Source: Candidatus Eremiobacterota bacterium (GTDB lineage: Bacteria > Vulcanimicrobiota > CADAWZ01 > Ess09-12). Taken from it: a stretch of DNA of 50,250 nt. The stretch is taken from the NCBI GenBank assembly GCA_031082125.1, contig JAVHLM010000012.1, positions 137,336 through 187,585 on the forward strand, written 5' to 3'. The notes beneath the pieces were generated by a model. It worked only from the letters and a program-made list of their open reading frames with translations. It ran no database searches and was not told the DNA's origin. Positions 1 to 50,250 of the stretch are shown here, piece by piece. Each line of letters opens with the position of its first letter. Position 1 is the first letter of the stretch. Both the position numbers and the translations under genes were made by a program.

Positions 1-2
1 CA

Positions 3-860
3 TCCCCTGCCCCTTCCCCGGCCCCCGATCCCAGGGTCCTCGAGGAGCTTTCCGGGATAAAATCAGAGATTGACGCCTTCACGAGTCAGATGGCCTCCTT
101 TGAAGACCTCTTCAGCGCCATCGAATCCTACAAAAAAGGCCATTATGGCGCAGTTCCCGAGGCAGAGTTCATGCAGCTCTGGGCCATTATGGAACGCACC
201 GGCGCCATGGTACCCCATGAGCAGTTCCAGCAGGGCCGGAGGGACCTGCTGTCGGCATACCACTGGCTTGCCCAGTACCTTCTCTCAACAGATCCCTCCC
301 ACCAGAAAATGTACCTCAGCAATGGGAATGCCCGCCTGGATGCCGCAAGGAGCGAGCTCAGGAAATTCTCGGCATACCTCGACAACGCAGCGAAAAGGGC
401 GGGCCTTAAGGACTCTTCGGTGCTCACCAGCAACGTTTCTTCAGGGGCCCTGTCGGCACCCCCGGAGACTCCCGCCGGCAAGAAGCTCATAGCGAAGAAA
501 AACCAGATAGAAAAGCTCTCCAGGAACATTGCCTCCTTTATGGATCTTGTAGAAACCATTGAATCATACAAAGCGAAAAATTACGGCGCAATCCCCCAGT
601 CGGAATTCGGCCAGCTTGACTCCATCGTGGGAACCATCAACGCCATGGTCTGTGACAGCCAGTTCCAGGACGGGTTCAGGGCCCTCAAGATGGCCCTCCA
701 GGATTACCGACAATACCTCATTTTCACCAATCCCGCCCAGCAGAAAACTTTCATTGACAGGGCCAGGGCCCAGATGAGCATCGCCAGGAGCGCCCTCAAC
801 AAAATGAAAGCTACGTACGAGAGCCAGGTAAAGGCTGCATACGGCAAGGAAGGGGAATAA
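3..860 (+). CDS. Hypothetical protein with two internal repeats (5' end outside window)
   Basis: The frame is open to the left edge of the window, so the Met at 90 is probably internal and the gene starts upstream. The visible part opens with a Pro/Ala-rich linker and then holds two copies of an all-alpha module. Copy one contains FSAIESYKKGHYGAVP and copy two VETIESYKAKNYGAIP, and equivalent residues lie 146 codons (438 bases) apart. Each copy continues with a Q-F-Q helix, a Y-x-x-YL segment and an R-A-x-x-x-L-x-K helix. No signal peptide or membrane segment lies in the part seen. I do not recognise the family; the helical repeats could be a binding scaffold, which is inference. It converges with rlmB, with only five bases between the stop codons. 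Confidence 0.8.
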   Translation, partial: SPAPSPAPDPRVLEELSGIKSEIDAFTSQMASFEDLFSAIESYKKGHYGAVPEAEFMQLWAIMERTGAMVPHEQFQQGRRDLLSAYHWLAQYLLSTDPSHQKMYLSNGNARLDAARSELRKFSAYLDNAAKRAGLKDSSVLTSNVSSGALSAPPETPAGKKLIAKKNQIEKLSRNIASFMDLVETIESYKAKNYGAIPQSEFGQLDSIVGTINAMVCDSQFQDGFRALKMALQDYRQYLIFTNPAQQKTFIDRARAQMSIARSALNKMKATYESQVKAAYGKEGE

Positions 861-865
861 GAGGA

Positions 866-1603
866 TCAGGCACTCCTCTGGCGCAGGACCTCGTAGAGAA
901 GGAGGCCTCCTGCCACGCTCACATTCAGCGAGGAGATCATGCCTTTGAGGGGGATTCTCACGACGGTGTCGCAGAGGGAAAGGATCCTGCCGTCGAGCCC
1001 TCTCCCCTCTCCGCCCAGCACGAGACAGAGAGGGCGGCGGTAATCAGCCAGGCGGTAGTCTGTCCCTTCGTGGGAGTGGGCCCCGATAACGGCGATTTCC
1101 TCTCGCTTCATAAGTGCCAGGGATTCCGAGAGATTGGAGACCTTTGCCACGGGCACGTAACTGTCAGCCCCCGACGAGACCTTGCTCACGGTGGCCGTGA
1201 GGCCCACGGACCTGGCGCGGGGAATTATTATCCCGTGGAGGCCCGCGCATTCACCGGTCCTGAGAAGGGCCCCCAGGTTGTGGGGATCCTGGACCTGGAA
1301 GAGGGCGAGAAAAAAGGCCGGCTCTTTCTTTTCGAGGGGAAGGGAAAGAAGACGGGAAAAGTCCATGTAATCGCGGGCCGCCGTCTTCGCCACGACGCCC
1401 TGGTGGTTTCCTCTGCCGGTAAGGCCGTCAAGACGGCTTTTCGTGACAAAGGTGAAGGGGACCTTCTTTTCCTGGGCCAGCTTCCTGAGGCGCACCGCCA
1501 CCTCGTCGGGGCTCCCCTCCTGGAAATAGATCTTCTCCAGTGGCACCTTTGAGGATTCCAGGGCCTCCCTCACAGGGTTTCTGCCGTAGATGACATCTCT
1601 CAT
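866..1603 (-). CDS. rlmB: 23S rRNA (guanosine-2'-O)-methyltransferase, RlmB/TrmH (SpoU) family
   Basis: SpoU-class methyltransferase. RlmB uses S-adenosylmethionine to methylate the ribose of a guanosine in the 23S rRNA peptidyl-transferase region. An N-terminal substrate-binding domain starts MRDVIYGRNPV and leads into the trefoil-knot domain. Motif 1 is QDPHNLGALLRT with the catalytic Asn, motif 2 is LVLGGEGRGL, and motif 3 is IPLKGMISSLNVSVAGG. I chose the start at 1603 because it forms an ATGA overlap with the cysS stop, has GGAAAA just upstream, and aligns with the usual family start (M-x-x-x-IYG). A start four codons earlier, at 1615, is also open. The pairing with cysS is common in bacteria. 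The exact target base (RlmB versus a related TrmH paralogue) is by family resemblance only. Confidence 0.92.
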   Translation of the reverse strand: MRDVIYGRNPVREALESSKVPLEKIYFQEGSPDEVAVRLRKLAQEKKVPFTFVTKSRLDGLTGRGNHQGVVAKTAARDYMDFSRLLSLPLEKKEPAFFLALFQVQDPHNLGALLRTGECAGLHGIIIPRARSVGLTATVSKVSSGADSYVPVAKVSNLSESLALMKREEIAVIGAHSHEGTDYRLADYRRPLCLVLGGEGRGLDGRILSLCDTVVRIPLKGMISSLNVSVAGGLLLYEVLRQRSA

Positions 1604-3009
1604 AGCTTTTTCCATACCACGCCCTGGGGGGTATCCTGGAGCACCACTCCCTGTGCCTTGAGCATATCTCTTATCTCGTCAGCCCTTCTGAAATCCCTTG
1701 CCCTTCGGGCGGCCTCGCGCTCGGCAATGAGGCCGTCAATATCGGAGGCGAGGCCCTTCTTCTCGAGGGCATCCTTCAGCCTGAGGCCCAGGACCGCATC
1801 GAGAGAGAGGAGAAAATCGCGGACAAGAGCCGCACCTTCGGGAGGGAGAGCCTCCCTGTCAATCATCCTGTTGATTTCCGAGATAAAGGTAAAAAGGCTC
1901 GAGAGGGCCAGGGGCATATTCATATCGTCGCACATCTTCTCATCGAAGTCGCGGGCGGCGGACTTTATAAGCTCTTCCAGCTCAGCGGTAAAAGGAGCTT
2001 TTGAGGTGACGCGAGAGAGGCGCCTGAGAAAATCGCAGAGGCCCTCAAGGGTGTTCTGGGCGCCCTTGAGAGCCTCAAGGGTAAAGTTAAGCTTCGAGCG
2101 GTAATGATTGGAGATGTAAAGGTACCTGAGGGCCAGGGGATTGAAGCCTCGGGACACAAGATCCCTGAGGGTATAGAAATTCCCGAGGCGCTTGGCCATC
2201 TTCCGGTGATCGACAAGCAGGTGCTCGCAGTGGATCCAGTAGTTCACGAATTTCTTTCCCGTGTACGCCTCTGACTGGGCAATCTCATTCTCATGGTGGG
2301 GGAAGATGTTGTCCACGCCGCCCATGTGGATATCAAACTGCTCGCCGAGGTATTTCATGCTCATGGCGGTGCATTCAATGTGCCACCCCGGTCGCCCGCG
2401 CCCGAGCTCCGTGTCCCAGAAAATCTCGCCGTCCTTTTCGTCCCAGGATTTCCAGAGGGCAAAATCCGAGACCCGCTCCTTGTCATACTCGTCATGCTTG
2501 ATCCTCACGCCCACCTTGAGCTCCTCAAAATTCAGGCGGGCAAGCTTCCCGTAGTCACTGAATTGAGAGAGGGAGAAATAAAAGGAGCCGTCTTCCCCCT
2601 TGTAGGCGACGCCCTTCTCCGTGAGGGCACTGATGATGGCCACCATTTCCGGAATATGATCGGTGGCCCTGGGGTACCTCTCGGCCCTCTCTATATTGAG
2701 GGCCTCGATATCCTCGAAAAAGGCCTTCACATACTCTTCGGTAAAATCTCTGAGTGTGGTCTTTTCCCTTATGCAGGCCTTGATTATCTTGTCATCGATA
2801 TCGGTGATGTTCATGACCTGAGTCACTTTACAGCCTTTGTACTGAAGGATTCTCCTGAGGAGATCCTCTACACAGTATGCCCTGAAATTCCCGATATGGG
2901 CATAGTCATAGACTGTAGGGCCGCAGGTGTATATCTTTGCCGTTCCGGCGATGAGGGGGATAAATTCTTCCTTTGTTCTTGTGAGGGTGTTGTAAAAGAA
3001 CAGTGCCAT
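1600..3009 (-). CDS. cysS: Cysteinyl-tRNA synthetase
   Basis: Class I aminoacyl-tRNA synthetase that charges tRNA-Cys in the cytoplasm. The length, 469 residues, is normal. The HIGH motif reads HIGN (residues 38-41). The zinc ligands that select cysteine are all present with family spacing: C29, C213, H238 and E242. The second ATP motif reads KMAKR (270-274) instead of the usual KMSKS, followed by the normal LGNF; the first and central lysines are kept. The C-terminal helical DALR-type domain and tail are intact. It lies 63 bases after the receiver gene and overlaps rlmB by four bases (ATGA), so the two are probably translationally coupled. Confidence 0.97.
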   Translation of the reverse strand: MALFFYNTLTRTKEEFIPLIAGTAKIYTCGPTVYDYAHIGNFRAYCVEDLLRRILQYKGCKVTQVMNITDIDDKIIKACIREKTTLRDFTEEYVKAFFEDIEALNIERAERYPRATDHIPEMVAIISALTEKGVAYKGEDGSFYFSLSQFSDYGKLARLNFEELKVGVRIKHDEYDKERVSDFALWKSWDEKDGEIFWDTELGRGRPGWHIECTAMSMKYLGEQFDIHMGGVDNIFPHHENEIAQSEAYTGKKFVNYWIHCEHLLVDHRKMAKRLGNFYTLRDLVSRGFNPLALRYLYISNHYRSKLNFTLEALKGAQNTLEGLCDFLRRLSRVTSKAPFTAELEELIKSAARDFDEKMCDDMNMPLALSSLFTFISEINRMIDREALPPEGAALVRDFLLSLDAVLGLRLKDALEKKGLASDIDGLIAEREAARRARDFRRADEIRDMLKAQGVVLQDTPQGVVWKKL

Positions 3010-3072
3010 GAGAATTCACCTTTCCATCAGTATTTCCTGGAGAGCAGCGCGGGGCTTGTCCTGTGGGTCGGG

Positions 3073-3636
3073 TCAGGATTCGTCGGTCTTGAAGAGGCTG
3101 TCAATAGCCTGAAGCTCATTGCTGTCAAGGGAGAGCTCGCCAGATTCCTCCTGGGGGAAGACCTGCTCCCCGGCGGGGGAAGCCTCCTGCTCCCCGGCGG
3201 GGAAAGCCTCCTGCTCTCTGTCCTCCCGTGGTAATCCCGTATTCATTGAGGGTCTCGAACCGTTTGAATACTCACCTTTCACTGCCAGATCAATGTGGGT
3301 ATAAAGCTTCATGGGGCTGAAAGGCTTCAGGATATGGGCTCTGGCACCCTGTTGAAGCCCTTTCTCGACTTCCTTGGCCTCTTCAATTGAAGCAAGAATG
3401 ATGACCGGGATATTGGCGGTGCTTTCCTCGCTTTTGAGGCTGCTGATAATCTCAAGCCCGTTCACCTCTGAAAGGGAGATCCTCGTAATGATCACATCAG
3501 GCAGCTCTGCCTGTGCAATTTCCAGGGCCTGTGGTCCATTCTCGGCGTGGAAGACCTGGAATTCATCATCCATGAGAATGACATCGATAATCTTCTTGGT
3601 TATGACGTCATTCTCTGCCACGAGCACCTTTTTCAT
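3073..3636 (-). CDS. Degenerate response-regulator receiver protein with repetitive acidic tail
   Basis: Residues 1-120 are a CheY-like receiver: strand MKKVLVAEND, helix, HAENGPQAL, the DVIIT strand, the VNG turn, PVIILAS and ILKPF with conserved K104. The phosphoacceptor Asp, expected right after DVIIT, is Arg (R52 in ITRISLSEVNG), and the acid pair is END. It therefore probably cannot be phosphorylated and would act by binding. The tail (125-187) is Pro/Glu/Gln rich and contains an eight-residue repeat (EAFPAGEQ, EASPAGEQ) encoded by a 24-base tandem repeat. There is no output domain. It follows the FHA-module gene on the same strand and precedes cysS. The start has only a weak ribosome-binding site. 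Confidence 0.85.
   Translation of the reverse strand: MKKVLVAENDVITKKIIDVILMDDEFQVFHAENGPQALEIAQAELPDVIITRISLSEVNGLEIISSLKSEESTANIPVIILASIEEAKEVEKGLQQGARAHILKPFSPMKLYTHIDLAVKGEYSNGSRPSMNTGLPREDREQEAFPAGEQEASPAGEQVFPQEESGELSLDSNELQAIDSLFKTDES
3163..3217 (-). repeat. 24-base tandem repeat inside the receiver gene tail
   Basis: Two 24-base units (3163-3186 and 3187-3210), differing at one base, are followed by a seven-base partial third unit. They encode the eight-residue repeat in the C-terminal tail of the degenerate receiver. The length is a multiple of three, so unit gain or loss would keep the frame. Confidence 0.85.
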
Positions 3637-3685
3637 AATCCGGCCGGCGATCCTTTCTCTCCTGTGGAGGCACCCCGCAGGTGTT

Positions 3686-3713
3686 ATTCTGCATATTTTT
3701 TTCGATTTGTCAA
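3686..3713 (-). promoter_or_regulatory. Candidate sigma-70 promoter for the degenerate receiver gene
   Basis: On the minus strand a perfect -35 TTGACA (3708-3713) is followed after 16 bases by CAGAAT (3686-3691), a weaker -10. It lies 50 bases before the receiver start, in the 164-base gap after the FHA gene. Confidence 0.4.
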
Positions 3714-3800
3714 GCTCTTCCCCTTCGCATTTACTTCAACCTTCTTAAATTTGACCCTTCCGGAGATATTCCTTCAATCGCCGGTCAGGGAAAAAGAATG

Positions 3801-5399
3801 TCACTTTTTAATGAAAAGCAGCAGGCTTTTCCCTGAAAGCCTTATGCAGTCATCAGAGCGCAGCAGCCTTTCCGATCCCTTCACCATCGAGAGGCCGTTT
3901 ACAAGGGTCTGCCCCGTGGCACAAAGATGCTCAATGAAAAATTTTCCCTCCCTTGAGGTGATTCTTGCATGGAGCGGGGACACCGTATCGTCAGAAAGCC
4001 TTATCTCGCATCCTCCCTCAGTTCCTATTCTCAAGGGGCAGCTTTCAAGGCCGCAGGTCTTTCCCCTGTCGCTCTCCACTCCCTCTCTTACCTCTATCCG
4101 GTATGCCGCCCTGGCACCCCCGGTGCGGTATTCCTTCATGATGAGCCTTGTTTCACCGATCCTTATCTCATCGCCGGCCTGAAGGGGGAAGAAGTGATTC
4201 CCCTTCTGGGGCTCTCCGTTCAGAATGAGAGCCACCTCTTCGCTCTCGTTCCTGAGGTGAAGAATCCCGTTTCTCTTGACAAAGGAAGCCTGGATGTTGT
4301 CAGCAGCCCTGTCGGAGAGAGGGAGGTCATTGACCCTGGGACCCTCTCTGTAACCCACCGAGAGATACCGGCCTTCCCTGAGGTCGGCGCTTATCAGGGT
4401 ATAGAGCGTTCCCCTGTCGGGACCTTCCAGTACCTCTATCTGGCAGTCAGCATCAAGCTCAGGCCCCCTGGCCGGGCCTTCTCCGCTCCTCTCCGCGGTG
4501 AAGGGCGACTTTCTGGGTAGAGCAAGGGCAATGGAACGGGCTTTTTTTGAATCGGCCAGGTCTATGGATATATGGAGGGACGGGGGCTCCCCGCTGGAGG
4601 GCTCAGGGGCCGGAGGCTCAGAAGGGGGGGCTTCTCTGGATTTTTCATATCTCAACAGCGATGAGCCCGTGCTTATGAGATCGCCCTCCTCCAGCAGGGT
4701 GTGTCCCTCTGAATCAATATCAAGAATGGTTTCAAAATCCGCGCTTTTTCTCTGAACCTTCGAGAGAAGTATGGAGCTCTCCACCTTGATGACAGAAAAC
4801 TTCTTCTCCTTCACATTCCATGCGAAGAGCAGGTGCTCTGCAGGGAGGGCCATGTCATGGAGCAGAATCTCGTTGGAGCCCATTGTCATCTCTGTCTTCT
4901 CACGCCTCCCAAGAATCATCAGGTTTTCCGAGAGAGGGAAGAGCATTCCCCTGTCATCTCCCTCAATGACCCTCAGGGAAAAGGAGCTCTCGGGGATCCG
5001 GTCATGCCTGGGGATACCAGCGAAGAATGAGGGCTCCTCCTTTTCTGAATGGGACTGGCCATCCATTGAGGAGGCATCTTCCCGGAACTCGGCGATAAGG
5101 TAGCCCATCTGAATAAGATCGCCAGGCGCAAGAAGCAGTTTCTGGACGGGCATGGCATTCACCAGCGTGGGATTGGTGCGGGACTTATGATGAATCTCAT
5201 AGGTACCTGAGTGGGGCTCCCATACCAGGAGGGCATGAATCCTCGAAACAGTGAGCTCATTAAAAAGGATCCAATTGGTTATCTTTTCGTTGGCAATGAG
5301 CTTTCTTCCAAGGGTAACCTCCCTGCTTCTTAAGGGAAACTTTTTGCCCTGGTCAAGTCCCTCGAGGATTTCAAGCTGATAGCCTGAGTTGAATATCAT
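3801..5399 (-). CDS. Protein with four FHA-like modules
   Basis: This 532-residue soluble protein looks like four forkhead-associated modules in a row. FHA domains usually bind phosphothreonine peptides. Module 1 (about 5-100) has the full signature: LGR, then SRIHA, then NPTLVN. Module 2 (about 130-240) keeps LGR but has LPAEH in place of SxxH. Module 3 (about 310-420) lacks both the Arg and SxxH and keeps only LNGE. Module 4 (about 430-530) has RIGTE, SPLHA and TLVNG. Each module opens with a similar phrase (LEILEGLDQG, LRVIEGDDRG, IEVLEGPDRG, IEVREGVESD), which supports internal duplication. I chose the Met at 5399 because AGGA lies eight bases upstream and module 1 begins there; an upstream Met at 5495 has no good ribosome site. 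No Ser/Thr kinase gene is in the window. Confidence 0.85.
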   Translation of the reverse strand: MIFNSGYQLEILEGLDQGKKFPLRSREVTLGRKLIANEKITNWILFNELTVSRIHALLVWEPHSGTYEIHHKSRTNPTLVNAMPVQKLLLAPGDLIQMGYLIAEFREDASSMDGQSHSEKEEPSFFAGIPRHDRIPESSFSLRVIEGDDRGMLFPLSENLMILGRREKTEMTMGSNEILLHDMALPAEHLLFAWNVKEKKFSVIKVESSILLSKVQRKSADFETILDIDSEGHTLLEEGDLISTGSSLLRYEKSREAPPSEPPAPEPSSGEPPSLHISIDLADSKKARSIALALPRKSPFTAERSGEGPARGPELDADCQIEVLEGPDRGTLYTLISADLREGRYLSVGYREGPRVNDLPLSDRAADNIQASFVKRNGILHLRNESEEVALILNGEPQKGNHFFPLQAGDEIRIGETRLIMKEYRTGGARAAYRIEVREGVESDRGKTCGLESCPLRIGTEGGCEIRLSDDTVSPLHARITSREGKFFIEHLCATGQTLVNGLSMVKGSERLLRSDDCIRLSGKSLLLFIKK

Positions 5400-5531
5400 G
5401 AAACAATCCTGCATCGGTAAGAAGTAAGGTATCATTCTACGGATGCCCGGGGAATTCCTACGCATGAGCTTTTGATGCCCTCCATGAGGCATCATCCGGG
5501 TGGTGTGTTATTAACAATATGGTAACAATAT

Positions 5532-5560
5532 TTGCTTGAATGGCCCATGGAGGATATGAT
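5532..5560 (+). promoter_or_regulatory. Candidate promoter for the small basic protein
   Basis: TTGCTT (5532-5537), a 17-base spacer and TATGAT (5555-5560) give a good sigma-70 match about 80 bases before the gene at 5642. The -10 is covered by the palindrome at 5551-5565. Confidence 0.5.
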
Positions 5561-5565
5561 ATCCT
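5551..5565. promoter_or_regulatory. 15-base perfect palindrome over the -10 (operator candidate)
   Basis: AGGATAT, one G, ATATCCT: a perfect seven-base inverted repeat that overlaps the -10 TATGAT. A protein bound here would block the promoter. Just upstream AACAATAT occurs twice (about 5513-5530). The regulator is unknown. Confidence 0.5.
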
Positions 5566-5641
5566 GAATATAGAAGAGGTGTTACCCTCGCTCCATAAAA
5601 AAAAGTCTTGAATACATTCAGAATAGAAGGAGGCCACAGAA

Positions 5642-5842
5642 ATGCCTTACTACGGATCAGGAAGCAGAAAAACCGCTCAGGGCTCGAGAAACTCCGGGAG
5701 CACAAGGAAAAACCACCGGAGAGAGTGCCTGGTGGATCAGTCCAGAAAGACTGACCACTCCAAGGAGACAATCAGGGAGGTCACCCTCAAGCTCATGGCG
5801 ATGATGAAGGCAAAGAGAGAATGCCAGACCGAAGCGGGCTAA
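5642..5842 (+). CDS. Small basic hypothetical protein
   Basis: 66 residues. The N-terminal half is Gly/Ser/Arg/Lys-rich and probably disordered (SGSRKTAQGSRNSGSTRKN); a predicted helix follows from about residue 38 (KETIREVTLKLMAMMKAKR). A strong GGAGG lies eight bases before the ATG, and the promoter/palindrome described above precedes it, so I believe it is real. No Cys pattern, signal peptide or membrane segment. The positive charge would suit nucleic-acid binding, but I recognise no family. It stands alone between the divergent FHA gene and the subtilase gene. Confidence 0.65.
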   Translation: MPYYGSGSRKTAQGSRNSGSTRKNHRRECLVDQSRKTDHSKETIREVTLKLMAMMKAKRECQTEAG

Positions 5843-5915
5843 AAAGCGCAAGCTGAAAAAGTCTTATCCAAGAGGCTGGAATGGTATCGGATTTCTGGCC
5901 TCTTCGTTTTTCCCG

Positions 5916-5933
5916 CCCTCCTCGACAGGAGGG
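5916..5933. other. GC-rich hairpin in the gap before the protease gene
   Basis: CCCTCCT and AGGAGGG pair as a seven-base stem with a CGAC loop. There is no U-tract on either side, so it is not a standard terminator. The rest of the 184-base gap (5843-6026) shows only the GGGAGG ribosome site of the protease gene. Confidence 0.4.
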
Positions 5934-6026
5934 GCCTGGCAGCAGAGATGAAATACACAAGATGAAATAACTGGAGGAAAGTCCGGTGATTTCACGAATC
6001 TCACTAGAGAGAGGGGAGGTCGCGCC

Positions 6027-7844
6027 ATGAGAAAATGCCTCATCATTGTTTTCCTGTTTTTCGTAATGGCACTGCTGTGCTCCCCCTTTGTGTCAGCTCT
6101 TGAGGTTGATTCAAGGGGCAGAGAGACCATGGAGACCATGGAGGTCATGTCCGGCCATGTGAAGGGCGAGATAGTAATTGACCTGAAAGACGGCACCACC
6201 GATGCCGAAATAGCGCAGATGATGAAGCAATACGGCATCACAATGGACTACAACAGCCCCTTCTCTGCAAAATACAGGCTCATGGTGGCCGATGTAGAGG
6301 AGGAGCATATCGCCGGCCTCCTGGAGCAGCTTGTTCATGACAGCCGTGTGGAGTATGCCGAGCCTAATTACGTATACCAGATCCTCTCCTACCCCGATGA
6401 TCCCCTCTACAAATACCAGTGGCACATGGAAAAAATCAAGGTGCGGGGGGCATGGAAATATGCCACGGGCCAGAACGTCATTGTCGCCGTCATCGACACC
6501 GGGGTAGCCTACGAGGATTACAAAAACTTTCACCGCCTCGAGGACCTGGAGAAGACGCAGTTCGTTTCGCCCTATAACTTTGTGAGCAAAGATACCCATG
6601 CGAATGATGACCATGCCCATGGCTCCCACGTGGCGGGGACCATTGCCCAGACCACGAACAATAAGAAAGGCGTGGCAGGCATCGCCTACAACTGCAAAAT
6701 CATGCCCCTCAAGGTCCTCAGCTCCGCGGGTATGGGGAAGACCTCCGATATCGCCGATGCCATCAAATACGCAGCCGACCACGGCGCGAAAGTAATCAAT
6801 ATGAGCCTTGGCGGGAGGTTCTCAAGCTCCGTGATGCATGATGCCTGCAAGTACGCTTACCAGAAAGGCGTGACAATAGTCTGCGCGGCAGGCAACGAGC
6901 GCTCGGAAAGAATATCATATCCCGCGGCCTATGATGAGTGTATCGCGGTCTCGGCCATCCGCGACGATGACGAGCTCACTTTTTACACCAACAAGGGCAA
7001 GGATATAGAGATTGCAGCCCCCGGCGGCGATCTGAACGTCGATCAGAACGGTGACGGCTACAAGGATGGAGTCCTTCAGAACACGATCAAGGTGAGAAAC
7101 CCCGAGCAGGAGGACTACAGCCTCTTCCAGGGGACTTCCATGGCCTCGCCCCACGTGGCGGGCGCTGCAGCTCTCCTCGTCTCCCTTGGCTACAGCAACC
7201 CCGCGATGGTGAGAGCGATCCTGAAAAAGAGCGCCCGCTCAAAGGGGCTCGATCTCAAGAAAGGCTATGGGGCAGGTATTCTCGATGCCGAAAAGGCAGT
7301 CTACACGGCGGGCTTCCTTGACGGCCTTGCCAAGCTCGTATTCGGGCTTCTGGGAGCCCTTTTCCTCCTCTCATCGCTCAGAAGGTTCCCCAGGGCCCCT
7401 TACTCGGTCATATCACCCCACTACCTTGTGGGACTGATATTCGGGGCCTGCGGCCTTTTCTTTCTCCCGTCACTCGGGATTGAAGGGCTCCCGGCAAAGA
7501 ACCTCCTTCTCAGGGGGTTCCCGCAGTGGGACATAGTTCTCATGGGAGCCGAGCACCATGGGAACGTTCTTTTCTACAGCGCCCTTTTCCCCATAGCCCT
7601 CTCTTTTCTGTTCTTCCCGAACATCACCCTCCGCCGCATGGCGGCAGGATTTTCCACCGGCGTGGCAGGCCATCTTCTCTTCATGCTCCTCGCAAAGCCC
7701 GCCCCGATTCAATTCATCCCGAGCTTCCTTTTCATTGACAGGATCTGGCTTCTGGCGAATATAGCCCTTTGCCTTTACGCGGCATACCTTTTCATCAGGT
7801 TCATCCCGGAAAAGGCTCTGAAAGACCGTATTCCCGGCGAGTGA
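6027..7844 (+). CDS. Subtilisin-family (S8) serine protease with multi-pass membrane tail
   Basis: Exported subtilase. Residues 1-25 are a Sec signal peptide, and 40-120 look like the usual inhibitor-like propeptide (GEIVIDLKDGTT to EYAEPNYVY). The catalytic domain (about 130-425) has Asp157 in VIDTGV, His198 in HGSHVAG, the oxyanion Asn near 290 in AAGNE, and Ser371 in GTSMASPHVAG. An Asp/Gly calcium-type loop, DQNGDGYKDG, lies near 339. After the protease domain there are about five hydrophobic helices (about 432-450, 463-482, 512-530, 538-556 and 571-591). Such a tail is unusual, since most subtilases are soluble or have one anchor, and it probably holds the protease at the cytoplasmic membrane. 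The ribosome site GGGAGG is well placed. Substrates are unknown. Confidence 0.93.
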   Translation: MRKCLIIVFLFFVMALLCSPFVSALEVDSRGRETMETMEVMSGHVKGEIVIDLKDGTTDAEIAQMMKQYGITMDYNSPFSAKYRLMVADVEEEHIAGLLEQLVHDSRVEYAEPNYVYQILSYPDDPLYKYQWHMEKIKVRGAWKYATGQNVIVAVIDTGVAYEDYKNFHRLEDLEKTQFVSPYNFVSKDTHANDDHAHGSHVAGTIAQTTNNKKGVAGIAYNCKIMPLKVLSSAGMGKTSDIADAIKYAADHGAKVINMSLGGRFSSSVMHDACKYAYQKGVTIVCAAGNERSERISYPAAYDECIAVSAIRDDDELTFYTNKGKDIEIAAPGGDLNVDQNGDGYKDGVLQNTIKVRNPEQEDYSLFQGTSMASPHVAGAAALLVSLGYSNPAMVRAILKKSARSKGLDLKKGYGAGILDAEKAVYTAGFLDGLAKLVFGLLGALFLLSSLRRFPRAPYSVISPHYLVGLIFGACGLFFLPSLGIEGLPAKNLLLRGFPQWDIVLMGAEHHGNVLFYSALFPIALSFLFFPNITLRRMAAGFSTGVAGHLLFMLLAKPAPIQFIPSFLFIDRIWLLANIALCLYAAYLFIRFIPEKALKDRIPGE

Positions 7845-7869
7845 GCACTCAAGGAAAGAAGGAGACCAT

Positions 7870-8091
7870 ATGAAAACCATCAAGGGAAAAATTGAGAAAA
7901 GCGAACTGGAAGGCGGCATCTGGGTCCTTGTCACCGACAAGGGCGAGCAATACCAGCTCGACGGCGGTGACAGGGAGCTCTACATACAGGGAAGAAAAGT
8001 CTCGGTGACAGGCACGGAACAAAGGGATATGATGGGAATCGGCATGATGGGACCTCTCTTCAAAGTGAAAAAATACGAGATTCTCAGGTAA
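7870..8091 (+). CDS. Small beta-rich hypothetical protein
   Basis: 73 residues with a strong AGGAG ribosome site, 25 bases after the protease stop and probably co-transcribed with it. The alternating pattern (KTIKGKIEKS, GIWVLVTDKGEQYQL, RKVSVTGTEQ, FKVKKYEIL) suggests a small five-stranded barrel, like DUF5818-type or OB-like proteins in which a conserved G-x-W-x-L is followed by a turn. The resemblance is by pattern only. No signal peptide, so it should be cytoplasmic. Confidence 0.75.
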   Translation: MKTIKGKIEKSELEGGIWVLVTDKGEQYQLDGGDRELYIQGRKVSVTGTEQRDMMGIGMMGPLFKVKKYEILR

Positions 8092-8152
8092 TTTTGAAGG
8101 CATTCCCGCCTTCCCAGGAACGGGGTAAGACTATCTTTCGGGGTGAAACAGA

Positions 8153-8470
8153 GTGAAAACGAAAAGGAAATGCTACGTGGTTAATTGTCCACACGAGCCC
8201 CTGCAGCGTGTGGGAGTCAACATGCTGAAAGTGCTTGGCATACAGCCTGGGTCTGAGTCCTTTGAGAAACAGAAGCACCTTATTGCGGTGGAGATATGCA
8301 GGGATCACTTCCTGGAAAAGTTCCCTTCCTACCAGCTCTTCAAGAAGTCCTTCTTCCAGGGGATGATAATGATTTCAAAAACCCAGTACATTGCCATGGC
8401 GAAGGAGCTTTACGGAATGGCACCGGGAAAGATTGATGAAGGGGACTTCAAAGCCTCGCCGCGAAGCTGA
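8153..8470 (+). CDS. Hypothetical protein, GTG start
   Basis: 105 residues beginning at GTG (no ATG is available in frame), with GGGGTGA upstream. It has a Cys/His cluster near the N-terminus (CYVVNCPHEP) and a later C-R-D-H, which might bind a metal, then a mostly helical C-terminal half. I recognise no family. It lies 61 bases after the preceding small gene on the same strand. The next gene converges on it, and a small hairpin (CTCGT/ACGAG, 8479-8492) sits between their ends. Confidence 0.65.
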   Translation: MKTKRKCYVVNCPHEPLQRVGVNMLKVLGIQPGSESFEKQKHLIAVEICRDHFLEKFPSYQLFKKSFFQGMIMISKTQYIAMAKELYGMAPGKIDEGDFKASPRS

Positions 8471-8485
8471 TGATGGGCCTCGTTC

Positions 8486-8686
8486 TTACGAGAACCACTG
8501 GGTCACAAAGGATCTGAAGGAACTGTAAAGTTCAATGCCGGGCTCATGGCTTTTCTTGATGTCCCCCTGGGTCATGACGTCCAGAATATCAATAAAAAGA
8601 GGCTGAAGCTCAAGCGCTTTCACTCTCCCGCCCTGTGCCAGGCTCTCCCGGATCGCACCGCTTTCTCCCCCACCCTGCTTATTCAT
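8486..8686 (-). CDS. Small hypothetical protein
   Basis: 66 residues on the minus strand. The start is supported by GGGAGGG about seven bases upstream, much better than anything for the overlapping plus-strand frame at 8546-8839. The protein has a Gly-rich N-terminus, then a helix containing LQPLFIDILDVMTQGDI, and ends in aromatic residues. No known family. Its start region faces the BlaI-type operator region, and a single TACTACA half-site lies at 8723-8729, about 40 bases upstream of its start. Confidence 0.45.
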   Translation of the reverse strand: MNKQGGGESGAIRESLAQGGRVKALELQPLFIDILDVMTQGDIKKSHEPGIELYSSFRSFVTQWFS

Positions 8687-8835
8687 AGAATGACCCTCCC
8701 TTGTGCCCCCCTCTTCTTACAGTACTACATCACGCATCGGTGCTCTCCATCTAGGCATCAATTGTTACGAATTTGTAATATTAGTGAAAATCCTGTAAAA
8801 TTATTGTGTACAGAGATCTTTATTTTCAGGGGCTC

Positions 8836-8864
8836 TTGACATAATACTACGGTTGTAGTATTAT
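8836..8864 (+). promoter_or_regulatory. Promoter of the repressor-peptidase operon
   Basis: Consensus TTGACA (8836-8841), a 17-base spacer and TATTAT (8859-8864), followed by AGGAG and the repressor gene at 8912. The operator occupies the whole spacer and the -10. Confidence 0.8.
8841..8864. promoter_or_regulatory. BlaI/MecI-type operator
   Basis: Perfect ten-base inverted repeat: ATAATACTAC and GTAGTATTAT around GGTT. The TACTAC/GTAGTA core is the pattern bound by BlaI/MecI repressors, and it lies between the -35 and -10 of the gene for such a repressor. Negative autoregulation is the natural reading. Confidence 0.85.
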
Positions 8865-8911
8865 GGAGGAGAAGTCCAGTATGGGCTCAAGATGAGCACA
8901 GGAGTTTTCAG

Positions 8912-9307
8912 ATGAGCATCGAGTCAAGGTATTCCCACCTGGGGGAGCTGGAGCTGGAGATAATGGATGTGCTCTGGGATTTCGATTTTGCCACGGTGAA
9001 GGATATCCATGAGACACTGGTCAAAAAGCGCGACATCGCCTATACGACGGTAATGACCGTGATGACGAGGCTCGCAGAGAAAGGAATGCTGAAGCGGTCG
9101 CAATCCGGCCGCACTTATGTGTACAGGCCAAAATACTCCAGGACGCAGATAGCTCACACCTTTTTCGACAGGATCAAGGAGAAGATATTCAGGGGAAGAC
9201 CGGCAGAGCTTTTTTCCTACATCATCGCCAGCAGTTCCCTCACCTCGGACGATCTTCTCAGGATAAAGCTCCTCATCGAGGAGAAGGAGCGCCAGACCGA
9301 TGGATAG
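8912..9307 (+). CDS. BlaI/MecI/CopY-family winged-helix repressor
   Basis: 131 residues, typical of the family. The N-terminal winged helix reads LGELELEIMDVLW, then DIHETLVKKRDIAYTTVMTV for the recognition helix, then RLAEKGMLKRSQSGRTYVYRP for the wing. The C-terminal helices form the dimerisation part and include the region that partner peptidases cleave in BlaI and MecI. The ribosome site is AGGAG. The gene overlaps the downstream M56 peptidase by eight bases, the standard repressor-antirepressor arrangement. The operator in its own promoter implies autoregulation. The signal need not be a beta-lactam: many such pairs sit beside unrelated genes, and no beta-lactamase or penicillin-binding protein is nearby. 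Confidence 0.92.
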   Translation: MSIESRYSHLGELELEIMDVLWDFDFATVKDIHETLVKKRDIAYTTVMTVMTRLAEKGMLKRSQSGRTYVYRPKYSRTQIAHTFFDRIKEKIFRGRPAELFSYIIASSSLTSDDLLRIKLLIEEKERQTDG

Positions 9308-10400
9308 CATCGTCATATTCAAAGCCGCTCTCAACAGCTCGGTCAATTTCATCTTCTGCCTGCTTGTGGTGATGCTCTTCGTGAGGATTTTCAACATCAA
9401 GAGCCCGGCGCTGCGCTTTTCCCTCTTCCTCCTGCCCCTTATCAAGCTCTGGTTTGATATGGGGACGCGCTTCTCCTCGGGGCACGGGTTCCCTGGGCCA
9501 TTCCCGCTCAAGGCGGGCGGCGTGTTTGACCTCTGCCTTTCAGCAGGGCTCGGATCTTCGGGTCTCTCGCTCTGGTCCCTCATATGCTCCTGCATCATCT
9601 CGCAGCATACTTATTCCATCGGTGACCTCATACTATGCGCGACAGGCCACGGGCTTTCCCAGACGCTTGCGGCCCTGTGGCTGTCTGCGGCGGCTTTGCT
9701 CATCCTTTACAGGGTCCTGGGCTATCTCTTCTATACCAGAAAGCTCTTCGCATCGGCTTACGAGGATGAGAGGCTCAAGCCCCTGGCAGATGCTCTCAAG
9801 AGGCCGCTGTACCTGTCGCCTCTTGCCAAAACCCCCATGGTGGCCGGGATGGTAAATCCCGCCATACTACTCCCGGTCAGGCTCCCGGAGACCCTCGAGG
9901 AAAAGGAGCTTGAAATGGTCCTGGACCATGAAATCAGCCACATCAGGAGAATGGACAACGTGCTCAACTTCCTGCTTGGCATGACAGGCGATATATTCTT
10001 CTTCCTCCCTCCAGTAGCTTTTCTCATAAGCAAAATCAACGAAGAGAAGGAAAAGATCTGCGATCTGATGGCCGCAGGAGACCACGGGGAAAAAGCTCTT
10101 GACCTCTGTAAGACCCTGGTGAAGCTGGCGGCGTCCAGCCTCAGGGAAGGCCCCTCCCTCATCACTCATGCCTGCGGGTTTGCCCTTTTTCCCCGCAAAG
10201 CCGAGGAGGGCCTGATGGGCCGGGTCACGTACCTGCTCTCCTGCAAGCCCGGGAAAAAGGGAATATTTCAGCAGAGATGGGCATATATACTGGTGACGCT
10301 CGCGCTCCTCAAACTGCTTATCGGTGTCTCATTCTTCACCTCGGAGGGTGCCGCGAGGATCTGCACCGAGGTGGCCATGAGGATAGTGGTAAGTGCATAA
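9300..10400 (+). CDS. M56-family membrane metallopeptidase (BlaR1/MecR1-type) without sensor domain
   Basis: 366-residue integral membrane protein. Hydrophobic helices are near 14-32, 38-54, 118-142, 222-246 and 327-348, with a further hydrophobic stretch near 75-105. The zinc site is HEISH (210-214) in LDHEISHIRRMDN, with a later E-x-x-x-CD segment as in BlaR1. In BlaR1/MecR1 this peptidase inactivates the repressor after signal binding. Here the protein ends soon after the last helix, so the roughly 250-residue penicillin-binding sensor of BlaR1 is missing; the signal must come through the membrane part or another protein. It is translationally coupled to the repressor and followed after 39 bases by the S41 protease gene. 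Confidence 0.88.
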   Translation: MDSIVIFKAALNSSVNFIFCLLVVMLFVRIFNIKSPALRFSLFLLPLIKLWFDMGTRFSSGHGFPGPFPLKAGGVFDLCLSAGLGSSGLSLWSLICSCIISQHTYSIGDLILCATGHGLSQTLAALWLSAAALLILYRVLGYLFYTRKLFASAYEDERLKPLADALKRPLYLSPLAKTPMVAGMVNPAILLPVRLPETLEEKELEMVLDHEISHIRRMDNVLNFLLGMTGDIFFFLPPVAFLISKINEEKEKICDLMAAGDHGEKALDLCKTLVKLAASSLREGPSLITHACGFALFPRKAEEGLMGRVTYLLSCKPGKKGIFQQRWAYILVTLALLKLLIGVSFFTSEGAARICTEVAMRIVVSA

Positions 10401-10439
10401 CGGGGTGCCTGATCAGATTCGTTCCACAGGAGGTACGCT

Positions 10440-11948
10440 ATGAAATCAATGAAGCTCCGTAACCTTATCCTCCCGCTCATTGCGGCAATGATCCTCATTC
10501 TGTTCCTGCCCCTTACCCTGAGGGCCCATACTGCCCCCCCGGCAGCCCCCGGAAAAAGCCTTTCGGTCGATCCCAAGACACCCGGCACTCCGGCGCCTGT
10601 AGAGAAAGATGACAAGGCAAAGAACAGGAACTTCCCCAATTACAAGAAGTACCTGGACAGTTCGGAGGAGCTGGGATTCTCCCCCAATCCCAGGCTCTTT
10701 GGAGCGATCCACAGCCTCCTGAACACCCAGTTTTATGGAAAGGTAACCGAGGAGAAGCTCACAGACGGCGCAAAGCAGGAAGTGGAGCGCCTCTTCAAGG
10801 AGGCGCAGGCCGAGGCCCCTCCCTTCAAGGATAAGAGCTTCTCCTCGCCTGAGGATTTCCTGAACGCCGCCGTGGCCCAGGCAAACAGCAAGGTCAGCAA
10901 GGACCTCATCCTCTACTCGGCGCTCTGTGGCCTGCTGAAAGGCACCGATGACCCTTATACGGTCTATCTCACCCCGAAGGAATACGGCCAGCTCATGGAG
11001 CAGATGCAGTCAGCCTCCTTCGGCGGCATCGGCACGTACATCGAGGTCGACAAGGATAACGACAACTGGCTCACCGTGATAGAGCCCATGGAGGGAACGC
11101 CGGCCTGGAACGCGGGGATCAAGACAGGCGACGTGATCTCCGAGATTGACGGGAAGTCCACGAAAGGCCTGTCCATTGATTTAGCGGTGACCAGGCTCCG
11201 CGGGCCCAAAGGAACGCCTGTGACGCTCACCATCATGAGAAAGGGAACGAAGGGCACCCTCAAGTTCACCCTTCTCAGGGAAAAGATACAGGTGAAATCG
11301 GTGACTTACAAGATTCTCAATAACACTTACGGCTATGTGAAGCTCAGGAACTTCGGGGAGGAGACGAGCCACGAGCTGGAAGCGGCCCTCAGGGAGATGG
11401 AAGGAAAGGGCATCAAGGGAGTGGTGATGGATCTCCGCAATAACGGCGGGGGTTACATCAATGCCGCCGTATCAATATCGGGCATATTCCTGGGCAAGGG
11501 CGAGTCCATCGTCACCGTGAAGGACAAGATGGGCAACTCGAAGAGCCACAACTCCAAGGGCGACTATAAGTTGAGCCTCCCCCTCGCCGTGCTGGTGAAC
11601 AAATACTCGGCGAGCGCCTCGGAGATAACTGCCGGTGCCATAAAGGACTACAAGAGAGGCGCCCTTGTGGGCACCAAGACCTTCGGCAAGGGCTCGGTGC
11701 AGCAGGTCATGCCCTTCCCCGACGGCTCGGCCCTCAAGGTCACCGTGTCCCATTACTACACACCCAATGGGAGCGATATAGACAAGAACGGCCTGGAGCC
11801 CGACTACAAGGTGGAGATGGAGCCAAAAGACGTAGGCAAGGACAAGGACCCCCAGCTTGACACAGCCCTCCAGATCCTGAAAGGGATCACTCCCGAAAAG
11901 GGGAGCACGACCACTCAGATCGAGGAGGAGCGGAAAAGCCCGAGGTAG
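10440..11948 (+). CDS. ctpA: Carboxy-terminal processing protease (S41 family)
   Basis: Exported serine protease of the Ctp/Prc type, which trims or degrades envelope proteins from their C-termini. Residues 1-30 are a signal or anchor sequence. A helical N-terminal region follows, then a PDZ domain (about 190-280, with FGGIGTYIE and AGIKTGDVISEIDG), then the protease core. The catalytic Ser392 lies in YSASASEITAGA and Lys417 in TFGKG, 25 residues apart as in the family. The ribosome site AGGAGG is ideal. Its place behind the repressor and M56 peptidase suggests it is an output of that switch (inference). The 502-residue length fits; the C-terminal tail is charged and probably disordered. Confidence 0.95.
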   Translation: MKSMKLRNLILPLIAAMILILFLPLTLRAHTAPPAAPGKSLSVDPKTPGTPAPVEKDDKAKNRNFPNYKKYLDSSEELGFSPNPRLFGAIHSLLNTQFYGKVTEEKLTDGAKQEVERLFKEAQAEAPPFKDKSFSSPEDFLNAAVAQANSKVSKDLILYSALCGLLKGTDDPYTVYLTPKEYGQLMEQMQSASFGGIGTYIEVDKDNDNWLTVIEPMEGTPAWNAGIKTGDVISEIDGKSTKGLSIDLAVTRLRGPKGTPVTLTIMRKGTKGTLKFTLLREKIQVKSVTYKILNNTYGYVKLRNFGEETSHELEAALREMEGKGIKGVVMDLRNNGGGYINAAVSISGIFLGKGESIVTVKDKMGNSKSHNSKGDYKLSLPLAVLVNKYSASASEITAGAIKDYKRGALVGTKTFGKGSVQQVMPFPDGSALKVTVSHYYTPNGSDIDKNGLEPDYKVEMEPKDVGKDKDPQLDTALQILKGITPEKGSTTTQIEEERKSPR

Positions 11949-12005
11949 AGAGAAGAGTGGCCGATTGGAGAGAAGCGGACCAGGTTCCGAGAAGGAGCAC
12001 GGCGA

Positions 12006-13265
12006 CTGTATATTGATAAAGGCCTCAGACGGGCCACCCTGCCTGTCGTTTTCAGGCGCACCGCCTGCAACAGGTACTCGCTCCCTGTACTCATAGGGGC
12101 CCTGGAGAAGCACCTCGCCGGTGCCAATGTCTATCTCCTTGATGATCATCTCCACCTGAAAGACTTCGCCCGCCATTTCCCGTTGACCATTCTATGCTAT
12201 TCCTTTATGACCACCCAGCTCGGCACCGTCCTCAGGGAGGTCTCCTTCATCAGGGAGCACTATGGCAGCAGGGTGTTGCTCCTTGGGGGGGGACCCCATC
12301 CCACTGCCGACCCGGAGGGAACTCTCAAGGCTGGCTTTGACGCCGTCTTCACAGGGGAGGCGGAGAGAATATTTCCCGAGGCAGTGGAGCGCGTGATAAA
12401 AGAAGGCCCCGGGGCGGTGCAGGGTCAGTCTTTTAACGATACCGACATTCCAAGGCTCTCTATCGACGACTATTTCCCCATATCGGAGACACTGGGCCTT
12501 TACGGGCCCATGGAAATCTCGAGGGGATGCCTTCACCACTGCGCCTTCTGCCAGACCAGGCGCATCTTCGCCCCGCCCCTGAGGCACCGCTCGGTGGAGT
12601 CAGTGGTGGCGGGCATCAGCAAGGCGATGAAGGGGGGCCAGAAGAGAACCTTTTTCATCTCCCCCAATGCGCTCTCCTATGGCTCTGAAGGGAAGGGCAC
12701 GGTAAACCTGGCGGCCCTTGGCGGCCTTCTCTCGGCCATCAAGGCCACAGGAACAAAGTATATTGACCTTGCCTACTTCCCCTCGGAGGTCCGGCCTGAA
12801 TATGTTTCAGAAGAGGCCCTGGCCCTCATAAAGAAATACTGCACCAACAGGAAGATCGCCGTAGGCATACAGACGGGGAGCGACTCGCTTCTCAGGAGGC
12901 TGCGGAGGGGCCACACGGTGGCCCAGGCCGTCGAAACGGTAGCCCTCATCAGATCCATGGGGCTCATGGCCCACTGCGACTTTATCTTCGGCTTCCCAGG
13001 CGAGACAGGCGACGATGTGAAAGCGAGCCTGGAGCTGATGGAGCTCATCACGAAAAAATTCGGGGCGCGGATCCACTTCCATTACTTCCTCCCTCTCCCC
13101 GGCACGCCGCTGTGGGGCGGGAAGCCTGAGCCGCTCGATGACAGGACGCGCTCAGCCCTGGCGAGGTTCGAGGAGGACGGCCGCCTTGACGGCTGGTGGA
13201 AAGAGCAGGAAAAGCTCTCAATGGAGATTCAGGAGTGGAAAGCCAGGGGGTATATTACCGTTTAG
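12006..13265 (+). CDS. Radical SAM protein with B12-binding-type N-terminal domain (start uncertain)
   Basis: The radical SAM core has CLHHCAFC (CxxxCxxC), which holds the 4Fe-4S cluster that cleaves S-adenosylmethionine. The N-terminal part resembles cobalamin-binding domains (VLLLGGGPHPTADPEG), and the whole recalls the MJ_1487-type B12/radical SAM family. The only ATG/GTG/TTG start near the front is TTG at 12183, but the frame is open back to the S41 stop at 11948. The upstream codons encode a family-like N-terminus (LPVVFRRTACNRYSLPVLIG). I placed the start at CTG 12006, where AAGGAG lies eight to nine bases upstream; ATT at 12012 is another option. The reaction is unknown. The stop overlaps that of the convergent gene. 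Confidence 0.8.
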   Translation: MYIDKGLRRATLPVVFRRTACNRYSLPVLIGALEKHLAGANVYLLDDHLHLKDFARHFPLTILCYSFMTTQLGTVLREVSFIREHYGSRVLLLGGGPHPTADPEGTLKAGFDAVFTGEAERIFPEAVERVIKEGPGAVQGQSFNDTDIPRLSIDDYFPISETLGLYGPMEISRGCLHHCAFCQTRRIFAPPLRHRSVESVVAGISKAMKGGQKRTFFISPNALSYGSEGKGTVNLAALGGLLSAIKATGTKYIDLAYFPSEVRPEYVSEEALALIKKYCTNRKIAVGIQTGSDSLLRRLRRGHTVAQAVETVALIRSMGLMAHCDFIFGFPGETGDDVKASLELMELITKKFGARIHFHYFLPLPGTPLWGGKPEPLDDRTRSALARFEEDGRLDGWWKEQEKLSMEIQEWKARGYITV

Positions 13266-14077
13266 CGGTGCATGGAGGTGATCCACACAATCCCCCCGAT
13301 GAGGCCCAGGAAAGAGAAGAGGAGCTGGTACCAGCCCAGGCCGAACATCAGGAAGGGGAGCACGAAGAATCCCACGCCGCAAAGGAAAAGCGCCACAAAG
13401 GTGGCAAGGGTGGGCTCGATGCGGTTCCGCCACATGATCACGAAGAGCAGGTAGCTGATGGTGACGGCTATCAGAAGGAAATATGCAATGTAGAGGGGGA
13501 TGTAGAGCCACCAGTTGCTGATGCTCATGCCCTTTTCCTTGTACCCCTCGACGAAGGAGACGACGGGAGAGATGTCCACCTGCCTCACGTAAAGGCTGGT
13601 TTTAGCGGTGGGCTCGAGCTTGATTTCAAAGTCGTTGTTGCCCGTGTGGCAGTATTTTCCTATATCGTACCCCAGGATGGTGTAAATGTCGAAATAGAGC
13701 TCCATTGTCGTGACAGGAGATCCGTTCACCGTGATGGAGTAGGTGGGATTCTTGGTGAGCTCGGCAAGCGTCGAGGTGCGGTGGTTTATCTGGAGGTAAA
13801 GCTGCTGGGGCATCCTGTCCAGCGTGAAGGTGCCCTTGAGAGTGCTTGAGCCCGGCTTGTCCATGAGCAGGTGGGAGAGCCCCCCCCCCTCGCGCTCGAC
13901 AGTGGCATTCTGGCAGCTCACGGCTATTGTTCCCATCGGGGAGCCCGAGGAAAAAGAGATGGTGAAGGACTCGAAATCCTTGGCCAGCGCCGCAGCCGAG
14001 AACAGCGCCAGCATCAGCACCAGGATCAAGATCCCGGCCCCTTTCCTGCCCCATTGAGAAACCAGTCCTATGCCCAA
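13262..14077 (-). CDS. Exported beta-domain protein with three C-terminal membrane helices
   Basis: 271 residues from a TTG start with AGGAG eight bases upstream. Residues about 12-33 are a signal sequence, followed by a beta-rich extracytoplasmic domain (about 34-180) and three membrane helices (about 192-215, 222-243 and 246-266). The domain contains a short N-G turn (ITVNGSPVTT) and a G-x-N-D-F-E-I-K-L-E strand, as in galactose-binding-like jelly rolls. The same layout and motifs occur in the upstream neighbour, so the two are probably ancient paralogues. It is last in the seven-gene minus-strand operon, 11 bases after that neighbour. Its stop (TAA) overlaps the TAG of the convergent radical SAM gene. 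Function unknown. Confidence 0.82.
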   Translation of the reverse strand: MGIGLVSQWGRKGAGILILVLMLALFSAAALAKDFESFTISFSSGSPMGTIAVSCQNATVEREGGGLSHLLMDKPGSSTLKGTFTLDRMPQQLYLQINHRTSTLAELTKNPTYSITVNGSPVTTMELYFDIYTILGYDIGKYCHTGNNDFEIKLEPTAKTSLYVRQVDISPVVSFVEGYKEKGMSISNWWLYIPLYIAYFLLIAVTISYLLFVIMWRNRIEPTLATFVALFLCGVGFFVLPFLMFGLGWYQLLFSFLGLIGGIVWITSMHR

Positions 14078-14088
14078 GCGCCACGCTC

Positions 14089-14970
14089 CTAAAAGTTAAA
14101 ATCTGTGCCCGAAGGCTTGTCCTCCTGCCGCGCCTCGCCTTCGATGGCCACGCTCTTCTGGAAGGCATCCTCGCCCTTCTTCGCGGAAAGCATAGAGATG
14201 AGGGCCAGGACCACGGTGCAGGCCAGGTATACCAGCGACCATTTCTGCATGCGGGGAATGACAAGCCAGCAGTAACCTGCCGCAAAGCCGGCAATCATGA
14301 TGCCGATGAGGGCGAAGGATGCCGAATAGGCATCCATGTTGCTGTAAAGAGTCCTGTTGAAGAAAAACCATATGAAGTAGAGGATCACCAGAATTCCCAG
14401 CACCAGGGCGGCGGTTTTGCCGTACTTGGGAATCAGATCGGGAAGGTTGCTCACATTTTTTGCCAGAGAGGGATTATCGGCGAATATGGTGCCCCTGATC
14501 CAGAGCTGGTCTCCCGATTCAAGCGTGATGGCGACGGTGTTCTCCCCTTTCCTGAGCTCCCGGGATATCTCGAAGCCCTGGGAGATGTAATGGTTGATCC
14601 TGTTTTTCATCGACGGGATGAACTCCCTGCCGTTGATGAATATGTTCATCTCGGCCTCCGAGGGGGAGCTCATCCAGTCATTGAGCATATAGTACTCGCC
14701 GGGTACCTCGTCGAGGGTGAAGCTGTAAGTGAGGGAGCTTGTTTTGGGCGACGTGAGCTTGAGGGTGTACTCGCCGTTTGACTCCTTCTCGAAGAGGGCC
14801 GCCTGGGGCTTGATGACAAGGGTTCCCTCGGGCCTGCCCTTGATGAAGAGGGAGTAGAAGAAATTCCTGGAAGAGGCCGGTCGCGACTCACTGGAGCACC
14901 CTGCCGCCGCCAGCAGAACAGCAAAGGCCAGAAGAATCAATGAAAAGGCATGGCATTTGCCAGAGGGCAT
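14089..14970 (-). CDS. Lipoprotein with beta-sandwich domain and three membrane helices
   Basis: 293 residues. The signal peptide ends in a lipobox (LLAAAGC), so Cys25 is probably lipidated. The extracytoplasmic domain (about 35-185) looks like a jelly-roll sugar-binding fold: N-D-W-x-S-S-P-S-E, MNIFINGREF, and ISRELRKGENTVAITLESG, a sequence usual in glycosidase beta-sandwich domains. Three membrane helices follow (about 186-206, 214-237 and 243-262), then a charged tail. Having both a lipid anchor and three helices is odd. The ribosome site is GGAG. The gene follows the PP2C phosphatase gene by 81 bases. A ligand-sensing role for the signalling operon is inference. Confidence 0.85.
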   Translation of the reverse strand: MPSGKCHAFSLILLAFAVLLAAAGCSSESRPASSRNFFYSLFIKGRPEGTLVIKPQAALFEKESNGEYTLKLTSPKTSSLTYSFTLDEVPGEYYMLNDWMSSPSEAEMNIFINGREFIPSMKNRINHYISQGFEISRELRKGENTVAITLESGDQLWIRGTIFADNPSLAKNVSNLPDLIPKYGKTAALVLGILVILYFIWFFFNRTLYSNMDAYSASFALIGIMIAGFAAGYCWLVIPRMQKWSLVYLACTVVLALISMLSAKKGEDAFQKSVAIEGEARQEDKPSGTDFNF

Positions 14971-15051
14971 TGTTCACTCCAAAGGAGAATATGTTGTCAT
15001 TCTCAGGAGTATGTTCCCCGCGGGAAGAGGGAAATCCTGCAGGGGCTGTCC

Positions 15052-16509
15052 TTACCGGAACTTCACCTGGAAAAGGGAAAAATCATCGGCAAAAGCGGCA
15101 GAGCCGTTCACTGCCACGGCATATTCCACGACCCTGTCCAGGTCATTCTTACCAGGCTCTGAGGGCCTTGAAAGCTCGCGGAGGTATTCCTCGAAGGTGA
15201 GCATGGAGCCGTCCTCGCGGGTGAGCTCATAGGTCCCGTCGCTGAAGACCAGGAGCCTGTTGAAGGGCTGCACCTCGAGGGCCCTGTTCTCAAAGGTATT
15301 GTCGGTGTCCCACCCGATGACGGATCCCGTGGACTCGAGGCTCGCGGCCTCAGCCTGCTTCTCGTCAGGGCCCTGGATGAAAACGGCGGGGGGATGGCCG
15401 CCGCTCGCATAGACCAGTCGGCGCTCCCTTCTGTCATAGACACCGTACCAGATGGTGAAGTACATATTATTCTGCTGCTCCATCTGGAACGCCAGGTTCA
15501 AAGCGCCAAGCACGGCGGCGGGGTCAAGGAAGTCGCAGGACGGGAGGCTCTGGGACCTGAGGACATTCATTACCGATATTGAAAGGAGGGCGGCGCCTAC
15601 GCCATGGCCGCACACATCAAGCAGGTACATTACGAAATGGTCGCTGTCGAGCCAGTGGTAGCCGAAGGCATCTCCCCCGAGCGACGTGGAGGGAATAAAA
15701 CGCCAGTCAGTCTCAATATCGCCGGTGAGCATGGGGGGGAGAAGGGATCTCACATAGTCCGCCGCTTCGGAGAGCTCCCTGTTAAGCAGGTTCTGCGTCT
15801 CCACGAGTGCCTTATGGGAGAGCTGCTCCTGATCGCGGAGGCGTTTCTTCTCAAGGGAGGCGCCGATCCTGGCCCTCAGCAGGACGGGATCGAAGGGCTT
15901 GGGCAGGTAGTCATCGGCGCCGCGCTCGATGCACCTTATGACGCTCTCAAGCTCGTCAAGGGCCGAGATCATGATGACGGGGATATGGCGGAGCTCCCTG
16001 TCCTCCTTGAGATGCTCCAGGACCTGGTAGCCGTCCATCCCCGGCATGATGATGTCCAGCAGCACAAGGTCAAAGGGGGCTCCCTTGATCTTTTCCAGGG
16101 CCTTAAAGCCGTCCTCGGCCGTCGAGACCGTGTAGCCCTGCTTTTCCAGCTGCCGTGAGAGGATGTCCCTGTTCCCCTCGTTGTCATCGACAAGCAGCAG
16201 GCTGCCATGATCGGGCTGAAGGTCATGGCGCTCCATGACCTTCCGGGGGGTGCTCTCATGCTTGACTGGCACTGCGGCGCCGTCGATTTCATCGGCGGGA
16301 ATGACAAGATGCTCATTGATGAGGGAGAGCATCGTGCGTCCCGCCATCTGGATCTTCTGAAGATCACCAAGGAAGCCCGTAAGGCCCTCTTCCTCGGCTT
16401 CTTCCTGGAGCATCTCGCTGTAGCCCAGGATCAGGTTGAGAGGGTTCCTCAGCTCATGGCGGATCCACGAGAGTGAAGCCTTGGGAATCATGGCGGGATT
16501 GTCACTCAT
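15052..16509 (-). CDS. HisKA-receiver-PP2C (RsbU/SpoIIE-type) phosphatase
   Basis: 485-residue soluble signalling protein. Residues 10-70 form a HisKA dimerisation helix pair with H18 in WIRHELRNPLNLILGYSEML, but no ATPase domain follows. Residues 102-225 are a canonical receiver: VDDN, phosphoacceptor D152 in LVLLDIIMPGMDG, and K204 in LPKPF. A coiled-coil linker leads to a PP2C-type Ser/Thr phosphatase (about 255-485) with metal-binding Asp in GGDAFG, LDVCGHG, SDGTYE and ADDFSLF. Such phosphatases usually act on anti-anti-sigma factors; none is encoded nearby. Its H-box region matches that of the neighbouring hybrid kinase closely, so it may pair with it or be phosphorylated by it. ATGA overlap with the upstream lone receiver. 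Confidence 0.93.
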   Translation of the reverse strand: MSDNPAMIPKASLSWIRHELRNPLNLILGYSEMLQEEAEEEGLTGFLGDLQKIQMAGRTMLSLINEHLVIPADEIDGAAVPVKHESTPRKVMERHDLQPDHGSLLLVDDNEGNRDILSRQLEKQGYTVSTAEDGFKALEKIKGAPFDLVLLDIIMPGMDGYQVLEHLKEDRELRHIPVIMISALDELESVIRCIERGADDYLPKPFDPVLLRARIGASLEKKRLRDQEQLSHKALVETQNLLNRELSEAADYVRSLLPPMLTGDIETDWRFIPSTSLGGDAFGYHWLDSDHFVMYLLDVCGHGVGAALLSISVMNVLRSQSLPSCDFLDPAAVLGALNLAFQMEQQNNMYFTIWYGVYDRRERRLVYASGGHPPAVFIQGPDEKQAEAASLESTGSVIGWDTDNTFENRALEVQPFNRLLVFSDGTYELTREDGSMLTFEEYLRELSRPSEPGKNDLDRVVEYAVAVNGSAAFADDFSLFQVKFR

Positions 16510-16880
16510 TGGCTTTTCCCCGCTATCAGCGCCTCTATTTTCCCCAGAAGGCGCGGGAACTCGATGGGCTTCGTGTCATAATCATTGCAGCCGGCCGCCA
16601 TTGCCTTTTCACGATCATCTGACATGGCATGGGCCGTAAGGGCGATGACAGGAATGGCCTTCACGCCGTCATCGGCCTTGATCTGCTTCGTGGCCTCCCA
16701 CCCGTCAAGCACGGGAAGGCTCATGTCCATCAGGATGATATCGGGAGCCTCACTCTTCGCCATTGCCACGCCCTGGGCGCCGTCAAAGGCGATAATCACC
16801 TCGTAGCCCTTCTTCGCGAGGCGCCGCGAGAGCATGTCCCTGTTCATTTCATTGTCCTCCACGAGGAGAATCTTTGCCAT
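16506..16880 (-). CDS. Single-domain response regulator
   Basis: 124 residues, a complete CheY/DivK-like receiver with no output domain: ILLVEDNEMNRD for the acidic pocket, the phosphoacceptor Asp in PDIILMDMSLPVLDG, the Thr in IALTAHAM, and the Lys in YDTKPI. I start it at 16880, where GGAGGA lies five bases upstream; a longer frame to 16907 would overlap the kinase gene. It sits between a hybrid kinase and a HisKA-receiver-phosphatase and could shuttle phosphate between them. Its 3' end overlaps the phosphatase gene by four bases. Confidence 0.94.
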   Translation of the reverse strand: MAKILLVEDNEMNRDMLSRRLAKKGYEVIIAFDGAQGVAMAKSEAPDIILMDMSLPVLDGWEATKQIKADDGVKAIPVIALTAHAMSDDREKAMAAGCNDYDTKPIEFPRLLGKIEALIAGKSQ

Positions 16881-16903
16881 ACTTTCCTCCTTCCGCTCTG
16901 CTG

Positions 16904-19705
16904 TCAAAGATCATCAGGGGCCGTTCTGGCTGGCCCCCTTTCCATGTAAGCCCTTACAATCTGAACCAACTCGTCATTGCTCACCGAGCCCTTGCTCACA
17001 ATCTTTTCCACCACGGCACTGAGGCGGCTGCGCTCCCCGGCGGTGAGCTCTTTCGCCGTGAGGACCACGATGGGAACCCTGCTCCACTCAGGCCTGCTCC
17101 TGAATTCCTCGATGAATTCAAAGCCGTCCATCTCGGGCATCATCAGATCGAGAAAGATGAAGTCCGGGAGCTTTTCACCAATTCGCTCAAGAGCTTTTAT
17201 TCCATTCTCGGCCTCAAGGACACTATAACCGCTCCGCCTGAGGATCTGCGCCACCATGTGCCTCGTGGTCAGGTCATCCTCCACGACAAGCACCGTCTTC
17301 AAGTCCCTGTCCATACGGTACTTTTCCATTATCTCTATGAGACGCTCCCTGTCCACGGGCTTGGTGAGGTAGTCCGTCACTCCCAGGGCATAGGCCATCT
17401 CCTTCTGATCCAGGATGGTATGCATGATGACAGGTATGGAGCGGAGCTCCTCATCCTCCTTGAGGGCCGCAAGGACGGCCCACCCGTCCATCTCTGGCAT
17501 CATCACATCGAGGGTGATGACGGCAGGCTTGATCTCCTTTGCTAGGGCCAGGCCTTCCTTGCCGTTGGAAGCGGTCCTGTACTGGTATCCCTCCTTGACA
17601 AGGTGGCGTATGATGATTTCACGGGCCGTGGGATCATCATCTATGATGAGCACCGTCGTAAGGCCTTGCTGGAGAGGCTCTTCCTCCTTCACCTCTTCAC
17701 CGGGAGCGGTCGCCTTGGGATCGGGCGTCCTGGCAGGGAGCTTTATGGTAAATACCGAGCCCTTCCCTTGCTCGCTGGTGACGGTGACGTCGCCCCCCAT
17801 CATCTGGCAGAATTTCTTCGTGATGGAGAGGCCCAGGCCCGTTCCGCCGTACTGCCGCGTCGTGGAGTTGTCGGCCTGCGTGAAAGCCTGGAAGAGCTTG
17901 TTTATCTGCTCCCCGGTGATCCCGATACCGGTGTCGCTCACGCGGAAGAGTATCCACTCCCTGCCCTGCTCCTTCTCATGCTCCACCGCAAGGGAGATCT
18001 GCCCCTCATGGGTGAACTTGCAGGCATTGGAGAGGAGGTTGAAGAGACCCTGGCGCACCTTGGTGAGATCACTCTGCATGGTGTCGATGCCTTCCTGGAT
18101 CTCCTGCCTGAGGGTGTTGCTGTTCTTCTCCACGAGGGGCTGGATGGTGGTCACGACATCACTAATCATGTCGCGGATGCTGAAGGTCTCGATGAAGAGC
18201 TCCATCTTTCCCGCTTCTATCTTGGAGAGGTCCAGGATGTCGTTGATGAGCGACAGCAGGTGCTTCCCGGCGGCGTGGATCTTCCTGAGATCGGCAAGGG
18301 TCCCGGTCTCCCCCGAGTCCTCGGCATCCTCCATGAGCATCTCGCTGTAGCCTATTATGGCATTCATGGGCGTGCGGAGCTCATGGCTCATGCTCGCCAG
18401 GAAGGTGCTCTTGGTGCGGTTTGCCGCCTCTGCCTCGGCGCGGGCGTCCTGTGCTTCGCGCATTGACTTCGCCAGCTCGGCGGTGCGCTCCTCGACGGTG
18501 CGCTCCAGGGTCTGGCTCCACTCCTGGAGGCGCCTCTCGCGGGACTCGATTTCCGATGCCATTTTCTGAAAGGTCCGCGCAAGCTGGCCCAGCTCGTCGC
18601 GCTTTTTTGACGCCTCCTCGAGAAATGAGAGGTCAAAGCGGCCGGCCTCAAGCTCCGAGGCCGCTTTGGTGAGAGTAGCCACGGGCTTCATCACCCGCTG
18701 CGCGATGATCGTGAGAAATACCAGCATAAGCACAAGCGTGACGGGGAGAAAAATCATCCAGAGATGGGTAAGCTCCGTCACCGTGCGGAACATGACGGCC
18801 TCCGGCACGTTGAGCACTACCTTCCCCCCGGTAAAGGGCGCTTCGGCCCAGTAGATCCACCAGTAGTGCGAGCCCTTCCTGAAGCGCATCTTCCCTTCAC
18901 GGGACCCGGCGATCTCGTTCCCTCCCTCCAGGTTTCTTACATCTTCGCCTTCATAGCCCTCGCGGAGCATGAGGCGGTCATCGGTGGAATGGGCGATTAC
19001 CTTCCCATGGCGGCTCACGAGGTACGCGTACTCCTTATCCTGGCCTTCCGAAATGCTCTTATCAGAGGTGCGCAGGCTGAAGTGCCTAATTTCATTCTGG
19101 ATCTCCTCGAGGGACATGTCACAGCCGGCGACACCAAAAAACTTTTTTTCATTGTCGAAGAGAGGCGTGGTGATGCTTACCATGGTGATAGCGCCCGCGC
19201 CCTTGTCATAGTAAGGTTCCGTAATGTAGAGCTTCCCGGTGTTCCTGGGGCCGACGTACCATTCCTGTTTCTCTTCATGGAAATCATAATCTACCGGCGT
19301 GAGGCTGGGCCAGCCCTTCCGGTGCACGGCAAGGCAGGCGTCCTTTTTCCTGTAATCCTTGCGGTCATAAGCGATGTAAACCCCATAGACCTCATTCCGG
19401 GGCATTTTCTGGAGAAGCCCCACAAGGAAGGGCACGGTCTGGGAAGTGGGCTCCAGGCCTGCAGCCTGCTGCTGAGCCGCAATGCTCTCAGTCACGGTGG
19501 CCACGCGGCGCACCTCTTCATCAATCTGGGAGGCGAAAGCCTTTACCTGCTTCTGGGCCTCTGCATTGGTCTGATCAATGACGGTGAACTTGTTTTTGGT
19601 ATAATTGATCGTAGCCGAGAAAATAAAGATGAGGCTGAGGGCCAGGCCGATGTAAAGGCAGAGCTTCTGTGCGACGGAGCGTGGTGCGAAAAATCCCGGC
19701 TTCAT
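16904..19705 (-). CDS. Hybrid sensor histidine kinase: Cache, HAMP, HisKA, ATPase, two receivers
   Basis: 933 residues in the cytoplasmic membrane. A membrane helix (15-32) is followed by a large extracytoplasmic double-Cache-type sensor (about 40-300; [49 protein letters not shown]), a second helix (about 311-332), HAMP, a coiled coil, HisKA with H441 in [11 protein letters not shown], and an ATPase with [14 protein letters not shown] and GGTGLGLS. Two complete receivers follow, with phosphoacceptors D733 and D853. Cache domains of this kind sense small ligands. The second receiver has a partly degenerate end (KIVSKGS instead of the usual KP). The start ATG has no Shine-Dalgarno match. It lies 34 bases after the second metal-cluster gene and 23 before the lone receiver. 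Confidence 0.95.
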
Positions 19706-19739
19706 ATTCAGGAGGGCCTGCGTCCTGTCGTAAAAGTTT

Positions 19740-21362
19740 TCAGCAATGTTCGAGAGAGTGTGAGCCTATTCCTCTCATGCACCGCGCCGCCTCCTCCTCC
19801 AGGGCGTCATAAAGAGTCCCCAGCATGCGGTCCTCATTGAGGTGGATCTCATAGGGAGGCACTTCACAGGCCCTGGTGGTCTTTGTGGTCATCTTCACAA
19901 GCCCATCCCCGCACTCAACAGAGAGGATGTTCTCCAGGAAGCTGTCCTTCCTGGTGATGATGCTCATTTCCAGGCAGAGCGTGTCAAGAGGGGTATAGCT
20001 CTCGCACACATGGGGGCGCGTGCCGTACATGGCGCAGAGGGCCGCTCCCCCCCGGGAGTCTTCCAGGAATATGCAGTCGGCCAGGCTGTGGATGAGGTCA
20101 AGCTTCGTGCCATCCTTCTTTGCGAGGAGGGCGTCAGCCCTGTTCCAGGAGAAAATGCCTGGATGAAGATATCTGTCACGGGCCTCCTCCTCGGTGATGC
20201 CGAGACGGCCTGCAATCTTGTCAATGTCGTGGGGGTTGATCTCCACCTTGAAACGCCGGCAGCACTCACCGCAGAGAAAGCACTTCAGGTCGGCATGCCA
20301 GAGGGCTTCCCACAGGGCGGGATCGGTCGATGCGGTGAGTCTTTCCATGAAAGCCTGCACCTTGTCCTGGAGCGCCTGATGGCTGCCGTATTTCATCAGA
20401 GCCCTTGCAGGCTGCCCCTTCAATGTACCCCTGGCCTCGAGCCTTTCGGGGTAAAGAGTTAATGCCGTGAAGGTGAGCCCGCCCTCATAAGGGCGGGCCT
20501 GCCGGGGGGTAGCCCTGGCAAGCTCCACGAGGCGGGCGAGCTTCTCGCGGATGATCACAAGGAGCCTCTCGTATTTTTTCTCCGGCGCCGCCATCGACGA
20601 GATTTTCCCGGCAAGCTCGCCGAGCTTTTCCCCGGTTACCTTGCCGCCTTCAAGGGCCAAGCGCCGTAACCCGGCAAGGTCGCCATCAAGATCATTTACG
20701 GCAACCTCGAATGAGGTATCGGGGATCTGGAAGGCGCCTGCCGCCTCCCGGAGCTCTGCCACCTGCGATTGCAGCAGAGAATCTTCATTCCATGGGAATT
20801 TTACAGACCTTCCAGAGCTCGAGGTGGCTTCAAGGCCATCGTTCCCTATCTCGATCATTGCAAGGTGAAAAATGAGCTTCCCCGTCTCCTTGGCGCAGCA
20901 GGCCATCGAGGGCTCAAGATCACGGCAGACCGAGGGCCTGGAGGGGTAAATCTCGCAGCGGTAAGCTTCGGTAGTCCCTTTGGAAAGAAAGGCGCACTGC
21001 CCCTCGATGCGCCTGAGCGTGCCGTCAGATTCACACCAGGTAAAGGCGCGGTCTATGAAGCGGTGGCGGAAGGCCTCCTCATCATCTTCATGGAAAAAAA
21101 GGCAGATATTCCTGATTTCCCCCGCAGTGACAGGCACGGGCCGTGACCTGCAGCAGTTGCCGCACCGGGTGCAGATGTCCCCGAAGAGCTCCTGCCTGAA
21201 GCGCTCCACGACATACTCGGTAATGGCTCTCACGGGGGTGCGGAGCGCCGGGTAGTCGGCATACAGGAAAGCTGCTTCCTCAAAGGTGCCGTCGCCGAGG
21301 GGAGAGGACACGTGGATCCTGTTGACGGTGCAGGCAAAGGATGTCTCTTCATTGATGAGCAT
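19740..21362 (-). CDS. Protein with two YkgJ-type CxxCxxCC metal-binding domains (paralogue 2)
   Basis: 540 residues, no signal peptide, cytoplasmic. Domain A has CTRCGNCC near residue 65 and closes with [11 protein letters not shown]. Domain B has CFLCGECC near 365 and closes with [11 protein letters not shown]. These two-part Cys signatures define the YkgJ family, thought to chelate zinc or iron or an Fe-S cluster; the biochemistry is little known. Between the two lies a helical stretch (about 200-340). The start is joined to the upstream paralogue by a TGATG overlap, with AAGGAGA upstream of it. The paralogues share order, length and motifs, so one arose by duplication. Next to a hybrid kinase, a metal- or redox-sensing role is plausible but inferred. 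Confidence 0.88.
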
Positions 21363-23107
21363 CAGTCTCTCCTTGCCGGCTTTTCTGCTGATGATCCGCC
21401 GCCTGCGTCATCGTCTCTGAGGACAAGGGCGGCGACTGCACCGTCAATCCGGCGGCATAGTTCCTGAATCTGCATATTCTCCGGGAGATAGATCTGCAGG
21501 GGGGCAAGCTTCCATCGGAGGATGTGGAGCGACGTGAGGGACAGGACCTTGCCCTTCACGGTAAGTGAGACGATGTTTCCCGCGTGGATATCTGGTCTCT
21601 CGCTGAGGCCCACCCTCTGGCAGGGCTTGTTGTAAGGCGAATAATTCGAGCATGTAGAGGGCCTTGCCTGATAAATGGAGCAATATTCCCTGACGCCCTG
21701 AGACTTCAGAAAAACGCAGGCAAAGCGCGGGGCGCATAGTTCTTCCGGGGGCCGGGGAGGCTCGACGGCCCCTTCCGTTTCACTCGATCTTTCGAAAACA
21801 TTCTCATACAGGGAGCTCCAGTAGTCAGACTTCCCCGAGGGATCGGCCTTCAAGAGCAGGCCGATGTGCTCGTTCCAGGAGTAAGGGCCTTTTTTGAGAT
21901 ATCTCTTCCATGTCTCCTCAAGGGAGATTTCGAGGTGGCAGGAGATACGCTCAATATCGTACGGGCTGATCTCCACCCCGTAGCAGCAGCAGCATTCGCC
22001 GCAGAGAAAGCACGTGGCATCGGTGTTCCAGAGGGACTCCTGGACGACAGGGTCCTGGGACTGCCCTATGAGTGCCACAAGCTGGCGCACCAGGGAAAGA
22101 AGGCCGGGGTTGTCGCGGTAGGAAAAGGAGCGGGGCACCTCTGTGCCGTTTACCGGGGTGAGCACCGAGAGGAACTCGGGATAGAGAGTGAGGCTCTCGA
22201 TGAGCCGGGGGGGCTCTTCCCCGCCGCGCTCCATTCTCGCCGTCTCCTCGGCGATGAAGGCTGTCATCCTGCTCACCTTGGCGAAGAGAAATCTGAGGGA
22301 CTCGCTCTCGGGCGGTGCCGCATTGCCCAGGGCCTCCATTTTTTCGGCAAGCTCCTCAAGCAGCACCGCGCACTCCACCGTCATTCCCTCCGTGAAGAAT
22401 ACATAACGGATCCTGTCAAGAACGCCGTTGGCGTCACCGAGCATCTTCCAGAGAGGGTCGGGCTCCTCATCAGGGATGCCCGAGAGAAGGTCTCTCAGTG
22501 CGTCAATGGCTTCAGTGAGCTCAAGCTCCAGGGAAGGATCCTTTTCGAAGGACTGCCCCTCCCTGCGGGTAATCTCCACTTTTCCCGCCAGGATCGTGAT
22601 CTTCCCGATGTGGGTGATGAGCTTCCCCGGCGATTTCAGGCATATCTCCATGGCGGGCTCGAGAGAGGCGCAGGCCAGGGGCTTTACGGAATGCACGGTG
22701 CAGGCAAAGGTTCCTGCCGGGTTCTGCTCCAGGAAGACACATCTTCCCTCATGGCGGCGCAGGACGCCGTCGCGGCTGTTCCACGTCAACGAGGGCTCTA
22801 TATATGAAGACCTGAACGGATCTTCGAAAAACTCTCCCCTGTGCTGGGAGATACGCTGAATATCCCTCGAGGTGACAAGGGGCATCTCCCCCATGCAGCA
22901 GCGTCCGCAGCGTCCGCAGATATCGGCGAAGATTTCCCTGCCGAAGCGGTCCGCCACAATGTTGACGACAGCCCTCACGGCATCTCTCAGCGCCGTATAT
23001 TCGATATAGCTGACCTGGCGCCGGCTCTGGCCCTCTCCCGGCGACGGGGTGACCACAGTGAGGCTGTCAACGGAGAGCTCAATGACGGTGTCCTGACGGA
23101 TATCCAT
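21362..23107 (-). CDS. Protein with two YkgJ-type CxxCxxCC metal-binding domains (paralogue 1)
   Basis: 581 residues from the Met at 23107, chosen because AGGAAGG lies five bases upstream; a longer frame to 23152 lacks this support. Domain A carries CGRCGRCC and CTVHSVKPLAC; domain B carries [10 protein letters not shown] and CSIYQARPSTC. Domain B has an extra Cys pair and a short insert (about 425-455) absent from the second paralogue. The N-terminal strands preceding domain A are alike in both (TAL/ALR motifs leading into VxxIVADRF or ITEYVVERF). It is the first gene of the seven-gene minus-strand operon. Cytoplasmic, as no signal peptide is seen. Enzyme or chelator cannot be decided here. 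Confidence 0.88.
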   Translation of the reverse strand: MDIRQDTVIELSVDSLTVVTPSPGEGQSRRQVSYIEYTALRDAVRAVVNIVADRFGREIFADICGRCGRCCMGEMPLVTSRDIQRISQHRGEFFEDPFRSSYIEPSLTWNSRDGVLRRHEGRCVFLEQNPAGTFACTVHSVKPLACASLEPAMEICLKSPGKLITHIGKITILAGKVEITRREGQSFEKDPSLELELTEAIDALRDLLSGIPDEEPDPLWKMLGDANGVLDRIRYVFFTEGMTVECAVLLEELAEKMEALGNAAPPESESLRFLFAKVSRMTAFIAEETARMERGGEEPPRLIESLTLYPEFLSVLTPVNGTEVPRSFSYRDNPGLLSLVRQLVALIGQSQDPVVQESLWNTDATCFLCGECCCCYGVEISPYDIERISCHLEISLEETWKRYLKKGPYSWNEHIGLLLKADPSGKSDYWSSLYENVFERSSETEGAVEPPRPPEELCAPRFACVFLKSQGVREYCSIYQARPSTCSNYSPYNKPCQRVGLSERPDIHAGNIVSLTVKGKVLSLTSLHILRWKLAPLQIYLPENMQIQELCRRIDGAVAALVLRDDDAGGGSSAEKPARRD

Positions 23108-23188
23108 GAAGCCTTCCTGCCGCAGGGGTCCGGACCTGAGGCCCATTATCACATCTCTCTGGATTCACCGGTGGCGGGGAATAATCCT

Positions 23189-23203
23189 GTAAACATAGTT
23201 TAC
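23189..23203. promoter_or_regulatory. Perfect 15-base palindrome at the promoter of the seven-gene operon
   Basis: GTAAAC, ATA, GTTTAC: a perfect six-base inverted repeat covering the candidate -10 of the minus-strand operon. It is a good operator candidate; which protein binds it is unknown. Confidence 0.6.
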
Positions 23204-23225
23204 GAGCCGGCAACATACTTAACAA
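23197..23225 (-). promoter_or_regulatory. Candidate promoter of the seven-gene signalling operon
   Basis: Minus-strand TTGTTA (23220-23225), a 17-base spacer, and TAAACT (23197-23202), about 90 bases before the first gene. Hexamers match the consensus moderately (four of six in the -10). Confidence 0.5.
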
Positions 23226-23334
23226 AAGCTCTTTTTATCACAGGCCCCGGCAGCATCGACGGAGGGGCTTTCATCTCCTGACAATGACTTCATGGAGGAA
23301 AGGGAGCCGCGCTTCGGGCTTTTCCAAATACCTG

Positions 23335-23363
23335 TTGCATAGGTGGCCGATTTGTTGTATTAT
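23335..23363 (+). promoter_or_regulatory. Candidate promoter of the 23398 gene
   Basis: TTGCAT (23335-23340), 17-base spacer, TATTAT (23358-23363). Transcription would begin near 23370, which supports the gene start at 23398 rather than an earlier Met. Confidence 0.6.
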
Positions 23364-23397
23364 TATGATGTACTCAATGGGGAAGGGGACCACTGCC

Positions 23398-24159
23398 ATG
23401 ATAAATCCAGCCTTTCACCGCATCACCTCTGCACCAGACTCCATGCCGCAGCCCGGGGACGCCCAGGCAGGCCCCGCGCAGGACGTGGCCGCCAGGATGG
23501 CCCGGGAGACCGCCGGGGAGCACCCCGGAGTGAAGCGGCTTCACCAGGAGGTCGTGGAGCTCACCGGGAAGAAGGAAGCCCTCTATCAGGTCCTCACCCT
23601 ATCACGCGATGAGCGCCTAGAGATTCTCAAGAGCAGCAATCCCACCCTTTATGATGAGATCGGCAAGTCAGTTTATAATAAGCTCAATTCCACGGCCTTC
23701 AGGATATGCGCGGGAACCTGGCTCGCCGGCGCCGCCGTGGCCATAGGCACCGTGACGGCGGCGGTGATGGGCGCAGCCATATCGACTCCCCTTTCTCTCT
23801 CCTTCCCTGCCTTCCTGGGACTGGGAACGGGTGTCTCGAGGCTCTATCTCCATCTCGCCGAGAAGAAAAAAGGCCCGGCGATGAGGGACGAGCTCGCTAT
23901 TAAATGCTTTGAATACCAGAAGGGCGAGCTGGAGCAGGCCATAGAGAAAAAGAAGGCTCAGGAAGAGGAGCTGGTGAAAAAGGTCGCCTCCGACAACCAG
24001 GCCCTTGTCGATGCCGCTTCAGGAAGCGGCGCTGGTGGCGAGGCAATCAAGGATGAAGACGGATTTGTCGATATAGGTGGCGTGAAGCTGAAGGTGAACA
24101 AAAGCATGGACCTCATCACCGGCCCACCGCTCAAGGCTCTGCATCCCTGGCTCTCATGA
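23398..24159 (+). CDS. Hypothetical membrane protein with coiled-coil tail
   Basis: 253 residues from the Met at 23398, preceded by GGGGAAGGGG; the frame extends upstream to 23284 but that would start before the predicted promoter. The N-terminus is polar (to about 55), followed by a helical region (VVELTGKKEALYQVLTL), two adjoining Ala/Gly-rich hydrophobic segments (about 102-150, like a membrane hairpin), then a charged coiled coil (EKKKAQEEELVKKV) and an acidic Gly-rich end. No family recognised. It overlaps the next gene by ATGA. Confidence 0.75.
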   Translation: MINPAFHRITSAPDSMPQPGDAQAGPAQDVAARMARETAGEHPGVKRLHQEVVELTGKKEALYQVLTLSRDERLEILKSSNPTLYDEIGKSVYNKLNSTAFRICAGTWLAGAAVAIGTVTAAVMGAAISTPLSLSFPAFLGLGTGVSRLYLHLAEKKKGPAMRDELAIKCFEYQKGELEQAIEKKKAQEEELVKKVASDNQALVDAASGSGAGGEAIKDEDGFVDIGGVKLKVNKSMDLITGPPLKALHPWLS

Positions 24160-24389
24160 ACGTGGTGACAGGATACCGGAGAGGACTGGTGTTGGGTGCG
24201 CTTCTGCTCCTCGCCCTGGAGGGATGCGTGAAGACCCCCCCTGAAGCTCGCGAAAGAAGCCCTCAACGAAAAAAGCAATATCTGAATTACTGGAGCTCCG
24301 CTCCGGACCATGAAGAGACCACTAAAGCTCTGATAGCCATCTACAAGGAAGCGGTTGACCTCCTCCGGAAGCACGGCGCAAAAGAGTGA
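24156..24389 (+). CDS. Small predicted lipoprotein
   Basis: 77 residues. A basic start (GYRR) and hydrophobic stretch lead to LALEGC, a reasonable lipobox with Cys24 as the lipidated residue (Glu at the -2 position is uncommon). The mature part is short and charged, with a predicted helix (EETTKALIAIYKEAVDLLRK). It overlaps the upstream membrane-protein gene by four bases (ATGA), so the two are co-translated. Function unknown. Confidence 0.65.
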   Translation: MNVVTGYRRGLVLGALLLLALEGCVKTPPEARERSPQRKKQYLNYWSSAPDHEETTKALIAIYKEAVDLLRKHGAKE

Positions 24390-24426
24390 CGACCCGGCCC
24401 CGGACAGTCCCTCCCTTCGCTCCGCA

Positions 24427-24470
24427 GCGGCTCCCCTCCCTAGGAGCCGCCTTTCCAGCTCCAGGAAAGG
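24427..24470. other. Twin adjacent hairpins in the intergenic gap
   Basis: Stem 1 pairs GCGGCTCC (24427-24434) with GGAGCCGC (24443-24450). Stem 2 pairs CTTTCC (24451-24456) with GGAAAG (24464-24469). The stems abut with no spacer. No U-tract follows, so neither is a classic terminator; they could be an RNA element in the leader of the 1090-residue gene or a transcript-end structure of the lipoprotein gene. Confidence 0.5.
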
Positions 24471-24563
24471 GTATCACTGATTGATGGTAGAAATTGCCTG
24501 TATGAAAAAGGCCGTGCCATGCATTAAAAAAAGGGTCTCTCCTCCCGGGACCGGGGGGAAGCC

Positions 24564-27500
24564 ATGAGCAGCGGGCCTCCCGCAGGAGGCGGGGATACGG
24601 GACATGGTGTACTCTATGGAGCCGTCGATACAAGGATGACCGCCTCAGGCTATGAGGAGCTCCGGTTCCTCTGGGACGAGTTCAAGCGCCTCAAGGTGAA
24701 GGATCTCTCCAATGAGCGCATTGAAAAGCTCCAGAGGGCCCATAAGAACCTCCTCGTTGACCATCCCGCCCTTCTCTACGGCGTTGCGCTGCTTATAGGG
24801 TTTATCGCCTTCTGCCTCTCGCATTTTGCGCCAGGTGTGCCTTTCTCACTCTTTCTCCTCTGCACAGGCTCACCCGATCCCTTCAGAGATGCTTTCATCC
24901 CGTCGGCCGACCTGTGGTTTGACCTCTCCACAGGGCTTGGCATTGCCTTCATTGCCTGTGTCGCGATAATCGCCCTCCATCGCACGGTGCTTTTTCCATG
25001 GCGCATGATCTCGGCGCTTGATTTCGGCTTCATGGTGACCTTGGAGAACTACCGCAGGTGGTTTGAAGGCTGCGGCAGGACAGAGAAAACCCTCGGCACG
25101 CTGAAAAGCCTGGGAATCAATGAATACTGGGATAACCCCTCATACTGCGTCTTTTACGAGGAGGGCGATGACCTTGCCGTCCTTGAGCCCGGCCCCTCCC
25201 TGGTGCAGAAAGCTCTCAGGGACGTGCTGGGGTTCAAGAAGCAGAAAAGGTTTCACCCGGGGAGGTACATAGAGAGCCTCAAGGACAAAAAAGAATCGGT
25301 GACTGAATTTATCGATTCACACCAGGAAAAGATTGAACTCAACAAGAAGGGCGGGCTGCCTGCCGGGGAAGGAATCGAGCTTCTGAAACATTTGAGAGAC
25401 TGCTTCATGAAAGCCGGGTCCGAAGGTTTCACTTACTTGAGCGCTATCATATCAGCCCTGGAGAACGATGACTCGGTACCGGAGGGCTTTATCAAGGCAA
25501 GCGCCTGGGAAAGGGATCCCTGGAAGGATCTCACGAGGCAGAAGGACTTTTACTCCTCGGCCTCGCTGAGAACGGGGTCGCTGAAGGATACCCTGCAGCG
25601 CAGGACCAAGGGGATGCTGGGCCCCTTCGGCTACATGCGCAACAAATCAATTTCGGCGCTGGATTTCAGCACAAAGGAGGGGAGGAAGGCCCGGGCGCGC
25701 CTTGCTGCATGCCTATACCGCGATGCCGCCGGCGGGGAACAGGCCCTTCTTTTCGTGGACGGCGTCGAGGGAAGGGCAAGCGTGAAGCCTTCGCTCATCA
25801 AGAAGGCCATAGAGGATTATGCCCTGCGATGCGGCTTCAGGACCGTATGCTACTACAGGTACCCCCTCAACAAGGTGCCCGAGAGGTTCGTGCGCCATGT
25901 CGCGGGGTGCGGCCACCTCCTGGAGGAGATCACCCTCTCCTATGCAGATTCCTCAACACGCGAATACCTTGATGCCTTCGGCCTCCCCTTCGAGCCTTAC
26001 GAGTATGCCTTCCCTCGAGGCAAGGTTCTGGGATATGCCGTCGATCTTGACGACCAGGTGCAGAGAGAGAAAAAAGTGCCGTCAAGGGCAGGGCTTTTTG
26101 CAGGGGAGTTTCTCAGGAAAGGCCTCCTCCATGCACTCACCTATGCCGCCATAGCCTTCGGTGCCTTCATGATGTACAGAAGCGGGCTCACCGAGCCGCT
26201 TTATCTTTACCTTGCAGTGATGGCCGCCCTTCTTGCCTATGATGCCGTATACCACAGAAGAGCCCTGCGGGTGAAGGATGACAAGAGCGCATCTATGCCG
26301 ATGCCTGAGTTCATCACGGAAATCCTGGAAAAAATCAATCAGAATCCCCTGGCGGCAAAGATGGGATATGGCCCCAGGGCTCTCGCAAAGGCAGGGGAAC
26401 TCCTGAAGATCTTCCCTTCCCCTCGTCGCGCTCTCCGCTATTTCTTCGAGGAAGTGCTCTACAACGTATCAATAAAGGATTCAGACCTGGAGAACATGCT
26501 CAAGTTCCTCCCGCCGCTCCAGGGAAAGCGGAGAAAGGCCCTCGACGAGGCCTTCTCCCTTTTCTGGAGGAAGAGAGACTGCGGGGCGCTTGAGAGGGCG
26601 CTCTCGGAGGAAAAGGAAGCAAGGGAAGCTCTCAAGCAGGAAGTGGTACGCAGGGCGAGGATCTTGCAGAAAATGGCAAAGATAAAGGATATTGACAGCG
26701 GCACGATAGGGTCAATTCTCAGGGTCTCGCGGGCAATGAGGCTTGACGTTGAGCAGGCCGTGGAAATGACCCTGATAAACACAAGGATCCTGAAAGGCCT
26801 CTGGAAAACGCCGCGGCCTCTCGCCACGCTCTTTGTCCCCCTTCTCTATCTCCTCCTGTTCCCGTCTCTGATAAGCCTGATAGAGAGCGTTTCCGGGGCT
26901 CCCCTGAGCATCCCCTGGTGCCTCATCATCTTCGCCCTCCCCTCCATAGGGGCCTCCTATTTCATCACCACGCGCCTCCCCGTGGCACCGGGGATTCTCA
27001 CCTACCGAAGGACAGGAGAGTACATGGGAAGAGTGTTCCGGAAAGACTTCCAGGTTTCCGCCGTGCAGCAGGCAATGGCCCGTTCTGGAATAGACACGGG
27101 GGAGTTCGGGCAGGGGAGGGTTTACGAGAACAGAGAAAAGGGTGTCAGGATAGTCATCCATGACAAGAGGACCCTCGAGGGGGCCGTGGGCTTTCTCACC
27201 TCCGGCGAGGAGGTCGGCAACTGTATTGCGCTCAACCACGCCATTTCATGGACATTGCCCCCCCTTCTTTGCGACGATTCAGTCATGCTGGGCGATATCC
27301 ATTACAGGGGCTCACAGCAGAAATACCAGCAGAGGGGACAGGTATGGATGATTGCCGCCCTCGAGGGGGACACCCCCGTCCTCACCGTGAACAGCTTTGA
27401 GTTCAATAACGAGGGGGCAAAACACCTTGATGAGCTCATGCCCGAAGCCGTCAAGGCCGTCCTGGACGTGGCGCGGAAGGGCCGTTTCAGCAGAGTCTAC

Positions 27501-27836
27501 GCGGGAATTACGGAGTTTGCAAGAGACTACCTGGACGGGAATTTCAGGCAGGCCAGGGCGGCAGGGCCGGTAAAAAAGATCCACACTGCCGACCTGGGCT
27601 TCAGCTACTATTTCGACGCCTACGCGCTCAGAATCAATTTCGCGCGGCGGCCCGCGGCGGGAGATTACGTGTACCTCGAGCGGCGCGATTTGGGGAAAAG
27701 GCTCTACGCGCTCTCCTTCGCGCTCGTGGAGCTTTTAAGCGGAAACCGTGCAAAATGCAGGGCATTCCTGGACACGGTGAAAAACGCCCATAACATGTGG
27801 GAGCTCTCTCCGCCGGGGAATGATGCGGAAGCATAG
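24564..27836 (+). CDS. Unrecognised 1090-residue membrane protein
   Basis: I recognise no family over the whole length. Membrane helices lie near 70-88, 122-139, 522-540, 548-566, 753-776 and 782-804, forming three hairpins that separate large soluble regions. The middle region (about 380-500) has an ALLFVDGVEG strand, a helix (LIKKAIEDYALRCGF) and a TVCYYRYP strand. The last region (about 880-1070) has GEEVGNCIALNHAI, then AALEGDTPVLTVNSFEF, a helix and RFSRVYAGI. The two regions share the order strand with Glu, helix, strand and might be duplicated domains of one fold. A helical, charged stretch lies between (about 590-745). The start follows a GGGGGG purine run. The two small genes upstream may belong with it; between them lie twin hairpins. 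Confidence 0.85.
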   Translation: MSSGPPAGGGDTGHGVLYGAVDTRMTASGYEELRFLWDEFKRLKVKDLSNERIEKLQRAHKNLLVDHPALLYGVALLIGFIAFCLSHFAPGVPFSLFLLCTGSPDPFRDAFIPSADLWFDLSTGLGIAFIACVAIIALHRTVLFPWRMISALDFGFMVTLENYRRWFEGCGRTEKTLGTLKSLGINEYWDNPSYCVFYEEGDDLAVLEPGPSLVQKALRDVLGFKKQKRFHPGRYIESLKDKKESVTEFIDSHQEKIELNKKGGLPAGEGIELLKHLRDCFMKAGSEGFTYLSAIISALENDDSVPEGFIKASAWERDPWKDLTRQKDFYSSASLRTGSLKDTLQRRTKGMLGPFGYMRNKSISALDFSTKEGRKARARLAACLYRDAAGGEQALLFVDGVEGRASVKPSLIKKAIEDYALRCGFRTVCYYRYPLNKVPERFVRHVAGCGHLLEEITLSYADSSTREYLDAFGLPFEPYEYAFPRGKVLGYAVDLDDQVQREKKVPSRAGLFAGEFLRKGLLHALTYAAIAFGAFMMYRSGLTEPLYLYLAVMAALLAYDAVYHRRALRVKDDKSASMPMPEFITEILEKINQNPLAAKMGYGPRALAKAGELLKIFPSPRRALRYFFEEVLYNVSIKDSDLENMLKFLPPLQGKRRKALDEAFSLFWRKRDCGALERALSEEKEAREALKQEVVRRARILQKMAKIKDIDSGTIGSILRVSRAMRLDVEQAVEMTLINTRILKGLWKTPRPLATLFVPLLYLLLFPSLISLIESVSGAPLSIPWCLIIFALPSIGASYFITTRLPVAPGILTYRRTGEYMGRVFRKDFQVSAVQQAMARSGIDTGEFGQGRVYENREKGVRIVIHDKRTLEGAVGFLTSGEEVGNCIALNHAISWTLPPLLCDDSVMLGDIHYRGSQQKYQQRGQVWMIAALEGDTPVLTVNSFEFNNEGAKHLDELMPEAVKAVLDVARKGRFSRVYAGITEFARDYLDGNFRQARAAGPVKKIHTADLGFSYYFDAYALRINFARRPAAGDYVYLERRDLGKRLYALSFALVELLSGNRAKCRAFLDTVKNAHNMWELSPPGNDAEA

Positions 27837-27843
27837 ATGCCCC

Positions 27844-30800
27844 TCATGCCCCTTCGGCGGCCATCCTGCCGTGTCTTGCTCTCTCAGAGAGAACATGCCT
27901 TTTCCTCTGGTAGAGGAAAGAGGTTATCAGGAGCAGGACCCCCATGATGATGGTGGTCGTCACCCTGTTGTATGCATTGAGCACTGCCATGTCCACGAAA
28001 CCAATCTTGAGCATTGACGCGCAGAGTAGCAGGAGACCGAACTGCCTGAACACCTTGAGCTCCATCATCACGCCGTAAGAGATAAAGGCAAAGGCAGAGA
28101 CGCTCCAGAAAACCGACAGGACTACCTGGAAACTGTCGAGCATGCCGTAAAGCTTGTAAAGCACGAAGGTGAACTGGAAGCAGAAGATGAAAAGCGCCAG
28201 TGTCACAATGAGGTTGCGCACGTCGTAAACGCGCCATACCATGAGGGCCGCCATGGAGTATACCGCGACGAGGACCGCTATGAAAGCGACTTCCTGGAGC
28301 TCAATATGCCCGGAAGCGGCTATGGTCATCCTTCCCCCTGCGATCATGAAGTTGGCGTCAAGCACGATGGACTTCAGAAAAGTGACGAAAAAAATGACAA
28401 GGGCAAGGGTGGTGTAGTTCCTCGAGCGCGAATCCCCGCCCGAATAGCTGCGCAGGGACTGGAGCGCCATGGGGGCCATTACCGAGCTGAAGGTATCGGT
28501 GCCTCCTTTTTTCATGGAATAGATGAGAAGGGCCATTGCAATGAGAGCCCAGGCTATGGTGGAGAGGGCGCCGGTGGATACGGCAAAAAAGCTCTTCATC
28601 ACTATGGCAATGACCATATAAGGGATGGCTCCTGTCATCCATCTCTCGTGGCAGGGAATTTTATCCTCGCGGGCCATCAGCATCCAATATGAAAGGGCAA
28701 ATATGCCTGCAATACAAATGAGGGCTCCGAAGTGACCGCCGGGGAGGATATGCGGCGCAGCACCCACGCAGAAGGAGAGCGGCCGGCCGGCAACGAGCGC
28801 AAGGGATGTTATGGCCATCCCTGCAATGGCGATCCTGTGGAGGGATATGAGAATATCTTGATATTTAAGGCTCAAAGCGGCCAGCAGGGCAAGGGTGACG
28901 GCAGCGGAGAGCGACGGGGGTACATATACCAGGACGGCGCAGTAAAATGCCGCGCAGGCCATTACCACGAGGCTTCGCATTATCATGCCGGCCGTATCGC
29001 CGCCTTCAGCCTTCCGGGCATACATCAGCGCGAAGCTCGCGAGGAATATGAGCGATGAGGCGAGGTAGAGAGCAAAGCCCGACAATGGCTCCAGCATCAC
29101 GCTGTCCCTCACCGGCATCGTGTAGAAAAGGATCACTGCCGTGAAGGCTGCTGCCATGGCGCCATATCCCCTGAAGAGCCAGGAATATTCTCTGAAGGAG
29201 CCGAGGCTCACCGCAAAGGCGATGAGAGAAGCAAGCCCGGAAAGCAGGGGAAGCGCCAGGGGAGAAGGAGCATAACGGATAATTATGAAGCCAGAGATGG
29301 CCATCGCGGTGAGGAGCACAAGGCCTTCGGCGGCCTGGTCCTCATCCTCGATTAAGTCACGCTTTGCATAGAGCATTCGGAAATAAAGGAAATAAGCTGC
29401 CGCTGACGCGATGAACACTGAGAGCCTCGTGACGGCAAGATCCGCACTCCCCTCCATGGAAGGTATGACAAGGAAAAGCTGCATCGCGTCAAGGAGCAGC
29501 GCAAAGTATGAGAACCTCCTGAGAAGCTTTCTGTAGTCCCTGCTCCCAATCCTGAAGCTTGCGGCCATAAGCGCGAAGGCCTCGATACCCCAGAGGCCTG
29601 TCACAAGTGAAAACCATGCAGTGCCCTTCGACAGGAAGGAAACAAAGCTTATCGATGCGGTGAGGAAAAGGAGGCCCATCACGGCGTTGTTCTCCACTAT
29701 TTCAGCGAAGCCGTGCGACTCCTCCCTGAGGCCATGGGCCTTCACCGCGAGGGCAAGATGGATTCCTGCCATGCCAAGGTAGATGAGAATCGGCCAAGGC
29801 GCAGCCATCCTCATCAGCGTGAAGCATGAGGCCACAGCAAAGGCTATGGGGTTCACATAGGAGATGACAAGGTGGTAATCGCTGCTGGTTTTCCGCACGA
29901 AGTGGAGTATGTTGTTTGAAAAGAGATAGATAAGGTAGATGGCGGTCAGGAAGCACAGCGTGATGAGGGGATCGCATGAGCGGAAAAAATGAAGGTAGAG
30001 GCCATAGGTGGCAAGAAATGAAAGGGTGAGGTAGGAGTCCCATTTCTTGTAGTATGCCACGTAGGCCACGCCCAGGTTTATCGCCACCAGGTAGAGGGCA
30101 ATGAGGCCGGGGCCCGTGAAACTGAACCTCATGAGGAAGGGCGCCAGGAACACGGTGACAAGCATCGTGGCGCCGATAAATTTTGAGTCATAACGGAAAA
30201 TTGCAAGCCCTGACGAGGCCACGACAGTGAATATGGCTGCGAAGAGAAGGGGTGTGCTGATGAGGCCGTAACGGAAATAGGAGGCGCAGACGGCAAAGAA
30301 GATGATGGTAAAGCCTCCCGCGACGAGAGGGCATGCAAATTTCTCCATGTTCCTGAGGTACAGGTGATTGCCACCAGCTATCATGACAAGCCCCAGCGCA
30401 ACAGCGGCACCGCACTGGAGTACGCCGCCCGCAAGGCACGTTGAGAGAGTGACTGTGAGGTACGTGGCTATTCCTATCAGAAGAAAGAGAATGCCGAAGA
30501 AGTTCAGGTATGATCCCGCGAAGGCCATCTCCCACCGGGGAGCCTTTTCCGTGTATTCCTTGCTCTGCGATGAGGGCGGGGGGTATACTGCGCTCATGGC
30601 GGATGGCTTTTCCTTCGGCAGGGCCGGTGCATTCACCACTGATCCACCGGCAGGGAGTTCCCTCGGAGCCGGAGCCCTCTCTTCCAGAAATCCATGCGGG
30701 ATGACCGCAGGGCTGGATCCACTGCCTCCAGCCCCCCTCTTCCCGGGCCTTGCCTCGCGAAGCTTTGCCGGCTCCGCCCGCTTCTCCAGGCTTTTCTTCA

Positions 30801-30912
30801 TAGTGGCAAGGGCGCCTTCAATCCTGTCAATCCGCTCCTTTTCCTCATAGACGCGCCCGAGGGCAGTGCATGCCAAGAAGAACACTATCACGACGGCAAT
30901 CCAGATAATCAT
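27844..30912 (-). CDS. DUF2339-family multi-spanning membrane protein
   Basis: 1022 residues. An N-terminal membrane helix (2-19) is followed by a coiled coil (EEKERIDRIEGALATMKKSLEKR), a Pro/Ala-rich linker (about 50-125) and then more than 20 predicted membrane helices to the end. The layout and the start of the membrane part (FAGSYLNFFGILFLLIGIATYL) match DUF2339 proteins, whose function is unknown. The C-terminal cytoplasmic tail is basic. The ribosome site GGGAGGAG is strong. Its stop lies only seven bases from the convergent stop of the 1090-residue gene. No enzyme motif is visible. Confidence 0.85.
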   Translation of the reverse strand: MIIWIAVVIVFFLACTALGRVYEEKERIDRIEGALATMKKSLEKRAEPAKLREARPGKRGAGGSGSSPAVIPHGFLEERAPAPRELPAGGSVVNAPALPKEKPSAMSAVYPPPSSQSKEYTEKAPRWEMAFAGSYLNFFGILFLLIGIATYLTVTLSTCLAGGVLQCGAAVALGLVMIAGGNHLYLRNMEKFACPLVAGGFTIIFFAVCASYFRYGLISTPLLFAAIFTVVASSGLAIFRYDSKFIGATMLVTVFLAPFLMRFSFTGPGLIALYLVAINLGVAYVAYYKKWDSYLTLSFLATYGLYLHFFRSCDPLITLCFLTAIYLIYLFSNNILHFVRKTSSDYHLVISYVNPIAFAVASCFTLMRMAAPWPILIYLGMAGIHLALAVKAHGLREESHGFAEIVENNAVMGLLFLTASISFVSFLSKGTAWFSLVTGLWGIEAFALMAASFRIGSRDYRKLLRRFSYFALLLDAMQLFLVIPSMEGSADLAVTRLSVFIASAAAYFLYFRMLYAKRDLIEDEDQAAEGLVLLTAMAISGFIIIRYAPSPLALPLLSGLASLIAFAVSLGSFREYSWLFRGYGAMAAAFTAVILFYTMPVRDSVMLEPLSGFALYLASSLIFLASFALMYARKAEGGDTAGMIMRSLVVMACAAFYCAVLVYVPPSLSAAVTLALLAALSLKYQDILISLHRIAIAGMAITSLALVAGRPLSFCVGAAPHILPGGHFGALICIAGIFALSYWMLMAREDKIPCHERWMTGAIPYMVIAIVMKSFFAVSTGALSTIAWALIAMALLIYSMKKGGTDTFSSVMAPMALQSLRSYSGGDSRSRNYTTLALVIFFVTFLKSIVLDANFMIAGGRMTIAASGHIELQEVAFIAVLVAVYSMAALMVWRVYDVRNLIVTLALFIFCFQFTFVLYKLYGMLDSFQVVLSVFWSVSAFAFISYGVMMELKVFRQFGLLLLCASMLKIGFVDMAVLNAYNRVTTTIIMGVLLLITSFLYQRKRHVLSERARHGRMAAEGA

Positions 30913-30991
30913 GGGCTCTCCTCCCTTAAAAAGGCTTCTCTGTAATTTATTCCCTGGAAGGCGGGATGATAGACAGGCTATTGTGAAAAAG

Positions 30992-31029
30992 AAGGCCCTC
31001 TCTGATCCCTCAAAATCCCCAGGGGCCTT
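30992..31029. other. Inverted repeat in the divergent gap
   Basis: AAGGCCC (30992-30998) and GGGCCTT (31023-31029) can pair around a 24-base loop. It lies in the 245-base gap between the divergent DUF2339 gene and the 31158 gene. I see no confident promoter there beyond a TATTAT at 31073-31078 without a -35. Confidence 0.3.
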
Positions 31030-31157
31030 TGCCGAATGGGATGAGCTCCCCCTCGTCCTCCCTTTCTCCTTGTATTATCCTTCACATACTTCCAGAGGGA
31101 GGAATAGTAGAATAGCCTTGAGAAAATGAGTGAAAGGCTGACCCGGGAGGTTATGAC

Positions 31158-32705
31158 ATGAAACCAGGACTTTTTCGTGCACTGCTTATCGTTCTTATCC
31201 TTGCGGGACTCCATGGCGGACTTTTATGGGGTGCGCCGACAAAGCCAAAAGAGAAGACCACAGCGAAACAGGTGCCGGCAAAGCCCGAGGCCCGGAAATC
31301 TCAGGACCTCCAGTACTACCTCTCCAGGGACAAGACCTATTCCCTCTATATTCCCAGGGGCTGGACCGTCACATCAGACGACAACAAGAACGGCAAGCTC
31401 ATCACTGCGAGCGCGCCATGCGGCCTGCCCTGCATAGTATTTTACTCCTGCACCATCACCGCGGAGTTTGACGCCGTCGCTTTTTCCAAGGCCATCCTCA
31501 GCACAAGCACCAAGTACTTTTCCGACATAAAAATTACCGAGGCCTTCGCGACGAAAGACCGCAAGAGAGTCACCCTTGAGTTTCAATACACCTACGGGTC
31601 AAAGGAGCTCGACAAATGCCGGTACTATGTGACCACCGAGGGCACCAGCGCCCTCGTGATGGAATGCAGCGCCACCGCGGCAGAGTTCAAGAAACAGAAG
31701 CCCCTCCTGATATCGATGCTTTCAAAGATAAAGCTCATGTCCCCCCCTCAGGCGGCGGCAGCACCGGCAAAGCCAGATATCAGAAACAATCCCGATGCGC
31801 CCTTCCTTTACGAAATGGTGCCGTACACCTCACAGGACGGATCATGCAGGATCTCCATTCCCAATGGATGGAAAGTGACGGCCGGCAAGGGAGCAATGCT
31901 CGTCACATCGCCTGACGGCGGCTCAGGCTTCGCCTTCTCGACAACAAATTTCATCGGCCAGGGTAACGTGCCCTACCTGGACTCCGGGAGCCTCCCGGGC
32001 CTTCATTATTCCTACAGAGGGCCCGCGGAATCGATGTCCCTGGTGCTCGGGCTTTTCGGCTCAAGCAACATCAGGTACAGCAGATATTCCAACAATGCCC
32101 AGGCCGCCACCGTATCAGCCTTACTGAGACGAGAGGCCGAATCCGAGTATGCCGTGATGACCTATACGAGCAAGAAAGGGGTAAATACCGAGGGCTTCTT
32201 TGATATCACCACGATGAAACCCCTCGCGTCGGGACAGTGGGGCGTCATGTACGAGGGCATCTGGGCTCCCCGATCCCAGTACAACCGTTACCTCCTGACC
32301 CTCGTGGATATGTGGGAGAGCTTCAGCATCAACGAGGAGTGGGCTGCCGAGTATGTGCGGCAGGGCGTGGAGAACCTGAAGCGCCTCGCCGCCGATACCA
32401 TTGCGAAATCGAGGCGGTATGCCGAGGAGATAAGGCAGGCAAACACTGCCGCCTTCCAGGAGAGGATGAGAAGCGGCGATTACATAGACTACAAAAGGTC
32501 GTCAATGATACGGGGCCAGCAGGACTGGGTGAGCGGCATAGAAGGCGGATCGGTGTACACTTCTGACAGTGACGGCCTCAACAGGGACGGCCGCAGGATC
32601 ATCGAAGGCCAGGGAGCCAATTACCACAACTTTGACGGAGAGAAACACGGCCTCATTCCCCTTGACGTGAACAGGGAGTTCTTCGACGCCCGCATGGGCA
32701 GGTAA
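31158..32705 (+). CDS. Exported protein with two PsbP/DcrB-like domains
   Basis: 515 residues. The signal peptide (1-25) ends near LLWGAP, followed by a Lys/Pro linker. Domain 1 (about 50-190) starts YYLSRDKTYSLYIPRGWTV, and domain 2 (about 215-380) starts YTSQDGSCRISIPNGWKVTA. Both begin with an aromatic-x-I/L-x-x-P-x-G-W strand pair as in PsbP/DcrB-like beta folds, so the protein holds a tandem pair. The C-terminal 130 residues are helical then Gly/Asp-rich and end with a GLNRDGR region. The ribosome site GGGAGG is clear. The PsbP-like assignment is by pattern. Role in the envelope unknown. Confidence 0.8.
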   Translation: MKPGLFRALLIVLILAGLHGGLLWGAPTKPKEKTTAKQVPAKPEARKSQDLQYYLSRDKTYSLYIPRGWTVTSDDNKNGKLITASAPCGLPCIVFYSCTITAEFDAVAFSKAILSTSTKYFSDIKITEAFATKDRKRVTLEFQYTYGSKELDKCRYYVTTEGTSALVMECSATAAEFKKQKPLLISMLSKIKLMSPPQAAAAPAKPDIRNNPDAPFLYEMVPYTSQDGSCRISIPNGWKVTAGKGAMLVTSPDGGSGFAFSTTNFIGQGNVPYLDSGSLPGLHYSYRGPAESMSLVLGLFGSSNIRYSRYSNNAQAATVSALLRREAESEYAVMTYTSKKGVNTEGFFDITTMKPLASGQWGVMYEGIWAPRSQYNRYLLTLVDMWESFSINEEWAAEYVRQGVENLKRLAADTIAKSRRYAEEIRQANTAAFQERMRSGDYIDYKRSSMIRGQQDWVSGIEGGSVYTSDSDGLNRDGRRIIEGQGANYHNFDGEKHGLIPLDVNREFFDARMGR

Positions 32706-32752
32706 GTGAATTGTTTACAATTTCTCTACATACCTTCTGCCCTCTCAAGGAT

Positions 32753-32758
32753 TATAAT
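32753..32758 (+). promoter_or_regulatory. Isolated TATAAT before the beta-repeat gene
   Basis: A perfect -10 hexamer with no matching -35, about 36 bases before the gene at 32794. Possible promoter. Confidence 0.25.
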
Positions 32759-32793
32759 AATGGAGGATCAATGAAAAGCCAATAAAGGGGGGT

Positions 32794-33330
32794 ATGACAA
32801 TGATAGGTAACGTGGGTTCCGCGGCGCCGCAGCCGAAAAGTCCGGTCTATTCGCACATCAGCGGCAGAATAGGTGAAAACCAGGCAAACCTGACCCTGAA
32901 CCAGCAGAATGACCGCGTGGACATCTCCGGTTCCGTAGGCGTCAACAGGGTCAATGTCCACGAAACCATAAGCGGCAGCTCCGGAAACATTTCGGGAAGC
33001 GTGTGGGGCTCTTCAGGCTATAAGAACGTGAGCCTCTGGGTGAATAATTTCGGCGGCAGCAAAAGCATATCGGGCTCCGTGGGAAATGAGCATGTGAACG
33101 TGCGCCAGTCCGAGACGGGAAATCAGATCTCCATGAGCGGGTGGGTCGGGACAAAATATGTGAATATCTACGGGAGCCATAACTCGGGAAGCGCAAGCTT
33201 CAGCGGCACCGTGGGAAGCGGCTCAAACAGCAGCGTCTGGCTTCACGCCTACGAGAGCCCCCAGGGACAGAACGTGAACTATGAAGGACTCATTCCTGCC
33301 CTGCTGTGCACCGAAAGGGACGCTCACTGA
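32794..33330 (+). CDS. Repeat protein with ISGSVG-type beta repeats
   Basis: 178 residues. The sequence is built from short repeats alternating SGxVG and VNV/VNI: YSHISGRIG, VDISGSVGVNRVNVHE, GNISGSVWGSSGYKNVSLWV, KSISGSVGNEHVNVRQ, ISMSGWVGTKYVNIYG, ASFSGTVGSGSNSSVWLH. Repeats of about 21-25 residues rich in Ser/Gly/Asn suggest a flat beta structure or beta-solenoid. No signal peptide is present, so it is cytoplasmic or exported by another route. Two starts are possible: Met at 32794, or at 32800 with better spacing to AAAGGGGGG. No family recognised. Confidence 0.8.
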   Translation: MTMIGNVGSAAPQPKSPVYSHISGRIGENQANLTLNQQNDRVDISGSVGVNRVNVHETISGSSGNISGSVWGSSGYKNVSLWVNNFGGSKSISGSVGNEHVNVRQSETGNQISMSGWVGTKYVNIYGSHNSGSASFSGTVGSGSNSSVWLHAYESPQGQNVNYEGLIPALLCTERDAH

Positions 33331-33370
33331 CCATCATTGCAGATAACCGCGAGTTAAAGGAGAAAGCCCG

Positions 33371-33718
33371 ATGAAACGGACAATCATACCTGTGCTTATA
33401 ATGGCCGTGCTGGCACTGGCATTGCTCATCGCCTGCCCGGCCTTCGGAGCCAATACCATGGCAGGCAAATGGAAGGCTTCGAGCGGTTATACCGTGTATA
33501 TTCCCGACGGGTCCGGGAGTTTCACCCTGCTCTTTGAGAGCTTCAAAGGGGAGAAGATCACGCACCCGGCCCAGTGGGTCACCGTCGGCAGGGAATTCAC
33601 CTGGACCGACAAGCAGGGCTCAAAGCACACCGCCACCCTTGACCCGTCGAATCCCAACAGGATCGAGGACATCAACTCAGGCAATCCCGGCAGCCCCGCC
33701 TACTGGTACAGGATATAG
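33371..33718 (+). CDS. Small exported hypothetical protein
   Basis: 115 residues with a clear Sec signal peptide (1-26, ending AFGAN). The mature part looks like a small beta-barrel (MAGKWKASSGYTVYI, GSFTLLFES, FTWTDKQGSKHTATL). The GKW-x-A start and T-W-T-D pattern recall small periplasmic lipocalin-like or meta-type domains, but I cannot assign one. The ribosome site AAAGGAG is good. It follows the beta-repeat gene by 40 bases on the same strand. Confidence 0.8.
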   Translation: MKRTIIPVLIMAVLALALLIACPAFGANTMAGKWKASSGYTVYIPDGSGSFTLLFESFKGEKITHPAQWVTVGREFTWTDKQGSKHTATLDPSNPNRIEDINSGNPGSPAYWYRI

Positions 33719-33820
33719 TAATGCGCATTATAAATTGCAGTATCAGAGTTTCCAGAGTAAAGTACCCATGCTCATTTGGCAATTTAGAGTGCTGCAATTA
33801 CTTATGCTCTGGAGTATAAG
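33719..33820. other. AT-richer intergenic element with nested inverted repeats
   Basis: Between convergent genes lie a perfect 12-base palindrome TAATGCGCATTA (33719-33730), AATTGCAG (33733-33740) with its complement CTGCAATT (33792-33799), TCCAGAG (33751-33757) with its complement CTCTGGA (33807-33813), and a hairpin CTTATGCT/AGTATAAG with a CTGG loop (33801-33820, one G-T pair). The second and third pairings cross, as in a pseudoknot. The base composition is lower in GC than the surroundings. It may be a small RNA or a transcript-end structure. Confidence 0.4.
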
Positions 33821-33855
33821 CAACTAGGCAGAGCCTGCGCCGCCTGACGGGCATC

Positions 33856-35223
33856 CTATTTCCGCAGCGGGCTTGAGAACTTCAGCACCAGGACGGTGGG
33901 ATGAGGTATCGCCGGCACTATGGCGAAACGGTCTTTTGAAGGCGTTCCGCCGTGGGAGATTATGCCGTTGCTGAGGGTGTAAGCCTTGTGGTCGCCCTTG
34001 ATCCTCCTGCCGTCCTCCGTGATTATGCAGCTCTCAGCGCCGAAATCGCTGTCATCTATCACCACTAAGGTCCTCTCGTCAACAAGGGTCATTCCTTCCG
34101 CATAGCTCTCATGAAGTTCCGAGAGCCCGGGAAGCTCGCAGAGCTTCTTTTTTGTCAGGGACTTCAGCCCCCGTTCCTCGAGAGTCTTCAGGCTCAGGAC
34201 CTCAGCCTGCTTCTCGTCATGGCCCGCAGCAATATCGGAGGCTCCCCCCCATTCCACCAGATAGATGGCGGTATGGCGCTTACGGGGCCCGATGGCCAGG
34301 GGGCCATGCTCAAGGACCAGCACATGGCCTTCACCAACAGCGGCAAGATCACTTATGCGGACGGCCTTGAGGTCCTTGTAAAGTCCGGGCTCAAGGGGAT
34401 AAGCCAGGGTTTTACAGACGCCTGTGCCCTCATCATGGAGCACGAACCGCACAAAATCCTCGGGTTTTCCTCCCGGGGAGAGAGGGCTCTGCAGCGCCGC
34501 CAGCACCTGGCCCCCCGGCAGGGCGGCCACCCCCTCGAAGCCGCGGTTCCTTCCCCGCCCGGCGAGGAAGGAGGGAAGGCCCCGGGAGGGCTCAAGGCAC
34601 TTGACAATAGTGCCCGACGAATCGGCCTTGAGCAGCGAAGGCCTGTACTCGTCGCAGATCCAGAAAGAGCCGTCAGGAGAGGCGCTTATCCCCTCTGAAT
34701 CGATGCCGCGCGGATCATGGCCAAGGGCTTTGAAGTTCTCATCAAGGGCTATCTCCTCGGCCTTTTTACCCTCAGGGGGGGGAAGGGGCAGTCCAGAGGC
34801 CTTGCCCTCTTTCCAGGAGAGGGAGATTGACTTGTCAATGGTGAGCTCACTGCTGCCGGGTACATAGCGGAGCCCGATAATGGAGGGGCTGAATGAGGGG
34901 GAAAGGTAGACCTTCTGCCTTACTCCCTCGGGGCTGTCAGGCACCCCGAAACCGGGGCCGCGGTCTGTCACTCCCCAGAAAAGCCATGATCCGTCTTCAG
35001 CTTTTCCCCTGAAGCTGAGACCTGAGCCGGGGGATATGGGGATGCCTGCGGGAAAGTCCGCGGCGAACTTCCCTGAATAGGGGAGGTTGTCCTTTCCCTC
35101 GAGCTTCACCTTCACCGCGGTGATCGATACGGCCATCTCCGCGGCGGGTGTGTACGTCGAACAAAGTGCCAGAAACGCTGCAAAGAGCAAAACAGAAAGC
35201 AGGCTGCATATCCTTTTGTTCAT
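33856..35223 (-). CDS. Exported esterase-like phytase-family protein
   Basis: 455 residues from the Met at 35223. A signal peptide (1-27, ending TPAAE) begins there; a longer frame to 35277 has no signal at its front. The protein is a predicted beta-propeller: repeated strand groups with D-R-G-P, DSEGISASPDGSFWICDEYRPSL, RGFEGVAALPGGQVLAALQSPL and VLVLEHGPL. The E-G-I/V-A motifs and the DEY/RP pair are as in the esterase-like domain found in phytase-like proteins, which hydrolyse phosphate or ester bonds. Substrate unknown. It is first of the three minus-strand exported-protein genes read after the ankyrin gene (35359), 135 bases from it. Confidence 0.85.
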   Translation of the reverse strand: MNKRICSLLSVLLFAAFLALCSTYTPAAEMAVSITAVKVKLEGKDNLPYSGKFAADFPAGIPISPGSGLSFRGKAEDGSWLFWGVTDRGPGFGVPDSPEGVRQKVYLSPSFSPSIIGLRYVPGSSELTIDKSISLSWKEGKASGLPLPPPEGKKAEEIALDENFKALGHDPRGIDSEGISASPDGSFWICDEYRPSLLKADSSGTIVKCLEPSRGLPSFLAGRGRNRGFEGVAALPGGQVLAALQSPLSPGGKPEDFVRFVLHDEGTGVCKTLAYPLEPGLYKDLKAVRISDLAAVGEGHVLVLEHGPLAIGPRKRHTAIYLVEWGGASDIAAGHDEKQAEVLSLKTLEERGLKSLTKKKLCELPGLSELHESYAEGMTLVDERTLVVIDDSDFGAESCIITEDGRRIKGDHKAYTLSNGIISHGGTPSKDRFAIVPAIPHPTVLVLKFSSPLRK

Positions 35224-35358
35224 CCCTTGTGATATCCTTTCATCATGGTACAGGTGATTATACAGGCAAAACATCACAAGGTCAATCCTGCTCCCATTTC
35301 ACCCATGCGGCTCTCTACGAAGGCGACAGGAAAGTCCTCGAGACCCTGCAGGGGGCCT

Positions 35359-36303
35359 TTATCTTGTTCCGCCTTTGCTTTTCAGGAGCTTGGCCGCCTC
35401 GGTTCTTTTATGCTCCAGGGCAAGCTTCAGGGGCGTTTTCCCTTCCTCTGTCCTTGCGTTGACGGCGGCGCCCTTTGAGAGAAGCAGCTCCATTATCCTG
35501 AGCCTGCCCTGCATGGCGGCAAGATGAAGGGGCGTAAGGCCTCCCATTCCTCTCACATTGATCTTCGCCCCTGCCGAGAGTATCCGGCTCGCGACATCAT
35601 AATCGCCCAGCTCCACTGCCAGGTGGAGCGAGGTGTAGCCGCGGCAGTCCTTCCCGTCGGGATCGGCTCTCTCAGAGAGGAGAAGGTCGATCATGGGACG
35701 GTTTTTCTTATAGACAGCCTCCTGGAGCGCGGTGGTCCCCGAGTCGTTGTGGGCATTCACGTCGGCACCGCGGGCAATGAGGAGCCTCACCATTTCGTCA
35801 TAACCGTTACAGGCCGCCACCTGGAGCAGCCTCGTTCCCTCGCCGTCTCCCTGGTTCACCTGCCCCGGGTGGAGCTTCAGCAGCTCTTCAGTCTTTTCAA
35901 GCTTGTTTTCGAAGACGGCGGCCTGCAGCTCCCTGTTGTAAGTTCTCGCCCCCTTCCCCGCCAGATACTCGGCAATTCCCCCGAAGCCCTGTGCCGCTGC
36001 AGTCTCCCAGGGCGTGACGCCGATATGGTTTTTTGCATTCACATCGGCCCCGTTCTGGACGAGAATCTTCACGATCTCGAGGCGGTTCTGCTGCACCGCG
36101 TAGTGAAGAGGCCTGTTGCCGTTGATGACGAAGAGGTTGACAATCCCGGGGCTTTTTCGCAGTATGAGCCGCACCTTCTCGGCATTTCCGGCATTTACTG
36201 CATCTACCAGGCTGTCGAGGTCGGAGGCCGCTGCGGGGAAGTGAAGCACCAGCAGCACGAAAACAATAAGAACACAAGCTTTGGAGAAAGACAGAGCGGT
36301 CAT
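35359..36303 (-). CDS. Exported ankyrin-repeat protein
   Basis: 314 residues with a Sec signal peptide (1-26, ending FPAAAS). The mature protein is almost wholly ankyrin repeats, about eight: NGNRPLHYAVQQNRLEIVKILVQ is a typical unit in outline (xGxTPLHxAxxxGxxxxxxxLLxxGADxN), followed by GVTPWETAAAQG, TRLLQVAACNG, GTTALQEAVYKK, GYTSLHLAVELG, GLTPLHLAAMQG and GKTPLKLALEHK. One repeat (about 120-150) is degenerate. Exported ankyrin proteins usually bind other proteins in the periplasm. The paralogue at 46979 shares its signal-peptide start and first repeat (DLF/DSL-x-AA/AV-x-x-G). Confidence 0.9.
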   Translation of the reverse strand: MTALSFSKACVLIVFVLLVLHFPAAASDLDSLVDAVNAGNAEKVRLILRKSPGIVNLFVINGNRPLHYAVQQNRLEIVKILVQNGADVNAKNHIGVTPWETAAAQGFGGIAEYLAGKGARTYNRELQAAVFENKLEKTEELLKLHPGQVNQGDGEGTRLLQVAACNGYDEMVRLLIARGADVNAHNDSGTTALQEAVYKKNRPMIDLLLSERADPDGKDCRGYTSLHLAVELGDYDVASRILSAGAKINVRGMGGLTPLHLAAMQGRLRIMELLLSKGAAVNARTEEGKTPLKLALEHKRTEAAKLLKSKGGTR

Positions 36304-36379
36304 GATTTTACTTTCGCTGCGGCTTCAGGGTTCTCCTTCGCCACGGAGAACCGGGGCCGCCCTCAGCACCGGCAATGCC

Positions 36380-37048
36380 TCAGAACCGGATATGAAGCCG
36401 GGTGACGAGGGCGTTCACTTCCTTCCATTGCGAAGGGGCTTTTGAATTCTGCATCAGGTAGGAGACTTCCCAGTTCAGATCCTTTTGAGAGAGGGACTCC
36501 AGGCCCAGGTACAGGCGGTTTCTGTTGAACTCCCCTCTGCTCAGGTCGTAAAAGACCTCGTCGATGACAAAGGGAACAATCTGGACTGCCGTTCTCTCGC
36601 GAGGAAGAAAGGTTATCTTCAGGGAGTTCCTGTATCTCCAGTTGCTCTCCCCCGTGGAAAAGCTCCGGCATTCAAACCTGTTCCTGTCTGAAAATTCCAT
36701 ATTCCCCCAGTTCCACTTGAAGGTCCCGTTCACATAGGGCCTGTCTTCCCAGAAGGCGAGACCCTTTGCCTGCTCCACTATCTTGCGGAGGTTGAGGCTC
36801 ATGGCGAAAGAAGGGGAGCACTTCCGCTCCAGGCCGACATCGGTATGTCGGTAAAAATTGCCTTCCAGGCTGCTGGCGTAACGGTACTCAATTTCCAGCT
36901 TCGCCGTGAGCCTGTTGTCGAATTTATGCTTGAAGTCCGTTGACCACCGGTATTCCCATTCCCCGGCCACCGCTGGCAGAGAGCACATTGAGAGCAGCGC
37001 GAATAATACCGTCAGGCGGCATAGTGCTGGCTTTGCAGGAATATTCAT
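36380..37048 (-). CDS. DUF2490-type outer-membrane beta-barrel protein
   Basis: 222 residues from the Met at 37048, preceded by GGGA; a longer frame to 37132 would put the signal peptide far from the end. The signal peptide ends at PAVAG. The rest alternates hydrophobic and polar residues in strands (EWEYRWSTDFKHKF, LTAKLEIEYRYA, RNSLKITFLP, NRLYLGLESLS), and the chain ends LHIRF with a terminal Phe, the usual barrel-assembly signal. It resembles DUF2490, whose members have no known role. It is the best evidence here for an outer membrane. It diverges from the glycosyltransferase gene. Confidence 0.8.
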   Translation of the reverse strand: MNIPAKPALCRLTVLFALLSMCSLPAVAGEWEYRWSTDFKHKFDNRLTAKLEIEYRYASSLEGNFYRHTDVGLERKCSPSFAMSLNLRKIVEQAKGLAFWEDRPYVNGTFKWNWGNMEFSDRNRFECRSFSTGESNWRYRNSLKITFLPRERTAVQIVPFVIDEVFYDLSRGEFNRNRLYLGLESLSQKDLNWEVSYLMQNSKAPSQWKEVNALVTRLHIRF

Positions 37049-37149
37049 TGCTTCCCATCGTCCTGTTGTGGCTTTAATGGTATGTATTGTAAAACTTTTT
37101 GAGCCATTTTGCAAGTAAGAGGAATACTTCACCCCTTCAGCAGAGAGTA

Positions 37150-37178
37150 TTGATTGGTGGCGCTTCTTCTGATATCAT
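37150..37178 (+). promoter_or_regulatory. Candidate promoter of the family 9 glycosyltransferase gene
   Basis: TTGATT (37150-37155), 17-base spacer, TATCAT (37173-37178). The predicted transcript starts near 37185, in keeping with the gene start at 37222. Confidence 0.5.
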
Positions 37179-37221
37179 AGAGATATCATGCATATCATCA
37201 GAAAGCTCAAAATGCCAGGTC

Positions 37222-38328
37222 ATGCCCGATAGAAAGCTTATCGACAGAACCAGGAAAATTCTTATCATAAAGCTCTTTGCCATTGGAGAGCTTTTGATGG
37301 CCACTCCTTTGATCGCTTCTCTCAAAGAAACCTTCCCCGAGGCTTCTCTGCATGTTCTTACCGGCTCTTATATCAAGGACGTGATAAAAAACAATCCTCA
37401 TGTAGATAAGGTTATCGCCGCAGATGAAAAAGACTTTCTTGCTCACAGAGCGGTGCCTCTTTCAAGACTTCTCCTGGCTCTCCGGCGTGAAAAATATGAT
37501 ATGATTTTCTGTCTTCACAGGCCCTTTATCATGAGCCTTTTCACTTTTCTGGCCCGCGCTCCCGTGAGAGCCGGGTTTGAGAGGGGAAGGGAAGGCTTCC
37601 TCTATACCCACAGGGTGAAGCCCAACATCCCGGGAAGGCACCAGATAGAAGAGTATCTCGATCTGCTGAGGGCCCTGGGCGTCGAGCCCTCTTTCACAAA
37701 AAAAATGCTCTTTCTGGACGAGGAGGCCCTGGCCAGAAAGGAGCTCATCTTCCGGGAGCACGGCCTTGAGCCTGGAAAGAAGGTAGTGGCTCTCTCCCCC
37801 GCGGGAGGCAACAACCTTGCCGCTCACCGCCTGGGAACGGACGCCCTCGTGAGAAGGTGGCCCGATGAGAAGTACGGCCGGCTCGCGAAGCTCGTGATTG
37901 AAAAGCTTGGGGCAAAGGTCCTGATAGTAGGCGGAGAAGCAGAAAAGGCCGCGGCCGGTAAAATCATCGAGATCGCAGGGCCGGAGTGCATCGATCTGAC
38001 CGGTAAAACAGATATCCTTACGGCTTCAGCAGTAATAAAGGGTGCCGATATCCTTGTCACCAACGATTCAGGGCCCATGCATCTTGCCGCTTCCGTGGGT
38101 ACTTTTGTGATAGCTCTCTTCGGCCCCACCGACCCGAATGTCGCAGGCCCTTACTGCGAGAACTCACAGGTGATTAGAAAGGGGTTTCTGTGCAGCCCCT
38201 GCTTCAGCAAGGACCGCTTCCCTCCCTTCAACGTGGACTGCCCCGCATGGAAATGCATGGAAGAGATAGATCCCGCCGAGGTTTACCGCGAGATTGAAAA
38301 CCACCTCAAGGCTTCCTGTCAGCCCTGA
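37222..38328 (+). CDS. Family 9 (heptosyltransferase-like) glycosyltransferase
   Basis: 368 residues from the Met at 37222 (MPDRKLID), the first Met after the promoter; the longer frame from TTG at 37099 begins upstream of it. The fold is GT-B: an N-terminal half with ILIIKLFAIGELLMATPLI (usually GD in the family, GE here), and a C-terminal half with VVALSPAGG for nucleotide binding and VTNDSGPMHLAASVG followed by ALFGPTDP, the heptosyltransferase signature. A Cys pair (LCSPC) lies near the end. These enzymes build the inner core of lipopolysaccharide from ADP-heptose; the exact sugar is not readable. Its last 23 bases overlap the convergent next gene. Confidence 0.92.
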   Translation: MPDRKLIDRTRKILIIKLFAIGELLMATPLIASLKETFPEASLHVLTGSYIKDVIKNNPHVDKVIAADEKDFLAHRAVPLSRLLLALRREKYDMIFCLHRPFIMSLFTFLARAPVRAGFERGREGFLYTHRVKPNIPGRHQIEEYLDLLRALGVEPSFTKKMLFLDEEALARKELIFREHGLEPGKKVVALSPAGGNNLAAHRLGTDALVRRWPDEKYGRLAKLVIEKLGAKVLIVGGEAEKAAAGKIIEIAGPECIDLTGKTDILTASAVIKGADILVTNDSGPMHLAASVGTFVIALFGPTDPNVAGPYCENSQVIRKGFLCSPCFSKDRFPPFNVDCPAWKCMEEIDPAEVYREIENHLKASCQP

Positions 38329-39289
38329 AGCGCTCCATCGCCTGAGGCAGAAGGAACAGATTCCCCGTGGCATTGTAAACCGGTGTGTTCTTCGCGGCTC
38401 CGATGCTTCTGTGAGAGGCTCCGCGGCAGTAAATGGTATAGAAGTCCTGGCTGGCGGAGGCCTCGTAGGAGCTGCGGTAAGTATCCTTTCCTGCCGCGGG
38501 GCAGAGGGGAATTGACTTGAGATAGCGGGGGCAGAGTATGGCGAGCCCTGGCGGGCAGTGCCCCCTGTTGTCAGTGGAATACATTTCAATGGCGGTCGCC
38601 AGATGACGGCAGTTTCTCTGGCAGAGATAATAGTCTGTGTAGGCCTCCTTCTCACGGGGAGAAGGCTCCCTGCCAAGCGCCTCTGTTATCTGTGACAGGA
38701 GAAGCGCTCTCTCCAGGGCATACTTGCTGCTTTCTTCCGGGAGGAGGGGATAACCGGAACGGGCATCTGCCCTCGGGTAGTCTGAAGGTACGGCGGCGTG
38801 ATTTTTGCCCATGCAGCAGAATGAATAGAAGTCCGGCATTGTGCTTACCTCGTAAGAACCGCTGTAGGTATCCTTCCCCTGCGACGGACATGAAGGCACT
38901 GCCTTGAGATAAGCGGGGACAAGACCGCCCAGCTCGAGGGGATAGCGCCCCTTGTAATCTGAAGAGTAGAGCTCCAGGGCCTCGCTGATCTGCCTGCAGT
39001 TTACCTGGCAGAAAAGAAGATCCCGGGAATCTCTTTCCTCTCTGGAGGAGGGGGATTTCTTGAGGTGAGGCGGCAGATCTACGGGCAAAACTTGCTGAGA
39101 AGGGCTCTTTTTCGATGGATGGACCAGCGGCGTTGCCACGCTGATGGCCTGAACAGGGCTGTGTGCCGTGCGGGGGGGCTCCACAGGCACCTGCTCTTTC
39201 TGCCTGACCCTGCTGAAGAAAATAAGCAGGACCAGAAAGGGGATGACGAACAGAGCGGATTTCAGGTAATCCGGCGGCTTCTTCTCCAA
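38306..39289 (-). CDS. Membrane-anchored protein with two pseudopilin-like domains
   Basis: 327 residues from a TTG start with AAGGGGG upstream. A membrane helix (11-27) is followed by a Pro-rich linker (28-85) and two copies of one domain. Copy 1 (94-164) begins CQVNCRQISEALELYSSDYKG, copy 2 (223-293) CQRNCRHLATAIEMYSTDNRG; equivalent residues are 129 apart. Each continues with a P-x-Y-L-K-x-x-P-x-C-P, then G-K-D-T-Y-x-x-S-Y-E, then D-F-Y. This resembles the soluble globular part of type II secretion or type IV pseudopilins (helix-Y-x-x-D-x-x-G-x-Y-P), but the usual prepilin cleavage site is absent and extra Cys are present. Two in one chain is unusual. Confidence 0.82.
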   Translation of the reverse strand: MEKKPPDYLKSALFVIPFLVLLIFFSRVRQKEQVPVEPPRTAHSPVQAISVATPLVHPSKKSPSQQVLPVDLPPHLKKSPSSREERDSRDLLFCQVNCRQISEALELYSSDYKGRYPLELGGLVPAYLKAVPSCPSQGKDTYSGSYEVSTMPDFYSFCCMGKNHAAVPSDYPRADARSGYPLLPEESSKYALERALLLSQITEALGREPSPREKEAYTDYYLCQRNCRHLATAIEMYSTDNRGHCPPGLAILCPRYLKSIPLCPAAGKDTYRSSYEASASQDFYTIYCRGASHRSIGAAKNTPVYNATGNLFLLPQAMERFRADRKP

Positions 39290-39460
39290 GACGGCACCCC
39301 CTTCTTATAATACGGCGAAAAGACCTGTCACTGCCATGATGAAACGCTCGTCCATGTTCGGCACCAGAGAGTGTGCCCCCTGTTTACATTGAGACACGAA
39401 TCTTTCACATCTTTTCTTTTTCCGTGAGCATACTGTGACAGGGGAATGGAAGGGATTTCG

Positions 39461-41083
39461 TTATTTCCTCGGGGGCTCCGAGTGGCTGAGCGCCAGTGAC
39501 AGGGGCGGAGGGAGAAACAGTGCATCGAGCCTGGGAGCGAGATCTATTATAGAGCTTTCCTGTTTTGCCTGATAATTAGGTGCGGAGCGCAGCCTTTCCA
39601 GCTCTTTTACCGCTTTCTCGCGCTGCGGCTCAGGCATTTTGTCAGAGCCGAGCAGGTCCTGCAGGCGCTGCTCCTCGGCGCGGGCCATCTCACCAAGTTT
39701 ATCCGGCGGAGCCGTCAACGCTTCATAGGTGGGCGCAAGGCCGTACTTGTCAAGCAGCTCAACCCTGGCATCGATCTCTTCCCTGGAAAGGCCCGGGTCC
39801 TTGGGAAACTTTGTCACCAGGAAAGTGTCCCTGGCAGGATCCATCTGCAGAATTGTGGGCCTTACAAACTGCTTTTCACCGGGCCATATGGTTCTGTCCC
39901 ACACCTCAAGCGAGCCGCGGGGGAGAATTCCACCGCGATTGGAATAGTCGCGGACCATGCGGCGCAGGAGACGGTCTTCAGCGCGCTCGCTGTCGAGGTA
40001 TATGGTGGCATGGGCAAGGCCAAGCCTGTCGAGATGGGAGATGATTTCCTCGTTGGCGGCATGGAGGGAATCGATGACCAGGATGTCATCGTCTCCGATC
40101 TCCATATGCCGGGGCTTTTCTTCACGGAAGCCGGTGAATCTGACATCGGGCAGGCGCCACCCGCCCGGCCTTGTGTCGGTGAAGTTATATACCGGCACAT
40201 CGGCAGATCCGCTGCGAATGAGCTCGGAGATATCCTCCTTGAAGCGGTTTATGTCCACTGCTTCAATGGAGTCCCAGTAAAGGGACCGATTGTCGGGCGT
40301 CCTGGGATAGTTGGGATCGTCAATGTCCTTGAAATACATGTCGCCCTGAAGCTCCACGGCCCTGCGGCCGGCTTGCTCGGCGAACTCCTTGACCTGCTCG
40401 ATGAGGGAGGATTTGCCTCCGCTGGAAGGCCCGGCCAGAATGAGGGCAACGCGCTTCCCCCTGGGGAGGCTCTCTATGAGCTCCTTCACCTGGTCGAGAC
40501 GGTTGGGCACTCCGCCTTCCCCGAGGGCCCGGCTCACCGACTCTGCAGTCTGGCTTCCGGGAAGGTGGACCTCGTGGAGCGTCCCGCTCTTATCTTCATG
40601 GAGGCATTTCACCACGTGGAACTGTGACGGGTACCGCGTGGCCGCCTCTTTGATGGAGGGGCTGCTGGAAAGACGCTCCACCACTTCGTAGACCCCCTGG
40701 AGCGTGCTGCCTGCAACGGCATCAGGGCGGCTTTTCACCAGGGCTGCAGATCCATTTTCACCGGTGTGCTCGACAGCGATGACCGAGGTCACTGAAGGCC
40801 AGGCACGCATATAGCCGGTCATCTGTTCTTCAAGCGCCCGGCACTGTGCTTCATCGGATGGCTTTGTGCCGTTGAGCGACGCCATGGCAATATGGGGAAG
40901 GCCGGGAACAGGCGAAAAAGAGATGGTATGGGCCGAAGAGCCTCCGGAACCGGTCAGCGTGACAGCGTCCTCCACCTCCGTTCCAGGCCCTTTATCCTGA
41001 GAAGGCGCAGAAAGGCCCGCATCACGCTTCACATGGAAGGTGCGAATGGCAGGCGAGGCAATATTGTGAAGCGAATCGCTCAT
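39461..41083 (-). CDS. P-loop kinase of uridine kinase/phosphoribulokinase type with long N-terminal extension
   Basis: 540 residues, soluble. The P-loop (about 217-225) reads AGPSSGGKSS with K224. Next come GDMYFKDIDDPNYPRTPDNR, DSIEAVDINRF and VPVYNFTDTRPG, the sequence order of uridine kinase-type proteins (Y-F-x-D, W-D-S-P-x-A-D, P-x-Y-D-x). ILVIDSLHAANEE is the Walker B and DSERAEDRLLRRMVRDY the lid region. The first 200 residues are not part of the known kinase fold; they include a LEEQMTGYMRAWP segment. The C-terminus is a charged coiled coil. The phosphate acceptor cannot be told. The ribosome site is AAAGGG, and the gene diverges from the ABC transporter. Confidence 0.85.
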   Translation of the reverse strand: MSDSLHNIASPAIRTFHVKRDAGLSAPSQDKGPGTEVEDAVTLTGSGGSSAHTISFSPVPGLPHIAMASLNGTKPSDEAQCRALEEQMTGYMRAWPSVTSVIAVEHTGENGSAALVKSRPDAVAGSTLQGVYEVVERLSSSPSIKEAATRYPSQFHVVKCLHEDKSGTLHEVHLPGSQTAESVSRALGEGGVPNRLDQVKELIESLPRGKRVALILAGPSSGGKSSLIEQVKEFAEQAGRRAVELQGDMYFKDIDDPNYPRTPDNRSLYWDSIEAVDINRFKEDISELIRSGSADVPVYNFTDTRPGGWRLPDVRFTGFREEKPRHMEIGDDDILVIDSLHAANEEIISHLDRLGLAHATIYLDSERAEDRLLRRMVRDYSNRGGILPRGSLEVWDRTIWPGEKQFVRPTILQMDPARDTFLVTKFPKDPGLSREEIDARVELLDKYGLAPTYEALTAPPDKLGEMARAEEQRLQDLLGSDKMPEPQREKAVKELERLRSAPNYQAKQESSIIDLAPRLDALFLPPPLSLALSHSEPPRK

Positions 41084-41146
41084 AAGTGAGCCCTTTCTTC
41101 AGGATCGCGGGCAGCCCGAAACACCATGAGTTGTCACCCCGGTTTA

Positions 41147-41159
41147 TGCTATTATAGCA
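41147..41159 (+). promoter_or_regulatory. Extended -10 promoter and palindrome before the ABC transporter
   Basis: TGCTATTAT is an extended -10 (TGn plus TATTAT at 41150-41155). It lies in the perfect 13-base palindrome TGCTAT-T-ATAGCA (41147-41159). On the other strand the same site reads TATAAT, so both divergent genes might be read from here; no minus-strand -35 is clear. Confidence 0.45.
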
Positions 41160-41172
41160 CAGAATCATTAAA

Positions 41173-41224
41173 GAGGGACAGACCTCAGATATTAACATTT
41201 CGACACCTTCCTTTTCTGTCCCTC
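41173..41224 (+). other. Ten-base stem in the long leader of the ABC transporter operon
   Basis: GAGGGACAGA (41173-41182) pairs perfectly with TCTGTCCCTC (41215-41224) around a 32-base loop. It begins about 11 bases after the likely transcription start and leaves some 150 bases before the gene. I recognise no riboswitch. The rest of the leader contains no other structure I can support. Confidence 0.45.
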
Positions 41225-41376
41225 ACTCTCACCCTGTCGCCGGGGCTTATCAGCGAAATAATATCTTTCAGAGCATATGAGCCCGCAGCAGGAAATCCTT
41301 TGGCACCTCAATGAATATTACCAGAATTGATGCTCGGGAAGACAGACCGGGCAGGGCTGGAAAGGATGCTCCATGC

Positions 41377-42117
41377 ATGGAATACGCGATTGAAACCGAG
41401 AAACTGACAAAAATCTACCGGAACAGCAAGGTGAAGGCCGTTGATGATCAGACGATGAAGGTGCCCTCAGGCGAGGTCTTCGGCTTCCTGGGCCCTAACG
41501 GCGCCGGAAAGACGACGACAATCTACATGCTCCTCGGGATCCTCAGGCCCACGTCTGGTGAGGGGAGAATTCTCGGGCATCCGCTGGGCAGCAATGAAGC
41601 GAAAGAGAGAATCGGCTTTCTTCCCGAATCGGCCACCATGCACCTCCACCATTCAGGCCTGTCGCTGCTGCACTATTACGGCGCCCTGCTCAACATGCGC
41701 CGCGAGGACCTGAAAACGAGAGCCCGGAAGGTCCTGGAGCTCGCGGGGCTCAGCAAGGCAATGGACCAGAACATTGCCACCTATTCAAAGGGTATGCTCC
41801 AGAGGCTCGGGATTGCCCAGGCGCTCCTCAACGATCCCGATCTGCTCATCCTGGATGAGCCCACGGCAAATCTGGATCCAATCGGCAGGAAAGAGGTGAA
41901 GGATCTGCTGATGCATGTCAAGGAACACCGAAAGACCATATTCATCAGCTCCCACATCCTCTCGGACATCGAGCAGCTCTGCGACAGGATTGCCATCCTC
42001 AAGGAAGGCAGGCTGATCAGGAGCGGTACCATCGCGGAGCTCATCGGCGACAGTTCATCGACCCTCGAGGACTTCTTCTACAGAACAGTGACAGGAGAAC
42101 CAGATGCGGGCAGTTAA
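41377..42117 (+). CDS. ABC transporter ATP-binding protein
   Basis: 246 residues from the Met at 41377 (AAAGGA ten bases upstream); the Met at 41311 has no ribosome site and would add a non-conserved tail. The Walker A is GPNGAGKTT with K45, the signature is YSKGMLQRLGIAQAL, and the Walker B is LLILDEPTANLDP with the switch His in ISSHIL. It is of the type that drives ABC-2 exporters. The downstream gene is the permease, overlapping by 14 bases. Substrate unknown. Confidence 0.95.
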   Translation: MEYAIETEKLTKIYRNSKVKAVDDQTMKVPSGEVFGFLGPNGAGKTTTIYMLLGILRPTSGEGRILGHPLGSNEAKERIGFLPESATMHLHHSGLSLLHYYGALLNMRREDLKTRARKVLELAGLSKAMDQNIATYSKGMLQRLGIAQALLNDPDLLILDEPTANLDPIGRKEVKDLLMHVKEHRKTIFISSHILSDIEQLCDRIAILKEGRLIRSGTIAELIGDSSSTLEDFFYRTVTGEPDAGS

Positions 42118-42958
42118 CCTCATCGCGAGAGACACTATTCTGGAGCTTTCAAAAAGGAAGGTCCTCCTCGCCATAGTGATTGCCGTTGCGCTCACGGTGC
42201 TCCTCTATGTCATCGCTATTGCGGTGGAGCCCTCCTCTGTGCAGAAGATGGTGGACAGGATGACCTCCGGCAGGGATCTCAGTCCCGACCAGGTCGCGGC
42301 GCTGTCAATGCAGATCAGGAAACAGGGATACGGCATCCTCGTAAGCGTATTCTCCTTCGTCATGGAAGTGCTCGGCACGCTCATCGCGCTCATCATGTTC
42401 GGGACCCTTATTCCCGCGGAAATAGAGAGAGGCTCGATCAAGTTCCTCATCTCAAAACCGGTGAGCAGGCTCGAAGTGGCAGCGGGCAAGTGGACTGCCG
42501 GGTGCATGGTGCTGCTTTGCTACAGCGCAGGCACCTCGCTACTCCAGGCGCTCAGCAGCCTTTATCTCACCGGGGGAATTACCGGTGATACACTCCATAC
42601 CTTTCCCTTTCTCTTCTGCAAGCTTCTCATGAGAGGATCGGTGGCAATGTGCCTCTCGGTCGCCATGACACCGGTACTTGCCGGTGTCCTCGCGTTCTTT
42701 ATCTCCGGTGACATATTTGCGTTCCTTGCGGGGATCACCGGCCAGTCCCCTCTCTTTGTCGCCCTCTCCTACCTGCTCCCCAACTATTCTGCCTTTCCTG
42801 TCCACTCATTCTGGAACACCATGGCCCACGCCGTGGGCGCGAGCGTCCCGGAGCTCTCAGTTCTCGACATCGCGGCACGGTGTGCCTATGGCCTGTTTTA
42901 TGCCGCCGCAATGCTGTTTCTTACCATCAGGCAGTTCAATGGAAAAGATCTCACGTAG
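42104..42958 (+). CDS. ABC-2-type transporter permease
   Basis: 284 residues with about six membrane helices: near 20-42, 75-100 (GILVSVFSFVMEVLGTLIALIMFG), 125-150, 165-205, 208-230 and 258-275. After the second helix comes EIERGSIKFLISKPVSRLE, the family's coupling-helix motif that contacts the ATPase. The first extracytoplasmic loop is short (about 45-70), so this is an exporter without a large outer domain. Ribosome site AGGAG, inside the ATPase gene. Next gene is convergent and 73 bases away. Confidence 0.92.
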   Translation: MRAVNLIARDTILELSKRKVLLAIVIAVALTVLLYVIAIAVEPSSVQKMVDRMTSGRDLSPDQVAALSMQIRKQGYGILVSVFSFVMEVLGTLIALIMFGTLIPAEIERGSIKFLISKPVSRLEVAAGKWTAGCMVLLCYSAGTSLLQALSSLYLTGGITGDTLHTFPFLFCKLLMRGSVAMCLSVAMTPVLAGVLAFFISGDIFAFLAGITGQSPLFVALSYLLPNYSAFPVHSFWNTMAHAVGASVPELSVLDIAARCAYGLFYAAAMLFLTIRQFNGKDLT

Positions 42959-43031
42959 GCCCCTGCACGACCGCCCCTCCAGCCATGTATTTGACCGGCT
43001 GCGGGGTATCATGCGGCACTCCGGGACAGAG

Positions 43032-43757
43032 TCATTGTGATAACGGCACCATGGGCAGCATCGAGAGATCCTCAAGGATCTCCCCGAGCTCGGTGGTGGT
43101 GTAGTACGTCGTCTCTACAAATCCTTCCCTCTGCTCCGTGTAGAACGTTGAAGTCTGGTCGATTCTTGAAAGGATGCCCAGCGCGGGATCAAAGAACAGG
43201 AGGCCCTCTCTCCGGTAGGTGATGGTTCTTTTCTCCGGCGATCCGGGGTACCCCGGGTAGCTCACGGCGGCCGTGCGGAAAGCTATCTGAAGATGGGGCG
43301 CTCCCTCAATCTCGCATTCATTTTCAAGGGTATAATACGTGGCGGTCTGGAGGGGCTCTGCCGTGTCGGCAGGCTGCAGATACTCCTCCCGCTCCCACCT
43401 GTGCCCGAGGGGAACAGGTTCTGACGGAAATGGATGAATGAGCAGAATTGAGGTGTCAGTGGCTTCAAGAATGGTGCCCCTCCTGTCTATCATGGCATAG
43501 GTGCATTTCAGGTGGGGCAGAGTCCTCTCCCTGTCATCCATTGTTGATTTGACGGGAATCGGGCTGATGAAGACATGGAGGCGGTCTCCCCTGTCCTGGT
43601 AAAGGATCTTGAGGGTCAGGGAGATCTCCAGGGCCTGGTCGGGCAGGGCTTTCACGCCAGGCAGCGTCGATGTCACCGTCGTTCTTGAGGCTCCGTGGTA
43701 ACAGGCCATCAAGCCGGGGCTGAAGGCGTATTCAAGGTCATATGATTGTGACTCCAT
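43032..43757 (-). CDS. Hypothetical beta-rich protein
   Basis: 241 residues with a very strong AGGAGGAG ribosome site. It has no signal peptide, membrane helix or known motif. The sequence alternates strands and turns throughout (ALEISLTLKILYQDRG, LHVFISPIPV, TYYTLENECEIEGAPHLQIAFR, RTITYRREGLLFFD, FVETTYYTTTELGEI), with E-T-T-Y-Y-T-T-T as a repeated-Thr strand. It ends in a hydrophobic helix. I cannot name a family. It lies 124 bases from the M15 peptidase gene, both on the minus strand. Confidence 0.75.
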   Translation of the reverse strand: MESQSYDLEYAFSPGLMACYHGASRTTVTSTLPGVKALPDQALEISLTLKILYQDRGDRLHVFISPIPVKSTMDDRERTLPHLKCTYAMIDRRGTILEATDTSILLIHPFPSEPVPLGHRWEREEYLQPADTAEPLQTATYYTLENECEIEGAPHLQIAFRTAAVSYPGYPGSPEKRTITYRREGLLFFDPALGILSRIDQTSTFYTEQREGFVETTYYTTTELGEILEDLSMLPMVPLSQ

Positions 43758-43881
43758 GGTCGCTCCTCCTGGTGCTCATATCTGATGAGTAATATTATTC
43801 GGGAGGAGAGGAACTCCTTTCCGGAAAAGAAGAAGCCCGGGTGCTCCGGGCTCCTTGTGGTCTTTCTGAGAGGATTTCTGC

Positions 43882-45384
43882 TCAGGCGCCCGAAGGGGAG
43901 ACATGCCACTGCTCCCAGCCGCCATGCTGGACATTGGTCTTCAGGCCGTAGTCCTGGACATTATTGGCGAGCCACCGGTAAGCGCCCGGCGTGTTGGCGA
44001 AATCCACGGCTACCCCTTTCTCATGATTGCTGGTCCCGGGGTACGCGGCGCGGCCCGGCCCATACTTGTTGTAAAGGGCCCACTGCTCGGAATTTGACCT
44101 GAATCCCGAGATGATGTCCAGGTTGACGCCGTCCTGTTTCGCGTCCTCTATCATCTGCCTGAGGCGCGGCGCGATGCTGGAATCGACCTTTTCGCCCGAG
44201 ACGGTCTCAAGCTTCCCGGAGGGGGTGCCGGGAGCCTTCATCTGCTCCTTTTCGGCCTTGAGGCGCTCCTCTTTTTCCTTCTTGGCCTCTTCTTTTGCCT
44301 TCTGGAGCTCGGCCTGATCCTTCTGGAGCTGGTCCTTGGCCTTGGCCTGCTCCTGCTTGGCCTGGGCTTCATCCTGCTTGGCCTTGGCCTCTTCCTGCTT
44401 GGCCTGGGCTTCCTCCTGCTTTGCGGCTTTCTGCTCCTCCTGGGCCGCCCGGAGCTCGTTCTGGGCGCTTTCCACGGCGCTGTTGTCAGGAGCCTGCGGA
44501 GACGCCGTCTCACCGGTCTCCTTCGACTGCTGGGCTTTCTGCTGCTCGGCCTGCTGCACTTTCTGCTCGGCGCTCTGCACCTTGCTGTCGGCTGACTTGA
44601 CTTTCTGCCCCGCCGCCTTCACCTTCTCGCCGGCCTGCTTGGCCTGCTGCGAGGCCTGCTGAACCTTCTGATCGGCCTGCTGAACGTCCTGCTTGTCCTG
44701 CTTTACTTTCTGCTCGAGCTCTTTGACCTTCTGGTCGGCGCTCTCAGGCCCTCCCTGTCCCTTATCGCCGGGAGCGGTCTCCGTTCCCCCGGCATGGGGA
44801 GCCTGCTGGGCGTTCCCGCTGTGGGACGGATAGGAGGGCTGTCCACCGCTCATCGGTGAATAGGGGTTCGCCATGCCCTGGGGTGCCCCGCTCCCCCCGC
44901 TCATCGGCATGAAGGGATTCCCCGCGCCCATCGGCGAGCCCATGCCCATCGGTGACTGCGGATTCATGCCAAGAGGAGTGCCGAAGGCCCCGTTCTGCAT
45001 GGGATTGCCCATCCCGGGGCACATCCCGTTCTGCCCCATCATCTGCATCATCATCTGCATCATCATCATCAGCATCTGCATCATCTGCTGCATCATCTGC
45101 TGATTGCCGCCCATGCCGTTCATCATGCCGCCGAACCCCGGCACCATGCCCATTCCGTTATTGAACCCCATCATGGGCCCTGCCTGCGCGAAGGCGGGAA
45201 GGGAGCCGGGGCCGCCCTGCTCGCCGAGATCCTGCGAGAAGAGCGAGCCGTCCATGCCGAAGGGGCTCAATCCCATCTCGGTTCCCAGGCTCCCCAGGCC
45301 TATCGCCCTCTGGGGGCCGGCCATGAACATGGCGCTGTCAACGGCCATCATATTGGTCATTCTGAGCTGTGCAAGCGGATCCAT
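43882..45384 (-). CDS. M15 peptidase (VanY-type D-Ala-D-Ala carboxypeptidase) with Met-rich head and coiled-coil middle
   Basis: 500 residues from the Met at 45384, with a perfect GGAGGT six bases upstream; the Met at 45438 has no such site. The C-terminal domain (about 400-500) has SGFRSNSEQWALYNKYGPG, then GTSNHEKGVAVDF with zinc ligands H454 and D461, and EQWHV with H494: all three ligands of M15 metallopeptidases, which cut D-Ala-D-Ala or peptidoglycan cross-links. The first 180 residues are Met/Gly/Pro/Asn rich, with a run of MMQ repeats near 95-125. The middle (about 205-390) is an Ala/Lys/Gln/Glu coiled coil. No signal peptide is visible, so how it would reach peptidoglycan is unclear. 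Confidence 0.9.
   Translation of the reverse strand: MDPLAQLRMTNMMAVDSAMFMAGPQRAIGLGSLGTEMGLSPFGMDGSLFSQDLGEQGGPGSLPAFAQAGPMMGFNNGMGMVPGFGGMMNGMGGNQQMMQQMMQMLMMMMQMMMQMMGQNGMCPGMGNPMQNGAFGTPLGMNPQSPMGMGSPMGAGNPFMPMSGGSGAPQGMANPYSPMSGGQPSYPSHSGNAQQAPHAGGTETAPGDKGQGGPESADQKVKELEQKVKQDKQDVQQADQKVQQASQQAKQAGEKVKAAGQKVKSADSKVQSAEQKVQQAEQQKAQQSKETGETASPQAPDNSAVESAQNELRAAQEEQKAAKQEEAQAKQEEAKAKQDEAQAKQEQAKAKDQLQKDQAELQKAKEEAKKEKEERLKAEKEQMKAPGTPSGKLETVSGEKVDSSIAPRLRQMIEDAKQDGVNLDIISGFRSNSEQWALYNKYGPGRAAYPGTSNHEKGVAVDFANTPGAYRWLANNVQDYGLKTNVQHGGWEQWHVSPSGA
44262..44740 (-). repeat. Repetitive DNA encoding the coiled coil of the M15 peptidase
   Basis: Degenerate short repeats encode units such as EEAQAKQEEAKAKQDE and QQAEQKVQQAEQ (imperfect 8- to 11-residue units). 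They are coding repeats, not a mobile element. Confidence 0.6.
45029..45110 (-). repeat. ATC/CAT trinucleotide-rich tract
   Basis: On the plus strand the sequence is a run of catcatctg/catcatcatc units; on the minus (coding) strand it encodes the Met-Gln rich part of the M15 protein (QQMMQQMMQMLMMMMQMMMQ). All units keep the reading frame. Confidence 0.7.
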
Positions 45385-45421
45385 AGGTACACCTCCAGGT
45401 AATGAGAACTTAAAGTACCCC

Positions 45422-45449
45422 ATATTATATAACGACATGGGACAGTCAA
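45422..45449 (-). promoter_or_regulatory. Candidate promoter of the M15 peptidase gene
   Basis: On the minus strand TTGACT (45444-45449) is followed by TAATAT (45422-45427) after 16 bases; a perfect TATAAT (45424-45429) overlaps it at a short 14-base spacing. Either would give a leader of about 35 bases. Confidence 0.5.
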
Positions 45450-45635
45450 GTAAAGTGGTAAAGTTCCTAAAAAAATCCTGTGCTTTTTTCCAAGGTGCCT
45501 GAGGGCTCCCGGGAAGATGACGGGTGGGTGATCATCGATGGATTGAAGCTGCCCAGGGCGGGATGAAGCAAAAAGCATTGTCACCGCTTTGCCTGTTGGA
45601 GAGGAATAGCAGGGGACGGCGAATAATCTTCCCTC

Positions 45636-46790
45636 GTGGAGGAAAAAAAGCGGCTCATCTCACTTGATCTCTTCCGCGGGGCGACTATTGCAGGGATGCT
45701 GCTTGTCAACAATCCCGGCACATGGAGCGCAATCTACGCTCCGCTGGAGCATGCCGAATGGAACGGGTGCACTTTCGCCGACCTGATATTTCCCTTCTTC
45801 CTTTTTATCATGGGAATGGCCATCCCCCTTGCCTTTCGCAACCGCAGAACCTCGGCAGATGGCATGAAAAAGCTGCACCTGCAGATACTCCGGCGCGCCC
45901 TCCTCCTCTTTGCCCTGGGCCTCCTGCTGAATTCTCTCAACGTGATGCTGACAAAAATGACCCTGTCTCCCTTTGCCATCTGGCCCGATCTCCGCATCCC
46001 CGGGGTACTGCAGCGGATCGCGATCTGTTACCTCTTTGCCTCCCTGATGGTGCTGCACCTGAAGCCCAAAGCCCAGGTCCTCGCCTCCGTGCTGCTAATC
46101 CTCGGCTATGCACTCACGATGAACTTTGTACCCGTGGAAAGGAACGGCACAGTGATCTGGGAGGCAGGAATTCCGCTGAGAGACCATAACCTTGCAGCTC
46201 TGGTCGATGCCTCCCTGCTCGGGAACCATGTATGGAAGGTTTCCGCCCCTTGGGACCCCGAGGGAGTGCTGAGCACCCTGCCGGCCATTGCCACGACACT
46301 TTTCGGGGCCTTTGCCGGGTACTGGATCCTCAGGGAAATTCCCCCCGCGGTGAAAGTGAGGGGCATGGCCATCATGGGAGCCCTCGGGGCGCTCTCAGGG
46401 TACCTGATGAATTTCTGGGTTCCGCTGAATAAAAACATCTGGTCAAGCTCCTACACGCTCTTCACCGGGGGGCTCGCCCTTCTCTCAATGGCCTTCTGCT
46501 ACTGGCTTGTGGATGTGAGAGGCGCAAGGCGGGGGCTCCATTTTTTCATTGTGTATGGATCGAATGCGATCACGGTCTTTGTCCTCTCCGGCATCTTTGC
46601 CCGTTTCCTCGATTTCATAAAGGTCCCCCTGGCTTCGGGGCTGAGCCTCAAGGCGGTGATCTACAGCGGCCTTTTTGCTTCCTGGCTGCCTGATAAGGCG
46701 GCATCGCTGGGCTATGCCCTTGCCTTTGTGATGGTCTGGTACGGCATCATGGCCGTGTTCTACAAGAAAAGAATTTTCCTGAAGATATGA
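45636..46790 (+). CDS. DUF5009/heparan-alpha-glucosaminide N-acetyltransferase-like membrane protein
   Basis: 384 residues from GTG 45636. About ten membrane helices. The front is typical of the family: RLISLDLFRGATIAGMLLVNNPG, then APLEHAEWNGCTFADLIFPFFLFIMGMAIPLAF, in which the conserved His is the likely acyl-transfer residue in relatives. These proteins move an acyl group across the membrane onto a sugar; the sugar here is unknown. The start has a weak ribosome site, but the conserved sequence begins within ten residues of it, so no better start exists. No partner gene is next to it. Confidence 0.88.
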   Translation: MEEKKRLISLDLFRGATIAGMLLVNNPGTWSAIYAPLEHAEWNGCTFADLIFPFFLFIMGMAIPLAFRNRRTSADGMKKLHLQILRRALLLFALGLLLNSLNVMLTKMTLSPFAIWPDLRIPGVLQRIAICYLFASLMVLHLKPKAQVLASVLLILGYALTMNFVPVERNGTVIWEAGIPLRDHNLAALVDASLLGNHVWKVSAPWDPEGVLSTLPAIATTLFGAFAGYWILREIPPAVKVRGMAIMGALGALSGYLMNFWVPLNKNIWSSSYTLFTGGLALLSMAFCYWLVDVRGARRGLHFFIVYGSNAITVFVLSGIFARFLDFIKVPLASGLSLKAVIYSGLFASWLPDKAASLGYALAFVMVWYGIMAVFYKKRIFLKI

Positions 46791-46876
46791 CCCGCCTCAC
46801 CATCATCTTCCCCCGCAGCAGGCAGGGCGGTGACTGCCGGGTCGCCCGCGTGGCTTAAAGTGCCTCCGATGACCGC

Positions 46877-46897
46877 CCGGGCTTCCGGGCAGCCCGG
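46877..46897. other. GC-rich hairpin after the acyltransferase gene
   Basis: CCGGGCT pairs with AGCCCGG around TCCGGGC. No U-tract follows, so termination is uncertain. The surrounding 188-base gap also holds the promoter at 46911-46939. Confidence 0.4.
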
Positions 46898-46910
46898 CTG
46901 AAAACGATTC

Positions 46911-46939
46911 TTGCCACAGGGGCTCCTTTTTGCTACAAT
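46911..46939 (+). promoter_or_regulatory. Promoter of the second ankyrin gene
   Basis: TTGCCA (46911-46916), a 17-base spacer ending in TGC, then TACAAT (46934-46939): near-consensus with an extended -10. The gene begins 40 bases on. Confidence 0.75.
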
Positions 46940-46978
46940 TGATTAAAAGCGGAGAAGAGGCGAAGGGGAGGCAGGCTC

Positions 46979-47695
46979 ATGAAAAGCCTTATCGCGGCAG
47001 CGGCTCTTGTTTGTTTTATGCTCTTTGTGACGGCGCACGCGGGAGCCGATCAGGCTGAAGATCTTTTTGGCGCGGCCTACAAGGGGGACCTGGCAAAAGT
47101 GAAGGCTCTCCTAGCGAAAAATCCAAAGCTTGTCAATGGAAAGGGAAAGAGCAGCGGCGGATGGACCGCCCTGATGGCCGCAGCGAGGGCTGACCATAAG
47201 GACATAGTCCTCTATCTGCTTTCAAAAGGAGCTGATATCAACGCGGTAAGCGATGAAGGTTTAACATTACTTATAGACGCGGCGTCCTTCGGCAAAACTG
47301 AGATGGCGGCGCTTTTCCTGTCCAGGGGCGCAGCGGTGAACGCAAAGGACAGGCAGGGAAAGTCTTCCCTGCATTATGCGGCATCGGGTCTGGGAAACAG
47401 GGAGCTGGCGGCGGCCCTTGTCAAAAGCGGCGCCGATGTCAACGCCAGGGACAAGTCAGGCAGAACGCCCCTCTCCTATGCCGCGGAAGAGGGAGCAAAG
47501 GCGACAGCGGAGCTCCTCATCTCCCACGGCGCTCCCATCAACGCAAGGGACGCCTCGGGAAAAACACCGCTCGGCACCGCGGTGGAGAAATTGAAGAGCA
47601 TGTCCCTTCACATAGACCGTGTCGACAGAAGCAAAGATGAGCAGAAGATGAAGGAGCTCATTGCCTTTCTCCGTGCCCGCGGGGCCAAAGAATAA
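46979..47695 (+). CDS. Exported ankyrin-repeat protein (second)
   Basis: 238 residues, ribosome site GGGGAGG. The Sec signal peptide (1-24) ends TAHAGAD. The rest holds about six ankyrin repeats: GWTALMAAARADHKDIVLYL, GLTLLIDAASFGKTEMAALF, GKSSLHYAASGLGNRELAAAL, GRTPLSYAAEEGAKATAELL and a last GKTPLGTAVEKL, with GADVN- or GAAVN-type ends. A charged tail follows (RVDRSKDEQKMKELI). It is clearly related in layout to the exported ankyrin protein at 35359-36303, though its repeats are more regular. Partner unknown. Confidence 0.92.
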   Translation: MKSLIAAAALVCFMLFVTAHAGADQAEDLFGAAYKGDLAKVKALLAKNPKLVNGKGKSSGGWTALMAAARADHKDIVLYLLSKGADINAVSDEGLTLLIDAASFGKTEMAALFLSRGAAVNAKDRQGKSSLHYAASGLGNRELAAALVKSGADVNARDKSGRTPLSYAAEEGAKATAELLISHGAPINARDASGKTPLGTAVEKLKSMSLHIDRVDRSKDEQKMKELIAFLRARGAKE

Positions 47696-47807
47696 CAGCC
47701 CTGGCCATTTTTATCCTTTTTCTTGTCCTGGCCGGCTCCTTTCTGCTATACTTATGATACTGGCGGAAAACTCTCCAGAATTCCAGATAAAAAGCGAGGC
47801 ATTCCCT

Positions 47808-48977
47808 ATGGACAGAAGAGACTTTATCACAGAGGCATGCAAAAGCGTTGTCGGTGCAGGAATAGTGGCAGGCCTGTGCTCTGATCCCCGCTTCCTTGCC
47901 GGTATCACCGCCGGCAGCATCGGGGAATCAGGTGCGAAGCCCGCTCCGGTAAAGAAAGAGGTGATATTCCGGGCCTTTGGAAAGACAGGCCTGAAAGTCT
48001 CGGAAGTGGGCTTCGGCGCGATGATCACCAATGACTCCTCCGTGCTGGCGCAGGCCCTCGAGATGGGGATCAACTACATCGACACGGCAGCCCGCTACCA
48101 GGGGGGCAACAACGAGAAGATGATCGGCAATCTGCTGGGGAAAAAGAGAAAAAACGTGATCATCTGCACGAAAGTCCCTCCCGGCAGGATCGATGAGATG
48201 GAGAGGACGGTGGAGCAGAGCCTTGTCTCCCTGAAAACTGACTACCTTGATCTGCTGCTTCTCCATGCCCTCAAGAGCGAGGAGGAAGTGCAGAACAGAG
48301 AATGGCAGCAGTTCCTCGCGAAGCTGAAAAAACAGGGAAAAACAAGGTTCGTCGGCGTCAGCACCCACAGCAACATGGCCGGGGTGCTCAAGGCCGTGAC
48401 AAAATCGAAGTTCTATGACGCGGTGCTCACGACCTATAATTTCAAGGTGGGCCAGGACGTGAAGGAAGCCGTCGCGGAAGCCCGCAAGGCCGGCGTGGCG
48501 ACTATCGCGATGAAGATCATGTGCGGGGGCTATCAGGCGGGGGCATCTTCAAAGCTTAATCCTTTCCAGGCGGCTCTAAGGTGGGTTCTCAATGATAAAA
48601 ACATCGATACGACCATTCCGAGCGTCACAAGCATGGATCAGCTCAACCAGAACTTCGACGTCATGGGCTCGAAAATGACCTTCAGCGACAGGAAAGCGCT
48701 GAGCCGCTATGCCCATGACATAGCCCCGCTTCATTGCAGCTCGTGCGGGAGCTGCGACGGGAGCTGCACCCATGGCGTGCAGTGCACCGATATCCTGAGA
48801 TTCCTGATGTATGCCGAGGGATACCGCGAAATGGATCTCGCACGGGAAAGCTATTCCGAGCTCCATGCCTCTGAAAAGGCATCCCGGTGCCTCTCTTGCA
48901 GGAGGTGCATGATAAAGTGCGCCCACAGCCTCGATATAAGGTCAAGAATGAGGGAGGCTCACCGGCTTCTTGCCTAG
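47808..48977 (+). CDS. Tat-exported aldo/keto reductase with C-terminal ferredoxin-type clusters
   Basis: 389 residues from the Met at 47808, GAGG upstream; the longer frame from 47661 overlaps the ankyrin gene. The N-terminus MDRRDFITEACKSVVGAGIVAG is a Tat-type signal (RRDFI plus a hydrophobic stretch), so it is probably exported folded. The aldo/keto reductase barrel keeps the catalytic tetrad D92, Y97, K122 and H153. The C-terminal part has two Cys groups: CSSCGSCDGSC with a later HGVQC, and CLSCRRCMIKC, consistent with two 4Fe-4S clusters. Such AKR-ferredoxin fusions probably pass electrons from NAD(P)H or another donor to the clusters; the substrate is unknown. Confidence 0.9.
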   Translation: MDRRDFITEACKSVVGAGIVAGLCSDPRFLAGITAGSIGESGAKPAPVKKEVIFRAFGKTGLKVSEVGFGAMITNDSSVLAQALEMGINYIDTAARYQGGNNEKMIGNLLGKKRKNVIICTKVPPGRIDEMERTVEQSLVSLKTDYLDLLLLHALKSEEEVQNREWQQFLAKLKKQGKTRFVGVSTHSNMAGVLKAVTKSKFYDAVLTTYNFKVGQDVKEAVAEARKAGVATIAMKIMCGGYQAGASSKLNPFQAALRWVLNDKNIDTTIPSVTSMDQLNQNFDVMGSKMTFSDRKALSRYAHDIAPLHCSSCGSCDGSCTHGVQCTDILRFLMYAEGYREMDLARESYSELHASEKASRCLSCRRCMIKCAHSLDIRSRMREAHRLLA

Positions 48978-49027
48978 ATTCTCCTGAGATGACGGCGCGG
49001 GGTGGGCTCTCAGAAACAGGTAAAGCA

Positions 49028-50086
49028 ATGAAAAAAACAGCGGTCTTTCTTGCTTCGCTGCTTATATCGCTCGTTCTGCTGGAGGGCAGCATTGAGCTTC
49101 TGGAGTCTTCAGCCCAGGAAATGCCTTTCCTCTCAGGACCCCCGCACCTTGCTTCCGAGGAAGCCGACGCCCTCCTCAGAAGCCTCCCGGCCGACAATTT
49201 CTCCGAAGGCTGGGTGCAGGCGCAGAAGCCCCGCCTCTATGGAAAGGATGACCTCTTCGAGCTCATTGACGGGGAGGCCGAGCAGTATTTCCAGTTCGGC
49301 TTTCTCAATGCCGCCTCAGGCATCTATACCAACAAAAGAGAGGCTGACAGCCTCCTCACCGTGGATATCTTCGAGATGGCCGATAAACTTATGGCTTTCG
49401 GCCTCTATTCGACGTACCGCTCTTCCGGCAGTGCATACCATCCCCTGGGAACGGAGTCATTCGGAGATTCCGGATCGCTCTACGGCTACCAGGGGAAGTT
49501 CGTAGTCCGCATCTACTGCGCCTCACTGAAAACCCTCAAGAGCCCGGTCACCGCCGCCGCTCTAAGCCTTTTCGCCTCTCTTCCCGGCGACCGCTCTCCC
49601 CCCGCGGAGCTCTCGCTGCTCCCGGCGGCTGGAAAGGTCGCCCATTCAGAGAAACTTACGATGAAGGGGTTCCTGGGCATCGATGAGCACCCGGCGGCGC
49701 TTGAAGCTGAATACAAGGATAAGGGCCACACCTTCAAAGGCTTCATCATCACATCACCTGATGAAAAGAAGAACTTGGCGCTCTTTGAGAAGCTTCTGGG
49801 GCTCCTGGACAGGAAGTCCCTGAAAAAGAAACCGGCAGCCGGCGGGACTGCCTACTATAGCAAAACCAGGTACAACGAGGGATTGTGCCTCTATGCCTCG
49901 GGGAGCCTCACCATGGGGGCCTTCATGCTCGAAAGCTTTGATGAGGGGCTCCGCTTTATCAGCATGGTGAAGGCGGCCCCGAAGGCCTCCCTCCTCCCCC
50001 GCCGGCCGGGATCCATGGGGAAAGAAAGCTCTGGACGGGGAAACCTGGCAGGATCCCGCCATGAGGTGAACAGATGTCACCGGTGA
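49028..50086 (+). CDS. DUF6599-type exported protein
   Basis: 352 residues from the Met at 49028; the longer frame from 48887 overlaps the reductase gene. Residues 1-25 form a signal peptide or anchor (KKTAVFLASLLISLVLLEG). The core has GWVQAQKPRLYGKDDLFELIDGEAEQYFQFGF, then DIFEMADKLMAFGLYSTYR and GYQGKFVVRIYC, which fit DUF6599, a family of unknown function. The last 30 residues are basic and low in order. It follows the reductase gene by 50 bases and probably shares its transcript. Confidence 0.85.
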   Translation: MKKTAVFLASLLISLVLLEGSIELLESSAQEMPFLSGPPHLASEEADALLRSLPADNFSEGWVQAQKPRLYGKDDLFELIDGEAEQYFQFGFLNAASGIYTNKREADSLLTVDIFEMADKLMAFGLYSTYRSSGSAYHPLGTESFGDSGSLYGYQGKFVVRIYCASLKTLKSPVTAAALSLFASLPGDRSPPAELSLLPAAGKVAHSEKLTMKGFLGIDEHPAALEAEYKDKGHTFKGFIITSPDEKKNLALFEKLLGLLDRKSLKKKPAAGGTAYYSKTRYNEGLCLYASGSLTMGAFMLESFDEGLRFISMVKAAPKASLLPRRPGSMGKESSGRGNLAGSRHEVNRCHR

Positions 50087-50250
50087 AGTGAACAAGACCG
50101 CTGCTGAAACGCAGAATCTCAAACAGAAGCAGCCCGGGCTCACCTGCGTAACAGCGCGCGTCTGTTGATGACGGGCACCTTGAATGCTGCCTTAAAAATC
50201 TTTCCCCCGCAAAAAACATTCCGCCCAACGGCAGCCACGTCTGAAACCCG

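Follow-up and report, generated by a model that had tools for sequence, protein, structure and literature searches.

The window, a stretch of 50,250 nucleotides from the genome of a Candidatus Eremiobacterota bacterium, carries a gene for a BlaI-family repressor that is followed in the same direction by genes encoding a BlaR1-type M56 membrane metallopeptidase, an exported S41 protease and a B12-binding radical SAM protein (Table 1). The repressor gene is preceded by a promoter that coincides with a predicted BlaI operator, and a gene encoding an S8 subtilase lies further upstream. Beyond the radical SAM gene, the next gene (13262-14077) runs the opposite way.

Table 1. Features of the BlaI/M56 locus, in window coordinates.
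Feature	Position	Strand	Evidence or remark
S8 subtilase	6027..7844	+	adjoins the S41 gene in the order's other genomes; here the switch lies between
Promoter TTGACA-17-TATTAT	8836..8864	+	11/12 consensus bases; top promoter-like match in 7800-14200
Predicted BlaI operator CATAATACTAC-GGTT-GTAGTATTATG	8840..8865	.	perfect 11+4+11 inverted repeat over the promoter
BlaI/MecI-family repressor, 131 aa	8912..9307	+	PF03965, 1.8e-31
M56 (BlaR1-type) membrane metallopeptidase, 366 aa, sensor-less	9300..10400	+	PF05569, 85.6 bits
Exported PDZ/S41 C-terminal processing protease, 502 aa	10440..11948	+	PF03572; TIGR00225, 1.2e-102
B12-binding/radical SAM protein, probable CTG start at 12009	12009..13265	+	TIGR04013

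A consensus scan placed the -35 element TTGACA at 8836-8841 and, after a spacer of 17 nt, the -10 element TATTAT at 8859-8864. The inverted repeat laid over this promoter takes in the last two bases of the -35 element, the entire spacer and the -10 element. It follows the pattern TACTAC-N4-GTAGTA, which is the layout of the staphylococcal operator. With up to two mismatches allowed, this pattern matched the window twice, at the operator and at its own frame shifted by 3 nt, compared to 0.11 matches expected; inverted repeats with arms of at least 11 bases and a spacing of 4 were found at two places in the window and in one of 60 Markov shuffles. On the plus strand from 8865 to 13265, including the 39 nt that separate the end of the M56 gene from the start of the S41 gene, the same consensus scan revealed no promoter-like site.

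The repressor gene has a ribosome binding site, AGGAG, at 8900-8904, and its product matched the Penicillinase_R profile (PF03965) over the whole profile length with 109.3 bits, compared to a curated cut-off of 22.6. The genome (7.43 Mb, 97.6% complete) contains one BlaI and one M56 match. Among proteins of solved structure, the best relative by sequence is 2g9w, which we take to be Rv1846c of Mycobacterium tuberculosis, followed by MecI and BlaI. At the position aligned with the cleavage site of MecI, the P1' residue of the repressor is isoleucine instead of phenylalanine, in an alignment that is uncertain by one residue, and its relatives in the phylum mostly have the bulky aliphatic residues Leu, Ile or Val at P1'. 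In the BlaI sequence set described in the available text of PMC9834060, this P1' residue is almost always phenylalanine. The isoleucine found here, together with the aliphatic residues of the relatives, suggests that the M56 peptidase may cut BlaI at a shifted or relaxed motif.

The M56 gene overlaps blaI by 8 bases. Its product carries the HExxH (H210-E211-H214) and ExxxD (E251, D255) motifs, and the BlaR1 residues His201, His205, Asp210, Glu242, Asp246 and Arg294 correspond to H210, H214, D219, E251, D255 and R308, respectively; the roles of these residues in BlaR1 are described in the accessible part of PMC9834060. A profile built from the M56 protein and 13 relatives from the phylum matched S. 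aureus BlaR1 (8exp) at residues 2-324 of 602 with an E value of 2.5e-24, leaving the sensor unmatched. As the protein stops about 20 residues past its last hydrophobic segment, the sensor is absent. Of eight long M56 proteins of the phylum that were scanned, five have pentapeptide repeats and one has a TonB C-terminal domain in place of a penicillin-binding domain. The M56 protein is weakly conserved, with 16-26% identity to its relatives, and a search for related loci with this protein as query gave no matches. A predicted structure of the M56 protein alone had a mean pLDDT of 45, and our conclusions do not draw on this model.

A further difference from BlaR1 concerns Tyr261, which, according to the text available from PMC9834060, is conserved almost without exception and moves nearer to His201 in the ampicillin-bound state; its position is occupied by Leu269 in the M56 protein. 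In an alignment of 30 M56 proteins, restricted to those fitting a HExxH...ExxxD search, all five short proteins have Leu, Val or Met at this position, whereas 24 of the 25 longer ones have kept Tyr and one has Phe. Judged by this residue, the short sensor-less M56 proteins look like a subclass.

The S41 protease has a signal-like N-terminus and the motifs SASASE and FGKG, and reached 343.4 bits against TIGR00225 (cut-off 218.6). For the radical SAM protein, a score of 379.5 bits against TIGR04013 (cut-off 251) was obtained in a match beginning near 12045. Its gene, 60 nt from that of the S41 protease, has no ATG, GTG or TTG early enough, and its reading frame is uninterrupted back to the S41 stop codon; the likely start is the CTG at 12009, which has AAGGAG eight bases upstream. 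A fusion of the two proteins by read-through of the S41 stop is disfavoured, if not disproved, because the radical SAM gene of relatives has its own ATG at the end of the S41 gene.

No BlaI and no M56 match was obtained in the four further genomes available from this order (G007, G011, G015 and G018, the last being 69% complete). In all four, genes for an S8 protease (41.7-48.8% identical to that of the window), an S41 protease (47-48%) and a radical SAM protein (46-48%; 38% in G018, over the portion left where the contig ends) are consecutive. The distances between the S8 and S41 genes are 234, 234, 244 and 330 nt, the last with an open reading frame of 96 codons, compared to 2595 nt in the window with the switch. 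Presumably, the BlaI/M56 pair either entered the locus here, between the S8 and S41 genes, or was lost from the other four genomes. Since the S41 and radical SAM genes occur together without BlaI and M56 in the same order, they are apparently not intrinsically tied to the switch. An alignment search with the radical SAM protein yielded 42 loci, of which only three, all in f2 genomes, have S41 or S8 homologues; no S41, S8, BlaI or M56 homologue was found in the 39 others, many of which are short.

The earlier note on this DNA had read the locus as a perfect TACTAC/GTAGTA operator spanning consensus -35 and -10 elements, a BlaI-type repressor, an M56 peptidase without the penicillin-binding sensor, an S41 protease and a B12-type radical SAM protein. 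These assignments are borne out by the inverted repeat on the repressor's own promoter, by the profile scores above their cut-offs and by the match to BlaR1 that is confined to its first 324 residues. The additional claim that the S41 and radical SAM genes are controlled by the switch holds in part: both genes are co-directional with it and have no promoter-like site of their own on the plus strand, but the same two genes exist elsewhere without BlaI and M56. Judged solely by the spacing of the genes, they may be co-transcribed with the switch.

Within the entire genome, TACTA-N6-TAGTA without mismatch occurs only twice, compared to 20 occurrences of the reversed control pattern. Besides the operator in the window, it is present in the 16-base site TACTATAATTGTAGTA (G000:C10:199352-199367), which takes in the -10 element of a TTGTAA-17-TATAAT promoter. 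The site stops 24 nt upstream of the ATG that begins a gene for a 380-residue exported trypsin-like/PDZ protease of the HtrA/Deg type, and this gene lies after an RsfS gene. Ten further sites, out of 12 at one mismatch from TACTAY-N4-RTAGTA, were mostly located inside reading frames (8/10, by a crude call of open reading frames), and the remaining two lie between divergent genes and at a start codon, respectively. With only two mismatch-free sites, the second of them on the HtrA promoter, the regulon is predicted to comprise two exported PDZ proteases, one of the S41 and one of the HtrA type; the HtrA target is predicted from a single site of 16 bases in this genome, for which there was no close relative to compare. 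The genome has three further HtrA-like genes, and the one examined showed no operator site. The two nearest HtrA genes of f2 genomes have no operator either, as expected where BlaI is missing, and provide no positive test of conservation. This operator check covered those of ten HtrA-like loci that were recovered by the active-site motif, which missed six. The search for beta-lactamases, confined to class A, gave four Pfam rows that stand for three genes, one of which was matched in two halves; no site with up to three mismatches was present within 1.5 kb of these genes.

Within 150 bases upstream of the blaI match, the core ACTA-N6-TAGT was found at 12 of 28 loci of the same phylum, whereas among equally long control stretches from these loci it was found in 2 of 507; the 28 loci, which are not mutually independent, are the best-matching BlaI loci (29, less one masked by N) rather than all BlaI matches of the phylum. 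G026 and G032, two genomes from a different family of the phylum, have TACTAT-N4-ATAGTA some 37 bases upstream of the BlaI match, and in G032 it sits between TTGACA and a -10-like TATGAT. In both genomes, the same kind of operator also precedes the gene of a common small secreted protein, which suggests that sensor-less pairs with exported targets recur.

We consider it on balance probable that the sensor-less BlaI/M56 switch controls envelope proteolysis by proteases of the S41 and HtrA types. A BlaI dimer bound to the perfect operator over the -35 and -10 elements would repress its own operon, consisting of blaI and the M56, S41 and radical SAM genes, and the near-perfect operator on the -10 element of the HtrA gene would place the second protease under the same repressor. 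The M56 peptidase, having no sensor, would stay inactive until a condition of the membrane or envelope, sensed in its own transmembrane part or through some partner, frees its active site. The activated peptidase would then cut BlaI, both promoters would open, and more envelope proteolysis of the CtpA/Prc and HtrA types would result. This reading is weakened by the single-genome basis of the HtrA target, the isoleucine at P1', the non-standard start of the radical SAM gene and the 60 nt in front of it, and the weak conservation of the M56 protein. The location of the switch in front of the S41 gene and its apparent control of a second protease suggest a role in protecting the cell envelope rather than in responding to antibiotics.

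The same genes could also serve a response to beta-lactams or cell-wall damage, in which M56 or BlaI would be told of wall damage indirectly and the proteases would remodel wall hydrolases, on which C-terminal processing proteases act. Two indirect routes are conceivable: a peptidoglycan dipeptide might bind BlaI, which has been proposed for B. licheniformis, or a kinase might relay the message, for which there is a suggestion from M. tuberculosis. In the accessible portions of the respective papers, a muropeptide can release BlaI (PMC3305447), and PknB is put forward for M. tuberculosis as a stand-in for the sensor (PMC9834060). However, none of the three class A beta-lactamase genes found has an operator nearby, the M56 peptidase has no penicillin-binding domain, and the second strong site belongs to an HtrA-type gene and not to a wall gene, so that this explanation appears unlikely. 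The absence of operators near the class A genes agrees with the proposal of the earlier note that the signal is other than beta-lactam, whereas its idea that a product of the S41 protease is sensed found no support.

A still simpler arrangement, in which BlaI controls just its own two genes, the S41 and radical SAM genes have their own promoter and the HtrA site is coincidental, draws on the four genomes of the same order, as another promoter must serve these two genes where BlaI and M56 are missing. Moreover, Clostridium thermocellum has small autoregulated BlaI regulons comprising just one to three operons, as stated in the available text of PMC8457756. We regard this arrangement as quite improbable, because the M56-S41 gap holds no promoter-like site and the sole other TACTA-N6-TAGTA of the genome falls exactly on the promoter of a PDZ protease gene. 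The repressor might finally be a metal-responsive protein of the CopY type, given that its top NCBIfam match is TIGR02698 (CopY_TcrY, 80.5 bits). This score is below the cut-off of 121.95, the repressor has no cysteine at all and hence none of the metal-binding cysteines of CopY, and an M56 partner is present beside it; a CopY/TcrY metal repressor is so improbable that we reject this reading.

Sensor-less control of envelope proteolysis, as favoured here, would be a variant of a system whose kind is already known, the wiring to proteases being the new part; in the literature searched, which was covered partially, we recognised no paper on BlaI/M56 control of HtrA- or S41-type proteases. With BlaI-BlaR1 and MecI-MecR1 of S. 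aureus and B. licheniformis, the switch shares the fold family of the repressor, the operator layout and an M56 peptidase with HExxH and ExxxD motifs. It differs from these systems by the lack of a penicillin-binding sensor, the replacement of Tyr261 by leucine, the lack of phenylalanine at the MecI-aligned cleavage position and the absence of a beta-lactamase from the predicted regulon. The M. tuberculosis pair is similar in having a BlaI-family repressor, the closest solved relative of the one described here, and a sensor-less M56 partner; the available text of the BlaR1 structure paper (PMC9834060) calls detection by this partner unclear. Targets of M. tuberculosis BlaI beyond beta-lactamase include atpH, sigC, ftsQ and Rv1303, according to the accessible text of PMC8265638 and PMC12565901. 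In contrast, the switch described here has just two strong sites, its predicted targets are an S41 protease and one of the HtrA type, and no link to beta-lactams is in evidence.

Envelope stress systems such as sigma-E, Cpx and CssRS raise proteases of the HtrA/DegP type. The switch has in common with them the predicted output of exported PDZ proteases, but a cut repressor would replace the sigma factor or the two-component pair. One can speculate, as a possible though doubtful extension, that it represents a third kind of response to envelope-protein stress beside the sigma-factor and two-component types, in which the M56 peptidase itself would respond to disorder of the envelope or membrane by cutting the repressor, so that a matched pair of PDZ proteases, of the CtpA/Prc and HtrA types, increases, and in which the short M56 proteins without Tyr261 form a separately regulated subclass. 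Within this phylum, the residue at the Tyr261 position can serve as a marker by which short and long M56 proteins are told apart. Furthermore, with a single BlaI, a single M56 and two strong sites, the genome described here has predicted outputs that point to envelope proteolysis, which would permit a definite guess at the class of the signal.

The reading frame of the radical SAM gene is open from the stop codon of the S41 protease gene and contains no ATG, GTG or TTG codon before position 12183, where the first of these already lies within the B12 domain. As judged from the sequence, translation likely starts at a CTG codon preceded by AAGGAG.

Among the other genes around the switch, a small open reading frame (105 amino acids) between the S8 and BlaI genes may, by eye, contain a frame shift close to its 3′ end, and two neighbouring genes encode exported or membrane proteins of 271 and 293 amino acids. 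Searches of Pfam and NCBIfam gave no match for any of the three. In three relatives from the same order, the S8-S41-radical SAM cluster (L097-L099) is followed by a gene encoding a large ATPase resembling ClpC by eye; such a gene is absent 3′ of the radical SAM gene in the window.

Features and their locations
Feature	Position or locus	Genome
Radical SAM frame before first ATG/GTG/TTG	window 11949-12182	G000
Radical SAM start, likely (CTG)	window 12009	G000
Small open reading frame	window 8153-8535	G000
Two neighbouring genes	window 13262-14970 (-)	G000
Operator, one mismatch	C6:182199-182214 (L004)	G000
Operator-like site 5′ of small secreted protein gene	L155:1501-1516; C69:6350	G032
Operator-like site 5′ of small secreted protein gene	L159; C177:28038	G026
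M56 gene, pentapeptide repeats	L049	G116
M56 gene, pentapeptide repeats	L051	G008
M56 gene, pentapeptide repeats	L064	G078
M56 gene, pentapeptide repeats	L056	G088
M56 gene, pentapeptide repeats	L040	G097

Elsewhere in the window's genome, a pair of divergently oriented genes is separated by an operator with one mismatch, and by eye one gene of the pair resembles that for a MoxR-type ATPase; this site marks a possible third target of the predicted regulon. Two relatives with a sensor-less M56 peptidase (G032 and G026) carry operator-like sites before genes for small secreted proteins, which belong to one common family (31% identity, E 4e-12) and are probable BlaI targets.

Eight long BlaI-adjacent M56 peptidases of this phylum were scanned. 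One (L014) carries a TonB C-terminal domain; in five, the C-terminal part consists of pentapeptide repeats instead of the beta-lactam sensor, and these repeats possibly represent a new sensor type.

Follow-up and report, generated by a model that had tools for sequence, protein, structure and literature searches.

What kind of protein is encoded at 24564-27836 on the forward strand of the window, the whole 50,250-nucleotide stretch of Candidatus Eremiobacterota DNA analysed here? A sequence-only reading had described it as an unrecognized membrane protein of 1,090 residues in which three membrane hairpins separate soluble parts, and had suggested that it may be an enzyme of a new family. Searches of the protein against Pfam, NCBIfam, PHROGs and PDB sequences gave no family match, in agreement with that description, and the family is therefore considered to be new. 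We give a probability of about 0.5 to the explanation that it is a putative acyl- or aminoacyl-transferase, anchored in the membrane at the inner leaflet and belonging to a new, divergent GNAT family with an atypical C-terminal donor site. The explanations weighed below overlap with one another, and their likelihoods are not intended to sum to one. The reading frame and its main segments are as follows.

24553..24560, + strand: SD-like GGGGGGAA (GGGGGGA), directly 5' of the ATG, read in the sequence
24564..27836, + strand: ORF of 1,090 residues, the stand-alone copy of the module, with a full-length homologue in locus L016 (41-42% identity)
24747..25013, + strand: membrane hairpin 1, residues about 62-150, from hydropathy
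24999..26063, + strand: middle soluble domain, residues 146-500 (alignment A4; match in genome G231 with E 2.7e-170)
26115..26255, + strand: membrane hairpin 2, residues 518-564, from hydropathy and positive-inside flanks
26304..26813, + strand: linker between hairpins 2 and 3, residues 581-750, helix-rich by sequence, aligned with L016 and missing in genome G199
26820..26975, + strand: membrane hairpin 3, residues 753-804, from hydropathy
26976..27803, + strand: C-terminal domain, residues 805-1080, the most conserved part (alignments A3 and A5)

The host genome (7.4 Mb in 69 contigs, 97.6% complete) contains a single copy of the gene. When 84,980 species genomes were scanned with the C-terminal core, a single locus emerged, L016 (JACQQN010000023.1), from a Candidatus Omnitrophota MAG. 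Its ORF runs into the contig end, is at least 1,328 residues long and can be aligned over the full length of the window protein at 41-42% identity. The genome concerned (G149) falls outside the genomes of the window's phylum, and the relationship therefore crosses phyla. Since this homologue keeps the frame intact, the gene is taken to be real; hydropathy and the conserved frame likewise bear out the proposed membrane protein. A contaminating contig, or an ORF without coding function, is very improbable. No relative of the protein was found in the other 148 of the 149 genomes of its own phylum, which would suit either of these explanations, but its GC3 (0.71) and tetranucleotide profile agree with those of its own contig and genome and disagree with those of Omnitrophota, and conservation of the frame across ~1,070 residues in L016 argues against a non-coding ORF. 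Mis-binning of the 187-kb contig was rejected, as its composition agrees with that of four other contigs of the same genome. The GC3 of the L016 homologue is 0.44; as the window gene carries the signature of its own genome, any transfer between the two lineages must be old.

The family was found in three of 384 Omnitrophota genomes (G149, G199 and G231) and in one genome of the window's phylum, and is therefore rare. In G199 it is part of an ORF 15,709 codons long (contig C68, 139639-186768), where the equivalents of L016-query residues 3-259 are joined straight to those of residues 753-1086 in frame. This natural deletion takes out the linker, hairpin 2 and the greater part of the middle domain, and thus tells which part of the module is retained. 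G231 has the middle domain without the C-terminal domain, in an ORF that runs off the contig on either side; directly after the middle domain come two domains with GNAT-like sequences (PF00583, E 9.4e-13). Profile searches of one Omnitrophota order (47 genomes), the class that contains it (49 genomes), the whole Omnitrophota phylum and the window's phylum gave no further true member, and no relatives were found in phages, plasmids or viral contigs. Several candidates were discarded: the G308 match (E 6e-4) was recognized by eye as GGDEF/AAA-like, G197 and G024 do not share the domain, and weak matches to the C-terminal domain within the window's phylum were taken as chance, the four loci that were opened being antisense frames or unrelated genes.

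Hydropathy recovered the three membrane hairpins between soluble parts, at residues ~68-143, 520-564 and 755-804, and every motif quoted in the sequence-only reading, including its Cys/Asn/His segment, is present in the protein. The positive-inside rule holds for hairpins 2 and 3, both in the window protein and in those Omnitrophota relatives that carry them, with positive charges on the domain-side flanks and few within the short loops, while the charge pattern of hairpin 1 is less clear-cut. This distribution of charges suggests that the soluble parts are located on the cytoplasmic face of the membrane. The Omnitrophota copies have a signal-like N-terminal segment, and the side of the membrane may differ there.

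The C-terminal domain is 50-53% identical to two Omnitrophota copies (alignments A3 and A5). Structure prediction and a fold search had been proposed for residues 880-1070; AlphaFold2 was run on residues 838-1081 together with two relatives (the three-sequence alignment A5), and the order of strands and helices was recorded from the sequence ahead of the fold search. The core that emerged is

27126..27653, + strand: GNAT-fold core, residues 855-1030 (AlphaFold2, Foldseek and viral library).

The three-sequence model has a pLDDT of 52.6 and a pTM of 0.56, with residues 876-903 and 981-1042 below 50. Its elements are, in order, β1 (861-866), α1 (868-879), β2 (907-914), β3 (922-934), β4 (937-947), α3 (955-972), β5 (977-980) and α4 (984-993). 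The best 50 Foldseek matches of this model in the PDB are all of GNAT type, 25 of them at E<=0.001 (top E 2.9e-5), and include the RimI-type structure 7n1l, the AAC(3) structures 5u08 and 9mgu and SpNatD (4ua3); in agreement with the PDB search, most of the named viral-library matches are GNATs as well. The domain resembles the GNAT superfamily in the order β1-α1-(α2)-β2-β3-β4-α3-β5-α4, with a Glu on β4 and a Tyr on α4, and the recurrent order described in the sequence-only reading (strand with Glu, helix, aromatic strand) corresponds to GNAT β4-α3-β5. A model from the single sequence was too poor to use (pLDDT 39.6 for the C-terminal part) and gave no significant Foldseek match in the PDB. 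None of the Pfam GNAT models matched the 1,090-residue protein at E<=1, and in a comparison of the C-terminal core with a GNAT profile built mainly from the host genome's own GNATs two of 150 shuffles scored as well. Thus, the C-terminal soluble part is predicted, at moderate model confidence, to have a GNAT fold, present where sequence libraries detect nothing. Of the proposed enzyme of a new family, the novelty stands, as no sequence family matches, but this part belongs to a known fold and lacks the canonical CoA loop.

The middle domain probably contains a second, more divergent GNAT copy, as judged from the order of its elements and from profile comparison with the C-terminal core:

25617..26057, + strand: putative GNAT-like core of the middle domain, residues 352-498, with no CoA loop.

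The two cores are 21% identical over 117 columns. Their profiles score 20.9 and 22.6 in the two directions, compared with a mean of ~13 for shuffled profiles; two of 150 shuffled profiles in one direction and none of 150 in the other match the observed score, and the alignment is collinear. The earlier suggestion that two soluble parts share an order of strands and helices is thus above chance in a shuffle-calibrated comparison. This comparison needed both trimming to the cores and the calibration; with default settings the whole middle and C-terminal domains aligned over 20 columns, and the sequence signal between them is therefore weak. Against the GNAT profile drawn mainly from the host's own GNATs, the middle core scored weakly (five of 150 shuffles were as good) and less distinctly than the C-terminal core. 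A second copy is therefore likely but unproven: the core profiles are collinear but the score of the middle core against GNATs is weaker. The protein would differ from other GNATs in that it probably carries two copies, with membrane hairpins and a linker between them, within a single membrane protein of 1,090 residues.

In canonical GNATs, the segment R/Q-x-x-G-x-G/A after β4 binds the CoA pyrophosphate, and, as in Gcn5 and AANAT, a β4 Glu is often the base and an α4 Tyr the acid. The corresponding and neighbouring candidate residues of the window protein are

27222..27224, + strand: C887 of GEEVGNCIALNHAI, invariant in three sequences, in a low-confidence part of the model
27399..27401, + strand: E946 on β4 (strand 937-947), invariant, at the general-base position of Gcn5-type GNATs (putative role)
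27405..27422, + strand: loop N948-N949-E950-G951-A952-K953 in place of R/Q-x-x-G-x-G/A, retaining the first Gly alone
27528..27530, + strand: Y989 on α4 (helix 984-993), invariant, at the usual position of the GNAT general-acid Tyr (putative role).

E946, G951 and Y989, together with C887, H954 and H1007, do not vary among the three known C-terminal domains, across phyla. The pyrophosphate loop reads NNEGAK, NNEGAN and NNDGST in these domains, so that only the first Gly of the consensus is kept, and the middle domain has RASVKP at this position, with no Gly. Hence the protein, which differs from the GNAT superfamily both in this degenerate or absent loop and in having no sequence-family match, is classed as a GNAT-fold relative and not as a canonical acetyl-CoA GNAT.

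With the loop degenerate in one domain and absent from the other, either domain may be catalytically dead. The pair would then be a GNAT-like membrane scaffold or ligand sensor, for example one that binds CoA, tRNA or a protein without chemistry, and the position of the module among unrelated domains within a giant protein in Omnitrophota would accord with such a role. The region of β4 and α4 is strongly conserved across two phyla (50-53% identity), however, with E946 and Y989 included, and the C-terminal domain is retained in G199 where the middle part is deleted; a dead scaffold consequently appears possible but somewhat unlikely. The transferase is favoured because E946 and Y989 are invariant, one Gly of the loop is kept and hairpins 2 and 3 follow the positive-inside rule.

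The invariance of C887, H954 and H1007 might instead point to a cysteine-dependent enzyme (transglutaminase-, peptidase- or arylamine-acetyltransferase-like) that uses C887 with H954 or H1007, and GNCIALNHAISWTLPPLL resembles a Cys-headed helix. The structure search, however, led to GNATs and to no papain- or transglutaminase-like Cys-His fold, the Cys stretch lies in a low-confidence part of the model, and invariance among three sequences is weak proof. We consider such an enzyme improbable.

In the favoured transferase, two GNAT-fold domains would lie on the cytoplasmic face, separated by a membrane hairpin, the linker region and a second hairpin, and the three hairpins would hold both domains against the inner leaflet. 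The C-terminal domain is the likely catalytic domain. An acyl or aminoacyl donor could be held in the cleft between β4 and β5 through the NNEGAK loop instead of R/Q-x-x-G-x-G/A, with E946 as general base and Y989 as general acid, and the group would be moved to an amine or hydroxyl of an acceptor that is bound to the membrane or lies close to it. The middle domain, having lost its donor loop, may have a regulatory or substrate-binding role. The cassette is common to the window's lineage and Omnitrophota, probably through an old transfer, and in Omnitrophota it forms part of giant multi-enzyme proteins.

MprF and the Fem enzymes are tandem GNAT folds with aminoacyl-tRNA as the donor. A more specific form of the favoured explanation is a tandem-GNAT, aminoacyl-tRNA-dependent transferase with chemistry of this type, which would attach amino acids to a lipid of the membrane or to a precursor of the cell wall. 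The likeness to MprF (lysyl-PG synthase) and Fem lies in two probable GNAT domains that would not use a CoA loop, in one membrane protein at the inner face. The Pfam search at E<=1, however, linked the window protein to neither group, and the protein's membrane topology and domain spacing are different, with hairpins and a linker between the two domains rather than adjacency in sequence. This specific chemistry is accordingly judged unlikely.

Omnitrophota commonly have giant ORFs of more than 20 kb, in which few domains are annotated and whose functions are obscure (PMC10066038); giant genes are also discussed in PMC12057145. Homologous modules with recognizable edges occur within the 15,709-residue ORF of G199 and the open-ended ORF of L016. 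In these proteins the module is bracketed by R[AS]E[LV]R peptides: the G199 module (residues 3709-4304) by those at 3694 and 4319, and the L016 module (residues 145-1230) by those at 139 and 1240, with another at the edge of hairpin 2 (722). The slightly broader pattern R[AS]E[LVM]R was counted 15 times in the G199 giant ORF, between residues 741 and 15407, compared with 0.13 in shuffles (about a hundred-fold over chance), and four times in L016 (residues 98, 139, 722 and 1240), compared with 0.01. The window copy differs in being free-standing, in another phylum and without bracketing peptides, the pattern being absent from its sequence. A DNA repeat was rejected as the source of R[AS]E[LV]R, as its codons vary freely, and it is therefore conserved as a peptide. 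These peptides are possible processing or linker signals of the Omnitrophota giant proteins; a literature search for RAELR in the context of giant proteins found no paper. Near residues 2740, 3043 and 8233 of the G199 giant ORF, several R[AS]EVR peptides precede a related stretch (N-E-N-N-A, SSI and in part KGPV), suggesting a recurring insert.

Elsewhere in the G199 giant ORF there are matches to an HD domain, a HAD hydrolase, a nucleotidyltransferase, methyltransferases, TPR, HTH, an APH-type kinase, glycosyltransferase 2 and a metallophosphatase, a combination that would be unusual in a surface protein. In this ORF (L022-L025, L028), domains known from ordinary enzymes of the cell interior occur together with many hydrophobic stretches. 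A tentative and rather doubtful reading is that the Omnitrophota giant ORFs encode polyproteins or strings of modules, with R[AS]E[LVM]R marking the limits of the units and perhaps serving as a cleavage site, and that the window protein would be one such unit in free-standing form, a new membrane-anchored tandem-GNAT enzyme without the usual acetyl-CoA loop. With the window protein, an unannotated stretch of a giant protein gains a compact, free-standing homologue from another phylum, for which edges, a fold and candidate active-site residues can be given, and one module of a giant protein thereby becomes testable.

Immediately 5' of the gene, 23284-24159 (+) encodes a family-less protein of 291 residues with a hydrophobic hairpin, and a DUF2339 protein at 27844-30912 is convergent with it; these flanking genes give no hint of an operon for a known pathway. 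The ORF at 32794-33330 encodes 178 residues with repeated SGSVG/NV-type stretches and has no family match. Farther neighbours include a hybrid histidine kinase, a SpoIIE-type regulator, an S41 peptidase, others and two CxxCxxCC proteins, an adjacent pair at 19740-23152 with two CxxCxxCC (PF03692) stretches in each.
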